A stretch of DNA of 44,449 nt from Curvibacter sp. (GTDB lineage Bacteria > Pseudomonadota > Gammaproteobacteria > Burkholderiales > Burkholderiaceae_C). The first letter of the stretch is position 1; each line of letters begins with the position of its first letter. The stretch spans positions 26,071 to 70,519 of the forward strand of contig JAHRYV010000010.1 in the NCBI GenBank assembly GCA_020621965.1. The letters run 5' to 3'. The position numbers and the translations under genes were made by a program. This document shows positions 1-44,449 of this stretch, in pieces. Below the pieces are notes generated by a model. That model was not told the DNA's origin. It was given only the letters and a program-made list of their open reading frames with translations, and did not search any database.

Positions 1-124
1 GATGGCGCCGCTGCACCACCATTTCGAAAAGAGCGGCTGGAAGGAAACGCAGGTCGTGGTCCGCTTCTGGATCATCACCATGCTGCTGTGCCTGATCGGC
101 CTGTCGACCCTGAAATTGCGATGA
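1..124 (+). CDS. mraY: MraY, phospho-MurNAc-pentapeptide transferase (C-terminal end only)
   Basis: Only the last 40 codons are in the window; the frame begins at base 2. MraY is the inner-membrane enzyme that moves phospho-MurNAc-pentapeptide from UDP onto undecaprenyl phosphate to make lipid I. The visible end has the family's conserved APLHHHFE motif, then a final hydrophobic membrane segment ([16 protein letters not shown]), and stops with a basic tail. The TGA overlaps the ATG of murD (ATGA), as is usual in the dcw cluster. The identification rests on the motif and on the murD neighbour. Confidence 0.95.
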
Positions 125-1998
125 ACGACAACGAATCCCTCCACCCCGGCGAGGCGCCGGTACCGCCAGCCGCGGAGCTGCCGCCGCCGGCCGTGCCCGC
201 GCCCGAGCCGGGGCGTGAACCCGCGCCGGAATTGCCGGCGCCGCAGCCGCCCGTGGCCGACACGGCCGCGGCCAGCGCCGAGGCACCGAAGAAGGCAGGC
301 CCACGGCCGCTGCCCGAGACCTTGACCGCCGCGCGCGACGCGGCGGCGTTTGTGGCGCAACTGTTCACCGAGGTCAGCGCGCCCGAGGCGGCCGCTGCAG
401 CCACCGCGGCGGAGGTCCCGCCGCCGCCCGAGGCCGGCGCGCAGGGTGGTGAGGTCGAGGCGCCCGCCGCGGCCGAGTCCGCCGTCGAGGAGCTGGTGTC
501 GCCGCTGCGCGATCAGCACGTGCTCATCCTGGGCCTGGGCGCTTCGGGCCTGGCCATGGCCCGCTGGTGCGCGCGCCAGGGCGCGCGCGTGACGGTGGCC
601 GATACCCGCGAGACGCCGCCCCAGCTGGCTCAGCTGCAGGCCGAACTGCCGCAGGCGAGTTTTCGCGCCGGCGCCTTCGAGCCCGGCCTGGTCGAAGGCA
701 GCGACATCCGCGCCGTTTTCAAGAGCCCGGGCCTGACGCCGGCCGTGGTGGCGCCGGTCTGGCAGGCGGCGCAGGCCATCGGCCTGTGGGTCGGCGGTGA
801 ACTCGACCTGTTTGCCCGCGCCCTGCGCGAGCTGCAGGCCGAGCGCGGCTACGCGCCCAAGGTGCTGGCCATCACCGGCACCAATGGCAAGACGACCACC
901 ACGGCGCTCACCGGCCAGCTGGTCGCCCACACGGGCAAGAGCGTGGCGGTGGCGGGCAATATCGGCCCCAACCTGCTGGATGTGCTGGCCCAGCACCTCG
1001 ATGCGGGCACGCTGCCCGAGGTCTGGGTGCTGGAGCTCTCCAGCTTCCAGCTCGATGGCGTACAGGGTTTCGAGCCCACCGCGGCCGTGGTGCTGAACCT
1101 GACCCAGGACCACCTGGACTGGCACGGCAGCATGGAGGCCTACGGCGCGGCCAAGGCGCGCATTTTCGGCAGCCGGGGCCTGCTGGTGCTCAACCGCGAT
1201 GATCCGGCGGTGATGGCCATGCGGCCCGAACCGGTGCGCGTCAAGCTGCAAAAGCCCCAGTGGCGCGAGTACGTGAGCTTCGGGCTGGAGATGCCGCAGC
1301 GTCCGGGCGACTATGGCATCGAGATGGTCAACGGCATGGCCTGGCTGGTGCGCGCCATCGAGGTCGACGAGACGCAGAAACGGAAAAAAGGCGAAGAAGA
1401 GGAAATCTTCATCCAGCGCCTGATGCCGGCCGACGCGCTGCGCATCCGCGGCCGCCACAACGCCACCAACGCCCTGGCTGCGCTGGCCCTGGCGCAGGCC
1501 GCCGGCTGCCCGTTGGGGCCCATGCTCTACGGCCTGCGCGAATACCGCGGCGAGCCGCATCGTGTCGAGCCGGTGGCCATCGTGGGTGAGGTCGAGTACT
1601 TCGACGACAGCAAGGGCACCAATGTCGGGGCCACCGTGGCTGCGCTCACCGGCCTGGGCGCCGAGCGGCGCGTTATCGCCATCCTGGGCGGCGACGGCAA
1701 GGGGCAGGACTTTGCGCCCTTGTATGCCCCGGTGCAGCGCCACGCGCGCGCGGTGGTGCTGATCGGGCGCGACGCGCCGGCCATCCGCGCGGCGGTGCAG
1801 GGCACGGGTGTGCCGCTGTTCGACGCTGCCTCGCTGCCCGAGGCCGTGGTCCTGGCGCGCGCGCAGGCGCGGCCGGGTGACGCCGTGCTGCTGTCGCCGG
1901 CCTGTGCCAGCTTCGACATGTTCGACAACTACGAACACCGTGCCCGCGTTTTCATCGAGGCCGTGCAGGCGCTCGCGGACGAAGGAGGGCTGGCGTGA
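121..1998 (+). CDS. murD: MurD, UDP-MurNAc-L-Ala:D-Glu ligase with a long Ala/Pro N-terminal extension
   Basis: Cytoplasmic Mur ligase that adds D-glutamate to UDP-MurNAc-L-alanine using ATP. The ATG at 121 overlaps the mraY stop and gives 625 residues, far longer than the roughly 440-500 of most MurD. The first ~128 residues are low-complexity Ala/Pro/Glu. The Rossmann-like UDP-binding region ([10 protein letters not shown]) starts near residue 134, the ATP loop GTNGKTTT is at 253-260, and later come the [11 protein letters not shown] motif and the C-terminal ligase domain ([15 protein letters not shown]). A basic/acidic insertion ([10 protein letters not shown]) lies between the central and C-terminal domains. 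The catalytic core looks intact. The function of the extension is unknown; a linker or divisome interaction is only a guess. Confidence 0.96.
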
Positions 1999-3245
1999 CG
2001 GCTCTGGCCCAACGCATCCGCGGCTGGTTCGGCAACGCGCCGGCGGCCGACGCCCTGCCGGTGCGACTGGGGCCGCGCGGCTATGGCCGCAGCGGCAGCC
2101 AGCCGGTGCGCCTGTCCGACTTCGACCTGGCGCTGATCTGGGTCGTGGTGGCGCTGCTGGCCTGGGGGCTGGTGATGGTCTATTCGGCCTCGATCGCGCT
2201 GCCCGACAACCCCAAGTTCGCGCGCTACGCACACACGCATTTCCTGAGCCGGCACCTGGTCTCGCTGGTGATCGCCTTCGTTGCCGCCCTGATCGCCTTC
2301 CAGATCCCGGTGGCCAAGTGGGAAAAGATCGCCCCCTGGTTGCTGGTGGCCGCGCTGCTGCTGCTGGTGGCGGTGCTGATCCCGGGCATCGGCAAGGGCG
2401 TCAACGGTGCGAAGCGCTGGATCGCGCTGGGCATCACCAACTTCCAGCCGTCCGAGCTGGCCAAGCTGGCGGTGCTGCTGTATGCGGCCGACTACATGGT
2501 GCGCAAGATGGACGTGAAGGAGCATTTCTTCCGCGCCGTCGCGCCCATGGGGGCGGCGGTGGCGGTGATCGGCCTGCTGCTGCTGGCCGAGCCCGACATG
2601 GGCGCCTTCATGGTGATCGCGGTGATCGCCATGGGCATCCTGTTCCTGGGTGGTGTCAACGCCCGCATGTTCTTCCTGATCGCGGCCATTCTGCTGGTGG
2701 CCTTCGTGCTGATGATCGCGCTGAGCGAATGGCGGCGCGAGCGCATCTTTGCCTACCTCGACCCCTGGGACGAGCGCCACACGCTGGGCAAGGGGTACCA
2801 GCTCTCGCATTCGCTGATCGCCTTCGGCCGCGGCCAGATCTTCGGTGTCGGGCTGGGCGGCAGCGTGGAAAAACTCCACTGGCTGCCCGAAGCCCATACC
2901 GACTTCCTGCTCGCCGTGATCGGCGAGGAGTTCGGCCTGATCGGTGTGCTGAGCATCATCACACTGTTCTTCTGGCTGACCCGTCGTGTCATGCACATCG
3001 GCCGCCAGGCCATCGCGCTCGACCGCGTCTTTGCCGGCCTGGCCGCGCAGGGGGTGGGCGTGTGGATGGGCTTTCAGGCCTTCATCAACATGGGCGTGAA
3101 CCTCGGCGCCCTGCCGACCAAGGGCCTGACCCTGCCTTTCATGAGCTACGGCGGCTCGGCCATCCTGATGAACCTGGTGGCGGTGGCCATCGTGCTGCGC
3201 GTGGATTATGAAAACCGACAACTGATGCACGGAGGGCGCTCATGA
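1995..3245 (+). CDS. ftsW: FtsW, septal peptidoglycan glycosyltransferase (SEDS family)
   Basis: Polytopic inner-membrane SEDS polymerase of the divisome, working with PBP3/FtsI at the septum. The GTG at 1995 overlaps the murD TGA (GTGA), giving 416 residues. After a ~50-residue cytoplasmic N-terminus come about ten hydrophobic segments. SEDS landmarks include [18 protein letters not shown], the AEPDMG loop, the large periplasmic loop with [14 protein letters not shown], and the C-terminal [15 protein letters not shown]. Its location between murD and murG separates it from the paralogue RodA encoded at 30829. The last 24 bases (from 3222) form the first copy of the direct repeat that flanks an insertion before murG. 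Confidence 0.96.
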
Positions 3246-3332
3246 GTTGCCGGTTTCACCAAAATCGACACTGCGCGCAGCGCAGCATGGCGCGGCACGC
3301 GGCATGGCTGATGCACGGAGGGCGCTCATGAG
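3222..3332 (+). repeat. 86-bp insertion bounded by a perfect 25-bp direct repeat at the ftsW-murG junction
   Basis: Bases 3222-3246 and 3308-3332 are identical over 25 positions, and the offset is 86 bp. The repeated unit contains the last codons of ftsW, the Shine-Dalgarno GGAGG and the ATGAG overlap. Both copies therefore carry a ribosome-binding site plus start codon, and the 61 bases between them (3247-3307) have no counterpart that I see in the window. This looks like a duplication with insertion at the junction. The original overlap was probably the direct ftsW-murG ATGA that survives at 3242-3245. Confidence 0.9.
3242..3331 (+). other. 29-codon bridging open frame between ftsW and murG
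   Basis: The ATG at 3242 overlaps the ftsW TGA, and the frame ends in a TGA at 3329-3331 that overlaps the murG ATG at 3328. It has its own GGAGG site upstream. The product would be 29 residues, begins [10 protein letters not shown], and ends in the same seven residues as FtsW (LMHGGRS) because of the 25-bp duplication. I do not think it has a protein function. Its likely role is to keep ribosomes moving from ftsW to murG after the insertion. Whether it is translated is inference. Confidence 0.45.
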
Positions 3333-4389
3333 CAAGTGTGCGCTTGTCATGGCCGGCGGTACGGGTGGGCACATCTTCCCAGGCCTGGCCGTGGCCGAAG
3401 GCCTGCGTGAATGCGGCTGGCGCGTGCACTGGCTGGGCAACCAGCAGGGCATGGAAGGCCGGCTGGTGCCGCCGCGCGGTTTCGCCTTCGAGCACATCGA
3501 CTTCGGCGGCGTGCGCGGCAAGGGGCCGCTCACGCTGGCCCTGCTGCCTCTGCGTCTGCTGCGGGCCTTTTGGCAGAGCATCCAGGTGATCCGCCGCGTC
3601 AAGCCGGACGTGGTGATCGGCCTGGGCGGCTACATCACTTTTCCGGCCGGGATGATGGGCGTGTTGCTGGGCAAGCCGCTGCTGCTGCACGAGCAGAACT
3701 CCGTGGCCGGCCTGGCCAACAAGGTGTTGGCTGGCGTGGCCGACCGCGTGTACACCGCCTTCCCGGAAGTGATCCGCAAGGCGCAGTGGGTGGGCAACCC
3801 GCTGCGTCGGGCCTTCCTGCAGCAGGACCCGCCGATCGCGCGATTCGCCGGCCGCAGCGGTCCGTTGCGCCTGCTGGTGGTGGGCGGCAGCCTGGGCGCC
3901 AAGGCCTTGAATGAGGCGGTGCCCCAGGCGCTGGCCCTGATCCCGAGCGCGCAGCGCCCGCAGGTCCTGCACCAGAGCGGCGCCACCCAGATCGACGCGC
4001 TGCGCGCCAACTACCAGGCCGCCGGCGTGCAGGCCGAGCTGACACCTTTCATCGAGGACACGGCGTCCGCGTTTGCCGACGCCGACGTGATCGTCTGCCG
4101 TGCCGGCGCCAGCACCGTGACCGAGATCGCCGCCGTGGGGGCGGCCGCCATCTTCGTCCCCTTCCCGGCGGCGGTGGACGACCACCAGACCACCAATGCC
4201 CGCTTCCTGGTCGAGCAGGGCGCCGGCCTGCTGCTGCCGCAACCCGACCTCACGCCCGAACGCCTGGCGCGCCTGCTGCAGAAGATCGACCGTCCCACCT
4301 TGCTGCAGTGGGCCGAGCAGGCGCAGAAGCTGGCCAAGACCCACGCCACCGCGCAGCTGGTGGCGGCCTGCGAGGAGCTGGCACCATGA
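3328..4389 (+). CDS. murG: MurG, UDP-GlcNAc:lipid I GlcNAc transferase
   Basis: Peripheral inner-membrane GT-B glycosyltransferase that converts lipid I to lipid II. The ATG at 3328 follows GGAGG and gives 353 residues, the normal family length. The N-terminus has the glycine-rich loop [15 protein letters not shown], followed by HEQN, GNPLR, GGSLGA and the nucleotide-sugar-binding [10 protein letters not shown] plus DDHQTTNA. An in-frame TTG at 3247 would add 27 residues, but it lies inside the inserted DNA and has no family support. The stop overlaps the murC ATG (ATGA). Confidence 0.96.
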
Positions 4390-5810
4390 AACACGCAATC
4401 AAACACATCCATTTCGTCGGCGTCGGCGGCGCCGGCATGTCCGGCATCGCCGAGGTACTGCACAATCTGGGCTACACCATCTCGGGTTCGGACCTGAGCG
4501 ACAGCGCCACGCTCAGGCGCCTGGCCTCGCTGGGCATCAAGACCTGCGTCGGCCATGCGGCCGACCACATCGCGGGCGCCGACGCGGTCGTGACCTCCAC
4601 CGCGGTCAAGTCCGACAACCCCGAGGTGCTGGCCGCGCGTGACAAGCGCATCCCCATCGTGCCGCGCGCCGTCATGCTGGCCGAACTCATGCGCCTGAAG
4701 CAGGGCATTGCGATCGCCGGCACACACGGCAAGACCACCACCACCAGCCTGGTGGCCAGCGTGCTGGCCGAAGCCGGGCTGGACCCGACCTTTGTCATCG
4801 GCGGGCGCCTCAACAGCGCCGGCGCCAACGCGCGGCTGGGCAGCGGCGAGCACATCGTGGTCGAGGCCGACGAAAGCGACGCTTCCTTCCTCAACCTGAT
4901 GCCGGTCATGGCGGTGGTGACCAACATCGACGCCGACCACATGGAGACCTATGGCCACGACTTCGGCCGGCTGAAGAAGGCCTTTGTCGACTTCCTGCAC
5001 CGCATGCCCTTCTACGGCACGGCCATCCTGTGCACCGACGACGCCGCGGTGCGCGAGATCGTGCCCGAGGTGAACTGCCCCATCACCAGCTACGGCTTCA
5101 ACGAAGGCGCCCAGGTGCGCGCCGTCAACGTGCGGGCCCAGGACGGCCAGATGCACTTCACCGTGCAGCGACGCAACGGCGTGGTGCTGCCGGATCTGGA
5201 CGTGGTGCTCAACCTGCCGGGCCGCCACAACGTGCTCAACGCCCTGTCGGCGATCGCGGTGGCCGCCGAGTTGGACATTCCCGACGCCGCGCTGCGCAAG
5301 GCGCTGGCCGAGTTCAAGGGTGTGGGGCGGCGTTTCCAGCGCTACGGCGAGGTGGTCGCCAAGGACGGCGGCCGCTTCACCCTGATCGACGACTACGGCC
5401 ACCACCCGGTGGAAATGGCGGCCACGCTGGCCGCGGCGCGCGGCGCCTTCCCCGGGCGGCGCCTGGTGCTGGCCTTCCAGCCGCACCGTTACACGCGCAC
5501 CCGCGACTGCTTCGAGGATTTCGTCAAGGTCATCGGCGAGGCCGATGCGGTGCTGCTGGCCGAGGTCTACGCCGCCGGCGAGGCGCCCATCGTCGCGGCC
5601 GACGGCCGCAGCCTGGCGCGCGCGCTGCGGGTGGCGGGCAAGCTCGAGCCCGTGTTCGTGGACGACATCGCCGCCATGCCGCAGGCGATTGCGGACAACG
5701 CGCGTGGCGGCGACGTGGTGATGTGCATGGGGGCCGGCTCCATCGGGGCCGTGCCGGGCAAGGTGGTGGAACTGCAGGGACAGGCTGCGGGCAAGGCAGG
5801 TGTGAAGTGA
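4386..5810 (+). CDS. murC: MurC, UDP-N-acetylmuramate:L-alanine ligase
   Basis: Cytoplasmic ATP-dependent ligase that adds the first amino acid, L-alanine, to UDP-MurNAc. It has 474 residues from an ATG overlapping the murG stop. The N-terminal motif [17 protein letters not shown] is typical of MurC, the ATP loop GTHGKTTTT is at residues 112-119, and the central EADESDASF and the C-terminal DDYGHHPVE and FQPHRYTR motifs are present. The related ligase Mpl is encoded at 34971-36362 and reuses the same fold on recycled tripeptide. Confidence 0.97.
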
Positions 5811-5821
5811 ACAAGGACACA

Positions 5822-6763
5822 ATGAATCTGGGCAAGGTGGCGGTATTGATGGGCGGCTCGTCCGCGGAGCGTGACATCTCGATCATGTCGGGCAGCGGCG
5901 TGCTCAAGGCGCTGCAGTCGCGCGGGGTGGATGCGCATGCCTTCGACCCGGCCGAGCGCGAGCTGGGCGAGCTCAAGCGCGAGGGCTTCCAGCGCTGCTT
6001 CATCGCGCTGCACGGCCGTTTCGGCGAGGACGGCACCGTGCAAGGGGCACTGGAGCTGCTGGGCATCCCCTACACCGGCTCCGGTGTCATGGCCTCGGCG
6101 ATCGCCATCGACAAGGTCATGACCAAGCGTATCTGGCGCGCCGAGGGCCTGTCCACACCGGCCTGGCGCAAGGTGAATAGCGCCGCGGCCACACGCGCCG
6201 CCTTTGCCGAGCTGGGCGCACCCATGATCGTCAAGCCGGCGCGCGAGGGTTCGTCCATCGGCCTGACCAAGGTGATGTCACTGGACCAGTGCGACGCGGC
6301 CTACACCCAGGCAGCGCAGAAGGATGAGCAGGTGCTGTGCGAGCAGTTCGTCAGCGGTGACGAGGTGACCGTGCCCGTGCTGGGCAGCGGGGCGCAGGCG
6401 CGCGCGCTGCCGGTGATCCGCATCGTGGCGCCGGGCGGCAACTACGACTACCAGAACAAGTACTTCAGCGACGACACGCAGTACCTCGTGCCCTGCGGCC
6501 TGCCCGCGGGCGAGGAAGAGAAGATCCAGGCGCTGGTGCTGCAGGCCTACCAGGTGCTGGGCTGCCGCGGCTGGGCGCGCGCCGACGTGATGATCGACGC
6601 GCGTACGCGCCAGCCCTACCTGCTGGAGATCAACACCGCGCCCGGCATGACCGGCCACTCCCTGGTGCCGATGTCCGCGCGTGCCGCCGGCATCAGCTAC
6701 GAGGAACTCTGCGTGCGGCTGCTGCAAAGCGCCGCGCGGGACCACGGAGACGCGCCCGCATGA
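5822..6763 (+). CDS. ddl: Ddl, D-alanine:D-alanine ligase
   Basis: Cytoplasmic ATP-grasp enzyme that makes D-Ala-D-Ala for the peptidoglycan stem. I place the start at ATG 5822, five bases after AAGGA, for 313 residues. A GTG at 5807 that overlaps the murC stop is the alternative and adds five residues. Visible motifs are [27 protein letters not shown], the ATP-grasp block [14 protein letters not shown], and C-terminal [18 protein letters not shown]. The stop overlaps the ftsQ ATG (ATGA). Confidence 0.95.
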
Positions 6764-7551
6764 ACCCCACGCTGCCCGTGCCGCTCGACGTCAAGCTCAT
6801 GAACCTGACAGCCAATCTGCTGCTGTTGGGTTTCATGCTGCTGGCGCTGGGCTTTGCGGGCAAGTGGTTGACGCATCACCCGGTGTTTGCGATCCGCGGC
6901 CTGACAGTCTGGGGCGACATCAGCCACACCAGTGCCCTGACCTTGCGGGCTCACGTCGGCCCGCAGCTCAAGGGCACCTTCCTGACGGTGGACCTGAACG
7001 CCGTGCGCCTGGCCTTCGAGGCCGCGCCCTGGGTGCGCCGTGCCGTGGTGCAGCGCGAGTTTCCGAACCGGCTGCGCGTCATCCTGCAGGAACACCAGGC
7101 GGTGGCCTACTGGGGCGAGGAGGGCGAGTCCACGCTGGTCAACAACTATGGCGAAGTGTTCGAGGCCAACCTGGGCGAAGTCGAGCAGGACCGGCTGCCG
7201 CGCCTGGACGGCCCGATCGAGCAATCGGCCCAGGTGCTGCTCATGTACGGCGAGCTGCTGCCCTTGTTCGAGGCCCTGGACCTGCCGCTGGAGCAGCTGA
7301 GACTGAGCGGCCGGGGCAACTGGCAGGCGCAGCTGGGCAACGGCGCGGTGATCGAACTGGGTAGTGGCGGTGTGGCGGAGGTGACGGCGCGCGCGCGCCA
7401 GTTCCTCGGCACCGTCGGCCAGGTGGCGGCCCACCACGGACGCAAGCTCGACGCGCTGGCCGCGGCCGACCTGCGTTATGGGCAGGGTTATGCCTTGCGG
7501 CTGCACGGTGTGAGCACCGTGGCCGGGCGCGACCCCGCGAAGAGACACTAG
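6760..7551 (+). CDS. ftsQ: FtsQ, divisome assembly protein
   Basis: Bitopic inner-membrane protein that links early and late divisome components through FtsB and FtsL. It has 263 residues, with a short cytoplasmic N-terminus, one membrane segment at about residues 18-37 ([18 protein letters not shown]), and then a periplasmic POTRA domain ([38 protein letters not shown]). The FtsQ beta-domain ([29 protein letters not shown]) follows. The start overlaps the ddl stop, and the position between ddl and ftsA supports the call. Confidence 0.95.
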
Positions 7552-7578
7552 AAAAGCAGATACAGCAGGACCATCGAC

Positions 7579-8807
7579 ATGGCAAAAGAGTACAAGGATC
7601 TGGTTGTCGGACTCGACATCGGCACCGCCAAGGTGATGGTGGTGGTGGCCGAGGTGTTGCCCGGCGGCGAGCTCAAGCTCGCCGGCCTGGGGGTGGCGCC
7701 GAGCAACGGTCTGAAACGCGGCGTGGTGGTGAACATCGACGCCACGGTGCACAGCATCCAGCAGGCCCTGAAAGAGGCCGAGCTGATGGCCGACTGCAAG
7801 ATCACCCGTGTCTACACCGGCATCACGGGCAGCCACATCCGCGGCATCAACTCCAGCGGCATGGTGGCGGTGAAGGACCGCGAGGTCAGCGGCGCCGACG
7901 TGGCGCGGGTGGTGGAGACGGCCAAGGCGATCAACATCTCGACCGACCAGCGCCTGCTGCTGGTCGAGCCGCAGGAATTCATCATCGACGGCCAGGACGT
8001 GCGCGAACCCATCGGCATGAGCGGCATCCGGCTGGAGGCCAAGGTGCACATCGTCACCGGCGCCCAGAGCGCGGCCGAGAACATCATCAAGTGCGTGCGC
8101 CGCTGCGGCCTGGAGGTGGAGCAGCTCATGCCAACCCGCTGGCCTCCAGCCTGTCGGTGCTGACCGACGACGAGAAGGAGCTGGGCGTGGCCTGCGTGGA
8201 CATCGGTGCCGGCACCACCGACGTGGCGGTGTTCACGGGCGGCGCCATCCGCTACACGTCCGTCATCCCGATCGCGGGTGACCTGATCACCAGCGACATC
8301 GCCATGGCCCTGCGCACGCCGACCAAGGACGCGGAAGACATCAAGGTCGAAAGCGGTTTTGCCAAGCAGCTGCTGGCCGACCCCGACGTGCAGGTCGAGG
8401 TGCCGGGTCTGGGCGACCGCGGGCCGCGCATGCTCAGCCGCCAGGCCCTGGCCGGCGTGATCGAGCCGCGGGTAGAGGAAATCTTCTCCCTGGTGCACCA
8501 GGTGCTGCGTGATTCGGGCTGCGAGGAGGTGCTGTCCTCGGGCATCGTGCTCACCGGTGGCAGTTCGGTCATGCCGGGCATGGTGGAGCTGGGTGAGGAC
8601 ATCTTTCTCAAACCGGTGCGCCGCGGCCTGCCCAAGTACCGCGGCGCGCTGGCCGACATGGTGGGCCAGCCGCGCGCGGCCACCGTCATGGGCCTGCTGG
8701 AAGAGGCGCGCATGGCGCGCCTGCGTGGTTACAAGGTGGCCCAGAAACACGGCTCCATGAAAACGGCCGTGGGCCGCGTCAAGGACTGGTTCATCGGGAA
8801 CTTCTGA
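7579..8807 (+). pseudogene. ftsA: FtsA, actin-like divisome protein; reading frame broken by a one-base deletion
   Basis: FtsA tethers FtsZ to the membrane. The first part (ATG 7579 to about 8130) reads VGLDIGTAKVMVVVAEV through CVRRCGLEVEQLM, then shifts and stops at 8161-8163 after 194 residues. The rest of the protein (LASSLSVLTDDEKELGVACVDIGAGTTDVAVF ... WFIGNF) continues in the next frame to 8807. Restoring one base after about 8131, where the family would read LMLNPLASS, gives an uninterrupted 409-residue protein of normal length, including the C-terminal amphipathic membrane-targeting helix. Everything on both sides is conserved. FtsA is normally important for division, so a sequencing or assembly error is the likeliest cause; a real mutation cannot be excluded. 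Confidence 0.93.
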
Positions 8808-8947
8808 ACATGAATACCAAGAACAAGCACTGGTTGGCGCGAGGAAGTCCGCATCGAAAACGACGCCGCACCGGTCCGCCGGGCTGAGCGCGCCGCAAGG
8901 ATTTCAGGCAACACACATCAAGGCAACGGCAAGTAAGGAGTATCAAA

Positions 8948-10195
8948 ATGGACGGCATAGAAATGTTTGACGACGCAGTCTTCAACCAGGGGACGCAGAT
9001 CAAGGTCATCGGCGTGGGCGGCGGTGGCGGCAACGCGGTGGACCACATGATTGCGCGCGACGTGCAGGGCGTGGAGTTCATCTGCGCCAACACCGATGCC
9101 CAGGCCCTGACCCGCAGCACGGCCCACAAGATCATCCAGCTCGGGGGCACCGGCCTGGGCGCCGGCAGCAAACCCGAAAAGGGGCGCGAGGCGGCCGAGG
9201 CCGCGGTGGCCGACATCCGCACGGCCATCGCCGGCGCGCACATGCTCTTCATCACCGCCGGCATGGGCGGGGGCACCGGCACGGGCGCCGCGCCCGTGAT
9301 CGCGCGCGTGGCCAAGGAGATGGGCATCCTGACCGTGGGTGTGGTGACCAAGCCCTTCGACTGGGAGGGGGGCCGGCGCATGACCAACGCCGACGCCGGC
9401 CTGACCGAGCTCGAGGCCAACGTCGACTCGCTGATCGTGGTGCTCAACGAGAAACTGCAGGAAGTGCTGGGCGACGACATCACCCAGGACGAGGCCTTTG
9501 CCCACGCCAACGACGTGCTGAAGAACGCCGTGGGCGGCATTGCCGAGATCATCAACGTGCCCGGTCACGTGAACGTGGACTTCGAGGACGTGCGCACCGT
9601 GATGGGCGAGCCCGGCAAGGCCATGATGGGCACGGCCGCGGCCAACGGCCCGGACCGCGCCCGCATCGCTGCCGAGCAGGCCGTGGCCTGCCCGCTGCTG
9701 GAGGGCATCGACCTCTCGGGCGCCAAGGGCGTGCTGGTGCTGGTCACCGCCGCCAAGGGCAGCCTCAAGCTGTCCGAGTCCAAGCTGGCCATGAACACCA
9801 TCCGCGCCTACGCCTCGCCCGACGCGCACGTGATCTACGGCACGGCCTACGACGACGGCCTGGGTGACCAGATCCGCGTCACCGTGGTCGCCACCGGCCT
9901 CTCCCGCCAGGGTGTGCGCCGCACCGCGCCGCCGCTGCAGGTGCTGCGCACCGGCACCGACAACGTGCCTTTCCAGGTGCCCACCCTGAACAGCCCGGTG
10001 ACCTCCGGCACCCTGCCGGGCGCGCCGGCCATGCCGGCACCCGGGGTGCCGCAGCCGGACTACAACGCCATGGCCACGCCCAGCGTCTGGCGCACCCGCG
10101 ACCGCACCCAGGCCGCGGCCAAGGTGGACGCGCTGTCCTCGGGCGGCATGGACGACTTCGAGATCCCGGCTTTCCTGCGCAAGCAGGCCGATTGA
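8948..10195 (+). CDS. ftsZ: FtsZ, tubulin-like cell division GTPase
   Basis: Cytoplasmic GTPase that polymerises into the Z ring. The start ATG follows AAGGAG with good spacing and gives 415 residues. The N-terminal GTPase domain has IKVIGVGGGGGNAVDHM and the tubulin signature GGGTGTGAAPVIA, with the T7 loop (NVDFEDV) in the C-terminal half. A variable Pro/Ala linker (about 335-395) leads to the conserved C-terminal peptide DDFEIPAFLRKQAD, which binds FtsA and ZipA-type partners. It is separated from ftsA by 140 bases that contain no convincing gene. Confidence 0.98.
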   Translation: MDGIEMFDDAVFNQGTQIKVIGVGGGGGNAVDHMIARDVQGVEFICANTDAQALTRSTAHKIIQLGGTGLGAGSKPEKGREAAEAAVADIRTAIAGAHMLFITAGMGGGTGTGAAPVIARVAKEMGILTVGVVTKPFDWEGGRRMTNADAGLTELEANVDSLIVVLNEKLQEVLGDDITQDEAFAHANDVLKNAVGGIAEIINVPGHVNVDFEDVRTVMGEPGKAMMGTAAANGPDRARIAAEQAVACPLLEGIDLSGAKGVLVLVTAAKGSLKLSESKLAMNTIRAYASPDAHVIYGTAYDDGLGDQIRVTVVATGLSRQGVRRTAPPLQVLRTGTDNVPFQVPTLNSPVTSGTLPGAPAMPAPGVPQPDYNAMATPSVWRTRDRTQAAAKVDALSSGGMDDFEIPAFLRKQAD

Positions 10196-10203
10196 CGGTG
10201 CCG

Positions 10204-10231
10204 CGCGAACCGGGCGCGCGCGCGGTTCGCG
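10204..10231 (+). terminator. GC-rich hairpin after ftsZ, weak terminator candidate
   Basis: A 9-bp perfect stem (10204-10212 with 10223-10231, CGCGAACCG/CGGTTCGCG) encloses a 10-base GC loop eight bases after the ftsZ stop. No U-tract follows, so it is not a standard intrinsic terminator. It may be a Rho-related or mRNA-stabilising structure at the end of the dcw transcript. Confidence 0.4.
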
Positions 10232-10295
10232 TCGGACTATCAATCCGATACAAAACCTTTCAACCGCTTTCGCGGCGGGAAAGTGCCCACCCACT

Positions 10296-10301
10296 TAAAA
10301 T
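10296..10301 (+). promoter_or_regulatory. -10-like box immediately before lpxC
   Basis: TAAAAT ends six bases before the lpxC ATG, so transcription starting at the usual distance would begin at or next to the start codon. I see no convincing -35 box. No Shine-Dalgarno sequence precedes the ATG, which fits a leaderless message. Confidence 0.5.
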
Positions 10302-10307
10302 AGCGTC

Positions 10308-11231
10308 ATGCTGCAGCAAAGAACCCTCAAGTCCCTGACCCGTGCCGTGGGTGTGGGCCTGCACAGCGGCCAGCGGGTGGAGATCACGTTGCGCCCGGCG
10401 CAGCCCGATACCGGCATCGTGTTCCGGCGCGTCGATCTGCCGCAGCCGGTGGACATCCCGATCTCGGCCATGGCCGTGAGCGATACCCGGCTGGCCTCCA
10501 CGCTGTCCAATGGCGACGCCAAGGTGCACACCGTGGAGCACCTGATGTCGGCCTGTGCCGGCCTGGGCATTGACAACCTGTACGTGGACATCACGGCCGA
10601 AGAGGTGCCCATCCTGGACGGCTCGGCCGCCTCCTTCGTCTTCCTGCTGCAAAGCGCCGGCATCGAGCTGCAGAACGCGCCGCGTCGTTTCATCCGCATC
10701 ACCAAACCCATCGAAGTGCGCGAGGGGCAGGGCGCGACCGAGAAGTGGGCGCGCCTGGACCCGTATCACGGCTACAAGCTCAGCTTCGAGATCGACTTCG
10801 ACCACCCAGCGGTGGACACCACCGGCCAGCGCGTCGAGTTCGACATGAGCGTGCACAACTACTCGCGCGACATCGCGCGCGCGCGCACCTTCGGTTTCAC
10901 CAAGGACGTGGAGATGATGCGCGCCAACGGCCTGGCCCTGGGTGGCGGGCTGGACAACGCGATCGTGATGGACGACTACAAGGTGCTCAATGCCGGCGGC
11001 CTGCGCTACGACGACGAGTTCGTCAAGCACAAGATCCTCGACGCCATGGGCGACCTCTACATCCTGGGCAAGCCGCTGCTGGCCGCCTACAGCGCCTTTC
11101 GCTCCGGCCACGCGCTCAACAACAAGCTGCTGCGCGAACTGCTCAACCGCACCGACGCCTGGGAGACGGTCACCTTCGACAACGAGAAGCTGGCGCCCCG
11201 GGGCTTCGCGCAGCCGGCACGCGCCTGGTAA
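10308..11231 (+). CDS. lpxC: LpxC, UDP-3-O-acyl-GlcNAc deacetylase
   Basis: Zinc-dependent cytoplasmic deacetylase and committed step of lipid A synthesis. It has 307 residues, the normal length. Motifs include the N-terminal [17 protein letters not shown], the zinc-ligand region [45 protein letters not shown], the second zinc motif [11 protein letters not shown], and the catalytic-histidine segment [10 protein letters not shown]. It lies just after ftsZ, as in most proteobacteria, but has its own probable promoter. Confidence 0.97.
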
Positions 11232-11255
11232 GCGGGCGGGCACCGCAAGGCCGTC

Positions 11256-11432
11256 ATGCTGCTGTTTCGCTGGCTGATCTTCCTGACCCTGATCGGCGCG
11301 GCCGTCTGCTTCGCCTTCTACGCCGGCACCGGCCAGGCGCGCTACAAGCGCTGGGGCCTGGTCACGCTGAAGTGGACGCTGATCGCCGCTTTCGGCTTCT
11401 TTGCCGTGCTGGTCCTGCAACGCATCGCCTGA
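11256..11432 (+). CDS. Small two-helix membrane protein of unknown function
   Basis: A 58-residue frame starts 24 bases after lpxC at an ATG preceded by AAGG. The product begins MLLFRWLIFLTLIGAAVC and has two hydrophobic segments (about residues 3-22 and 36-56), with a basic loop (GQARYKRWG) between them. This layout and the clean codon use suggest a real membrane protein rather than chance. It converges on ruvC, whose stop is 15 bases away. I do not recognise a family and assign no function. Confidence 0.6.
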   Translation: MLLFRWLIFLTLIGAAVCFAFYAGTGQARYKRWGLVTLKWTLIAAFGFFAVLVLQRIA

Positions 11433-11447
11433 GGCGGCGTCGCGCGC

Positions 11448-11996
11448 TCAGCGGCTGCGCCCTGCGCGGTACATGCCGCTGGTGCTGCGGCCCAGGGTGG
11501 TGGCCTTGGCCAGCTGCGCCAGGGCGGCACCGGCATGGGCCTGGGTGATCGCAATGCCCAGCGCGTCCGCCGCATCGGGCCCGGGCAGGCCGGGCAGCTT
11601 GAGCAGACGCTTGACCATCTCCTGCACCTGGGCCTTTTGCGCCCGGCCGTGGCCCACCACGGCCTGCTTCATCTGCAGCGCCGTGTACTCGGCCACCGGC
11701 AGGCCCGCCGTCACCAGCGCGGTGACGCAGGCGCCGCGTGCCTGGCCCAGCAGCAGGGTGGACTGCGGGTTGACGTTGACAAAAACGATCTCGACCGCCG
11801 AGGCCTGCGGCTGGTAGCGATCCACCACCTCGCGGATGCCGTCGAACAGCACCTTCAGGCGTGCCGGCAGCTCGCCCTGCTCGACCTGTGTGGTGCGGAT
11901 GGTGCCGCTGGCCACGTAGCTGAGCTGGGAGCCGGTGGCGTCGATGACACCAAAGCCCGTGGTGCGCAGGCCGGGGTCGATGCCGAGGATTCTCAC
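11448..11996 (-). CDS. ruvC: RuvC, Holliday junction resolvase
   Basis: Endonuclease that cuts Holliday junctions in recombinational repair with RuvAB. The GTG at 11996 overlaps the mtgA stop (GTGA) and gives 182 residues. The RNase H-like fold starts with [18 protein letters not shown] (first catalytic Asp), with later acidic positions in AVEIVFVN and the C-terminal [15 protein letters not shown]. Its coupling to mtgA, a cell wall gene, is organisational and probably not functional. ruvA and ruvB are not in the window. Confidence 0.95.
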
Positions 11997-12724
11997 GGCA
12001 GTTCCGCCCGCCACAGGCGCGCGGCGATGACACTGGCGCGCTCGGCCAGATAAGGCGAATTGGGCAGCTTCTCGTAATGTTTGGGGCGCGGCAGCATGAC
12101 GGCCAGGCGGGCGGACTCGCCGGCCGTGAGGCGGGCCGCCGGCTTGCGGTAGTAGTGCTGGGCTGCCGCTTCGGCGCCGAACACACCTTCGCCCCACTCA
12201 ACGTGGTTCAGGTAGAGCTCCAGGATGCGCCGTTTGCTCAGCAGTCGTTCCAGCAGGTGGGCCAGCACCAGCTCCTGTCCCTTGCGCACCAGGGTACGCT
12301 CGCCCGAGAGCAGCAGGTTCTTGGCCAGCTGCTGGGTGATGGTGGAGCCGCCGACGATCTTGGGCGGCTTGACGGCCTTGCTGCCATTGGTGGCCAGCTT
12401 GGCGGCGCGGGCTTCGGCCTCGGCATTCTTCTCCCACGCCTTCTCCAGCGCATCCCAGTCGACGCCCTCGTGCCAGGCGAAGCTGTCGTCTTCCGAGGCG
12501 ATGACGGCCCGCTTGAGATGGTCCGGGATGTCGTCGTAGGCCACCCACTGCTGGCGCCAGCGCAGACTGCCCTTCTCCTGGCGGATGCGCCAGGCCTCGG
12601 AGCGCTCGAAGGTGGTGGACTTCGGGTCCACCACGCTCATCAGCGCGATGCGCCCGACGAAAAACAGCTGCAGGCCGAGCACAGCGGCCAGGATCAGGGC
12701 GAGCCAGCGCAGCAGGGCCTTCAT
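11993..12724 (-). CDS. mtgA: MtgA, monofunctional peptidoglycan glycosyltransferase
   Basis: Inner-membrane GT51 enzyme that polymerises lipid II glycan strands without a transpeptidase domain. It has 243 residues. A membrane anchor lies at about residues 7-27 ([22 protein letters not shown]). The catalytic motif [18 protein letters not shown] contains the essential Glu, followed by [28 protein letters not shown] and [17 protein letters not shown], all typical of GT51. It is seven bases from the TonB-like gene; no aroE lies between them, although shikimate dehydrogenase is often found there in related bacteria. Confidence 0.96.
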
Positions 12725-12731
12725 GGGAGCC

Positions 12732-13589
12732 TCAGGGCGCGCTGATGCGCGTTTCCAGCGTGTCGTTGCGGGAGAAGGTGAAGCGCGAGTGCAGTTCGAT
12801 CTGGTCGGCCTGGTCGCGCATGGTCTGCGTGAAGCGACCGAAGGGCGCCGCGCTGCGGGCGATGGCCTCGGCGCGCCGGTCCAGCAGGGTGATGCCGGAG
12901 CTCTGGATGACTTCCGTCGAGACGACGCGGCCCTGCTGGTCCACGGTGACCGCCATGGTCAGTTCGCCATAAAGCTTCTTGCCGCCGGCACTCGGGAAAT
13001 TCTCTGTGCCCTTGTCCTCGATGGCACGGCGCAGGCGGTCGTAATAGACGGCGTAGGCTTCCTCGCGCGTGGAGGGGCCGATATAACGCTTGCGCGGTTT
13101 CTGGCTGTCGTGTTTGATGCGGCGCTCGATCTCGGCCAGCCGCTTGAGCAGCAGGCGGCGTTTTTCCTCCTGCGCGGCCTGCTCGGGGTTGGTCTGGGAC
13201 TGTTTGGGGTCGGGCACGGGCAGGGCGGCCAGTTGCCGGCGCACCTGGGCCAGCAGCATGGTCTGCTGTTTGTGCAGATGCTGCACGCGTTTCTGTGCTT
13301 CCTCTTCCAGCGTGTCGCCGCTGTCGCTCAACTGGCTGGACGGCAGAGGGCTGGTGGCGCGGCCGCCGTCGGCTTCGCCACCGCCGGCCATGCGCGCCTG
13401 GGCGATGGCCAGGGCCTGGTCCGGGGCGGCCTGGCCGCGGGCGTTGATCAGGATGACCTCCAGCGGCGTGTCGCGGAAGGCGCGTTCGATGGCTTGCGGG
13501 TCCACGAAGCGGACCGTCAGCAGCACCGCATGCACCGCGATCGAAACCCCGAGGGCCAGCTGCAGAGTGCTGAGATTGCGCAGTTTCAC
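12732..13589 (-). CDS. TonB/TolA-like energy transducer, C-terminal TonB domain
   Basis: A 285-residue protein with one N-terminal membrane helix (about residues 10-28, LQLALGVSIAVHAVLLTVRF), a long charged, probably helical and periplasmic middle rich in Gln, Glu, Arg and Lys (about 90-180), and a C-terminal TonB-type domain (about 190-285; YGELTMAVTVDQQGRVVSTEVIQSSG). TonB proteins pass proton-motive energy from ExbBD to outer-membrane receptors. No exbB or exbD is nearby, so the partner and cargo are unknown. The gene overlaps the end of the upstream exonuclease gene by four bases. Confidence 0.85.
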   Translation of the reverse strand: MKLRNLSTLQLALGVSIAVHAVLLTVRFVDPQAIERAFRDTPLEVILINARGQAAPDQALAIAQARMAGGGEADGGRATSPLPSSQLSDSGDTLEEEAQKRVQHLHKQQTMLLAQVRRQLAALPVPDPKQSQTNPEQAAQEEKRRLLLKRLAEIERRIKHDSQKPRKRYIGPSTREEAYAVYYDRLRRAIEDKGTENFPSAGGKKLYGELTMAVTVDQQGRVVSTEVIQSSGITLLDRRAEAIARSAAPFGRFTQTMRDQADQIELHSRFTFSRNDTLETRISAP

Positions 13590-15643
13590 GAGGATGGATT
13601 ATCGCCCGAAGTATCGGGCGCCTCGTTGACGTCGACCGCAATGGCGATCGGCCCGGCGGCCAGGTGGTCGGCCTCGGCGTCCTCGGGCTCCTCGTCCTCC
13701 ACCGCCGCGGCATCGAGCCGCTCCAGCACGGTGCCGCTGATGTCCAGCGCCACCTCGTCCACCGCGCCCAGTTTGACGCGCACGCGCGCGCCGCGCGGCA
13801 GGCCCTGGGCGCCCAGCACCGGCAGCACCAGGGGCAGGTTGTCGGCGCGCGCCAGGTTGTCCTTGAACACCGTGGCTTCCAGTTCAGTGATGCCCTGCTG
13901 CTGCAGGTATTTGAGTGTCCAGTAGCGTTCGATGGTGGCCTGGTAGCCGTTGTAGGCGCTGTAGGCGGCATCGAAGCCGGAGATGATGGAAAACAGGTCG
14001 GCGTCCTTGGGCTTGAAGGGCGCCGCCAGCGCCGCCATCTTGCCGTGGCGCGCGCAGGCGATGATCTGCCACTGGTTCACCAGATCGGTGTAACGGCGCA
14101 ACGGCGAGGTGCTCCAGGCATAGCTTTTGACCCCCAGGCCGGCGTGCGGCTGCGCCTTGGTGCCCATGCGCACCTTGACACCCGGCGCCAGCGAGGCCTG
14201 GCTGCGGTAGATGGCCGGCACGCCCAGCTCGGCCAGCCACTGGCCCCAGGTGCTGTTGGCCAGGATCATGGCCTCGGCCACCATCAGGTCCAGCGGCGCG
14301 CCGCGGCTGCGGGTGCCGATCACGACCTGCTCGCCGCCCTGCGGCTCCGCGCCTTCGTTGCCGATCAGCTTGAAGGTGTAGTCCGGGCGGCTGAAGGTTT
14401 CGGGTTTGCCGCGCACCACCTCGCGCTGCGCCTTCAGGTGCCGGGCCAGACGGTAGAGGAAGGCCAGCTCGACGCGCAGCGCCGGCGTGAGGTGGGCCGG
14501 ATCGGGGGTGGCGTGCGCATGGGCCGGATCTGCCAGCCACTGCTCCGTGACCACGTGGTCGATCTGGTCGTGGCGCAGGTTGTGGGCGATCGGCACGCGC
14601 TCCAGCCGGGTGTCGTGGCCCAGCACGTCCAGCGTCTCTTCGTTGAAGGCGACGTAGAGCGAGACGGCGGGGCAGGCCCGGCCCGCCTCCAGCGTGTAGC
14701 GCTGCACCACCTCGTCGGGCAGCATGGTGATCTTGTAGCCCGGCATGTAGACCGTGGACAGGCGCGCACGGCTGACGTTGTCCACCGCGTCGCCGCGCTG
14801 CACGGCCAGGCCCGGCGCGGCGATGTGGATGCCGATGGTCACCGTGCCGGTACCCAGGCCCTGCACCGAGAGCGCATCGTCGATCTCGGTGGTGGCCGAG
14901 TCGTCGATCGAGTAGGCCTGCACGCCGGCCAGCGGCAGGTCGTCACGGATTTCCGGGGCGTCGAGCGCCGGGAAGCCGTAACCCTTGGGGAAGTTCTCGA
15001 ACAGGAAACGACGCCAGTGGAACTGGTAGGGCGAGTCGATGGCGCCGGCCTTCTGCAGCAGATCCAGCGGCGCCAACCGGGTGGCGCGCGCGGCCTCGAC
15101 CACGGCCTTGTACTCGGGCGCGTTCTTGTCCGGCTTGAACAGGATCCTGTAGAGCTGCTCGCGGATGGGCTGCGGGCACTCGCCGCGACCCAGCACCTGC
15201 CCCCACTCGGCGATCTGCAGCTGCAGCAGGCGCTTTTTCTCGATGGCCGCCAGCGCCTGCTGGATGATCTCGGCCGGCGCCTTCTTGAAACGGCCCTTGC
15301 CGGCGCGGCGGAAATAATGCGGCGCCTCGTGCAGGCGCAACAAGGCGCCCACCTGCTGCGGCAGCGTCGGTGGGTCCTGGAAATACACGGCCGCCAGATC
15401 GGCGAAACCGAAGTCGTCCTCGGGGGCGAACTCCCAGGCCAGGTCCAGCTCGATACTCTCGCTCAGGGCCTGGGCCGCAGCGAGCAGCTCGGCCGGGGCG
15501 GGTTTCTCGAACTTCAGCAGCAGGTTGGCGGTTTTCACCTTGACCCGTTTGCCGGATTCCAGCTCCACCTGGAGCGAGGCCTCGGCTTCGGACAGGACGC
15601 GCCCGGCCAGGAATTTCCCGGCTTCATCGAACAATGCAAACAT
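13586..15643 (-). CDS. RNase II/R-family 3'-5' exoribonuclease (RNB domain)
   Basis: A 685-residue hydrolytic exonuclease that degrades RNA from the 3' end. The N-terminal third is cold-shock-like and helical. The RNB catalytic domain carries the metal-binding motif SIDDSATTEIDDALS near residues 245-260, then VTIGIHIAAPG, and later SYAWSTSPLRRYTDLVNQWQI, all diagnostic. The C-terminal tail is acidic (EDEEPEDAEAD) rather than the basic S1 tail of RNase R, and the length fits RNase II-like proteins of betaproteobacteria. The start ATG sits seven bases after a GACAAT -10-like box. The gene heads the rnb-tonB-mtgA-ruvC string of overlapping or closely spaced genes. Confidence 0.92.
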   Translation of the reverse strand: MFALFDEAGKFLAGRVLSEAEASLQVELESGKRVKVKTANLLLKFEKPAPAELLAAAQALSESIELDLAWEFAPEDDFGFADLAAVYFQDPPTLPQQVGALLRLHEAPHYFRRAGKGRFKKAPAEIIQQALAAIEKKRLLQLQIAEWGQVLGRGECPQPIREQLYRILFKPDKNAPEYKAVVEAARATRLAPLDLLQKAGAIDSPYQFHWRRFLFENFPKGYGFPALDAPEIRDDLPLAGVQAYSIDDSATTEIDDALSVQGLGTGTVTIGIHIAAPGLAVQRGDAVDNVSRARLSTVYMPGYKITMLPDEVVQRYTLEAGRACPAVSLYVAFNEETLDVLGHDTRLERVPIAHNLRHDQIDHVVTEQWLADPAHAHATPDPAHLTPALRVELAFLYRLARHLKAQREVVRGKPETFSRPDYTFKLIGNEGAEPQGGEQVVIGTRSRGAPLDLMVAEAMILANSTWGQWLAELGVPAIYRSQASLAPGVKVRMGTKAQPHAGLGVKSYAWSTSPLRRYTDLVNQWQIIACARHGKMAALAAPFKPKDADLFSIISGFDAAYSAYNGYQATIERYWTLKYLQQQGITELEATVFKDNLARADNLPLVLPVLGAQGLPRGARVRVKLGAVDEVALDISGTVLERLDAAAVEDEEPEDAEADHLAAGPIAIAVDVNEAPDTSGDNPSS

Positions 15644-15650
15644 GGGTGCA

Positions 15651-15656
15651 ATTGTC
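15651..15656 (-). promoter_or_regulatory. -10-like box before the RNase II gene
   Basis: On the minus strand GACAAT is followed by seven bases and then the ATG at 15643. The expected transcription start coincides with the start codon. No clear -35 box or Shine-Dalgarno site is visible. Confidence 0.45.
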
Positions 15657-15686
15657 CCATGGCGCCCCGGACGGGTCGCCCGCGCC

Positions 15687-16910
15687 TCAGCGCACCCACT
15701 GATTCAGCTGGATGATCGGCAGCAGCACGGCCAGCACGATCAGCATCACGACCACGCCCATAGCCACGATCAGCAGCGGCTCCAGCAGCGTGGCCAAGTG
15801 CATGGCGCGGCGCTGCACCTCGGCCGAGAGCTGGCGGGCGGCGCGCTGCAGCATCACGGGCAGCTGGCCGGTCTGCTCGCCCAGGCGGGCGAACATGGCC
15901 AGCAGGCCGGGGAAACGCTTCTTTTGCGCCAGCGCCGAGGCCAGCGGGGCGCCCTCGCGCACCTGCACCAGGGCCTGCAGGGCGTCGTCGCGCATGGCCT
16001 GGTTGTTCAGGGTTTCGGCGGCGGCCTGCAGGGCCTTGAGGATGGGCACGCCGGCGGAGCTGAGCATGGCCAGGGTGCTGGCGAAGCGGGCCGCGTTGTA
16101 GCCGCGGGCCAGCCGGCCGATCAGCGGCAGGCGCAGCCAGGCGGCGTCGAAGCGCAGGCGCAGCGCCTCGACCCGCAGTGCACGGCGGCCGCCGATGGTC
16201 AGCACGACGAGCAGGCCGAGCGCCAGCCAGCCCCAGTGGCGCACCAGGCTGCTCACGGTCAGCATGGCAACGGTCAGCCAGGGCAGGCTGCGCTGGGTGC
16301 CGGCAAACACCGTGGCCACCTGCGGCACCACGTAGCTGACCAGGAAGGTGACGATGGCAATGGCGATCAGGGTGACGATGGCCGGGTAAAGCGCGGCGCC
16401 GATGAGTTTGGCCTTGAGGGCTTCGCGCTCCTCCAGGTCGTCGGCCAGCCGCTCCAGCACCGCGCCGAGCTGGCCGCTCTGCTCGCCGGCGCCGATGACG
16501 GCGATGTAGATGGCGGAGAACTCGCGCGGGTGCTGGGCCAGGGCCTTGGCGAAGCTGGCGCCGGCGTTCACCTCGGCGCGCAAGGCGGCCACCAGATGGC
16601 GTTGATTGTCCTGCTCCGCTTCCTCGCTGAGCGAACTCAGGGCGCGCTCCAGCGGCAGCCCGGAGTTCACCAGGCCGGCGAGTTGGCGCGTCCAGATGCT
16701 CAGGGCGGTGGCGTTGAAGGTCCGCCGCACGAACAGCGGGGTGCTCAGCCCCCCCGCGTTTTGCGCGTCGGCGCCCAGGGCTTCCACGGCCAGCGGGATC
16801 AGGGCCTGGGCGCGCAGCTGGCCGCGTGCCGCCTTGGCGCTGTCGGCTTCCAGGGTGCCCTTGAGGGTCTTGCCCTCGCTGTCCAGGGCTTGGTAGGAGT
16901 AGGCTGGCAT
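15687..16910 (-). CDS. gspF: GspF, type II secretion inner-membrane platform protein
   Basis: Polytopic platform protein that connects the GspE ATPase to pseudopilus assembly. The start MPAYSYQALDSEGKTLKG at 16910 gives 407 residues. There are two T2SSF domains, the first around WTRQLAGLVNSGLPLERALS and the second around LAMLSSAGVPILKALQAAAETL, with three strong membrane segments. It is transcribed on the minus strand like gspG-E but separated from gspE by a convergent gene, so it probably uses its own promoter (TATGGT-like box seven bases upstream of the ATG). Confidence 0.95.
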   Translation of the reverse strand: MPAYSYQALDSEGKTLKGTLEADSAKAARGQLRAQALIPLAVEALGADAQNAGGLSTPLFVRRTFNATALSIWTRQLAGLVNSGLPLERALSSLSEEAEQDNQRHLVAALRAEVNAGASFAKALAQHPREFSAIYIAVIGAGEQSGQLGAVLERLADDLEEREALKAKLIGAALYPAIVTLIAIAIVTFLVSYVVPQVATVFAGTQRSLPWLTVAMLTVSSLVRHWGWLALGLLVVLTIGGRRALRVEALRLRFDAAWLRLPLIGRLARGYNAARFASTLAMLSSAGVPILKALQAAAETLNNQAMRDDALQALVQVREGAPLASALAQKKRFPGLLAMFARLGEQTGQLPVMLQRAARQLSAEVQRRAMHLATLLEPLLIVAMGVVVMLIVLAVLLPIIQLNQWVR

Positions 16911-16941
16911 GGGCGCGACCATAGCATGAAGTGCGAGCCGT

Positions 16942-16947
16942 TATAGT
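16942..16947 (+). promoter_or_regulatory. -10-like box upstream of the DUF1624-type gene
   Basis: TATAGT lies ten bases before the ATG at 16958. It is within 30 bases of a TATGGT-like box for gspF on the opposite strand (16918-16923), so the 47-bp intergenic stretch would carry two back-to-back promoters. Confidence 0.4.
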
Positions 16948-16957
16948 GGCGCGGACC

Positions 16958-17722
16958 ATGCCCAAGCAAGCAAATCCCAAGGCCGGTAGCGGGACGGATC
17001 GCTACGCCGCCATCGACGCGCTGCGCGGCCTGGCCATGGTCTGGATGACGGTTTTCCACTTCAGCTTCGACCTCAGCCACTTCGGCTGGATCCGGGCCGA
17101 TTTCTACCACGATCCGTTCTGGACCCTGCAGCGCAGTGCCATCGTGAGCCTGTTCCTGCTCTGCGCCGGCCTGGGGCAGGCGCTGGCCTGGAGTCAGGGG
17201 CAGAGCTGGGCCCGTTTCTGGCGGCGCTGGGGGCAGATCGCGGCCTGCGCCGTGCTGGTGAGCGCCGGCTCCTACCTGATGTACCCGCGCAGTTTCATCT
17301 ATTTCGGCATCCTGCACGGCATGGCGCTGATGCTGATCGTGGCGCGGCTGACGGCCGGCTGGGGCCACTGGCTCTGGCTGGCGGGCGGTGCCACGTGGGC
17401 CCTCTACTGGTCTCTGCCCGGTCTGCACGCGAGCTGGCCGGCGCTGGACTTCCTGAACGAACGGGGCTGGAACTGGCTGGGCCTGATCAGCCGCAAGCCC
17501 GTCACGGAAGACTACGTGCCGCTGCTGCCCTGGCTGGGTACCATGTGGTGGGGTGTGGCGGCCGGCCTGTGGCTGCAGCGCCGGCGGGCGACGTGGCTGC
17601 AGATCACGCTGCCCGGCGCGCTGCGGCCGCTGGCGCTGCTGGGGCGCTGGAGCCTGAGTTATTACATGCTGCACCAGCCGGTGCTGATCGGTCTGCTGAT
17701 GCTCGCAGGCTGGCTGCGCTGA
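16958..17722 (+). CDS. DUF1624 / heparan-alpha-glucosaminide N-acetyltransferase-like membrane protein
   Basis: A 254-residue polytopic membrane protein with six or seven hydrophobic segments. It opens with RYAAIDALRGLAMVWMTVFHFSFDL, the signature of the YeiB/DUF1624/HGSNAT-type acyltransferase-like fold, and ends with LSYYMLHQPVLIGLLML, also typical. Family members are thought to transfer acyl groups across membranes, but the substrate here is unknown. It lies convergent to gspE (eight bases apart) and divergent from gspF, interrupting the secretion gene string. A link to secretion is not supported by the sequence. Confidence 0.85.
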   Translation: MPKQANPKAGSGTDRYAAIDALRGLAMVWMTVFHFSFDLSHFGWIRADFYHDPFWTLQRSAIVSLFLLCAGLGQALAWSQGQSWARFWRRWGQIAACAVLVSAGSYLMYPRSFIYFGILHGMALMLIVARLTAGWGHWLWLAGGATWALYWSLPGLHASWPALDFLNERGWNWLGLISRKPVTEDYVPLLPWLGTMWWGVAAGLWLQRRRATWLQITLPGALRPLALLGRWSLSYYMLHQPVLIGLLMLAGWLR

Positions 17723-17729
17723 ACCGTCG

Positions 17730-19118
17730 CTAATCGCGCGTCACGCGCAGCAGTTCCTCGCGCGAGGTGATGCCGGCGCGCACCAGGCGTTCGCCGTCGT
17801 CGCGCATCAGCACCATGCCGCCGGCCAGCGCGGCGGCGCGGATGTCGGCCTCCGAGGCCTGCTGGTGGATCAGGGCGCGCAGGGCGTCGTCGGCCACCAG
17901 CAACTCGAACACGCCGGTGCGGCCCTGGTAGCCGCTGTGGCCGCATTCGCCGCAGCCCTGGCCATGGCAGCTCAGGCAGAGCTTGCGTACCAGGCGCTGT
18001 GCCAGCGTACCCAGCAGGCTGGAACTGAGCAGGAAAGGCTCCACCCCCATGTCGATCAGGCGCGTGACGGCACTGGCGGCGTCGTTGGTGTGCAGCGTGG
18101 CCAGCACCAGGTGGCCGGTGAGCGAGGCCTGGATGGCGATCTGCGCGGTCTCGAAGTCGCGGATCTCGCCGATCATGATGACGTCCGGGTCCTGGCGCAG
18201 GATGGCGCGCAGGGCCTTGGCGAAGGTGAGCTCGATCCTGGCGTTGACCTGGGTCTGGCCCACACCGGCCAGTTCGTACTCGATCGGGTCCTCCACCGTC
18301 ATGATGTTGCTGTGGGCGGCGTCGAGCTGCTGCAGCGCCGCGTACAGCGTGGTGGTCTTGCCCGAGCCGGTGGGGCCGGTGACGAGGATGATGCCGTGCG
18401 GCTGGGCGATCAGCTGCTGCAGCCGCGCCAGCACCTCGCCCTGCATGCCGACGGACTCCAGCGTGAGCTTGCCCTGGCTCTTGTCCAGCAGGCGCAGCAC
18501 GGCGCGCTCGCCGTGCGCGCTGGGCAGGGTGCTGACCCGCACATCCATGGCGCGGGTGCCGATGCGCAGCGAGATGCGGCCGTCCTGCGGCAGGCGTTTT
18601 TCCGAGATGTCGAGCTCGGCCATGATCTTCAGGCGCGAGATCAGGGCCGCGTGCAGGGCGCGGTTGGGCTGCACCACTTCGCGCAGCGTGCCGTCGATAC
18701 GGAAACGCACGCTGGAGTGGCGCTCGTAGGGTTCGATGTGGATGTCGCTGGCGCCGTCGCGCGCGGCCTGCGTCAGCAGGGCGTTGAGCATGCGGATGAT
18801 GGGCGCATCGTCGGCGGTCTCCAGCAGGTCCTCCACCGCGGGCAGCTCCTGCATCATGCGCGCCAGGTCGGCGTCACTCTCCACTTCGCTGACCACGCTG
18901 GCGGCGGTCGATTCACCCTGGGCATAGGCCCCGCTGATGCGCTGGCGCAGCTCGGCCGCGGGCTCGGTCTCGACTTGCTGCACGGCGTACTTGCGCAACA
19001 CCTCACCCTGGCCGGCCGGCGCCGACTCGCTGCTCAGCCACAGGGTCAGGCGCTCGCCGTCCTCCTCCAGCAGCAATTGCTGGCCACGGGCAAAGGCGTA
19101 GGGCAGGGGGTAACGCAT
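17730..19118 (-). CDS. gspE: GspE, type II secretion ATPase
   Basis: Cytoplasmic hexameric ATPase that drives pseudopilus growth. It has 462 residues and a short N-terminal region. The catalytic domain has GASDIHIEP, the Walker A motif GPTGSGKTTT, the Asp box (IMTVEDPIEYE), Walker B (RQDPDVIMIGEIRD) and a His box (LATLHTNDA). The zinc motif near residues 380-391 is unusually compact: CLSCHGQGCGEC has only four residues between the two CxxC pairs, where GspE proteins usually have about 25-30. The region after it (YQGRTGVFELL) is normal. It follows gspD by 15 bases. Confidence 0.95.
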   Translation of the reverse strand: MRYPLPYAFARGQQLLLEEDGERLTLWLSSESAPAGQGEVLRKYAVQQVETEPAAELRQRISGAYAQGESTAASVVSEVESDADLARMMQELPAVEDLLETADDAPIIRMLNALLTQAARDGASDIHIEPYERHSSVRFRIDGTLREVVQPNRALHAALISRLKIMAELDISEKRLPQDGRISLRIGTRAMDVRVSTLPSAHGERAVLRLLDKSQGKLTLESVGMQGEVLARLQQLIAQPHGIILVTGPTGSGKTTTLYAALQQLDAAHSNIMTVEDPIEYELAGVGQTQVNARIELTFAKALRAILRQDPDVIMIGEIRDFETAQIAIQASLTGHLVLATLHTNDAASAVTRLIDMGVEPFLLSSSLLGTLAQRLVRKLCLSCHGQGCGECGHSGYQGRTGVFELLVADDALRALIHQQASEADIRAAALAGGMVLMRDDGERLVRAGITSREELLRVTRD

Positions 19119-19133
19119 GTCAGCGGCCCTGGC

Positions 19134-21305
19134 TCACAAGGGCGCGCTCTCGATCACGGGCGCCGGGGCCGGTGCGGTGGGCGCGGCCGCGGGCGGCGGC
19201 GCGTCGCCGCCGGCGGGCGCAGCCGGCACCTGCGTTGCCGGCGCCGGCGCGCCCGGCGTGGGCAGGGGCGGCAGCTGTGCGTTCTCGTTGATCGGCAGCA
19301 CGACACTGGGCACCGGCTGCGCCGTCTGCTGGATGCTGCGCATCTGTTCGTAACGGCTGTTGGACAGGGCGTCGCTGGTGGCCGCATCGCGCACCACGAC
19401 CGGGCGCAGAAAGACCATCAGGTTGGTCTTTTTGCGCCCGCGCGCCTCGCTCTTGAACAGGCCGCCGATGAGCGGGATGTCGGCCAGGCCGGGCACCTTC
19501 TCCTGGTTGCCGGCGTATTCGTCCTGCAGCAGGCCGCCCAGCACCACGATGCCGCCGTCGTTGACCAGCACATTGGTCTCGATCGAGCGCTTGTTGGTGA
19601 TCAGGCCGGCGGTGTTGGTCTCGGTCTTGTCCACGCTGGACACTTCCTGGTAGATGGTCAGCTTGACCGTGCCGTTCTCGCTCACCTGGGGCTTGACGCG
19701 CAGGGTCAGGCCCACGTCCTTGCGCTCGATGGTCTGGAAGGGGTTGACCGTGCCGCCGGAGACGGTGCTGCCGCTGGTGTACTGGCCGGTCACGAAGGGC
19801 ACGTTCTGGCCAATCACGATCTTGGCCTCCTCGTTGTCCAGCGTCAGCAGGTTCGGCGTGGACAGGACGTTGCCGTCGCCGCTGGTCTCCAGCATGCGGG
19901 CCAGGAAGCCCAGCACGTAGATGCCGTTGTTCTGGGTGGCCACACCGACGTTGAGCCCCTTGCCCGGCAGCACGGCGCCGCCGGCCTGGGTGCTGAGGTT
20001 GACGATGTTGCTGCCGCCGGTACCGAAGTTGGTGCCCAGCAGGCCGACGCTGGCGTCGCCGACCTTGCCGACGGCGCCCTGCCACTGGATGCCGAACTCG
20101 GCCGCCTTGCTGGCGTTGACCTCGGCGATCAGGCTCTCCACGAAAACCTGGGCCCGGCGGGCGTCGAGTTTGTCGATCACCGCGCGCAGCTGGCGGTATT
20201 GCGGCTCGGGCGCCGTGATGATGAGCGAATTGGTGGCCGGGTCGGCCTGGATCTGGCCGCCGGTGCTGGTCTGGGCGGCGCCCGCACCGCCTGGGCTGGC
20301 GCTGATGCCCGGCGCGACGCCCGTGCCGGAGGTCGTTGTGCCCAGCCGGCTGTCGCCGGCGATGGCCGCGCGCAGCGTGACGGCCAGCTTGGTGGCGTCG
20401 GCGTTTTTCAGGTAGACGACGTAGATGTTGCCGCTGGCGCCGTTGTCGGCGGCGCCGGGGCGGTCGAGCTTGTCGATCAGCGATTTGACCAGCGCGATCT
20501 GCGCGTTGTTGGCGGTGCGCACGATCAACGAGTTGCTGCGCGGCTCGGCCAGCAGCGAGATCTTCTGCCCGGCGTCGGCCTGGCCGGCCGCGCCGGCGGC
20601 CGGCGTGCCGGGCTCGGCCAGGCGGGTCACCAGCGGAGCCAGGTCGCTGGCCAGCGCGTGCTTGAGCGGGAAGACCTCGACATTGGCGGCGTTGGAGATG
20701 TCCAGCGCGGCAATGATGCGCGCGATGCGCTGCAGGTTGTCGGCGTAGTCGGTGATCACCAGCGCATTGGTGCCGGGGTTGACGTTGATGGTGTTGTTCG
20801 GGCTGATCAGCGGACGCAGCACCGGCACCAGGTTGTTGGCACTCTCGAAGTTGAGCCGGAAGATCTGGGTGACGATCTGGTTGGAGCCGCTGCGCACCGG
20901 GCCGGCGTTGACGGCGCCGCTTTGCAGCTTGGCGTCGGCCTCGGGCACGACCTTGTCGATGCCGGCGGCCTGCACCACGGTGTAGCCTTGCATGCGCAGG
21001 GCGGCGAGGAACTGGTTGTAGGCCGTGGCGGGCGAGACCGGGGTGTCGGTGGCCAGCGTCAGCGTGCCCTTGACGCGCGGGTCTACCACCACGGTGCGGC
21101 CGGTGATGCTGGCCATGGCGCGCGCCACGGCCTCGATCTCGGCATTGGCGAAGTTCAGCGTGACGGGCGCGCCCGGGCGGCTGGACGCCGGCGTCACCTG
21201 GGCCTGGGCCGGGGCGAGCCAGCTCCCGGACAGGCCGGCCAGCAGGCAACCCAGGCTGAGGCTGGCCGCGCCAAGTCGCAAGCGTCGGGTGGGCGGGTAT
21301 GTCAT
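19134..21305 (-). CDS. gspD: GspD, type II secretion secretin
   Basis: Outer-membrane secretin that forms the exit pore. It has 723 residues with a cleavable signal peptide (RLRLGAASLSLGCLLAGLSGSWLAPAQAQ split near residue 36). The N0 domain begins at VTLNFANAEIEAVARAMASITG, followed by N1-N3 repeats (FRLNFESANNLVPVLRPLI; VEVFPLKHALASDLAPLV; IYVVYLKNADATKLAVTLRAAI) and the secretin core (VFVESLIAEVN ... VPLIGGLF-like PLIGGLFKSE). The C-terminal tail is Pro/Ala-rich. No pilotin gene is evident in the window. It starts four bases after gspN. Confidence 0.96.
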   Translation of the reverse strand: MTYPPTRRLRLGAASLSLGCLLAGLSGSWLAPAQAQVTPASSRPGAPVTLNFANAEIEAVARAMASITGRTVVVDPRVKGTLTLATDTPVSPATAYNQFLAALRMQGYTVVQAAGIDKVVPEADAKLQSGAVNAGPVRSGSNQIVTQIFRLNFESANNLVPVLRPLISPNNTINVNPGTNALVITDYADNLQRIARIIAALDISNAANVEVFPLKHALASDLAPLVTRLAEPGTPAAGAAGQADAGQKISLLAEPRSNSLIVRTANNAQIALVKSLIDKLDRPGAADNGASGNIYVVYLKNADATKLAVTLRAAIAGDSRLGTTTSGTGVAPGISASPGGAGAAQTSTGGQIQADPATNSLIITAPEPQYRQLRAVIDKLDARRAQVFVESLIAEVNASKAAEFGIQWQGAVGKVGDASVGLLGTNFGTGGSNIVNLSTQAGGAVLPGKGLNVGVATQNNGIYVLGFLARMLETSGDGNVLSTPNLLTLDNEEAKIVIGQNVPFVTGQYTSGSTVSGGTVNPFQTIERKDVGLTLRVKPQVSENGTVKLTIYQEVSSVDKTETNTAGLITNKRSIETNVLVNDGGIVVLGGLLQDEYAGNQEKVPGLADIPLIGGLFKSEARGRKKTNLMVFLRPVVVRDAATSDALSNSRYEQMRSIQQTAQPVPSVVLPINENAQLPPLPTPGAPAPATQVPAAPAGGDAPPPAAAPTAPAPAPVIESAPL

Positions 21306-21309
21306 GCGG

Positions 21310-22125
21310 CTATCCCAGGGTGATGATGGACTGTGCGCCTTCGCGCCGACCTATGATATTCAGAAGATTCGACAGGGCTTCCTCCCGCTCCGGCGCGGCC
21401 TCGGCCTTGCCGGTGAAATGCACGCGGCTGCCGATCCACTGCCCCTCCCCCCTGAGTTGCAGGCTGCCGCTGAGTGTGTCCAGCTGCAGCCGGGTGCTGG
21501 CGCCGCCTTGCAGTGTAAGCCGGTAGCTGCCCAGCGGGCGCAGCGTGGACAGGCGTGAGGACAGCTCTAGCGCGTCCAGCCGGGCGTCGCCCTGCATGCT
21601 GAGCCGGCCTTCGATCAGGTCCAGGCGCAGGCCGCGGCTGCTCAGCAGCAGCTGGCCGGCCGGCTGGACCGTGTTCCAGGGGGTGCCCAGGCCGGCCAGC
21701 AGTTGGGCCGGCCAGCTGGATTGACTGTCGCCCAGGTCCAGCGAGGCACCGCCCCAGCGCGGGCGCAACTGCAGATGCATGGGCGCGCTCGTGCAGCAGC
21801 TGGCGTACAGGCTCAGGCCCAGCCCCCACAGCCGCGGCTGCAGCTGCCAGTGCAGCAGGCCCGGCAGCCGGGCGGCATCGCGGCTGTCGGCGCCGCCGGT
21901 GAGCAGGAGCTGGGCGCTGCCGTTCCAGACCGTGCCGCGGGGATCGAGCAGCAGCACCCGGCCGCCGGTGGCGCGCTCCACTCCTGTCGCCAGCCAGTGC
22001 GCCGGCGCGAAGACCAGCAGGGCCAGCAGCAGGCCGAACAGCGCACCCGCACCGGCCCAGCGCCAGGCGGCGCCGGCCGGCCGGTGGCGAGCGGTCAGGG
22101 CGTGCGGTGCGGCGGATTTGGGCAC
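21310..22125 (-). CDS. gspN: GspN, type II secretion accessory protein
   Basis: A 271-residue protein with one N-terminal membrane segment (about residues 20-40, WAGAGALFGLLLALLVFAPAHWL) and a large periplasmic, beta-rich remainder (GRVLLLDPRGTVWNGSAQLLLTGG), as in T2SS protein N. The GTG at 22125 lies seven bases after GGAG and just beyond the gspM stop, so I prefer it to upstream in-frame starts that would run into gspM. GspN is absent from many T2SS and its exact role is not settled. The gene order M-N-D supports the name. Confidence 0.88.
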   Translation of the reverse strand: MPKSAAPHALTARHRPAGAAWRWAGAGALFGLLLALLVFAPAHWLATGVERATGGRVLLLDPRGTVWNGSAQLLLTGGADSRDAARLPGLLHWQLQPRLWGLGLSLYASCCTSAPMHLQLRPRWGGASLDLGDSQSSWPAQLLAGLGTPWNTVQPAGQLLLSSRGLRLDLIEGRLSMQGDARLDALELSSRLSTLRPLGSYRLTLQGGASTRLQLDTLSGSLQLRGEGQWIGSRVHFTGKAEAAPEREEALSNLLNIIGRREGAQSIITLG

Positions 22126-22126
22126 G

Positions 22127-22618
22127 TTATTGCTCCGGCAGGGCCAGCACCAGGGTGCCGCTCCAGCTGGGCGGGGCGGCGGCGCCATCGCGCATGAGCC
22201 GGGCCTGGGTGACGCTGGCGTGGGCACTGCCGCGGACCTGGGACAGCCATAACGCCAGGGCCGGGGCCGGCAGGTTCTTGAGCGTCAGGCTGGCCTGGCT
22301 GCCGTTGATCTGCAGCTGGGTGCTGGCGCCCAGCTGTTCGCGCACTGATTGTTCCAGGGCGCGCACGGCATCGACCTGGTTGACGCGCGGCCGGTTTTGC
22401 AGCGCCTGGGCCTGGGCCTGCAGTTGCCGCATGCGCTCCAGCTGCTCGTCCAGCCGCTGGTGCTGCTGCGGCGCGCTGCGCAGGGTGTGCAGCGCCGGGG
22501 CCAGGGCCACCCACCACAGCAGGGCCAGGGCCACCACGCCGGCGCCCAGCAGCGTCAGCCGGCGTTCACGGGCATCGAGCCGGGCCCAGCGGGCCTGCAG
22601 GGTGGCCAGGGGTGTCAT
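22127..22618 (-). CDS. gspM: GspM, type II secretion platform protein
   Basis: A 163-residue bitopic protein that partners GspL in the inner-membrane platform. A cytoplasmic N-terminus (MTPLATLQARWARLDARERR) precedes a membrane segment at about residues 23-44, then a Gln/Arg-rich coiled-coil stretch (QQHQRLDEQLERMRQLQAQAQAL) and a small ferredoxin-like periplasmic domain. The start overlaps the gspL stop by four bases. Confidence 0.92.
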   Translation of the reverse strand: MTPLATLQARWARLDARERRLTLLGAGVVALALLWWVALAPALHTLRSAPQQHQRLDEQLERMRQLQAQAQALQNRPRVNQVDAVRALEQSVREQLGASTQLQINGSQASLTLKNLPAPALALWLSQVRGSAHASVTQARLMRDGAAAPPSWSGTLVLALPEQ

Positions 22619-23850
22619 GGGGTGTTCTCCGGTCGCACGACCCAGCCGTCCGGGTCGCGCCGTGCCGTGTAGCCCAGGGCGCGCAGGCGGTTGCTGAACT
22701 CGCTGCCTTCGTCGACACCGAGCTTGAGTCCCTGCAGGCGGGCCTCGCCGGCGCCGTAGGTGATCTCGCTCAGGGTCTGCTGCGGCGCCACGGCGGCGCC
22801 CACGGCGCTGAGCATGGCCTCCAGGTCACGCGCCGATGCGGCGCCGGTGGCCTGTTGCAGCGCGCTGAGCTGGCGCTCCATCTGCAAGGGCGCGTCCAGC
22901 ACCACCTGCACCTCGGGGAAGGTCTGACGCAGCGTGTCGCGCAGGGCCTGCTGTTTTTGCGCCAGCAGAGAACGCTCTTTCCAGGCCAGGGCGTTGAGGC
23001 CGAGCAGCTGGCTGGCCAGCAGGGCCAGCAACAGCCAGCGCGCGGCGCGCCACTGGGGGGCGTGGCGCAGGCTGTTCCAGCCCCGGGCCAGATCCTTCAG
23101 CGCCTGCGTGCGGCCGGTGCGGGCGAGCTCGAACTGCGCCAGGTTCCAGCCCGAGCGCGCCGACTGCAGCCAGCGCTCGGCTGCCGATTGCAGCGTCACC
23201 GGGCGCTTGAACAGGTTTTCCGCCTGGCTGGCCACCGCCGGCTCGGCCAGGATGGGCGCGTCCTCGGGCCAGGCCAGCAGCCGTGCGGCACCCGGGCCCA
23301 GCGGCAGCACGCTCACGCCCTGGGCGTCGGGGCGCACCAGCTGCGCCGGATCGAGCCCGGTGGTGACGTGCAGGACCGGCGGCACATCGGGCGCGGCCGG
23401 TTCGAACTCGGGCACGATGCGCGCGACCGGGTGCCGTGCCTCCTCCAGCGCCTGCAGATGGGTGCGCAGCCAGTCCTTGCGGCAGGCGGCGATCCAGCGG
23501 CCGGTTTCCGGGCCGGCCGGGCCGGCCAGTGCGAGGTGCAGGGTGGTGGCTTCATCGAGCAACTGGTCTTCCAGCAGGCCGTCGAGCGCGGCGCGCAGCT
23601 GCGGCTGGGGACCGGTGTGCGGTGCGGCCTTGGCCAGCAGCTTGCCCGGCAGGCTGACCTGGTGCCACGAGAGGGCCCGGGCCGGCACGACGGCGACGAC
23701 CTCGTGGCCGGCTCCGGGCAGGGGCGGCAGCAGGCCGGCGGCCGCGCGGCCCTGGCGGGTGATGGACTGGCCATCCGTCGTCAGCACATAGTCCAGCTCG
23801 ATGCCGGGGCCCGGCATCTCGAGTGGCAACGTGACGATGAGGGTGGCCAT
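22615..23850 (-). CDS. gspL: GspL, type II secretion platform protein
   Basis: A 411-residue inner-membrane protein whose cytoplasmic actin-like domain recruits GspE. The start MATLIVTLPLEMPGPGIELDYV at 23850 is 11 bases after gspK. The cytoplasmic domain covers about residues 1-250 (HEVVAVVPARALSWHQVSLPGKLL; LLEDQLLDE). A membrane segment follows (RWLLLALLASQLLGLNAL), then a periplasmic ferredoxin-like domain. The protein is divergent, as GspL usually is, but length, layout and position agree. Confidence 0.92.
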   Translation of the reverse strand: MATLIVTLPLEMPGPGIELDYVLTTDGQSITRQGRAAAGLLPPLPGAGHEVVAVVPARALSWHQVSLPGKLLAKAAPHTGPQPQLRAALDGLLEDQLLDEATTLHLALAGPAGPETGRWIAACRKDWLRTHLQALEEARHPVARIVPEFEPAAPDVPPVLHVTTGLDPAQLVRPDAQGVSVLPLGPGAARLLAWPEDAPILAEPAVASQAENLFKRPVTLQSAAERWLQSARSGWNLAQFELARTGRTQALKDLARGWNSLRHAPQWRAARWLLLALLASQLLGLNALAWKERSLLAQKQQALRDTLRQTFPEVQVVLDAPLQMERQLSALQQATGAASARDLEAMLSAVGAAVAPQQTLSEITYGAGEARLQGLKLGVDEGSEFSNRLRALGYTARRDPDGWVVRPENTP

Positions 23851-23861
23851 GGCGGGCGATC

Positions 23862-24836
23862 TTACTGCAGGGCCACGTCGGGACCGCGGTCTTCGGGCCC
23901 CTGCACATGGCGCATGCGCCACAGCGTGCGCACGTCCATGCCGATGCGCTGCACCAGGGCGCGGTCTTCCACCACGATGGGGCCGTAACGCAGCCGCCCG
24001 CGGACTTCGAAATAACGTGTGGTCACCGCGTGCAGGCTGCCGTCCGGCGGCCGGGCCTCGCCCGGCAGGGCACGGGCGGCGTCGCCCAGGGTGCGGAAAT
24101 GGGACAGGCTGCGCGTGGTGACCAGACGGCGGGCCTGCCCCATGTCCAGGCCGCCGATGGTCGCGTGCAGGACTTCGGCCGGCGCCGTGTTGAGGTTGAC
24201 CGTGGTGCGCTCGGGCAGCAGGGTGATGTAGGGCCGCAGCCGGGCCAGGGACTGGGGCGACAGGCCGAAGTCGCTCAGCTGCTCCACACGCTGCGGCGGC
24301 AACAGCGTGGTCGTCTTTTCGTCCGTGGCCAGGGCCGTGCGCAGGTTTTCGGTCAGCCGCTCCAGCTCGTTGGGCGGCAGGCCCAGCAGCAGGAACAGGC
24401 GCGTGAAGGCCTGTTGCGCGGGTTCGGACACCTGGCCGTTGTCGATCAGGTTGAGCACGTTCAGGCGCGACTGCAGGTCGATGATCTGGCCCGACAGAAA
24501 GGCTTCCAGCACGTCGTCGGTGTCGGTCTGCCCGGCGGCGAGAAAGCTGGAGAGGCGCGACTCCTGCAGCGGCACGGCCCAGGGTTCGGCCAGGTGGTCG
24601 GCGCCGCCGGAGCGGGCGTCCTCGCGCAGGATCAGGCGCGCCCAGTCCTGCGCGCCCACCAGCAGCCAGGCAATCTGCTGCCGGGCGCGTTCGGCGCTCT
24701 CGATCTCCACCTGCCGCCATTGCCGCCAGAGGGCGCCGGCGGCCAGTGTGGCCACCAGGGTCACGATCAGCATGGCACTGAGCAGCGCCGCGCCCTGCGG
24801 CCGGCGACGGCGAGCGTGAAGGCGGCGTGGGGTCAC
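23862..24836 (-). CDS. gspK: GspK, minor pseudopilin
   Basis: A 324-residue minor pseudopilin that caps the pseudopilus with GspI and GspJ. The GTG at 24836 overlaps the gspJ stop (GTGA). The basic leader (VTPRRLHARRRRPQG) is followed by the hydrophobic helix AALLSAMLIVTLVATLAAGAL. It lacks the Glu at mature position 5 that other pseudopilins have, which is normal for GspK. The large C-terminal region has the family pattern FRTLGDAARALPG. Confidence 0.93.
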   Translation of the reverse strand: MTPRRLHARRRRPQGAALLSAMLIVTLVATLAAGALWRQWRQVEIESAERARQQIAWLLVGAQDWARLILREDARSGGADHLAEPWAVPLQESRLSSFLAAGQTDTDDVLEAFLSGQIIDLQSRLNVLNLIDNGQVSEPAQQAFTRLFLLLGLPPNELERLTENLRTALATDEKTTTLLPPQRVEQLSDFGLSPQSLARLRPYITLLPERTTVNLNTAPAEVLHATIGGLDMGQARRLVTTRSLSHFRTLGDAARALPGEARPPDGSLHAVTTRYFEVRGRLRYGPIVVEDRALVQRIGMDVRTLWRMRHVQGPEDRGPDVALQ

Positions 24837-25477
24837 GATTTGTTGCCCCCCAGCGTCGGGCGCACCCAGTCGCGTGTGATCAGCCCGGCCAGGGCCGGGC
24901 CGGGCGGCAGCTCCAGCACCAGCCGCACGCCTTCGGGGATGCCGGTGCGCGCCGCCGCGCCCGCGTCGCTGGACAGCGGGTTGGTCCAGGCGTCCTGGCG
25001 GAAGTAGAACAGCTGCCAGTCGATCAGGGGCACGATGGCCACTTCCTGCCGGCGCGCGGCATCGTCCGGGTTCTGTGCCCACAGCGTTGCCTGCTGCCAG
25101 GCCTGCTGCAGTTCGCCGCGCTGCCGCAGCGGCACCGATTGCCAGCGCAGCCACAGGCTGCGGCCATCGGCCACGCGCCGGGTCCAGGCGACGACGCGCA
25201 GGTTGTGCTCGCTGTCGCGACGGGTCAGGCGCAGCACGCGGCCGTCCCACGCCAGACCCGGCAGGCCGGCCACGGCCTCCACGGCGTCCAGGTCGGCGCT
25301 CCATTGCGCCAGCCCCAGTTGCAGCGCCAGCACCGCGTCGCCGCGCACCCGGGTCTGTTCCTGGGCGCGGGCCATGCCATCGATGCCGCGCCAGCTCATC
25401 ACGGCCATCAGGGCCATGAGGCTGATCGCCACCAGCAGCTCAACCAGGGTGAAACCACGTGCGCGAGGGTAAGGCAT
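24833..25477 (-). CDS. gspJ: GspJ, minor pseudopilin
   Basis: A 214-residue minor pseudopilin. The start MPYPRARGFTLVELLVAISL at 25477 puts the prepilin peptidase site after RARG, with Phe at +1 and Glu at +5. The pattern (WSADLDAVEAV; WDGRVLRLTRRDSE) fits GspJ. Unlike every other gsp junction here, the gap to gspI is 163 bases and contains a dispersed repeat. Confidence 0.93.
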   Translation of the reverse strand: MPYPRARGFTLVELLVAISLMALMAVMSWRGIDGMARAQEQTRVRGDAVLALQLGLAQWSADLDAVEAVAGLPGLAWDGRVLRLTRRDSEHNLRVVAWTRRVADGRSLWLRWQSVPLRQRGELQQAWQQATLWAQNPDDAARRQEVAIVPLIDWQLFYFRQDAWTNPLSSDAGAAARTGIPEGVRLVLELPPGPALAGLITRDWVRPTLGGNKS

Positions 25478-25539
25478 CCGATCGCCATGAGGTTCATGCG
25501 CCAACCACGACGGATGAAACGGACGGATATCCAGGCCAG

Positions 25540-25640
25540 GGCACCCGCGCAACGGGCTGGGCCCGGCCGCTGGGTGCGCCCCCCTTCCGCCGAAGGCGAG
25601 AGAGGGGGGAGGCGCGTCGCGGCTCAGGGGGTGTTGCATC
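25540..25640. repeat. Dispersed intergenic repeat, copy 1 (gspI-gspJ gap)
   Basis: GC-rich element with runs of C and G either side of a possible hairpin (CCCCCC at about 25580 and GGGGGG at about 25605). Read on the minus strand it matches the element at 39523-39612 in order and spacing: CCCCTGAG, then GACGCGCCT, a C-run, a G-run, then CCAGYGG-CCGG. Another, more divergent copy is at 34858-34958. It lies directly after the gspI stop inside the secretion operon. Confidence 0.7.
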
Positions 25641-26030
25641 TCAGTACATCCCCACCACGGACGACAGCTGCAGCACCGGCTGCTCGCCGCGCAGCACGCG
25701 CACATCGATGCGGCGGAAATTCGGGTTCGGCGTGGCCTGCACATGGACCTCGCTGAGGTAGACCTGCCCGGCCTGCTGGCACTCCACCGTGTTGATGCCC
25801 AGCCCGGGCATCTGCCGCGCCAGCCGGTACTTGACCTGCTCGTTCTCGGCGCAGAGCTGGGCCAGCAGCACATCGGACTGCCGCTCGGCATTGCGCGCCA
25901 GCGCCGAGGTGGCCTGGATGCCGGCCAGCAGGGCGATGGCGACGATGCCCAGGGCCACCAGCACCTCGACCAGGGTGAAACCACGCACCCGCTGGTGGCG
26001 TCGCCGTGACGCAAGCCGGGGCGCGGTCAT
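25641..26030 (-). CDS. gspI: GspI, minor pseudopilin
   Basis: A 129-residue minor pseudopilin, probably the starter of the pseudopilus tip. The start MTAPRLASRRRHQRVRGFTL at 26030 overlaps the gspH stop (ATGA) and gives a leader that ends RVRG before FTLVEVLVALGIVAIALLAG, with Glu at +5. The remainder (SDVLLAQLCAENEQVKYRLARQMPGLG) resembles GspI. Confidence 0.92.
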   Translation of the reverse strand: MTAPRLASRRRHQRVRGFTLVEVLVALGIVAIALLAGIQATSALARNAERQSDVLLAQLCAENEQVKYRLARQMPGLGINTVECQQAGQVYLSEVHVQATPNPNFRRIDVRVLRGEQPVLQLSSVVGMY

Positions 26031-26491
26031 GGGGTGGGCGCGGCGGGGGCCTGCACCTCGAAGGGGCCCAGGCCGTCGGTGTGGACATGCAGCGCCAGCG
26101 CAGGCCGCTCGCTGTGGCGCAGGGTGATCGTCTGGGGGCCGATGATGGGCTCGGGCCCCAGCAGCAGCGGGGCAGTCACGGTGGCCCGGGTCTGCGGGCT
26201 CAGCCAATGGCCGGGCAGCGCCCGCGCCGGCAGGCCGTCGAAGAAAAACCCCTGGCCGGTCGGGGTCCAGCGCACCGGCGTGCCGCTGGCACGCGACAGG
26301 GCGCGGGCACTGTCGAGCAGGGCGGCCAGGCGCTGGGCGTCGCGCTCCAGCTCGGTGGCGCCGCTGTCACGCATGGCGAACACCACACCGGCACTGGCCA
26401 TGGCGATAAGGGTGACCACCACCAGCAACTCCAGCAGGGTGAAGCCGCTGGCGCCACGACGGGGCCTACTGCCAGCTGCCGATGTCCGCAT
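26027..26491 (-). CDS. gspH: GspH, minor pseudopilin
   Basis: A 154-residue minor pseudopilin. The start at 26491 lies inside the 3' end of gspG (26-base overlap) and gives a 16-residue leader ending ASG before FTLLELLVVVTLIAMASAG. The later region (ELERDAQRLAALLDSARALSRASGTPVRW) is typical of GspH. The stop overlaps the gspI ATG. Confidence 0.92.
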   Translation of the reverse strand: MRTSAAGSRPRRGASGFTLLELLVVVTLIAMASAGVVFAMRDSGATELERDAQRLAALLDSARALSRASGTPVRWTPTGQGFFFDGLPARALPGHWLSPQTRATVTAPLLLGPEPIIGPQTITLRHSERPALALHVHTDGLGPFEVQAPAAPTP

Positions 26492-26906
26492 TCTTCCCCT
26501 CCCCGCCGGGCTGGGCGTCGGCGCCGAAGGAGAACACGTCGATCTCGCCCTTGAGGCCCGGGTTCAGGTACTGGTAGGGATTGCCCCAGGGATCGTTGGG
26601 CAGCTTCTCCACATAGGGTTTCCAGTTGGGCGGGATGGGGCCGGTCGTGGGCTTGACCAGCAGCGCCTGCAGGCCCTGGGCGGCCGTGGGGTAGCGCTGG
26701 TTGTCCAGCCGGTACAGCTTGAGGGCCTGCCCCAGGTTGCTGATGTCGGTCCTGGCCGCGGTCACGCGCGCATCGTCGGCGCGGTCCAGCACATTGGGCA
26801 CGATGAGCGCGGCCAGCACGCCGATGATCACCAGCACCACCATCAGTTCGATCAGCGTGAAGCCCGCTTGCCGTGCGCGGCGCAGGAGGGTTTGAAGTCG
26901 TGCCAT
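26466..26906 (-). CDS. gspG: GspG, major pseudopilin
   Basis: A 146-residue major pseudopilin. The start MARLQTLLRRARQAG at 26906 is followed by FTLIELMVVLVIIGVLAALIVPNVLDR, with cleavage after Gly and Glu at +5. The C-terminal half is highly conserved: YRLDNQRYPTAAQGLQALLVKP, LPNDPWGNPYQYLNPG and DVFSFGADAQPGGEGKNADIGSW, including the calcium-site region. It is the first gene of the minus-strand gsp operon and is divergent from gspC across 49 bases. Confidence 0.97.
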   Translation of the reverse strand: MARLQTLLRRARQAGFTLIELMVVLVIIGVLAALIVPNVLDRADDARVTAARTDISNLGQALKLYRLDNQRYPTAAQGLQALLVKPTTGPIPPNWKPYVEKLPNDPWGNPYQYLNPGLKGEIDVFSFGADAQPGGEGKNADIGSWQ

Positions 26907-26941
26907 GGTGTGGGATGCCGGTTCTCTGGATGTGCTTGCAT

Positions 26942-26947
26942 GATAAT
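26942..26947 (+). promoter_or_regulatory. -10-like box of gspC in the gspC-gspG divergent intergenic
   Basis: GATAAT ends eight bases before the gspC ATG. The 49-base gap (26907-26955) must also hold the gspG promoter on the other strand, so the two secretion transcripts probably share a control region. Confidence 0.45.
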
Positions 26948-26955
26948 CACTCTTT

Positions 26956-27399
26956 ATGTCTGTCAAGTTGCGCAGCGTCTGGTGGTCACGGTTGCTTACG
27001 TTCTCGCTGGCCGCCGGGGTCGCGGCGAGCGCGGTCTACTGGGTCTTGCGCTGGCCCCAGCCGGTCAATGCGCGGCCCGTCGCGACGGCCGCCGCGCAGG
27101 CGTCCGCGGCGGATGCCCAGGCGCTGACCCGGTTGCTGGGCCAGGCCGCCGTGCCGGCGGCCGCAGCGCCCAGTCCCGGCGGACGCTACAGCCTCGCGGG
27201 TGTGCTGGCCGGTCCGGGCCCCCGGGGCGCCGCCCTGATCTCCATCGACGGCAAACCGGCCAAGCCCTTTCGGGTCGGGGCCCTGGTGGCCGACAACCTG
27301 TATCTGCAATCGGTGCTGGGGCGCCGCGCGGTGCTGGCTGCGGGCGCGGCCGACGCGCCGCCCAGCCTGACGCTGGAGATGAAGGCGCCGTCACGCTGA
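26956..27399 (+). CDS. gspC: GspC, short form without PDZ domain
   Basis: A 147-residue inner-membrane protein that links the platform to the secretin. A membrane helix lies at about residues 11-31 (RLLTFSLAAGVAASAVYWVL), then a Pro/Ala linker and the HR domain (RYSLAGVLAGPGPRGAALISIDGKPAKPFRVGALVADNLYLQSV). It ends soon after HR, so the C-terminal PDZ or coiled-coil domain of longer GspC is absent. The family call rests on the HR motif and the divergent gsp cluster. Its last nine bases overlap the end of the convergent yqiA-like gene. Confidence 0.85.
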   Translation: MSVKLRSVWWSRLLTFSLAAGVAASAVYWVLRWPQPVNARPVATAAAQASAADAQALTRLLGQAAVPAAAAPSPGGRYSLAGVLAGPGPRGAALISIDGKPAKPFRVGALVADNLYLQSVLGRRAVLAAGAADAPPSLTLEMKAPSR

Positions 27400-27987
27400 C
27401 GGTGTTGCCAGGCCGACGAAGGCCAGCACCTCGTCCAGGTAGTCGGGGAAATCACTGATCGCGTGGTCGCTGCCTTCGAGCAGATGGATGTGCGCCCCCG
27501 CGTAGCGGCCCGTCATCTCGCGCCAGTCCAGTACCTCGTCGCCTTTGGCGATCAGGGCGTAATAACGCTGTGGCCGGGTGATGGCCGGGCAGTGCAGGGC
27601 GCGCAGTTCTTCCACGTAGTCGGGCCGGAAGAGAAAGGTCTCCTCGGGGTCATGCCAGCTGCGGTGCTCGCCGACGTACTGCGCGAGGTCGCGCGCCGCC
27701 TCCACCGCCGGGTTCAGCAGCGCGGCCCGGCAGCCGGTCTGCTCGGCCACCCAGGTGGCATAAAAGCCGCCGAGCGAGGAGCCGATGACGGCCATGCGCT
27801 CGCGCGGCCAGCCGGCGATGCCCCGCAGCACCAGCGCCATGGCTTCCCGCGGCGAGGCCGGCAGCTGCGGGCACCACAGGGTGACACCGGGGTGGCGGGT
27901 CTCGACGCGCTGGCGCACCAGCTGCGCCTTGGTCGAACGCGGCGAGGAGCGGAAACCGTGCAGGTAGAGCAGGTGGGTGGTGGCCAT
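27391..27987 (-). CDS. YqiA-like alpha/beta-hydrolase (esterase)
   Basis: A 198-residue single-domain alpha/beta-hydrolase. The start MATTHLLYLHGFRSSPRSTKAQ at 27987 has the LHGFRSSP oxyanion motif seen in YqiA proteins. The nucleophile elbow is GSSLGGFYATWVAE (Ser in GSSLGG), with later Asp (KGDEVLDW) and His (GSDHAISDF) completing a triad. YqiA proteins hydrolyse short-chain esters in vitro, but the natural substrate is unclear. A TATGAT box seven bases upstream suggests a leaderless message. Confidence 0.88.
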   Translation of the reverse strand: MATTHLLYLHGFRSSPRSTKAQLVRQRVETRHPGVTLWCPQLPASPREAMALVLRGIAGWPRERMAVIGSSLGGFYATWVAEQTGCRAALLNPAVEAARDLAQYVGEHRSWHDPEETFLFRPDYVEELRALHCPAITRPQRYYALIAKGDEVLDWREMTGRYAGAHIHLLEGSDHAISDFPDYLDEVLAFVGLATPSA

Positions 27988-28058
27988 GCGGGAAATCATA
28001 GGCGCAGGCCATGGGCCCGCCCGCGCGGGGCCGGTAAGCACAACGATTTCGCACTTGC

Positions 28059-28093
28059 GCGATGTATGTGCGATGTATCCCATATTCATGGGA
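28059..28093. promoter_or_regulatory. Possible operator upstream of the response regulator
   Basis: Two copies of GCGATGTAT start at 28059 and 28070, 11 bases apart (one helical turn). They are followed by an inverted repeat TCCCAT/ATGGGA (28078-28083 with 28088-28093). The spacing suggests a protein-binding site between the divergent esterase and regulator genes. Autoregulation by the response regulator is a guess. Confidence 0.35.
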
Positions 28094-28158
28094 GCGGTGG
28101 AGCACGGCAAACGGGCAGGCTAGGGCTATGCTCTCATTCATTTAATACTGATCAAGCA

Positions 28159-28902
28159 ATGCACGTCTGGCGCGTTTTGGTGGTGGAGGACGACCCGCAG
28201 ATGCGGGATTTTTTTGCGGCCAGCGTCTCGCGCTGCCCGCAGCTGCAGCTCGCCGCCAGTCTGGGCACGGTGAAAGAGGCCAGGACCTGGCTGGACAACG
28301 ACGCCAACATGGTCGATGTGCTGCTGACCGATCTGGGGCTGCCCGATGGCAGCGGGCTGGAAGTGATCCGCCACGCCACCCGGCTGCATCCGCGCTGCGA
28401 GCCCCTGGTGATCTCGCTGTTCGGTGATGAGGACAATGTGCTGGCCAGCATCGAGGCCGGCGCCCTGGGTTATATCCACAAGGACTCGGCGCCGGACGAT
28501 ATCGCGCAGACCATCCTTGAAATGAAGGCCGGAGCCTCGCCGATCTCTCCCATGATTGCGCGCAAGGTGCTGGCCAAGTACGCGAGCTCGCGGCCCCGGG
28601 TGGCCGAGACGGTGGGCGCGGCGCCGGTGGCGGTGGCGGTCGAGGCCGCGGTCGCTCCCGTCGCCGAGGCGGGTGCCGCCAGGAAGGCCGGCGAGCCGGC
28701 GCTGCTGTCGCCGCGCGAACACGAGGTGCTGATGCTGATCTCGCGCGGCTTTTCCTACGCCGAGATCGCGCGCCTGCAGACGGTGAGTGTGCACACGGTG
28801 CAGACCCACATCAAGAACCTGTATTCCAAGCTCTCCGTGCACTCGAAGAACGAGGCCGTGTTCGAGGCCTCGCGCCTGGGCCTGTTGCCGCACCGGGGCT
28901 GA
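28159..28902 (+). CDS. NarL/FixJ-type response regulator
   Basis: A 247-residue two-component regulator. The receiver domain (residues ~4-120; VLVVEDDPQMRDFF) has its phosphoacceptor at Asp58 in LLTDLGLPDG and a Lys in GYIHKDSAPD. An Ala/Val-rich linker (about 145-175) leads to a LuxR-type helix-turn-helix (LSPREHEVLMLISRGFSYAEIARLQTVSVHTVQTHIKNLYSKL). It lies 58 bases upstream of the sensor kinase gene, which is surely its partner. The target genes are unknown. A TAATAC box lies ten bases before the ATG. Confidence 0.92.
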   Translation: MHVWRVLVVEDDPQMRDFFAASVSRCPQLQLAASLGTVKEARTWLDNDANMVDVLLTDLGLPDGSGLEVIRHATRLHPRCEPLVISLFGDEDNVLASIEAGALGYIHKDSAPDDIAQTILEMKAGASPISPMIARKVLAKYASSRPRVAETVGAAPVAVAVEAAVAPVAEAGAARKAGEPALLSPREHEVLMLISRGFSYAEIARLQTVSVHTVQTHIKNLYSKLSVHSKNEAVFEASRLGLLPHRG

Positions 28903-28960
28903 GCGCGCCCATGGCGCCGGCGCGGGTCCAGTTCAGCGGGTCCTGTTCATAATGTGCGCC

Positions 28961-30793
28961 ATGCTCCGTCCCCTGATGCTTGTTCTGCGGCTCCTGCTCC
29001 TGGCGTGCGGCCTGCTGCCGGCGGCGCAGGCCGAGATGCTGGAGTTGCGGCAGGCGCATGTCACCTCGATCGTCGACGGTCATCTGGAGGAGCGCGACAC
29101 CCGCCTGCCCTACCACTGGGACCGCCGCCACGCCGACCGTCCCGGCACGGCCGTGTTTGAAGTCCCGCTCAAGCTGGAGCAGCCACCGACCGAACCCCAT
29201 GCGGTCTACTTTTCGCGCATCGGGAATCGGGCCGAGATCTGGCTCAACGGCGTCCTGTTGTCGCGCTTCGGTGACGTAAACCGGCCGAACCGCGAAGACT
29301 ACGCCAAGGCGCCGCAGTACGTGCTGATTCCGTCCCAGCTGCTGCAGAGCGACAACCTGTTTCGCATCGTCGTGAGCGCCGATGGCGGGCGCCGGGGCGG
29401 ACTCTCCGGCGTGATGATCGGACCCGAGCGGGAGGTGCGCGAGCACTACAACTCGGTCTACCGCTGGCTGGTCAACGGTTCGCTGGCCGTGGCGGTGTTC
29501 AGCCTGGTGGTGGGGGTGATCGCCCTGCTGCTCTGGCTCACCCAGGTCGACCTGGGTCCCGGGGCGCCGGCGCGCCGCCTGAACCTTTATCTGAGCGCCG
29601 GTGTGGCCGAGTTCTGCTGGATGCTGCGCCTGAGCAATACGGCCATGACCGATCCGCCGCTGCCCTGGCCCTGGTGGGGCGTGGTGCAGACGCTGGCCTA
29701 TGCCGGCTGGTTTTGCGGCGCCGGCCTGTTCTGCCACTACGTGGCCGGCTGGCACCGCCTGCCGTCCATGCGCTGGGTGCGTTACGCGGTCTGGGTGCTG
29801 ATGCTGACCTCGGTGCCGGCCGCCTGGCTGGCCCTGACGCTGCACCAGGATGTCTACCTGACGGGCTGGTACGGCTTTGCCACCTTTCTTTTCATCGGCT
29901 ACACCGTCTTCTATTTCGGGGCGGCCGTGCGCCGGCCGACGACGGAACACGTGCTGGTGGCCGCCGCCGGGGTGTTCAACGTGCTGGTGGGCCTGCGTGA
30001 CTGGCTGGTCATACGCGCCAGCGGCAACATCGACGAGATCTCCTGGGCACGTTACTCCTCGGTGCTGTTCGGCCTGGCCCTGGGCTACATCGTCATCTCG
30101 CGCTTTCGTGCGGCCAGCACGCAGGCGCGGGACCTGATGGACAACATGGCGGCCAAGGTGCAGGAGAAGGAGCACGCGCTGGAGGCGAGCTACCAGCAGC
30201 TCGAGCAGCTCGCGCGCGAGCAGGAGCGCGCGGCCGAGCGCACGCGCATCCTGCGCGACATGCACGACGGCGTGGGCTCGCACATCAGCGCTGCGATCCG
30301 CCAGCTGCAGTCGGGTCGCGCCAGCGAAGAGGACCTGCTGCAGACCCTGCGCGACTCGATGGACCAGCTCAAGCTCTCGATCGACGCCATGAACCTGCCG
30401 CCGGGCGACATCACCACCCTGCTGGCCAACCTGCGCTACCGGCTCGAACCGCGCTTCAAGGCCTCCGACATCACCCTGGTGTGGGACGTGGACCTGCTGC
30501 CGCCGCTGGCCCGGCTCGAGGGCAAGGCCATGCGCCAGTTGCAGTTCATGGTGTTCGAGGCGCTGTCCAATGTGCTGCAGCATGCACAGGCCAGCGAGCT
30601 GCGCATCGAGTTGCGCGCGCAGCCGGGCGGCGGCGCCGAGCTGCGGGTGATCGACAACGGACGCGGTTTCGACCCGGAGCGGGTGCAGCGCAAGGGGCTG
30701 GCGTCGCTGCGTGAGCGGGCGCTCGCCATCGGCGCGCGCCTGGGGGTGGTCAGCGCGCCGGGGCAGACGGTGGTGGCGATCACGATCGACTAA
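28961..30793 (+). CDS. Membrane sensor histidine kinase, NarX/HisKA_3 type
   Basis: A 610-residue kinase. It has a signal peptide (LMLVLRLLLLACGLLPAAQAE), a periplasmic beta-rich domain (~25-185; AVFEVPLKLEQPP ... RAEIWLNGVLLSRFGD) resembling the 7TMR-DISM extracellular type, then seven membrane segments (~190-390) and a coiled coil. The HisKA_3 domain has the phosphoacceptor His435 in ILRDMHDGVGSHISAAI. The ATPase region has FEALSNVLQHAQA (N box) and DNGRGFD (G box). A carbohydrate or small-ligand signal is possible but unproven. It pairs with the upstream regulator. An ATG at 28952 is the alternative start but lies within a CATAAT box. Confidence 0.9.
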   Translation: MLRPLMLVLRLLLLACGLLPAAQAEMLELRQAHVTSIVDGHLEERDTRLPYHWDRRHADRPGTAVFEVPLKLEQPPTEPHAVYFSRIGNRAEIWLNGVLLSRFGDVNRPNREDYAKAPQYVLIPSQLLQSDNLFRIVVSADGGRRGGLSGVMIGPEREVREHYNSVYRWLVNGSLAVAVFSLVVGVIALLLWLTQVDLGPGAPARRLNLYLSAGVAEFCWMLRLSNTAMTDPPLPWPWWGVVQTLAYAGWFCGAGLFCHYVAGWHRLPSMRWVRYAVWVLMLTSVPAAWLALTLHQDVYLTGWYGFATFLFIGYTVFYFGAAVRRPTTEHVLVAAAGVFNVLVGLRDWLVIRASGNIDEISWARYSSVLFGLALGYIVISRFRAASTQARDLMDNMAAKVQEKEHALEASYQQLEQLAREQERAAERTRILRDMHDGVGSHISAAIRQLQSGRASEEDLLQTLRDSMDQLKLSIDAMNLPPGDITTLLANLRYRLEPRFKASDITLVWDVDLLPPLARLEGKAMRQLQFMVFEALSNVLQHAQASELRIELRAQPGGGAELRVIDNGRGFDPERVQRKGLASLRERALAIGARLGVVSAPGQTVVAITID

Positions 30794-30815
30794 GGCCCGC
30801 CGGCCACGATGGCGG

Positions 30816-30821
30816 GATAAT
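30816..30821 (+). promoter_or_regulatory. -10-like box of rodA
   Basis: GATAAT is followed by seven bases and then ATG 30829, placing the expected transcript start on the start codon. No Shine-Dalgarno site is present. Confidence 0.5.
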
Positions 30822-30828
30822 GCAGGCC

Positions 30829-31983
30829 ATGCCGATCGTATTTGAGCGCCCCACCCTGATGCAGCGTGTCATGCCCTGGTTCCAGGGTTTTGACGGACCG
30901 CTGGCCTTCGCCGTCTTCGTGCTGGCCGGCATCGGGCTGCTGACCATGTACTCCTCGGGTTACGACCACGGCACGCGTTTCATCGACCACGGGCGCAACA
31001 TGCTGATCGCCGGTTTCATCATGTTCGTGGTGGCCCAGGTGCCGCCGCAGCGCCTCATGAGTTTCGCCGTGCCCCTGTATGCGCTGGGTGTGACCCTGCT
31101 GATCGCCGTCGCCATCTTCGGCCTGACCAAGAAGGGCGCCAAGCGCTGGATCAACGTGGGTGTGGTGATCCAGCCCAGCGAGATCCTCAAGATCGCGGTG
31201 CCGCTGATGCTGGCCTGGTGGTTCCAGAAGCGCGAAGGCCAGTTGCGGCCGCTGGACTTTCTGGTCGGCGGCGCCTTGCTGCTGCTGCCGGTGGGCCTGA
31301 TCGTGAAACAGCCCGACCTGGGCACGGCGCTGCTGGTGCTGGCGGCCGGCGTGTCGGTCATCTTTTTCGCCGGCCTGAGCTGGAAGCTGATCCTGCCGCC
31401 GATGCTGCTGGGGCTGGTCGCCGTCCTGCTGCTGATCGTCTTCGAGTCCGATCTGTGTGCGTCCGGCGTGCGCTGGCCGCTGCTGCACGACTACCAGCAG
31501 CAGCGCATCTGCACCCTGCTCGACCCCTGGCGCGATCCGCTGGGCAAGGGCTTTCACATCATCCAGGGCATGATCGCCATCGGCTCCGGCGGCGTGCTGG
31601 GCAAGGGTTATATGCAGGGCACGCAGACCCACCTGGAATTCATCCCTGAGCGCACCACCGATTTCATCTTCGCCGCCTATTCCGAGGAATTCGGCCTGAT
31701 CGGCAACCTGGTGCTCATCGGTGCCTTTCTGTTCCTGGTGCTGCGCGGCCTGACCATCGCGCTGGAAGCGCCCACGCTGTTTGCCCGCCTGCTGGCCGGC
31801 AGCATCACCTTCATCTTCTTCACCTATGCCTTCGTCAACATGGGCATGGTCAGCGGCATCCTGCCGGTGGTGGGGGTGCCGCTGCCCTTCATCAGCTATG
31901 GCGGCACGGCCATGGTGACCCTGGGGCTGGGGCTGGGCATCCTGATGTCGATCGCCAAGTCCAAGCGGCTGATCCAGTCCTGA
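30829..31983 (+). CDS. rodA: RodA (MrdB), elongation-specific SEDS glycosyltransferase
   Basis: Polytopic inner-membrane SEDS polymerase of the elongasome, partner of PBP2. It has 384 residues from MPIVFERPTLMQRVMPW. About ten membrane segments carry SEDS motifs: GAKRWINVG, QPSEILKIAVPLML, KQPDLGTALLVLAAG, the large loop with HLEFIPERTTDFIFAAYSEEFG, and C-terminal GVPLPFISYGGTAM. These distinguish it from FtsW at 1995. PBP2 (mrdA), which often precedes rodA, is not adjacent here. An ATG at 30820 would add three residues but overlaps the -10 box. Confidence 0.95.
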   Translation: MPIVFERPTLMQRVMPWFQGFDGPLAFAVFVLAGIGLLTMYSSGYDHGTRFIDHGRNMLIAGFIMFVVAQVPPQRLMSFAVPLYALGVTLLIAVAIFGLTKKGAKRWINVGVVIQPSEILKIAVPLMLAWWFQKREGQLRPLDFLVGGALLLLPVGLIVKQPDLGTALLVLAAGVSVIFFAGLSWKLILPPMLLGLVAVLLLIVFESDLCASGVRWPLLHDYQQQRICTLLDPWRDPLGKGFHIIQGMIAIGSGGVLGKGYMQGTQTHLEFIPERTTDFIFAAYSEEFGLIGNLVLIGAFLFLVLRGLTIALEAPTLFARLLAGSITFIFFTYAFVNMGMVSGILPVVGVPLPFISYGGTAMVTLGLGLGILMSIAKSKRLIQS

Positions 31984-32037
31984 GGCATCCTGCCGCCCCG
32001 TCTTGGCCCCACGCCCCGAGCGGGGATGGCAGCGCCC

Positions 32038-32043
32038 TACAAT
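32038..32043 (+). promoter_or_regulatory. -10-like box of tldD
   Basis: TACAAT ends six bases before ATG 32050, so the message is probably leaderless. The preceding 50 bases after rodA hold only a small CCCCG/CGGGG palindrome. Confidence 0.5.
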
Positions 32044-32049
32044 GAATCC

Positions 32050-33510
32050 ATGATTTCACGCGAACCCACCCTGGAGCGCCTGGCCATCGCCCGCGAGCTG
32101 CTGCTCACGCCCTTTGGCCTCGACGAAACGCATCTGTTGCGGGCCCTGTCCGAGATCCGCGCCCATCGCGTGGACGAGGCCGATCTGTACTTCCAGTACA
32201 CACGCAGCGAGGGCTGGAGCCTGGAAGAAGGCATCGTCAAGACCGGCTCCTTCAGCATCGACCAGGGCGTGGGCGTGCGCGCCGTCAGCGGCGAGAAGAC
32301 CGCCTTCGCCTATTCCGACGACATCTCCGAGGCGTCGCTGCTCGATGCGGCCCGCACCGTGCGCACCATCGCCAGTGCCGGCCAGTCGGCGCGCGTGAAG
32401 GCGGCGGGCCGCAAGATTGCCGGCTCGCGCACGCTCTACCCCGGCATGGACCCCATCGCCACGCTGGACAGCACGGCCAAGGTGGCCCTGCTGGAACAGT
32501 TGGAACAGCGGGCACGGGCCAAGGATCCGCGCGTGGTGCAGGTCATGGCCGGGCTGGCGGGGGAGTACGACGTGGTGCTGGTGGCGCGGGCTGACGGCAC
32601 GCTGGCCGCCGACGTGCGCCCGCTGGTGCGCCTGTCCGTGACGGTGATCGCCGAACAGGGCGGCCGGCGCGAGATGGGGTCGTCCGGTGGCGGTGGCCGT
32701 TTCGGCCTGGCCTACTTCGACGCGACCATGATCGGCCAGTACGTGGACGAGGCGGTGGGCGCCGCGCTCACCAACCTCGAGTCGCGCCCGGCCCCGGCCG
32801 GCGAGATGACCGTGGTGCTGGGCCCGGGCTGGCCCGGCGTGCTCCTGCACGAGGCCATCGGCCACGGCCTGGAAGGCGACTTCAACCGCAAGGGCTCCAG
32901 CGCCTTCTCCGGGCGCATCGGCCAGCGGGTGGCGGCCAAGGGCGTCACGGTGCTGGACGACGGCACCATCGCCGACCGGCGCGGCTCGCTCAACGTCGAC
33001 GACGAGGGCAACGCGACCCAGCGCAATGTGCTGATCGAGGACGGCATCCTCAAGGGTTACATCCAGGACGCCATGAACGCGCGCCTGATGAAGGGGCGCC
33101 CCACCGGCAACGGCCGGCGCGAGAGTTATGCCCACATCCCCATGCCGCGCATGACCAACACCTACATGCTCGGCGGCGACAAGGCGCCCGAGGAGATCGT
33201 GGCCAGCATCGAGCGCGGCCTGTACGCCACCAACTTCGGCGGCGGCCAGGTGGACATCACCTCCGGCAAGTTCGTGTTCTCGGCCAGCGAGGCCTACTGG
33301 GTCGAGAACGGCAAGATCCTGTATCCGGTCAAGGGCGCCACCATCGTCGGCAACGGCCCCGATGCGCTGACCCGCGTCACCATGATCGGCAACGACATGC
33401 GGCTGGACAGCGGCGTGGGCACCTGCGGCAAGGAAGGCCAGAGCGTGCCGGTCGGGGTGGGCCAACCGACGCTGCGCATCGACGGCTTGACGGTCGGGGG
33501 AACGGCCTAG
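32050..33510 (+). CDS. tldD: TldD, metalloprotease of the TldD/TldE pair
   Basis: A 486-residue cytoplasmic protein, the catalytic half of the TldD/E protease, which processes small peptides and unfolded chains. The metal-binding HExxxH motif is at residues 267-272 (LLHEAIGHGLEGDFNRKGSSAF). Further conserved stretches are GSSGGGGRFG, DDGTIADRRGSLNVDDEGN and GGGQVDITSGKFVFSASEAYWVENG. The partner tldE (pmbA) is not in the window. aroG lies 222 bases downstream with its own leader. Confidence 0.96.
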   Translation: MISREPTLERLAIARELLLTPFGLDETHLLRALSEIRAHRVDEADLYFQYTRSEGWSLEEGIVKTGSFSIDQGVGVRAVSGEKTAFAYSDDISEASLLDAARTVRTIASAGQSARVKAAGRKIAGSRTLYPGMDPIATLDSTAKVALLEQLEQRARAKDPRVVQVMAGLAGEYDVVLVARADGTLAADVRPLVRLSVTVIAEQGGRREMGSSGGGGRFGLAYFDATMIGQYVDEAVGAALTNLESRPAPAGEMTVVLGPGWPGVLLHEAIGHGLEGDFNRKGSSAFSGRIGQRVAAKGVTVLDDGTIADRRGSLNVDDEGNATQRNVLIEDGILKGYIQDAMNARLMKGRPTGNGRRESYAHIPMPRMTNTYMLGGDKAPEEIVASIERGLYATNFGGGQVDITSGKFVFSASEAYWVENGKILYPVKGATIVGNGPDALTRVTMIGNDMRLDSGVGTCGKEGQSVPVGVGQPTLRIDGLTVGGTA

Positions 33511-33544
33511 CGGCCGGGCGACACGGCCTGTAATTCAACTGTGC

Positions 33545-33550
33545 TATATT
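33545..33550 (+). promoter_or_regulatory. -10-like box of the aroG leader transcript
   Basis: TATATT is followed by seven bases and then the ATG of the leader peptide at 33558. The leader message would thus begin at or next to its own start codon. I see no strong -35 box in the expected place. Confidence 0.5.
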
Positions 33551-33557
33551 GAGAACC

Positions 33558-33629
33558 ATGGTTTCGACCCGTTCCTACTTTTTTGGCTACTTTTGGTTCT
33601 CAAGCGCCGTCGGCGGAAGAGAGTTCTGA
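33558..33629 (+). CDS. aroG leader peptide, aromatic-rich
   Basis: A 23-codon frame that ends in TGA at 33627-33629. Residues 7-14 read YFFGYFWF, so seven of eight are aromatic, and an eighth aromatic (Phe) is the last residue. All three aromatic amino acids are present. Chance is an unlikely explanation for such clustering just upstream of DAHP synthase and an intrinsic terminator. By analogy with the phe, trp and his leaders, ribosome stalling on these codons would report shortage of charged tRNA-Phe, -Tyr or -Trp. Translation itself is inferred. Confidence 0.82.
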   Translation: MVSTRSYFFGYFWFSSAVGGREF

Positions 33630-33691
33630 ACGTACCCAGCAGAAACGTACCGAATTCCAAAAACCGCCGGCCCCGCCGGCGGTTTTTTTTT
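33605..33691 (+). promoter_or_regulatory. Transcription attenuator of aroG (antiterminator and terminator)
   Basis: The terminator is a perfect 11-bp stem, 33661-33671 with 33675-33685, with a three-base loop. A run of nine T (33683-33691) makes up the end of the 3' arm and the U-tract. An alternative pairing joins 33609-33616 with 33664-33671 (8 bp, one G-T wobble), which would use up the left arm of the terminator. A short hairpin 33605-33608/33612-33615 could act as the first structure. A ribosome at the leader stop (33627) would cover the antiterminator strand and allow termination; a ribosome stalled on the aromatic codons would leave it free. The pairing is seen by eye; energies were not calculated. 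Confidence 0.78.
33661..33691 (+). terminator. Intrinsic terminator in the aroG leader
   Basis: AAACCGCCGGC pairs with GCCGGCGGTTT around a CCC loop, with nine consecutive T at 33683-33691 (the first three also belong to the stem). It lies 32 bases after the leader-peptide stop and 42 bases before aroG, the position expected for attenuation and not for the end of tldD. Confidence 0.93.
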
Positions 33692-33732
33692 GACCAGCTC
33701 ACACATCCAAACCGAACTCAAGGAGCGACACG

Positions 33733-34857
33733 ATGACTGCCAAAGCCCAAGCGACCAGCACCGACGCCTGGTATGCGCATCCCGGTGACAAGACCAGCCG
33801 CACCGACGACCAACGCATCAAGGACATCACCGTGTTGCCCCCGCCCGAACATCTCATCCGCTTCTTCCCCATCAGTGGCACGCCCGTGGAGAGCCTGATC
33901 TCCCACACCCGCCACAGCATCCACAACATCATGCACGGCAAGGACGACCGCCTGCTGGTCATCATCGGTCCCTGCTCGATCCATGACCCGGCGGCCGCGC
34001 TGGAGTACGCCCGCCGCCTGAAGGTACAGCGCGAGAAATACCAGGACACGCTGGAGATCGTGATGCGCGTGTACTTCGAGAAGCCGCGCACCACGGTGGG
34101 CTGGAAGGGCCTGATCAACGACCCCTACCTGGACGAGAGCTTCCGCATCGACGAGGGCCTGCGCATCGCGCGCCAGCTGCTGATCGAGATCAACCGTCTG
34201 GGTCTGCCGGCCGGCAGCGAGTTCCTGGACGTGATCTCGCCGCAGTACATCGGCGACCTGATTTCCTGGGGTGCCATCGGCGCGCGCACCACGGAGAGCC
34301 AGGTGCACCGCGAACTGGCCTCGGGCCTGTCGGCCCCGATCGGCTTCAAGAACGGCACCGACGGCAACATTCGCATCGCCACCGACGCCATCCAGGCCGC
34401 CGCACGCGGCCACCACTTCCTGTCGGTGCACAAGAACGGCAAGGTCGCCATCGTGCAGACCAACGGCAACAAGGACTGCCACGTGATCCTGCGCGGCGGC
34501 AAGGCGCCCAATTACGACGCCGCCAGCGTGGCTGCCGCCTGCAAGGAGCTGGAGGCTTCCAAGCTGCCGACCACGCTGATGGTGGACTTCAGCCACGCCA
34601 ACAGCAGCAAACAGCACGAGAAACAGCTCGACGTGGCGCGCGACATCGCGGGCCAGATCGCCAGCGGTTCGCGCAGCGTTTTCGGCGTGATGATCGAGAG
34701 CCACCTGAACCCCGGCGCACAGAAGTTCACCCCGGGCAAGGATGAGGTCGCCAAGCTGGAATACGGCAAGAGCATCACCGACGCCTGCCTGGGCTGGGAC
34801 GACTCCGTTCAGGCCCTGCAGGTGTTGTCCGACGCGGTCAAGGCCCGGCGAGGATAA
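33733..34857 (+). CDS. aroG: DAHP synthase, type I (AroG/AroF/AroH family)
   Basis: 3-Deoxy-D-arabino-heptulosonate-7-phosphate synthase, first step of the shikimate pathway, joining phosphoenolpyruvate and erythrose 4-phosphate. It has 374 residues, slightly longer than the E. coli enzymes. Landmarks are the N-terminal regulatory region with PPPEHLIRFFP, LLVIIGPCSIHDP, MRVYFEKPRTTVGWKG, GARTTESQVHRELASGLSAPIGFKNGTDG and VDFSHANSSKQ. It has an AAGGAG site eight bases before the ATG. Expression is probably set by the leader attenuator. Which aromatic amino acid inhibits the enzyme cannot be read from the sequence. Confidence 0.95.
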   Translation: MTAKAQATSTDAWYAHPGDKTSRTDDQRIKDITVLPPPEHLIRFFPISGTPVESLISHTRHSIHNIMHGKDDRLLVIIGPCSIHDPAAALEYARRLKVQREKYQDTLEIVMRVYFEKPRTTVGWKGLINDPYLDESFRIDEGLRIARQLLIEINRLGLPAGSEFLDVISPQYIGDLISWGAIGARTTESQVHRELASGLSAPIGFKNGTDGNIRIATDAIQAAARGHHFLSVHKNGKVAIVQTNGNKDCHVILRGGKAPNYDAASVAAACKELEASKLPTTLMVDFSHANSSKQHEKQLDVARDIAGQIASGSRSVFGVMIESHLNPGAQKFTPGKDEVAKLEYGKSITDACLGWDDSVQALQVLSDAVKARRG

Positions 34858-34958
34858 AGCGCCCCCCAGGCTGCGCAAAGGGCGTGTCGCTCCGCTACCC
34901 CCCTCAAGGGGCGACACCAGCGGCCCGGCGAAGCCGGTTCCGCGGTGTCTCGCGCTGA
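34858..34958. repeat. Dispersed intergenic repeat, copy 2 (after aroG)
   Basis: GC-rich element starting directly after the aroG stop. Its right part (GACACCAGCGGCCCGGCGAA followed by GCCGGTTCCGCGG) parallels the element at 39523-39612 (GACACTCCCAGTGGACCGGC then AGAGCCGGATCCACGGG). It contains GTGTCGC/GCGACAC and CCCC/GGGG inverted segments and may end transcription of aroG and of the convergent mpl. Confidence 0.65.
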
Positions 34959-34970
34959 ATACCGTCTGTT

Positions 34971-36362
34971 CTAAGCGCGGCCTAATGCGTCGAGCAGCTT
35001 CTGGTGCACGCCGCCAAAGCCGCCATTGCTCATGCACAGGATGTGGTCGCCCGGCTGCGCTGCGGCGACCACCTGTCTGACCAGCTCCTCGATGTTGTCG
35101 GCCACCTGGGCGCGCGTGCCCATGGGGGCCAGCGCCTCGCGCGCGTCCCAGCCCAGCCCGCCGCCGTGGCAGAAGGCCAGGTTGGCATCCTCCAGGCTCC
35201 AGGGCAGCTGGGCTTTCATGGTGCCGAGTTTCATGGTGTTGCTGCGCGGCTCGAACACCGCCAGGATGCGCGCCTGCGGCCCGACCTTGCGCCGCAGCCC
35301 GTCCACCGTGGTGCGGATGGCCGTGGGATGGTGGGCAAAATCGTCGTAGACCGTGATGCCGCGCGCGCTGCCGCGCACCTCCATGCGGCGCTTGACGTTC
35401 TGGAACTCGGCCAGGGCGCGTGCCGCCACGTCGGACGCCACGCCCACGTGCTCGGCCGCGGCAATGGCGGCCAGCGCGTTGAGCTGGTTGTGCACGCCGG
35501 TCAACTCCCACTGCACGCGCGCCACCGGGCGGCCCTGTTGCAGCACCTCGAAATCATGCGGCTCGCCGCGCGCGCAGTAGTCGCTCACGGCGGCGCCGAA
35601 GCTGCGCACCTCGCTCCAGCAGCCGGTGTGCAGCACGCGCGCCAGGCTTTCCTCCAGCCCGTTGACGACGATGCGGCCCGAGCCGGGTACGGTGCGCACC
35701 AAGTGGTGGAACTGGCGCTCGATGGCGGCCAGGTCGTCGAAGATGTCGGCGTGGTCGAACTCCAGGTTGTTCAGGATGGCGGTGCGTGGCCGGTAGTGGA
35801 CGAACTTGCTGCGCTTGTCGAAGAAGGCGGTGTCGTATTCGTCGGCTTCGATCACGAACAGCGGCCGCTGGCCGGCTGCCGCCGGGCCACCCAAGCGGGC
35901 CGAGATGCCGAAGTTCATCGGCACACCACCCACCAGGAAGCCGGGCTGGCGGCCGGCGGCTTCCAGGATCCAGGCCAGCATGGACGTGGTGGTGGTCTTG
36001 CCGTGGGTGCCGGCCACGGCCAGCACATGGCGGCCCTGCAGCACGTGCGCGGCCAGCCATTGCGGGCCGCTGGTGTAGGGGGCGCCGGCTTCCAGGATGG
36101 CTTCCATCAAGGGGAATTTCGGGTTGCCGTCGGCGGCGCGGGCGCGGCTGACCACGTTGCCGATCACGTACATGTCGGGCTGCAGCGCCATCTGCTCGGC
36201 GCCAAAGCCCTCGATCAGTTCGATGCCCAGGGCGCGCAGCTGGTCGCTCATGGGCGGGTAGACGCCGGCATCGCAGCCGGTGACCTTGTGGCCCGCCTCG
36301 CGGGCGAGGGCGGCCAGTCCTCCCATGAAGGTGCCGCAGATGCCGAGGATATGGATATGCAT
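34971..36362 (-). CDS. mpl: Mpl, UDP-MurNAc:L-alanyl-gamma-D-glutamyl-meso-DAP ligase
   Basis: Murein-recycling ligase that attaches recovered tripeptide to UDP-MurNAc. It has 463 residues. The N-terminus MHIHILGICGTFMGGLAALAREAGHKVTG is typical of Mpl; the ATP loop is [14 protein letters not shown]. Further motifs are EADEYDTAFFDKRSKFVHYRP, NNLEFDHADIF and YDDFAHHPTAI. MurC (4386) has the same fold. The ATG lies six bases after a TAGAAT box on the minus strand, so it is probably leaderless and divergent from the next gene. Confidence 0.96.
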   Translation of the reverse strand: MHIHILGICGTFMGGLAALAREAGHKVTGCDAGVYPPMSDQLRALGIELIEGFGAEQMALQPDMYVIGNVVSRARAADGNPKFPLMEAILEAGAPYTSGPQWLAAHVLQGRHVLAVAGTHGKTTTTSMLAWILEAAGRQPGFLVGGVPMNFGISARLGGPAAAGQRPLFVIEADEYDTAFFDKRSKFVHYRPRTAILNNLEFDHADIFDDLAAIERQFHHLVRTVPGSGRIVVNGLEESLARVLHTGCWSEVRSFGAAVSDYCARGEPHDFEVLQQGRPVARVQWELTGVHNQLNALAAIAAAEHVGVASDVAARALAEFQNVKRRMEVRGSARGITVYDDFAHHPTAIRTTVDGLRRKVGPQARILAVFEPRSNTMKLGTMKAQLPWSLEDANLAFCHGGGLGWDAREALAPMGTRAQVADNIEELVRQVVAAAQPGDHILCMSNGGFGGVHQKLLDALGRA

Positions 36363-36368
36363 CGGGCA

Positions 36369-36374
36369 ATTCTA
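36369..36374 (-). promoter_or_regulatory. -10-like box of mpl
   Basis: TAGAAT on the minus strand, six bases before ATG 36362. A CACAAT box for the divergent gene is at 36408-36413, so both promoters fit within 58 bases. Confidence 0.5.
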
Positions 36375-36420
36375 GGGGGTGCTCCACTCGCCAGCGCCCG
36401 GTCGGCGCACAATGGCGGCT

Positions 36421-37014
36421 GTGAGCGTGCAACAGGAAATCGCCGCGGCAGCGGCCCAGATGGTGGTGGACGAGGGACTGGAATATGGCCCGGCCAAGCG
36501 GCGCGCCGTGCGTCAGCTCGGTTTGCCGCCGCGCACGGCCCTGCCGGGCAACGATGAGGTGGAGGATGCGGTGCGCGAGTACATCGCCGTCTTCTGCGCC
36601 GATACCCAGCCGGCTGAACTGCTGGCCCTGCGCCGGCTGGCCTTGGGCTGGATGCAGCGGCTGGAGCGCTTCCGGCCGCATCTGAGCGGGGCGGTCTGGC
36701 ACGGCACCGCCACCCGCCTGTCCGACATCTACCTCCAGCTGTTCTGCGAGGACGAGAAGTCGGCCGAGATCGCCCTGATCGACATGGGCGTGGCCTACGA
36801 GCCGCGCACCGTGACCGGCCTGCACCAGGAGGCGGTCGAGGCCCTGAGTTTTCACGCTCCCTGCCGGGAGTTGGGGGAAACGATCGGGGTGCATTTGATG
36901 ATCCATGATCTGGATGATCTGCGCGGGGCGCTGCTGCGCGACAGCAAGGGCCGGACGCCGCGCGGTGACTTGGCGGCAGTACGCCGGCTGTTGAGTGAAA
37001 TAGAAAGTAATTGA
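36421..37014 (+). CDS. Unrecognised protein coupled to tlpA, possible degenerate nucleotidyltransferase fold
   Basis: A 197-residue soluble protein with no signal peptide or membrane segment. I place the start at GTG 36421, seven bases after CACAAT, rather than at ATG 36412 within that box. The N-terminal half is helical (PAKRRAVRQLGLPPRTALPG; DEVEDAVREYIAVF). The stretch WHGTATRLSDIYLQLFCEDE resembles the G-(S/T)-x5-D-h-(D/E) core of polymerase beta-type nucleotidyltransferases, but Tyr replaces the second acidic residue, so activity is doubtful. The stop overlaps the tlpA start (TGATG), implying co-translation. I assign no function. Confidence 0.75.
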   Translation: MSVQQEIAAAAAQMVVDEGLEYGPAKRRAVRQLGLPPRTALPGNDEVEDAVREYIAVFCADTQPAELLALRRLALGWMQRLERFRPHLSGAVWHGTATRLSDIYLQLFCEDEKSAEIALIDMGVAYEPRTVTGLHQEAVEALSFHAPCRELGETIGVHLMIHDLDDLRGALLRDSKGRTPRGDLAAVRRLLSEIESN

Positions 37015-37568
37015 TGAAGCTTGTGGAGCAGGAAAACAGCAAGAGCCGGACGCGCCGGCGCACCCTGTATGCCATGGCGGCGGCCGTGGCCGGTCTGGCC
37101 GGTGCCGGCCTGGCCTGGTGGCGTTACTCGCCCGCGCCGGTGGACGAGGGGGCCATGCCCGGGCTCTGGCAACTGGAGTTCGATACACCGGCGGGTACGA
37201 AACTGGCGCTGCAGGGTCTGCGCGGGCGTCCCCTGCTGATCAACTTCTGGGCCACTTGGTGTCCGCCGTGCATCGAAGAGCTGCCGCTATTGAATGCGTT
37301 CTACCGGGAAAATGCCGCCAACGGTTGGCAAATAGTCGGCATTGCGGTCGATAAACTGGAGCCGGTCAAGGCTTTCCTGGCCCGCCAGCCGCTGGCATTT
37401 CCGGTGGCGCTGGCCGGCATGGAGGGCCTGACTCTGAGCAAAACGCTGGGCAATCAGGTGGGCGGTTTGCCCTTTACGGTGCTGATCGGTGCCGACGGCC
37501 GGGTTCTGAATCGCAAGATCGGCAAGCTTTCAGAGCAGGATTTGGCACTTTGGCGGGCCTTGAAGTGA
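37014..37568 (+). CDS. TlpA-family thioredoxin-like protein
   Basis: A 184-residue membrane-anchored thiol-disulfide protein facing the periplasm. After a basic start (KSRTRRR) comes a membrane segment at about residues 17-36 (TLYAMAAAVAGLAGAGLAWW). The thioredoxin-like domain has LLINFWATWCPPCIEELPLLNAF with the active WCPPC at 82-86 and the cis-Pro region GGLPFTVLIGADG. Such proteins reduce or shuffle disulfides, for example in cytochrome c maturation; the substrate here is unknown. ATG 37014 overlaps the previous stop. Confidence 0.92.
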   Translation: MKLVEQENSKSRTRRRTLYAMAAAVAGLAGAGLAWWRYSPAPVDEGAMPGLWQLEFDTPAGTKLALQGLRGRPLLINFWATWCPPCIEELPLLNAFYRENAANGWQIVGIAVDKLEPVKAFLARQPLAFPVALAGMEGLTLSKTLGNQVGGLPFTVLIGADGRVLNRKIGKLSEQDLALWRALK

Positions 37569-37695
37569 CGATCCCAAGATCGCTTATGATGTCGCCCTGC
37601 TGTGCTCAGCGCACAATTTCGCCGTAGATGGCTGGGAATTGCTACAAATTGTTCTAAATTAGTGGCAGTCCCGAATAACGACGTTGGAGATCCCC
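37569..37695 (+). other. tlpA-accB intergenic stretch; probable accB promoter
   Basis: 127 bases without a gene. It starts with a small CGATC/GATCG palindrome and contains an AT-rich patch at 37636-37662 (GCTACAAATTGTTCTAAATT) that is likely to hold the accB promoter. In many relatives aroQ (type II dehydroquinase) occupies this place; I see no remnant of it. Confidence 0.45.
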
Positions 37696-38160
37696 ATGGA
37701 TTTGCGAAAACTCAAGACTTTGATCGATCTGGTGTCCGATTCGAACGTGTCGGAGCTGGAAATCACCGAAGCCGAAGGCAAGGTGCGCATCGTCAAGGCC
37801 GGTCCCGCGATGGTTCAGGCCTACCAGATGCCGGTCCAGATGGCCGCGCCCATGGCGGCCGCCCCGGCCGCGGCCCCCGCCGCTGTCGCGGCACCGGCCG
37901 CCCCCGCGGCTGCGCCGGCCGCCGCCGGCCATGCCGTCAAGGCGCCCATGGTCGGTACCTTCTACCGTGCGGCCTCGCCCGGTGCCAAGGCTTTTGTCGA
38001 AGTGGGCCAGACGGTCAAGGAAGGCGAGACGATCTGCATCATCGAAGCCATGAAGATCCTGAACGAGATCGAGGCTGACAAGGCCGGCACCGTGACCCAG
38101 ATCCTGTGTGAAAACGGCCAGGCGGTGGAATACGGCCAGCCCATGTTCATCATCGAATAA
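37696..38160 (+). CDS. accB: AccB, biotin carboxyl carrier protein of acetyl-CoA carboxylase
   Basis: Carrier protein of acetyl-CoA carboxylase, the first committed step of fatty acid synthesis. It has 154 residues: the N-terminal domain [31 protein letters not shown], a Pro/Ala linker (~50-77), then the biotinyl domain with the biotin-accepting Lys120 in [14 protein letters not shown]. It is preceded by a GGAG site. accC follows after 12 bases, as usual. Confidence 0.97.
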
Positions 38161-38172
38161 GGCAGCCCCTTC

Positions 38173-39522
<1,350 letters not shown>

Positions 39523-39612
39523 CCCCCCTGAGGCGCTGACGCGCCTTCCCCCCGCGGTAGCGGGGGGACACTCCCAGTGGACCGGCAGAGCCGGATCCAC
39601 GGGAGCCCGCGA
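39523..39612. repeat. Dispersed intergenic repeat, copy 3 (accC-prmA gap)
   Basis: The best-defined copy. It starts directly after the accC stop with CCCCCCTGAGGCGCTGACGC, has a perfect 8-bp hairpin (CCCCCCGC/GCGGGGGG with a GGTA loop, about 39548-39567), and ends with ACCGGCAGAGCCGGATCCAC. It matches the copy at 25540-25640 (opposite orientation) over its left half and the one at 34858-34958 over its right half. Confidence 0.72.
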
Positions 39613-39633
39613 ATTTAACCCCCTAGGCACACC

Positions 39634-40518
39634 ATGTACGAACTTCGGCTGCTTTGCCCCCAGGACCGCGTCGAGGTGCTGGGCGATGCGCTCGATGCGC
39701 TCGACGCCCTGAGTGTCAGCGTCGAGGACGCCGACGCCCAGACTGAGGCCGAGCAGGCCCTGTTCGGTGAGCCCGGCATGCCGCCGCCGGCCGAGGGCTG
39801 GCAGCGGTCGCGCATCCTGGCCCTGTTCCCCACCCGCGCCGCGGCCGACGAGGCGGCGGCGCTGCTGCAGGCTCAGGACTTCTTCGGCGATTGCCGGGTG
39901 CTGGGTGTGGCCGACGTGCCCGAGCAGGACTGGGTGCGTCTGACGCAGTCGCAGTTCGCGCCGGTCGATATCACCCCCGAATTCTGGATCGTGCCGACCT
40001 GGCACGAGCCGCCGGCGCAGGCCAGGACCATCATCCGCCTCGATCCGGGCCTGGCCTTCGGCACCGGCACCCACCCGACCACACGCATGTGCCTGCGCTG
40101 GATCGCGGGTCATGGCGCGCAGGGCCTGGGCCGCGTGCTCGACTATGGTTGTGGCTCCGGCATTCTGGCCATCGGCGCGGCCAAGTTCGGCGCCCGCGAC
40201 ATCGACGCCGTCGACATCGACGAGGCCGCGGTGGCGTCGACCCGCCTGAATGCCGAGGCCAATGCGGTGACCCTGCGCGCCGGTCTGCCCGAGCTGGTCC
40301 AGGGCCAGTACCAGACCGTGCTGGCCAACATCCTGGCCACGCCGCTCAAGGTGCTGGCCCCCTTGCTGTGTTCGCGCGTGGCGCCCGGCGGCGCCCTGGT
40401 GCTGGCCGGCATCCTGGAGCGGCAGGCGGACGAGCTGAAGCAGGCCTATGCGCCACATTGCCAACTGGTGGTCTCCGACAGCGAGGACGGCTGGGTGTTG
40501 ATGACGGCCCGGCTCTGA
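39634..40518 (+). CDS. prmA: PrmA, ribosomal protein L11 methyltransferase
   Basis: SAM-dependent enzyme that trimethylates lysines and the N-terminus of ribosomal protein L11. It has 294 residues. The N-terminal recognition domain (MYELRLLCPQDRVEVLGDALDAL) is followed by the catalytic domain, with RLDPGLAFGTGTHPTTRMCLRW, the SAM motif VLDYGCGSGILAIGAAKFGA and the NILATPL motif. It follows accC across a repeat, a common betaproteobacterial order. Confidence 0.96.
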   Translation: MYELRLLCPQDRVEVLGDALDALDALSVSVEDADAQTEAEQALFGEPGMPPPAEGWQRSRILALFPTRAAADEAAALLQAQDFFGDCRVLGVADVPEQDWVRLTQSQFAPVDITPEFWIVPTWHEPPAQARTIIRLDPGLAFGTGTHPTTRMCLRWIAGHGAQGLGRVLDYGCGSGILAIGAAKFGARDIDAVDIDEAAVASTRLNAEANAVTLRAGLPELVQGQYQTVLANILATPLKVLAPLLCSRVAPGGALVLAGILERQADELKQAYAPHCQLVVSDSEDGWVLMTARL

Positions 40519-40534
40519 CGCCGGGACGGGCTCT

Positions 40535-40540
40535 TACAAT
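40535..40540 (+). promoter_or_regulatory. -10-like box of the DUF3426 gene
   Basis: TACAAT ends eight bases before ATG 40549, in the 30-base gap after prmA. Confidence 0.45.
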
Positions 40541-40548
40541 CGCCAGCC

Positions 40549-41535
40549 ATGAGCCTGATCACACGTTGCCCTGCCTGCCGGACGATGTTCAAGGTCGTCC
40601 CGGACCAGTTGCGCATCTCCCAGGGCTGGGTGCGTTGCGGCAAGTGCGAGGAAGTGTTTGATGCCGCCGCCCATATGCAGGAGGGTGTCGCCCAGGACGA
40701 CGCTGCCGCCGCGGACGATGGCCCGGACACGGTGGCTCTCGAACGGGCGGGCCAGGACGACGTCGCCACCGAAGCCGCAGCGCAGCAGGCTGTGCCCGGC
40801 GGGACGCCGACGCCCGCAGCGGACACACCGGCGGTCGGCGAACTGAGCTTCGAGTTGCAGGCGCCTGCGGCCGGCCCGGTCGGGGCGACGGAGCCGGCTG
40901 CGCCCAGCCCCGGGCAAGAACCCCAAAGCACGGCCGGCGAGGTGGCGCCCGTGATCGCCGTCCCCAAGGTGCGACCACGTGAGCCCGAGCCGGACGAGGA
41001 CGAGGCCGTGGCCGAACTGTCCTTCATGCGCGATGCCCAGCGGACGTCGCGTTGGCACCGCCCGCTGGTGCGGGCGACACTGATGGTCCTGTGCCTGCTG
41101 CTGCTGGCCGGCCTGGCGGGGCAGTTCATGGTGCACGAACGCAACCGTATCGCGGCCATCGAGCCGGCGCTCAAGCCGCTGCTCGAGGATGTCTGCCTGC
41201 TGCTGGACTGCCGCGTCGGCCCCTTGCAGCAGATCGAATCGGTGGTCATCGACAGCTCGGCGTTCAGCAAGACCAAGGGTGATGTCTACCGTCTCAGTCT
41301 GACCCTCAAGAACAACGCCCCCATCGATCTGGCCATGCCGGCGGTGGAATTGGCGCTGACCGATACCCTGGACCAGGCGCTGCTGCGGCGTGTGCTTCTC
41401 CCCGAGGAACTGGGGGGGAAGTCCGGTGTCATCCCGGCGGCTTCCGAGATCCAGAGCACGCTGGTGCTGACGATCAAGACCAATGGCAACGGTGAGCGCG
41501 TGGCGGGCTACCGGTTGCTTGCTTTTTATCCCTGA
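40549..41535 (+). CDS. Zinc-ribbon, membrane-anchored DUF3426 protein
   Basis: A 328-residue protein. The N-terminal zinc ribbon of MJ0042 type has two CxxC pairs (TRCPACRTMFKVV; RCGKCEEVFD). A disordered, acidic Ala/Pro region (~45-160) follows, then one membrane segment at about residues 179-197 (RATLMVLCLLLLAGLAGQF) and a periplasmic beta-rich DUF3426 domain (VVIDSSAFSKTKGDVYRLSLTLKNNAPIDLAMPAVELALTD). The function is unknown. It often follows prmA in this group. Confidence 0.9.
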   Translation: MSLITRCPACRTMFKVVPDQLRISQGWVRCGKCEEVFDAAAHMQEGVAQDDAAAADDGPDTVALERAGQDDVATEAAAQQAVPGGTPTPAADTPAVGELSFELQAPAAGPVGATEPAAPSPGQEPQSTAGEVAPVIAVPKVRPREPEPDEDEAVAELSFMRDAQRTSRWHRPLVRATLMVLCLLLLAGLAGQFMVHERNRIAAIEPALKPLLEDVCLLLDCRVGPLQQIESVVIDSSAFSKTKGDVYRLSLTLKNNAPIDLAMPAVELALTDTLDQALLRRVLLPEELGGKSGVIPAASEIQSTLVLTIKTNGNGERVAGYRLLAFYP

Positions 41536-41556
41536 CCTTCCTGGAAAACGTTTCCC

Positions 41557-42459
41557 ATGGCAACACTCATCTGCGGCTCGCTGGCCTTCGACACCATCAT
41601 GAACTTCGAGGGCCGCTTTGCCGAGCAGATCCTGCCCGACCAGCTGCACATCCTCAATGTGTCCTTCCTGGTGCCCACGCTGCGGCGCGACTTTGGCGGC
41701 TGCGCCGGCAACATCGCCTATGCACTCAAGGCGCTGGGCGGCACGCCCCTGCCCATGGCCACGGTCGGCAACGATGGCGCCGGCTACCTGGCGCGCCTGC
41801 GCGAACTCGGCATCGACACCCGGCACGTGCGCGAGATCGGCGACACCTATACCGCGCAGGCGTTGATCATGACCGATCGCGACAACAACCAGATCACGGC
41901 CTTCCATCCCGGCGCCATGATGCAGGCCCATGTCACGCGCATCGAGCCCCATCCCGACGTCAAGCTGGGCATCATCTCGCCCGACGGGCGCGACGCCATG
42001 CTGGAGCACGCCGAGCAGTTCAAGGCGGCCGGCGTTCCCTTTGTGTTCGACCCGGGCCAGGGCCTTCCCATGTTCGACGGCAAGGACCTGGCGCATTTCG
42101 TCGAACTTGCCAGCTGGGTCACCGTGAATGACTACGAAGGCAAGATGCTGTGCGAGCGCACCGGCTGGAGCGCGGCGGAGATCTCGCGCAAGGTGCGTGG
42201 CCTGGTCATCACGCTGGGCCACGAAGGCAGCGAGGTCTGGGTCGACGGCAGCAAGACCCTGGTGCCGCCGGTCCAGGCTGCGGCGGTGGTCGATCCGACA
42301 GGCTGTGGTGACGCCTACCGTGGCGGCCTGCTCTACGGCCTGGAACGCGGCTGGTCGCTGGAGCGTTCGGCGGAACTCGGCAACCGCATGGGCTCACACA
42401 AGATCGCGCACCGCGGCCCGCAGAACTACACCGTCTCGCCGGCGGCCTTCGGCGCCTGA
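41557..42459 (+). CDS. PfkB-family carbohydrate (adenosine-type) kinase
   Basis: A 300-residue ribokinase-fold kinase. The N-terminus TLICGSLAFDTIMNFEGRFAEQI, the substrate motif RRDFGGCAGNIAYALKALGG, and the PfkB signature 2 with the catalytic Asp (DPTGCGDAYRGGLLYGLERG) are clear. The sequence resembles adenosine kinase-like members, but substrate cannot be decided from motifs. It follows the DUF3426 gene by 21 bases and converges on the YggU gene. Confidence 0.9.
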   Translation: MATLICGSLAFDTIMNFEGRFAEQILPDQLHILNVSFLVPTLRRDFGGCAGNIAYALKALGGTPLPMATVGNDGAGYLARLRELGIDTRHVREIGDTYTAQALIMTDRDNNQITAFHPGAMMQAHVTRIEPHPDVKLGIISPDGRDAMLEHAEQFKAAGVPFVFDPGQGLPMFDGKDLAHFVELASWVTVNDYEGKMLCERTGWSAAEISRKVRGLVITLGHEGSEVWVDGSKTLVPPVQAAAVVDPTGCGDAYRGGLLYGLERGWSLERSAELGNRMGSHKIAHRGPQNYTVSPAAFGA

Positions 42460-42472
42460 GGCGCGGCGCGTT

Positions 42473-42796
42473 TCAATCCTCCGGCTGCAGGCCGGCCCAG
42501 TTCGCCTGGGTGATATGGCTGGCGGCCACGCGCAGCTGTTTGCGGCGCGCCGCAGCGCCGCGCAGCAGTTCGACCGCACTCTTGGGCACGCCCAGCATCT
42601 TGGCCAGCCAGGCCTGCAGCGCCAGATTGGCCTTGCCGTCCACCGGCGGCGCGTGCAGGCGCACGCGCAGGGCGCCGTCGTGCAGACCCTGGATCTCGGT
42701 CCGGGCGGCATTGGGCATCACGTGCACGTCGACGAGCACGCTGCCGTCCTTCTGCTGATGCAGAAACGGCAGGTTCGGCAGGGGGCTGGAGGACAT
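42473..42796 (-). CDS. YggU/DUF167 family protein
   Basis: A 107-residue protein of the DUF167 family. The signature is VDVHVMPNAARTEIQGLHDGALRVRLHAPPVDGKANLALQAWLAKMLGVPKSAVELLRG. Structure-determined members have a small alpha/beta fold with no established function. It converges on the kinase gene 13 bases away and lies downstream of the H1-like gene's terminator. Confidence 0.93.
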   Translation of the reverse strand: MSSSPLPNLPFLHQQKDGSVLVDVHVMPNAARTEIQGLHDGALRVRLHAPPVDGKANLALQAWLAKMLGVPKSAVELLRGAAARRKQLRVAASHITQANWAGLQPED

Positions 42797-42822
42797 GAGC
42801 GCGGTTCAGGGCGGAAACTAAA

Positions 42823-42852
42823 AAGCCCGTTGCCTGGGCAGGCAACGGGCTT
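42823..42852 (-). terminator. Intrinsic terminator of the H1-like gene
   Basis: A 13-bp perfect stem (42823-42835 with 42840-42852; core AGCCCGTTGCC/GGCAACGGGCT) with a four-base loop. On the minus strand it is followed by TTTTTAGTTT. It is 15 bases after the stop of the H1-like gene. Confidence 0.93.
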
Positions 42853-42867
42853 GCGGCCTAGGTCGTC

Positions 42868-43347
42868 TCAGGGACGGCTGGCCGTGGGGAAGGGCCATGC
42901 GGCCTGCGGGTTCAGAGTGGTCTGAGCCGCAGGAGCCGCGGGGGCCGGTGCTGCAGCAGGTTTCGCAGCAGGCTTTTTCGCAGCTTTCTTCGCCGGCTTC
43001 TTGGCGGCCTTCTTCGCAGCAGGCTTTTTCGCAGCCGGTTTCTTGGCAGCGGCCTTCTTCGCTACTTTCTTGGCAGCCTTTTTCGCAGCGGGCTTCTTGG
43101 CAGCGGCTTTCTTGGCGGCCGGCTTCTTGGCAGCAGCCTTTTTCGCAGCGGGCTTCTTCGCAGCGGCTTTCTTGGCGGCCGGCTTCTTGGCGGCAGCCTT
43201 CTTCACTGCGGGCTTCTTGGCGGCGGCCTTCTTGGCAGCCGGTTTCTTGGCGGCGACTTTCTTCGCTGCCGGCTTCTTGGCTACAGCCTTCTTGGCTGCG
43301 GGTTTCTTCGCGACGGCCTTCTTAGCCGCTTTTTTTGCAGTTGCCAT
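42868..43347 (-). CDS. Histone H1-like Lys/Ala/Pro repeat protein
   Basis: A 159-residue, very basic low-complexity protein built from AAKKPAAKK-type units, resembling the tail of eukaryotic H1 and the bacterial AlgP/BpH1-like proteins. It has no folded domain; residues 14-93 form eight 10-residue units, and the C-terminus ([20 protein letters not shown]) is neutral. Such proteins bind DNA non-specifically and may condense the nucleoid or affect transcription. The start has AAGGAGA upstream, and a strong terminator follows. Confidence 0.9.
43069..43308 (-). repeat. Coding tandem repeat, eight 30-bp units
   Basis: Eight imperfect 30-bp units within the H1-like gene encode [10 protein letters not shown] with small changes (KAVA, KVAA, PAVK). 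Unit number could vary by slippage or recombination without frameshift. Confidence 0.85.
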
Positions 43348-43379
43348 TTCATTTCTCCTTGATCAAGTTACAAAGAGCA

Positions 43380-43405
43380 CTTCATGCGTGTTGGGATACA
43401 TGAAG
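43380..43405. promoter_or_regulatory. Inverted repeat upstream of the H1-like gene
   Basis: CTTCATG (43380-43386) and CATGAAG (43399-43405) are a perfect 7-bp inverted pair, followed by another half-site TTCATGA near 43410. It lies 33 bases before the H1-like start, in the 173-base nrdB-H1 gap, and could be an operator or an mRNA hairpin. Confidence 0.35.
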
Positions 43406-43520
43406 CGATTCATGAGGCTGGGGTAAGGCCCAACGCCATGAACAGGGGTGCACAGGCTGGCGCCGCTCTCTGTGGAGCGGTAGACAGCCGGTGCGATTCG
43501 GGAAGCCATAGATTGATTTT

Positions 43521-44449
43521 TCAGTCCCAGGAGAGTGCACCGCCGGACTGGTACTCGATGACACGGGTCTCGAAGAAGTTTCGCTCCTTCTTCAGGTCGA
43601 TCATCTCGCTCATCCAGGGGAAGGGGTTCTCTTCATTGGGGAACAGTGCCTCCAGGCCGATCTGGGTGGCGCGCCGGTTGGCGATGTAACGCAGGTAGCC
43701 CTTGAACATGGAGGCGTTCATGCCCAGCACGCCGCGCGGCATGGTGTCCTCGGCGTAGCGGTATTCAAGCTCGACGGCCTTCTCGAACAGGGCCTTGATC
43801 TCGGCCTTGAACTCGGGCGTCCACAGCTGCGGGTTCTCCAGCTTGATCGTGTTGATCAGGTCGATGCCGAAGTTGCAGTGCATGGACTCGTCACGCAGGA
43901 TGTACTGGTACTGCTCGGCCGCACCCGTCATCTTGTTCTGCCGGCCCAGCGCCAGGATCTGCGTGAAGCCGACGTAGAAGAACAGGCCTTCCATCAGGCA
44001 GGCGAAGACGATCAGGCTCTTGAGCAGGGTCTGGTCGGTTTCCAGGGTGCCGGTGTGGAAGTTGGGGTCCATGATCGCGTTGATGAACGGGAGCAGGAAC
44101 TCGTCCTTGTCGCGGATGGACTGGACTTCCAGGTAGGCGCTGAAGATCTCGGATTCGTCCAGGCCCAGCGATTCCACGATGTACTGGTAGGCGTGGGTGT
44201 GGATGGCTTCCTCGAAAGCCTGGCGCAGCAGGAACTGGCGGCACTCGGGCGCCGTGATGTGGCGATAGGTGCCCAGCACGATGTTGTTGGCGGCCAGCGA
44301 ATCGGCGGTGGTGAAGAAGCCGAGGTTGCGCTTGACGATGCGGCGCTCGTCCTCGGTCAGACCGTTGGGGTCCTTCCACAGGGCGATGTCGCGGTTCATG
44401 TTCACTTCCTGCGGCATCCAGTGGTTGGCGCAGGTGGCCAGGTATTTTT
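43521..44449 (-). CDS. nrdB: NrdB, ribonucleotide reductase beta subunit, class Ia (5' end outside window)
   Basis: Small subunit of aerobic ribonucleotide reductase, carrying the diiron-tyrosyl radical cofactor. About 309 codons are present; the frame stays open to the right edge ([25 protein letters not shown]), so the true start is beyond 44449. Iron-ligand motifs are visible: [13 protein letters not shown] (Glu and His) and [15 protein letters not shown] (Glu and His). The C-terminus, which in this family docks to NrdA, reads [13 protein letters not shown]. nrdA would be expected upstream, outside the window. Confidence 0.96.

Follow-up and report, generated by a model that had tools for sequence, protein, structure and literature searches.

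In the classical transcription attenuators of the trp and pheA type, a short leader peptide carries the regulatory codons, and the leader RNA can form three hairpins, 1:2, 2:3 and 3:4, with strand 1 lying over the regulatory codons and an intrinsic terminator at the end. In E. coli trpL, strand 2 comes after the leader stop codon. In the multivalent ilv attenuators, one leader contains codons for Ile, Val and Leu, whose synthesis shares a pathway. The sections of one survey that deal with aromatic regulation describe trp and pheA as being under attenuation in enterobacteria (PMC5343134). According to the same sections, TyrR and TrpR jointly control the aromatic genes of E. coli, DAHP synthases included, and both are absent from other proteobacterial classes in the surveyed genomes (PMC5343134). 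For Sinorhizobium meliloti trpL, the relevant part of another report describes a leaderless leader RNA, with the ATG of the leader frame as its 5' end (PMC7298713), and leaderless transcripts have been mapped in Burkholderia cenocepacia (PMC4603805).

Here, we describe an element upstream of aroG in a 44,449-nt stretch of Curvibacter sp. DNA, hereafter the window. We read it, with a probability of about 93%, as a ribosome-mediated transcription attenuator of aroG that would sense Phe and Tyr and, in this group, Trp. The reading is built on what the sequence itself shows, namely the leader frame and its position before aroG, the promoter motif, and competing pairings of which 2:3 and 3:4 are conserved and co-vary. 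In those features that a sequence can settle, the element is of the trp/phe type and would work like those attenuators. As in enterobacterial trp and pheA, there are regulatory codons in a short leader, hairpins 2:3 and 3:4, a putative hairpin 1:2 with strand 1 over the regulatory codons, and an intrinsic terminator. Unlike in those systems, control would act on aroG, the first common enzyme, the leader combines Phe, Tyr and Trp codons, the start is predicted to be leaderless and a match to Rfam is absent. Strand 2 lies inside the leader frame, unlike that of E. coli trpL. The element resembles the ilv attenuators in placing several amino acids of one pathway in a single leader but reads the aromatic amino acids at the shikimate entry. 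The probable leaderless leader RNA is a likeness to S. meliloti trpL, with the difference that the start is predicted here, whereas trpL starts at its ATG and controls trpE(G) through Trp codons (PMC7298713, in the part noted above). The E. coli TyrR and TrpR perform the same task of matching DAHP synthase to the aromatic end products, but as DNA-binding regulators (PMC5343134, same sections). The features in the window are as follows.

33540-33550, + strand: extended -10 promoter TGTGC-TATATT (TGTGCTATATT); a -35 box is not recognisable
33558-33629, + strand: leader peptide frame, with ATG at 33558, 23 codons (MVSTRSYFFGYFWFSSAVGGREF) and TGA at 33627-33629
33576-33599, + strand: sensor codons 7-14, Tyr Phe Phe Gly Tyr Phe Trp Phe (YFFGYFWF)
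33597-33608, + strand: strand 1 of the 1:2 hairpin, TTCTC at 33597-33601 and CGCC at 33605-33608, from the minimum free energy (MFE) fold of the RNA from the ATG
33609-33616, + strand: strand 2, the antiterminator half, GTCGGCGG, within the leader frame and co-varying with strand 3
33612-33623, + strand: 3' side of the 1:2 hairpin, GGCG at 33612-33615 and GAGAG at 33619-33623
33659-33671, + strand: strand 3, the 5' arm of the terminator, of which 33664-33671 pairs with strand 2 too
33675-33691, + strand: strand 4 (33675-33687) and T run (33683-33691)
33720-33725, + strand: SD-like AAGGAG of aroG
33733-34857, + strand: aroG, DAHP synthase, 374 aa (TIGR00034 aroFGH, 539.6 bits against a cut-off of 173.2)

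The initial annotation had proposed a 23-codon frame with YFFGYFWF at codons 7-14, a terminator stem with a nine-T run before aroG and an 8-bp antiterminator pairing, and all of these are present in the window. The intrinsic terminator at 33659-33691 reads AAAAACCGCCGGC-CCC-GCCGGCGGTTTTT plus the nine-T run. Its stem is 13 bp long counting A-U pairs (33659-33671 with 33675-33687), and the T run ends 41 nt from the aroG ATG at 33733. The alternative pairing of 33609-33616 with 33664-33671 includes one G-U. Two parts go beyond that earlier account: the 1:2 hairpin and the extended -10 box before the leader ATG. The window has 182 short ATG frames over its two strands. This leader frame alone has at least six aromatic codons in eight, and a terminator follows it; none of 20,000 base shuffles of 33511-33732 gave such a combination. 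The aromatic leader with its terminator is therefore a real observation, far beyond chance. The gene behind it, identified by TIGR00034, belongs to the pathway of the leader's amino acids; with the AroG-only model NF006723 it scores 554.3, just below the cut-off of 568. An Rfam scan of the whole window at the gathering threshold found no family match, including the leader families for Phe and Trp. A stock promoter and terminator scan found nothing. To call a promoter, it requires a -35 box, and stems that extend into the T run probably escape its rule for tails.

Conservation was assessed with an AroG protein scan, from which the best 80 of more than 590 loci were taken with up to 2 kb upstream of each. 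Most of these loci belong to Comamonadaceae and related groups, among them Acidovorax, Variovorax, Polaromonas, Hydrogenophaga, Ramlibacter, Comamonas, Rhodoferax, Limnohabitans, Rhizobacter, Aquabacterium and Ideonella. A script found leader and terminator in 72/80 of them. L034, whose contig stops at aroG, was left out, and the script gave no hairpin for L016, L027, L070, L073, L075, L076 and L080. L016 has both leader and hairpin, the latter missed by the script, and L027 has the leader in an assembly that is without most of the terminator and the aroG start. This brings the aromatic leader to 74 of these best 80 loci, whereas absence of the short frame in relatives is what the initial annotation had named as counting against its reading. 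In L027, a metagenome-assembled genome, the left arm of the terminator runs straight into about codon 14 of aroG (L027:1994-2003), a junction that would reflect an assembly collapse or a deletion at the hairpin. Five of the 80 loci have aroG without the attenuator: four from Polynucleobacter and one chromosome-2 copy from Cupriavidus. No leader was found in Polynucleobacter L070, L073, L075 and L076, of which L070 alone was read by eye; in L070 (1960-1994), aroG begins 30 nt after tldD and a -10-like TAAAAT lies near aroG's own ATG. Polynucleobacter L067 and L069 retain the leader.

Of 2,802 short ATG frames on both strands of the 80 loci, 62 were aromatic-rich (at least six in eight), and 60 of these have a terminator, one per locus in 60 loci, all on the aroG strand and with the stop 78-166 nt upstream of the aroG match. 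The two without a terminator are the leader of L027 and an unrelated frame in L048. In 69/73 loci, the stretch that best complements the terminator arm is the GGCG/CCGGC strand; in L046, L056, L071 and L078, it is another one.

Both competing pairings are kept in relatives with compensatory change, which the initial annotation had named as a check. We used two alignments, A1 with 62 of 71 references and A2 with 67 of 73 other-family sequences, 24 close ones and the window, along with pooled statistics on codons, energies, footprints and ribosome blocks from 140 of 162 leaders. The other 22 leaders were dropped for lack of an exact GGCGG, an unmatched terminator pattern or a wrongly picked frame. 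In the 140 leaders, the base beside the near-invariant core is C, G, C on strands 2, 3 and 4 in 61 and T, A, T in 27. Its 2:3 pair is kept in 99/140, whereas 2,000 shuffles, which ignore common descent, averaged 82.4 and never exceeded 92. The second base out gave no signal (97 paired versus 93.5 in shuffles, p 0.11, 140 leaders); one base pair carries most of the 2:3 co-variation, and the core is nearly invariant. In A2, the terminator pair is A-U in 43 sequences and G-C in 41, and the matching 2:3 pair is C-G in 33, U-A in 27 and unpaired in 28. No double change was seen in the 2:3 helix on the close set A1, where RNAalifold returned the terminator only, with no covariation term. At the divergent locus L068, the entire strand set is replaced (GGGGCGGCT, AGCCGCCCC and GGGCGGTT). 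The native 2:3 and 3:4 energies were reached by 0/200 permutations over all leaders and over the other families; within the close group, the 2:3 energy was reached by 0/200 and the 3:4 energy by 1/200 permutations, which ignore common descent. These data argue for an antiterminator that excludes the terminator and has been kept by selection.

A third hairpin would complete the layout. The RNA from the leader ATG folds as 1:2 plus 3:4 (z -3.0, 0/200 shuffles), and the RNA cut before strand 4 has 2:3 as its MFE structure, though it is no stabler than shuffles (z +0.48). In 1:2, TTCTC (33597-33601) pairs with GAGAG (33619-33623) and CGCC (33605-33608) with GGCG (33612-33615), and strand 1 overlaps the last aromatic codon, as in the classical layout. 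The outer five pairs of 1:2 are paired in 92.9% of alignment cells, and three of the five have changes on both sides; slid versions of the 1:2 plus 3:4 structure had equally many double-change cells. The native 1:2 energies were reached by 0/200 permutations over the 140 leaders, but by 39 and 141 of 200 within groups. A control with synonymous codons gave a modest effect (mean z -0.78, 54/73 negative, 16/73 at p ≤0.05), with the window itself at z +0.18. That 1:2 completes a classical three-hairpin attenuator is thus fairly supported by these folds and alignments. A fold of 33520-33740, a stretch that extends beyond the likely start on the 5' side, gave a weak z of -0.90. It contained the pairing GAGAACC/GGTTCTC, which was rejected because it uses bases before the leader ATG.

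The promoter suggests where the leader RNA begins. The extended -10 box sits 7 nt upstream of the leader ATG in the window, and the consensus TGTGCTACATT, with up to three mismatches, precedes the leader ATG in 71/73 loci. The spacing from box to ATG is 6-8 nt in 71/73, in four of them after the start was moved to an upstream in-frame ATG, and the -35 region shows little conservation across the 73 loci. With a stricter rule, the box was found before 75/76 close leaders and 31/64 other leaders, compared to shuffle means of 4.4 and 4.3. An SD-like word stands before the leader ATG in 3/140 leaders. Since the box is only 7 nt before the ATG and SD-like words are rare, the leader mRNA of the window's group is probably leaderless, and transcription is predicted to begin on the ATG or no more than about 2 nt from it. 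About half of the other-family leaders carry the box, and the leaderless prediction should be taken to cover the window's group.

In the mechanism that we infer, which takes in the start site, the stalling, the role of 1:2, the termination efficiency and the response to each amino acid, transcription would start at or beside the leader ATG, and a ribosome would load on the 5' end of the RNA and translate the leader behind RNA polymerase. When charged Phe, Tyr or Trp tRNA is short, the ribosome would stall on the aromatic codons and occupy strand 1. Strand 2 would then be free to pair with strand 3 as the antiterminator, and RNA polymerase would read into aroG. When all the charged tRNAs are plentiful, the ribosome would reach the stop codon, and strand 2 would be covered or would refold on strand 1 after release. 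Strands 3 and 4 would then pair as the terminator, and transcription would end with the release of an RNA of about 134 nt. The comparative data support the earlier proposal of ribosome-stalling control of aroG.

The effect of ribosome position was modelled in the 140 leaders with the ribosome as a 30-nt block, and an antiterminator was counted when P(2:3) exceeded 0.5. A block at the aromatic codons near strand 1 gave the antiterminator in 137/140 leaders, and a block about nine codons before GGCGG did so in 124/140; P was 1.00 for the window in both cases. With the ribosome at the stop, the antiterminator formed in 47/140 and P for the window was 0.00. Without a ribosome, it formed in 54/140, and the window had a P of 0.82 before strand 4 is made. 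In the model, this value would mean partial antitermination without translation in the window, if the RNA equilibrates before strand 4; the E. coli trp attenuator is not known to show such antitermination. The initial annotation also held that a ribosome at the leader stop would cover the antiterminator strand. With an assumed 30-nt footprint, this holds in the window, where the footprint starts 3 nt upstream of GGCGG, and fails in some relatives: of 140 leaders, 62 have GGCGG fully masked, 46 have it masked in part and 32 leave it uncovered. Masking at the stop codon alone was dropped as the general terminating step, with GGCGG outside the footprint in those 32. Since the masking is incomplete, termination in many species probably also involves the refolding of 1:2 once the ribosome has left.

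The amino acids that would be sensed were judged from the leader codons. Phe occurs in all 140 leaders, Tyr in 130 and Trp in 101. All three kinds of aromatic codon occur in 67/73 leaders of the close set. In the 64 leaders of other families, Phe is always present, Tyr is found in 55 and Trp in 30. The claim that all three end products are sensed at once therefore stands for the window's own group and does not hold in general. From these counts, Phe sensing would be general and Tyr sensing nearly so, and Trp sensing would belong to the window's group and part of the rest. Phe codons are TTT in 391/619 cases in the leaders compared to 156/647 in sampled aroG genes; the aroG genes of the same group favour TTC, and the leaders use mostly TTT.

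Other explanations for a short frame before a terminator were weighed against this reading. The hairpin could be the terminator of the upstream gene tldD, next to an accidental short frame, and tldD does lie directly upstream of aroG in the window and is in the fetched stretch of 65/80 loci. However, twelve leader-bearing loci with at least 1 kb of upstream sequence have no tldD, it is present in only 7/17 loci of other families, and neither the retained aromatic codons nor the co-varying antiterminator strand would be expected of it, so we give it almost no credence. A short conserved peptide before a switchable terminator would also fit a nascent-chain arrest peptide of the TnaC/SecM type, which would detect a free amino acid while inside the exit tunnel. 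The codons speak against it. In 76 close leaders, codons 4, 5 and 6 back from GGCGG are aromatic in 95, 96 and 93%, but the residue at these positions varies among F, Y and W, and none of the sensor part is fixed. Such swapping with aromaticity kept is predicted by sensing of tRNA supply and not by an arrest peptide. The C-terminal conservation follows the RNA strands and shifts frame: among 73 leaders, GGCGG is in frame 0 in 56 and frame 2 in 10, and the exact GGCGG is absent in 7. Because GGCGG is retained in two reading frames, the C-terminal Gly-Gly codons serve the RNA. An arrest peptide is thus very improbable.

A somewhat less remote option, which we still consider improbable, is that the leader RNA or peptide acts mainly in trans, like rnTrpL/peTrpL of S. 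meliloti, with cis attenuation secondary. After termination, the released RNA would itself be a small mRNA of the leaderless kind, like the one described for S. meliloti (PMC7298713), but the constant place before aroG (89/89 examined) and the co-varying terminator and antiterminator point to action in cis. A riboswitch that binds a metabolite or protein and controls the terminator, with the frame incidental, would account for the switchable terminator and nothing further. The window has no Rfam match at the gathering threshold, and conservation is in the codons and the competing strands, with no other conserved fold in the alignments. This explanation deserves as little weight as the tldD terminator, and ribosome-mediated attenuation remains the preferred reading.

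The spread of the element was then estimated with covariance models. Model R1, built from 62 close sequences, matched 95/399 genomes of the order Burkholderiales at E ≤0.001. Of the 95 matches other than the window, 89 were opened, 29 as loci from the search output and 60 as fetched stretches, and six were left unopened; all 89 sit upstream of an aroG homologue with 58-86% identity. The script picked a wrong frame at L110, L130 and L156. At L164 (201-342) and L165 (201-346), the GGCGG strand and terminator are kept with a single aromatic codon in the frame found; possibly, the sensor codons were lost from the leader or the wrong frame was picked. Model R2, built from 92 sequences, gave strong full-length matches (E ≤1e-6) in 104/399 genomes of the order, in 14 families, including all 12 listed genomes of the window's own family. 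The remaining 295/399 genomes gave no such match, so that most of the order would be without the element. For a negative control, we scanned 32 stretches upstream of aroG that R2 does not match strongly, taken from other families or from second aroG copies. They contained no frame with at least six aromatic codons in nine followed by a terminator; the nearest was L215, with five aromatic codons in a GTG frame. The second aroG copies of four genomes (L215, L216, L219 and L220) had no such leader that we could find, and in 3/4 of these genomes the other aroG copy has the leader. The aroG paralogues seem to be under different control.

Outside the order, a search of 274 genomes of the class gave just two strong R2 matches. 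Both genomes belong to one family, and in each the match precedes a homologue of aroG (59 and 62% identity). These are L182 and L183, from another order, with a similar leader and terminator before aroG at about 1500-1640 on the - strand; the leader is FYFWYYFPKPLAEEG in L182 and a GTG-start variant in L183. The gamma-proteobacterium Solimonas sp. SE-A11 (L057:1773-1953) has a beta-type aroG that is 83% identical to the window's, with a leader; tldD is absent from the fetched stretch. Because the leader accompanies so similar a gene, this suggests that aroG and the attenuator were transferred together.

E. coli has three DAHP synthase isoenzymes. In the window's genome, whose assembly is 86% complete, we found one AroG-type DAHP synthase and no class II DAHP synthase, with class I-beta outside the search. 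With a single AroG-type enzyme, a pooled aromatic sensor would therefore make sense. No aromatic leader was seen before pheA in this genome, where pheA lies in a run of coding sequences. Upstream of trpE in the same genome, a 31-codon ATG frame with WPW (L221:1201-1296) is preceded, at a distance of a few bases, by a -10-like TAAACT; from its sequence, this is a possible Trp leader, leaderless too. In 60 genomes of the order searched at curated cut-offs, TrpR was found in 1 and the TyrR helix-turn-helix in 0, and the E. coli control was positive for both. The attenuator may do the job of TyrR/TrpR at aroG.

In the open papers searched, we found no report of a leader-peptide attenuator at aroG or a DAHP synthase in beta-proteobacteria, although a prior listing in subscription papers or supplementary tables is possible. 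One such table gives 82 short 5' UTRs for B. cenocepacia (PMC5688073). Neither aroG nor DAHP comes up in the accessible main text of a survey on premature terminators (PMC2965389). The pertinent section of a TyrA survey describes predicted attenuators before tyrA operons in other bacteria, such as Vibrio, and some of those operons are led by a DAHP synthase gene (PMC1173090). The mechanism is of a known kind, and what is unusual is the target, the codon mix, the probable leaderless start and the position of strand 2 within the coding frame. A broader scenario would be that, in beta-proteobacteria devoid of TyrR and TrpR, a leaderless three-amino-acid attenuator came to govern the shikimate entry, that some gamma-proteobacteria acquired it along with aroG, and that the released 134-nt RNA, a tiny leaderless mRNA in its own right, acts in trans on the terminal branches as well; we regard this as speculative and rather unlikely.

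The wide conservation indicates that many beta-proteobacteria would set the entry to the pathway by the availability of Phe, Tyr and often Trp to ribosomes. This would answer how bacteria without TyrR and TrpR tune aromatic entry, namely by the supply of Phe, Tyr and often Trp tRNA. DAHP synthase is also a usual target in strains built for aromatic compounds. The element, present in 14 families and without an Rfam match, would add a family of leader RNAs with small peptides to genome annotation.
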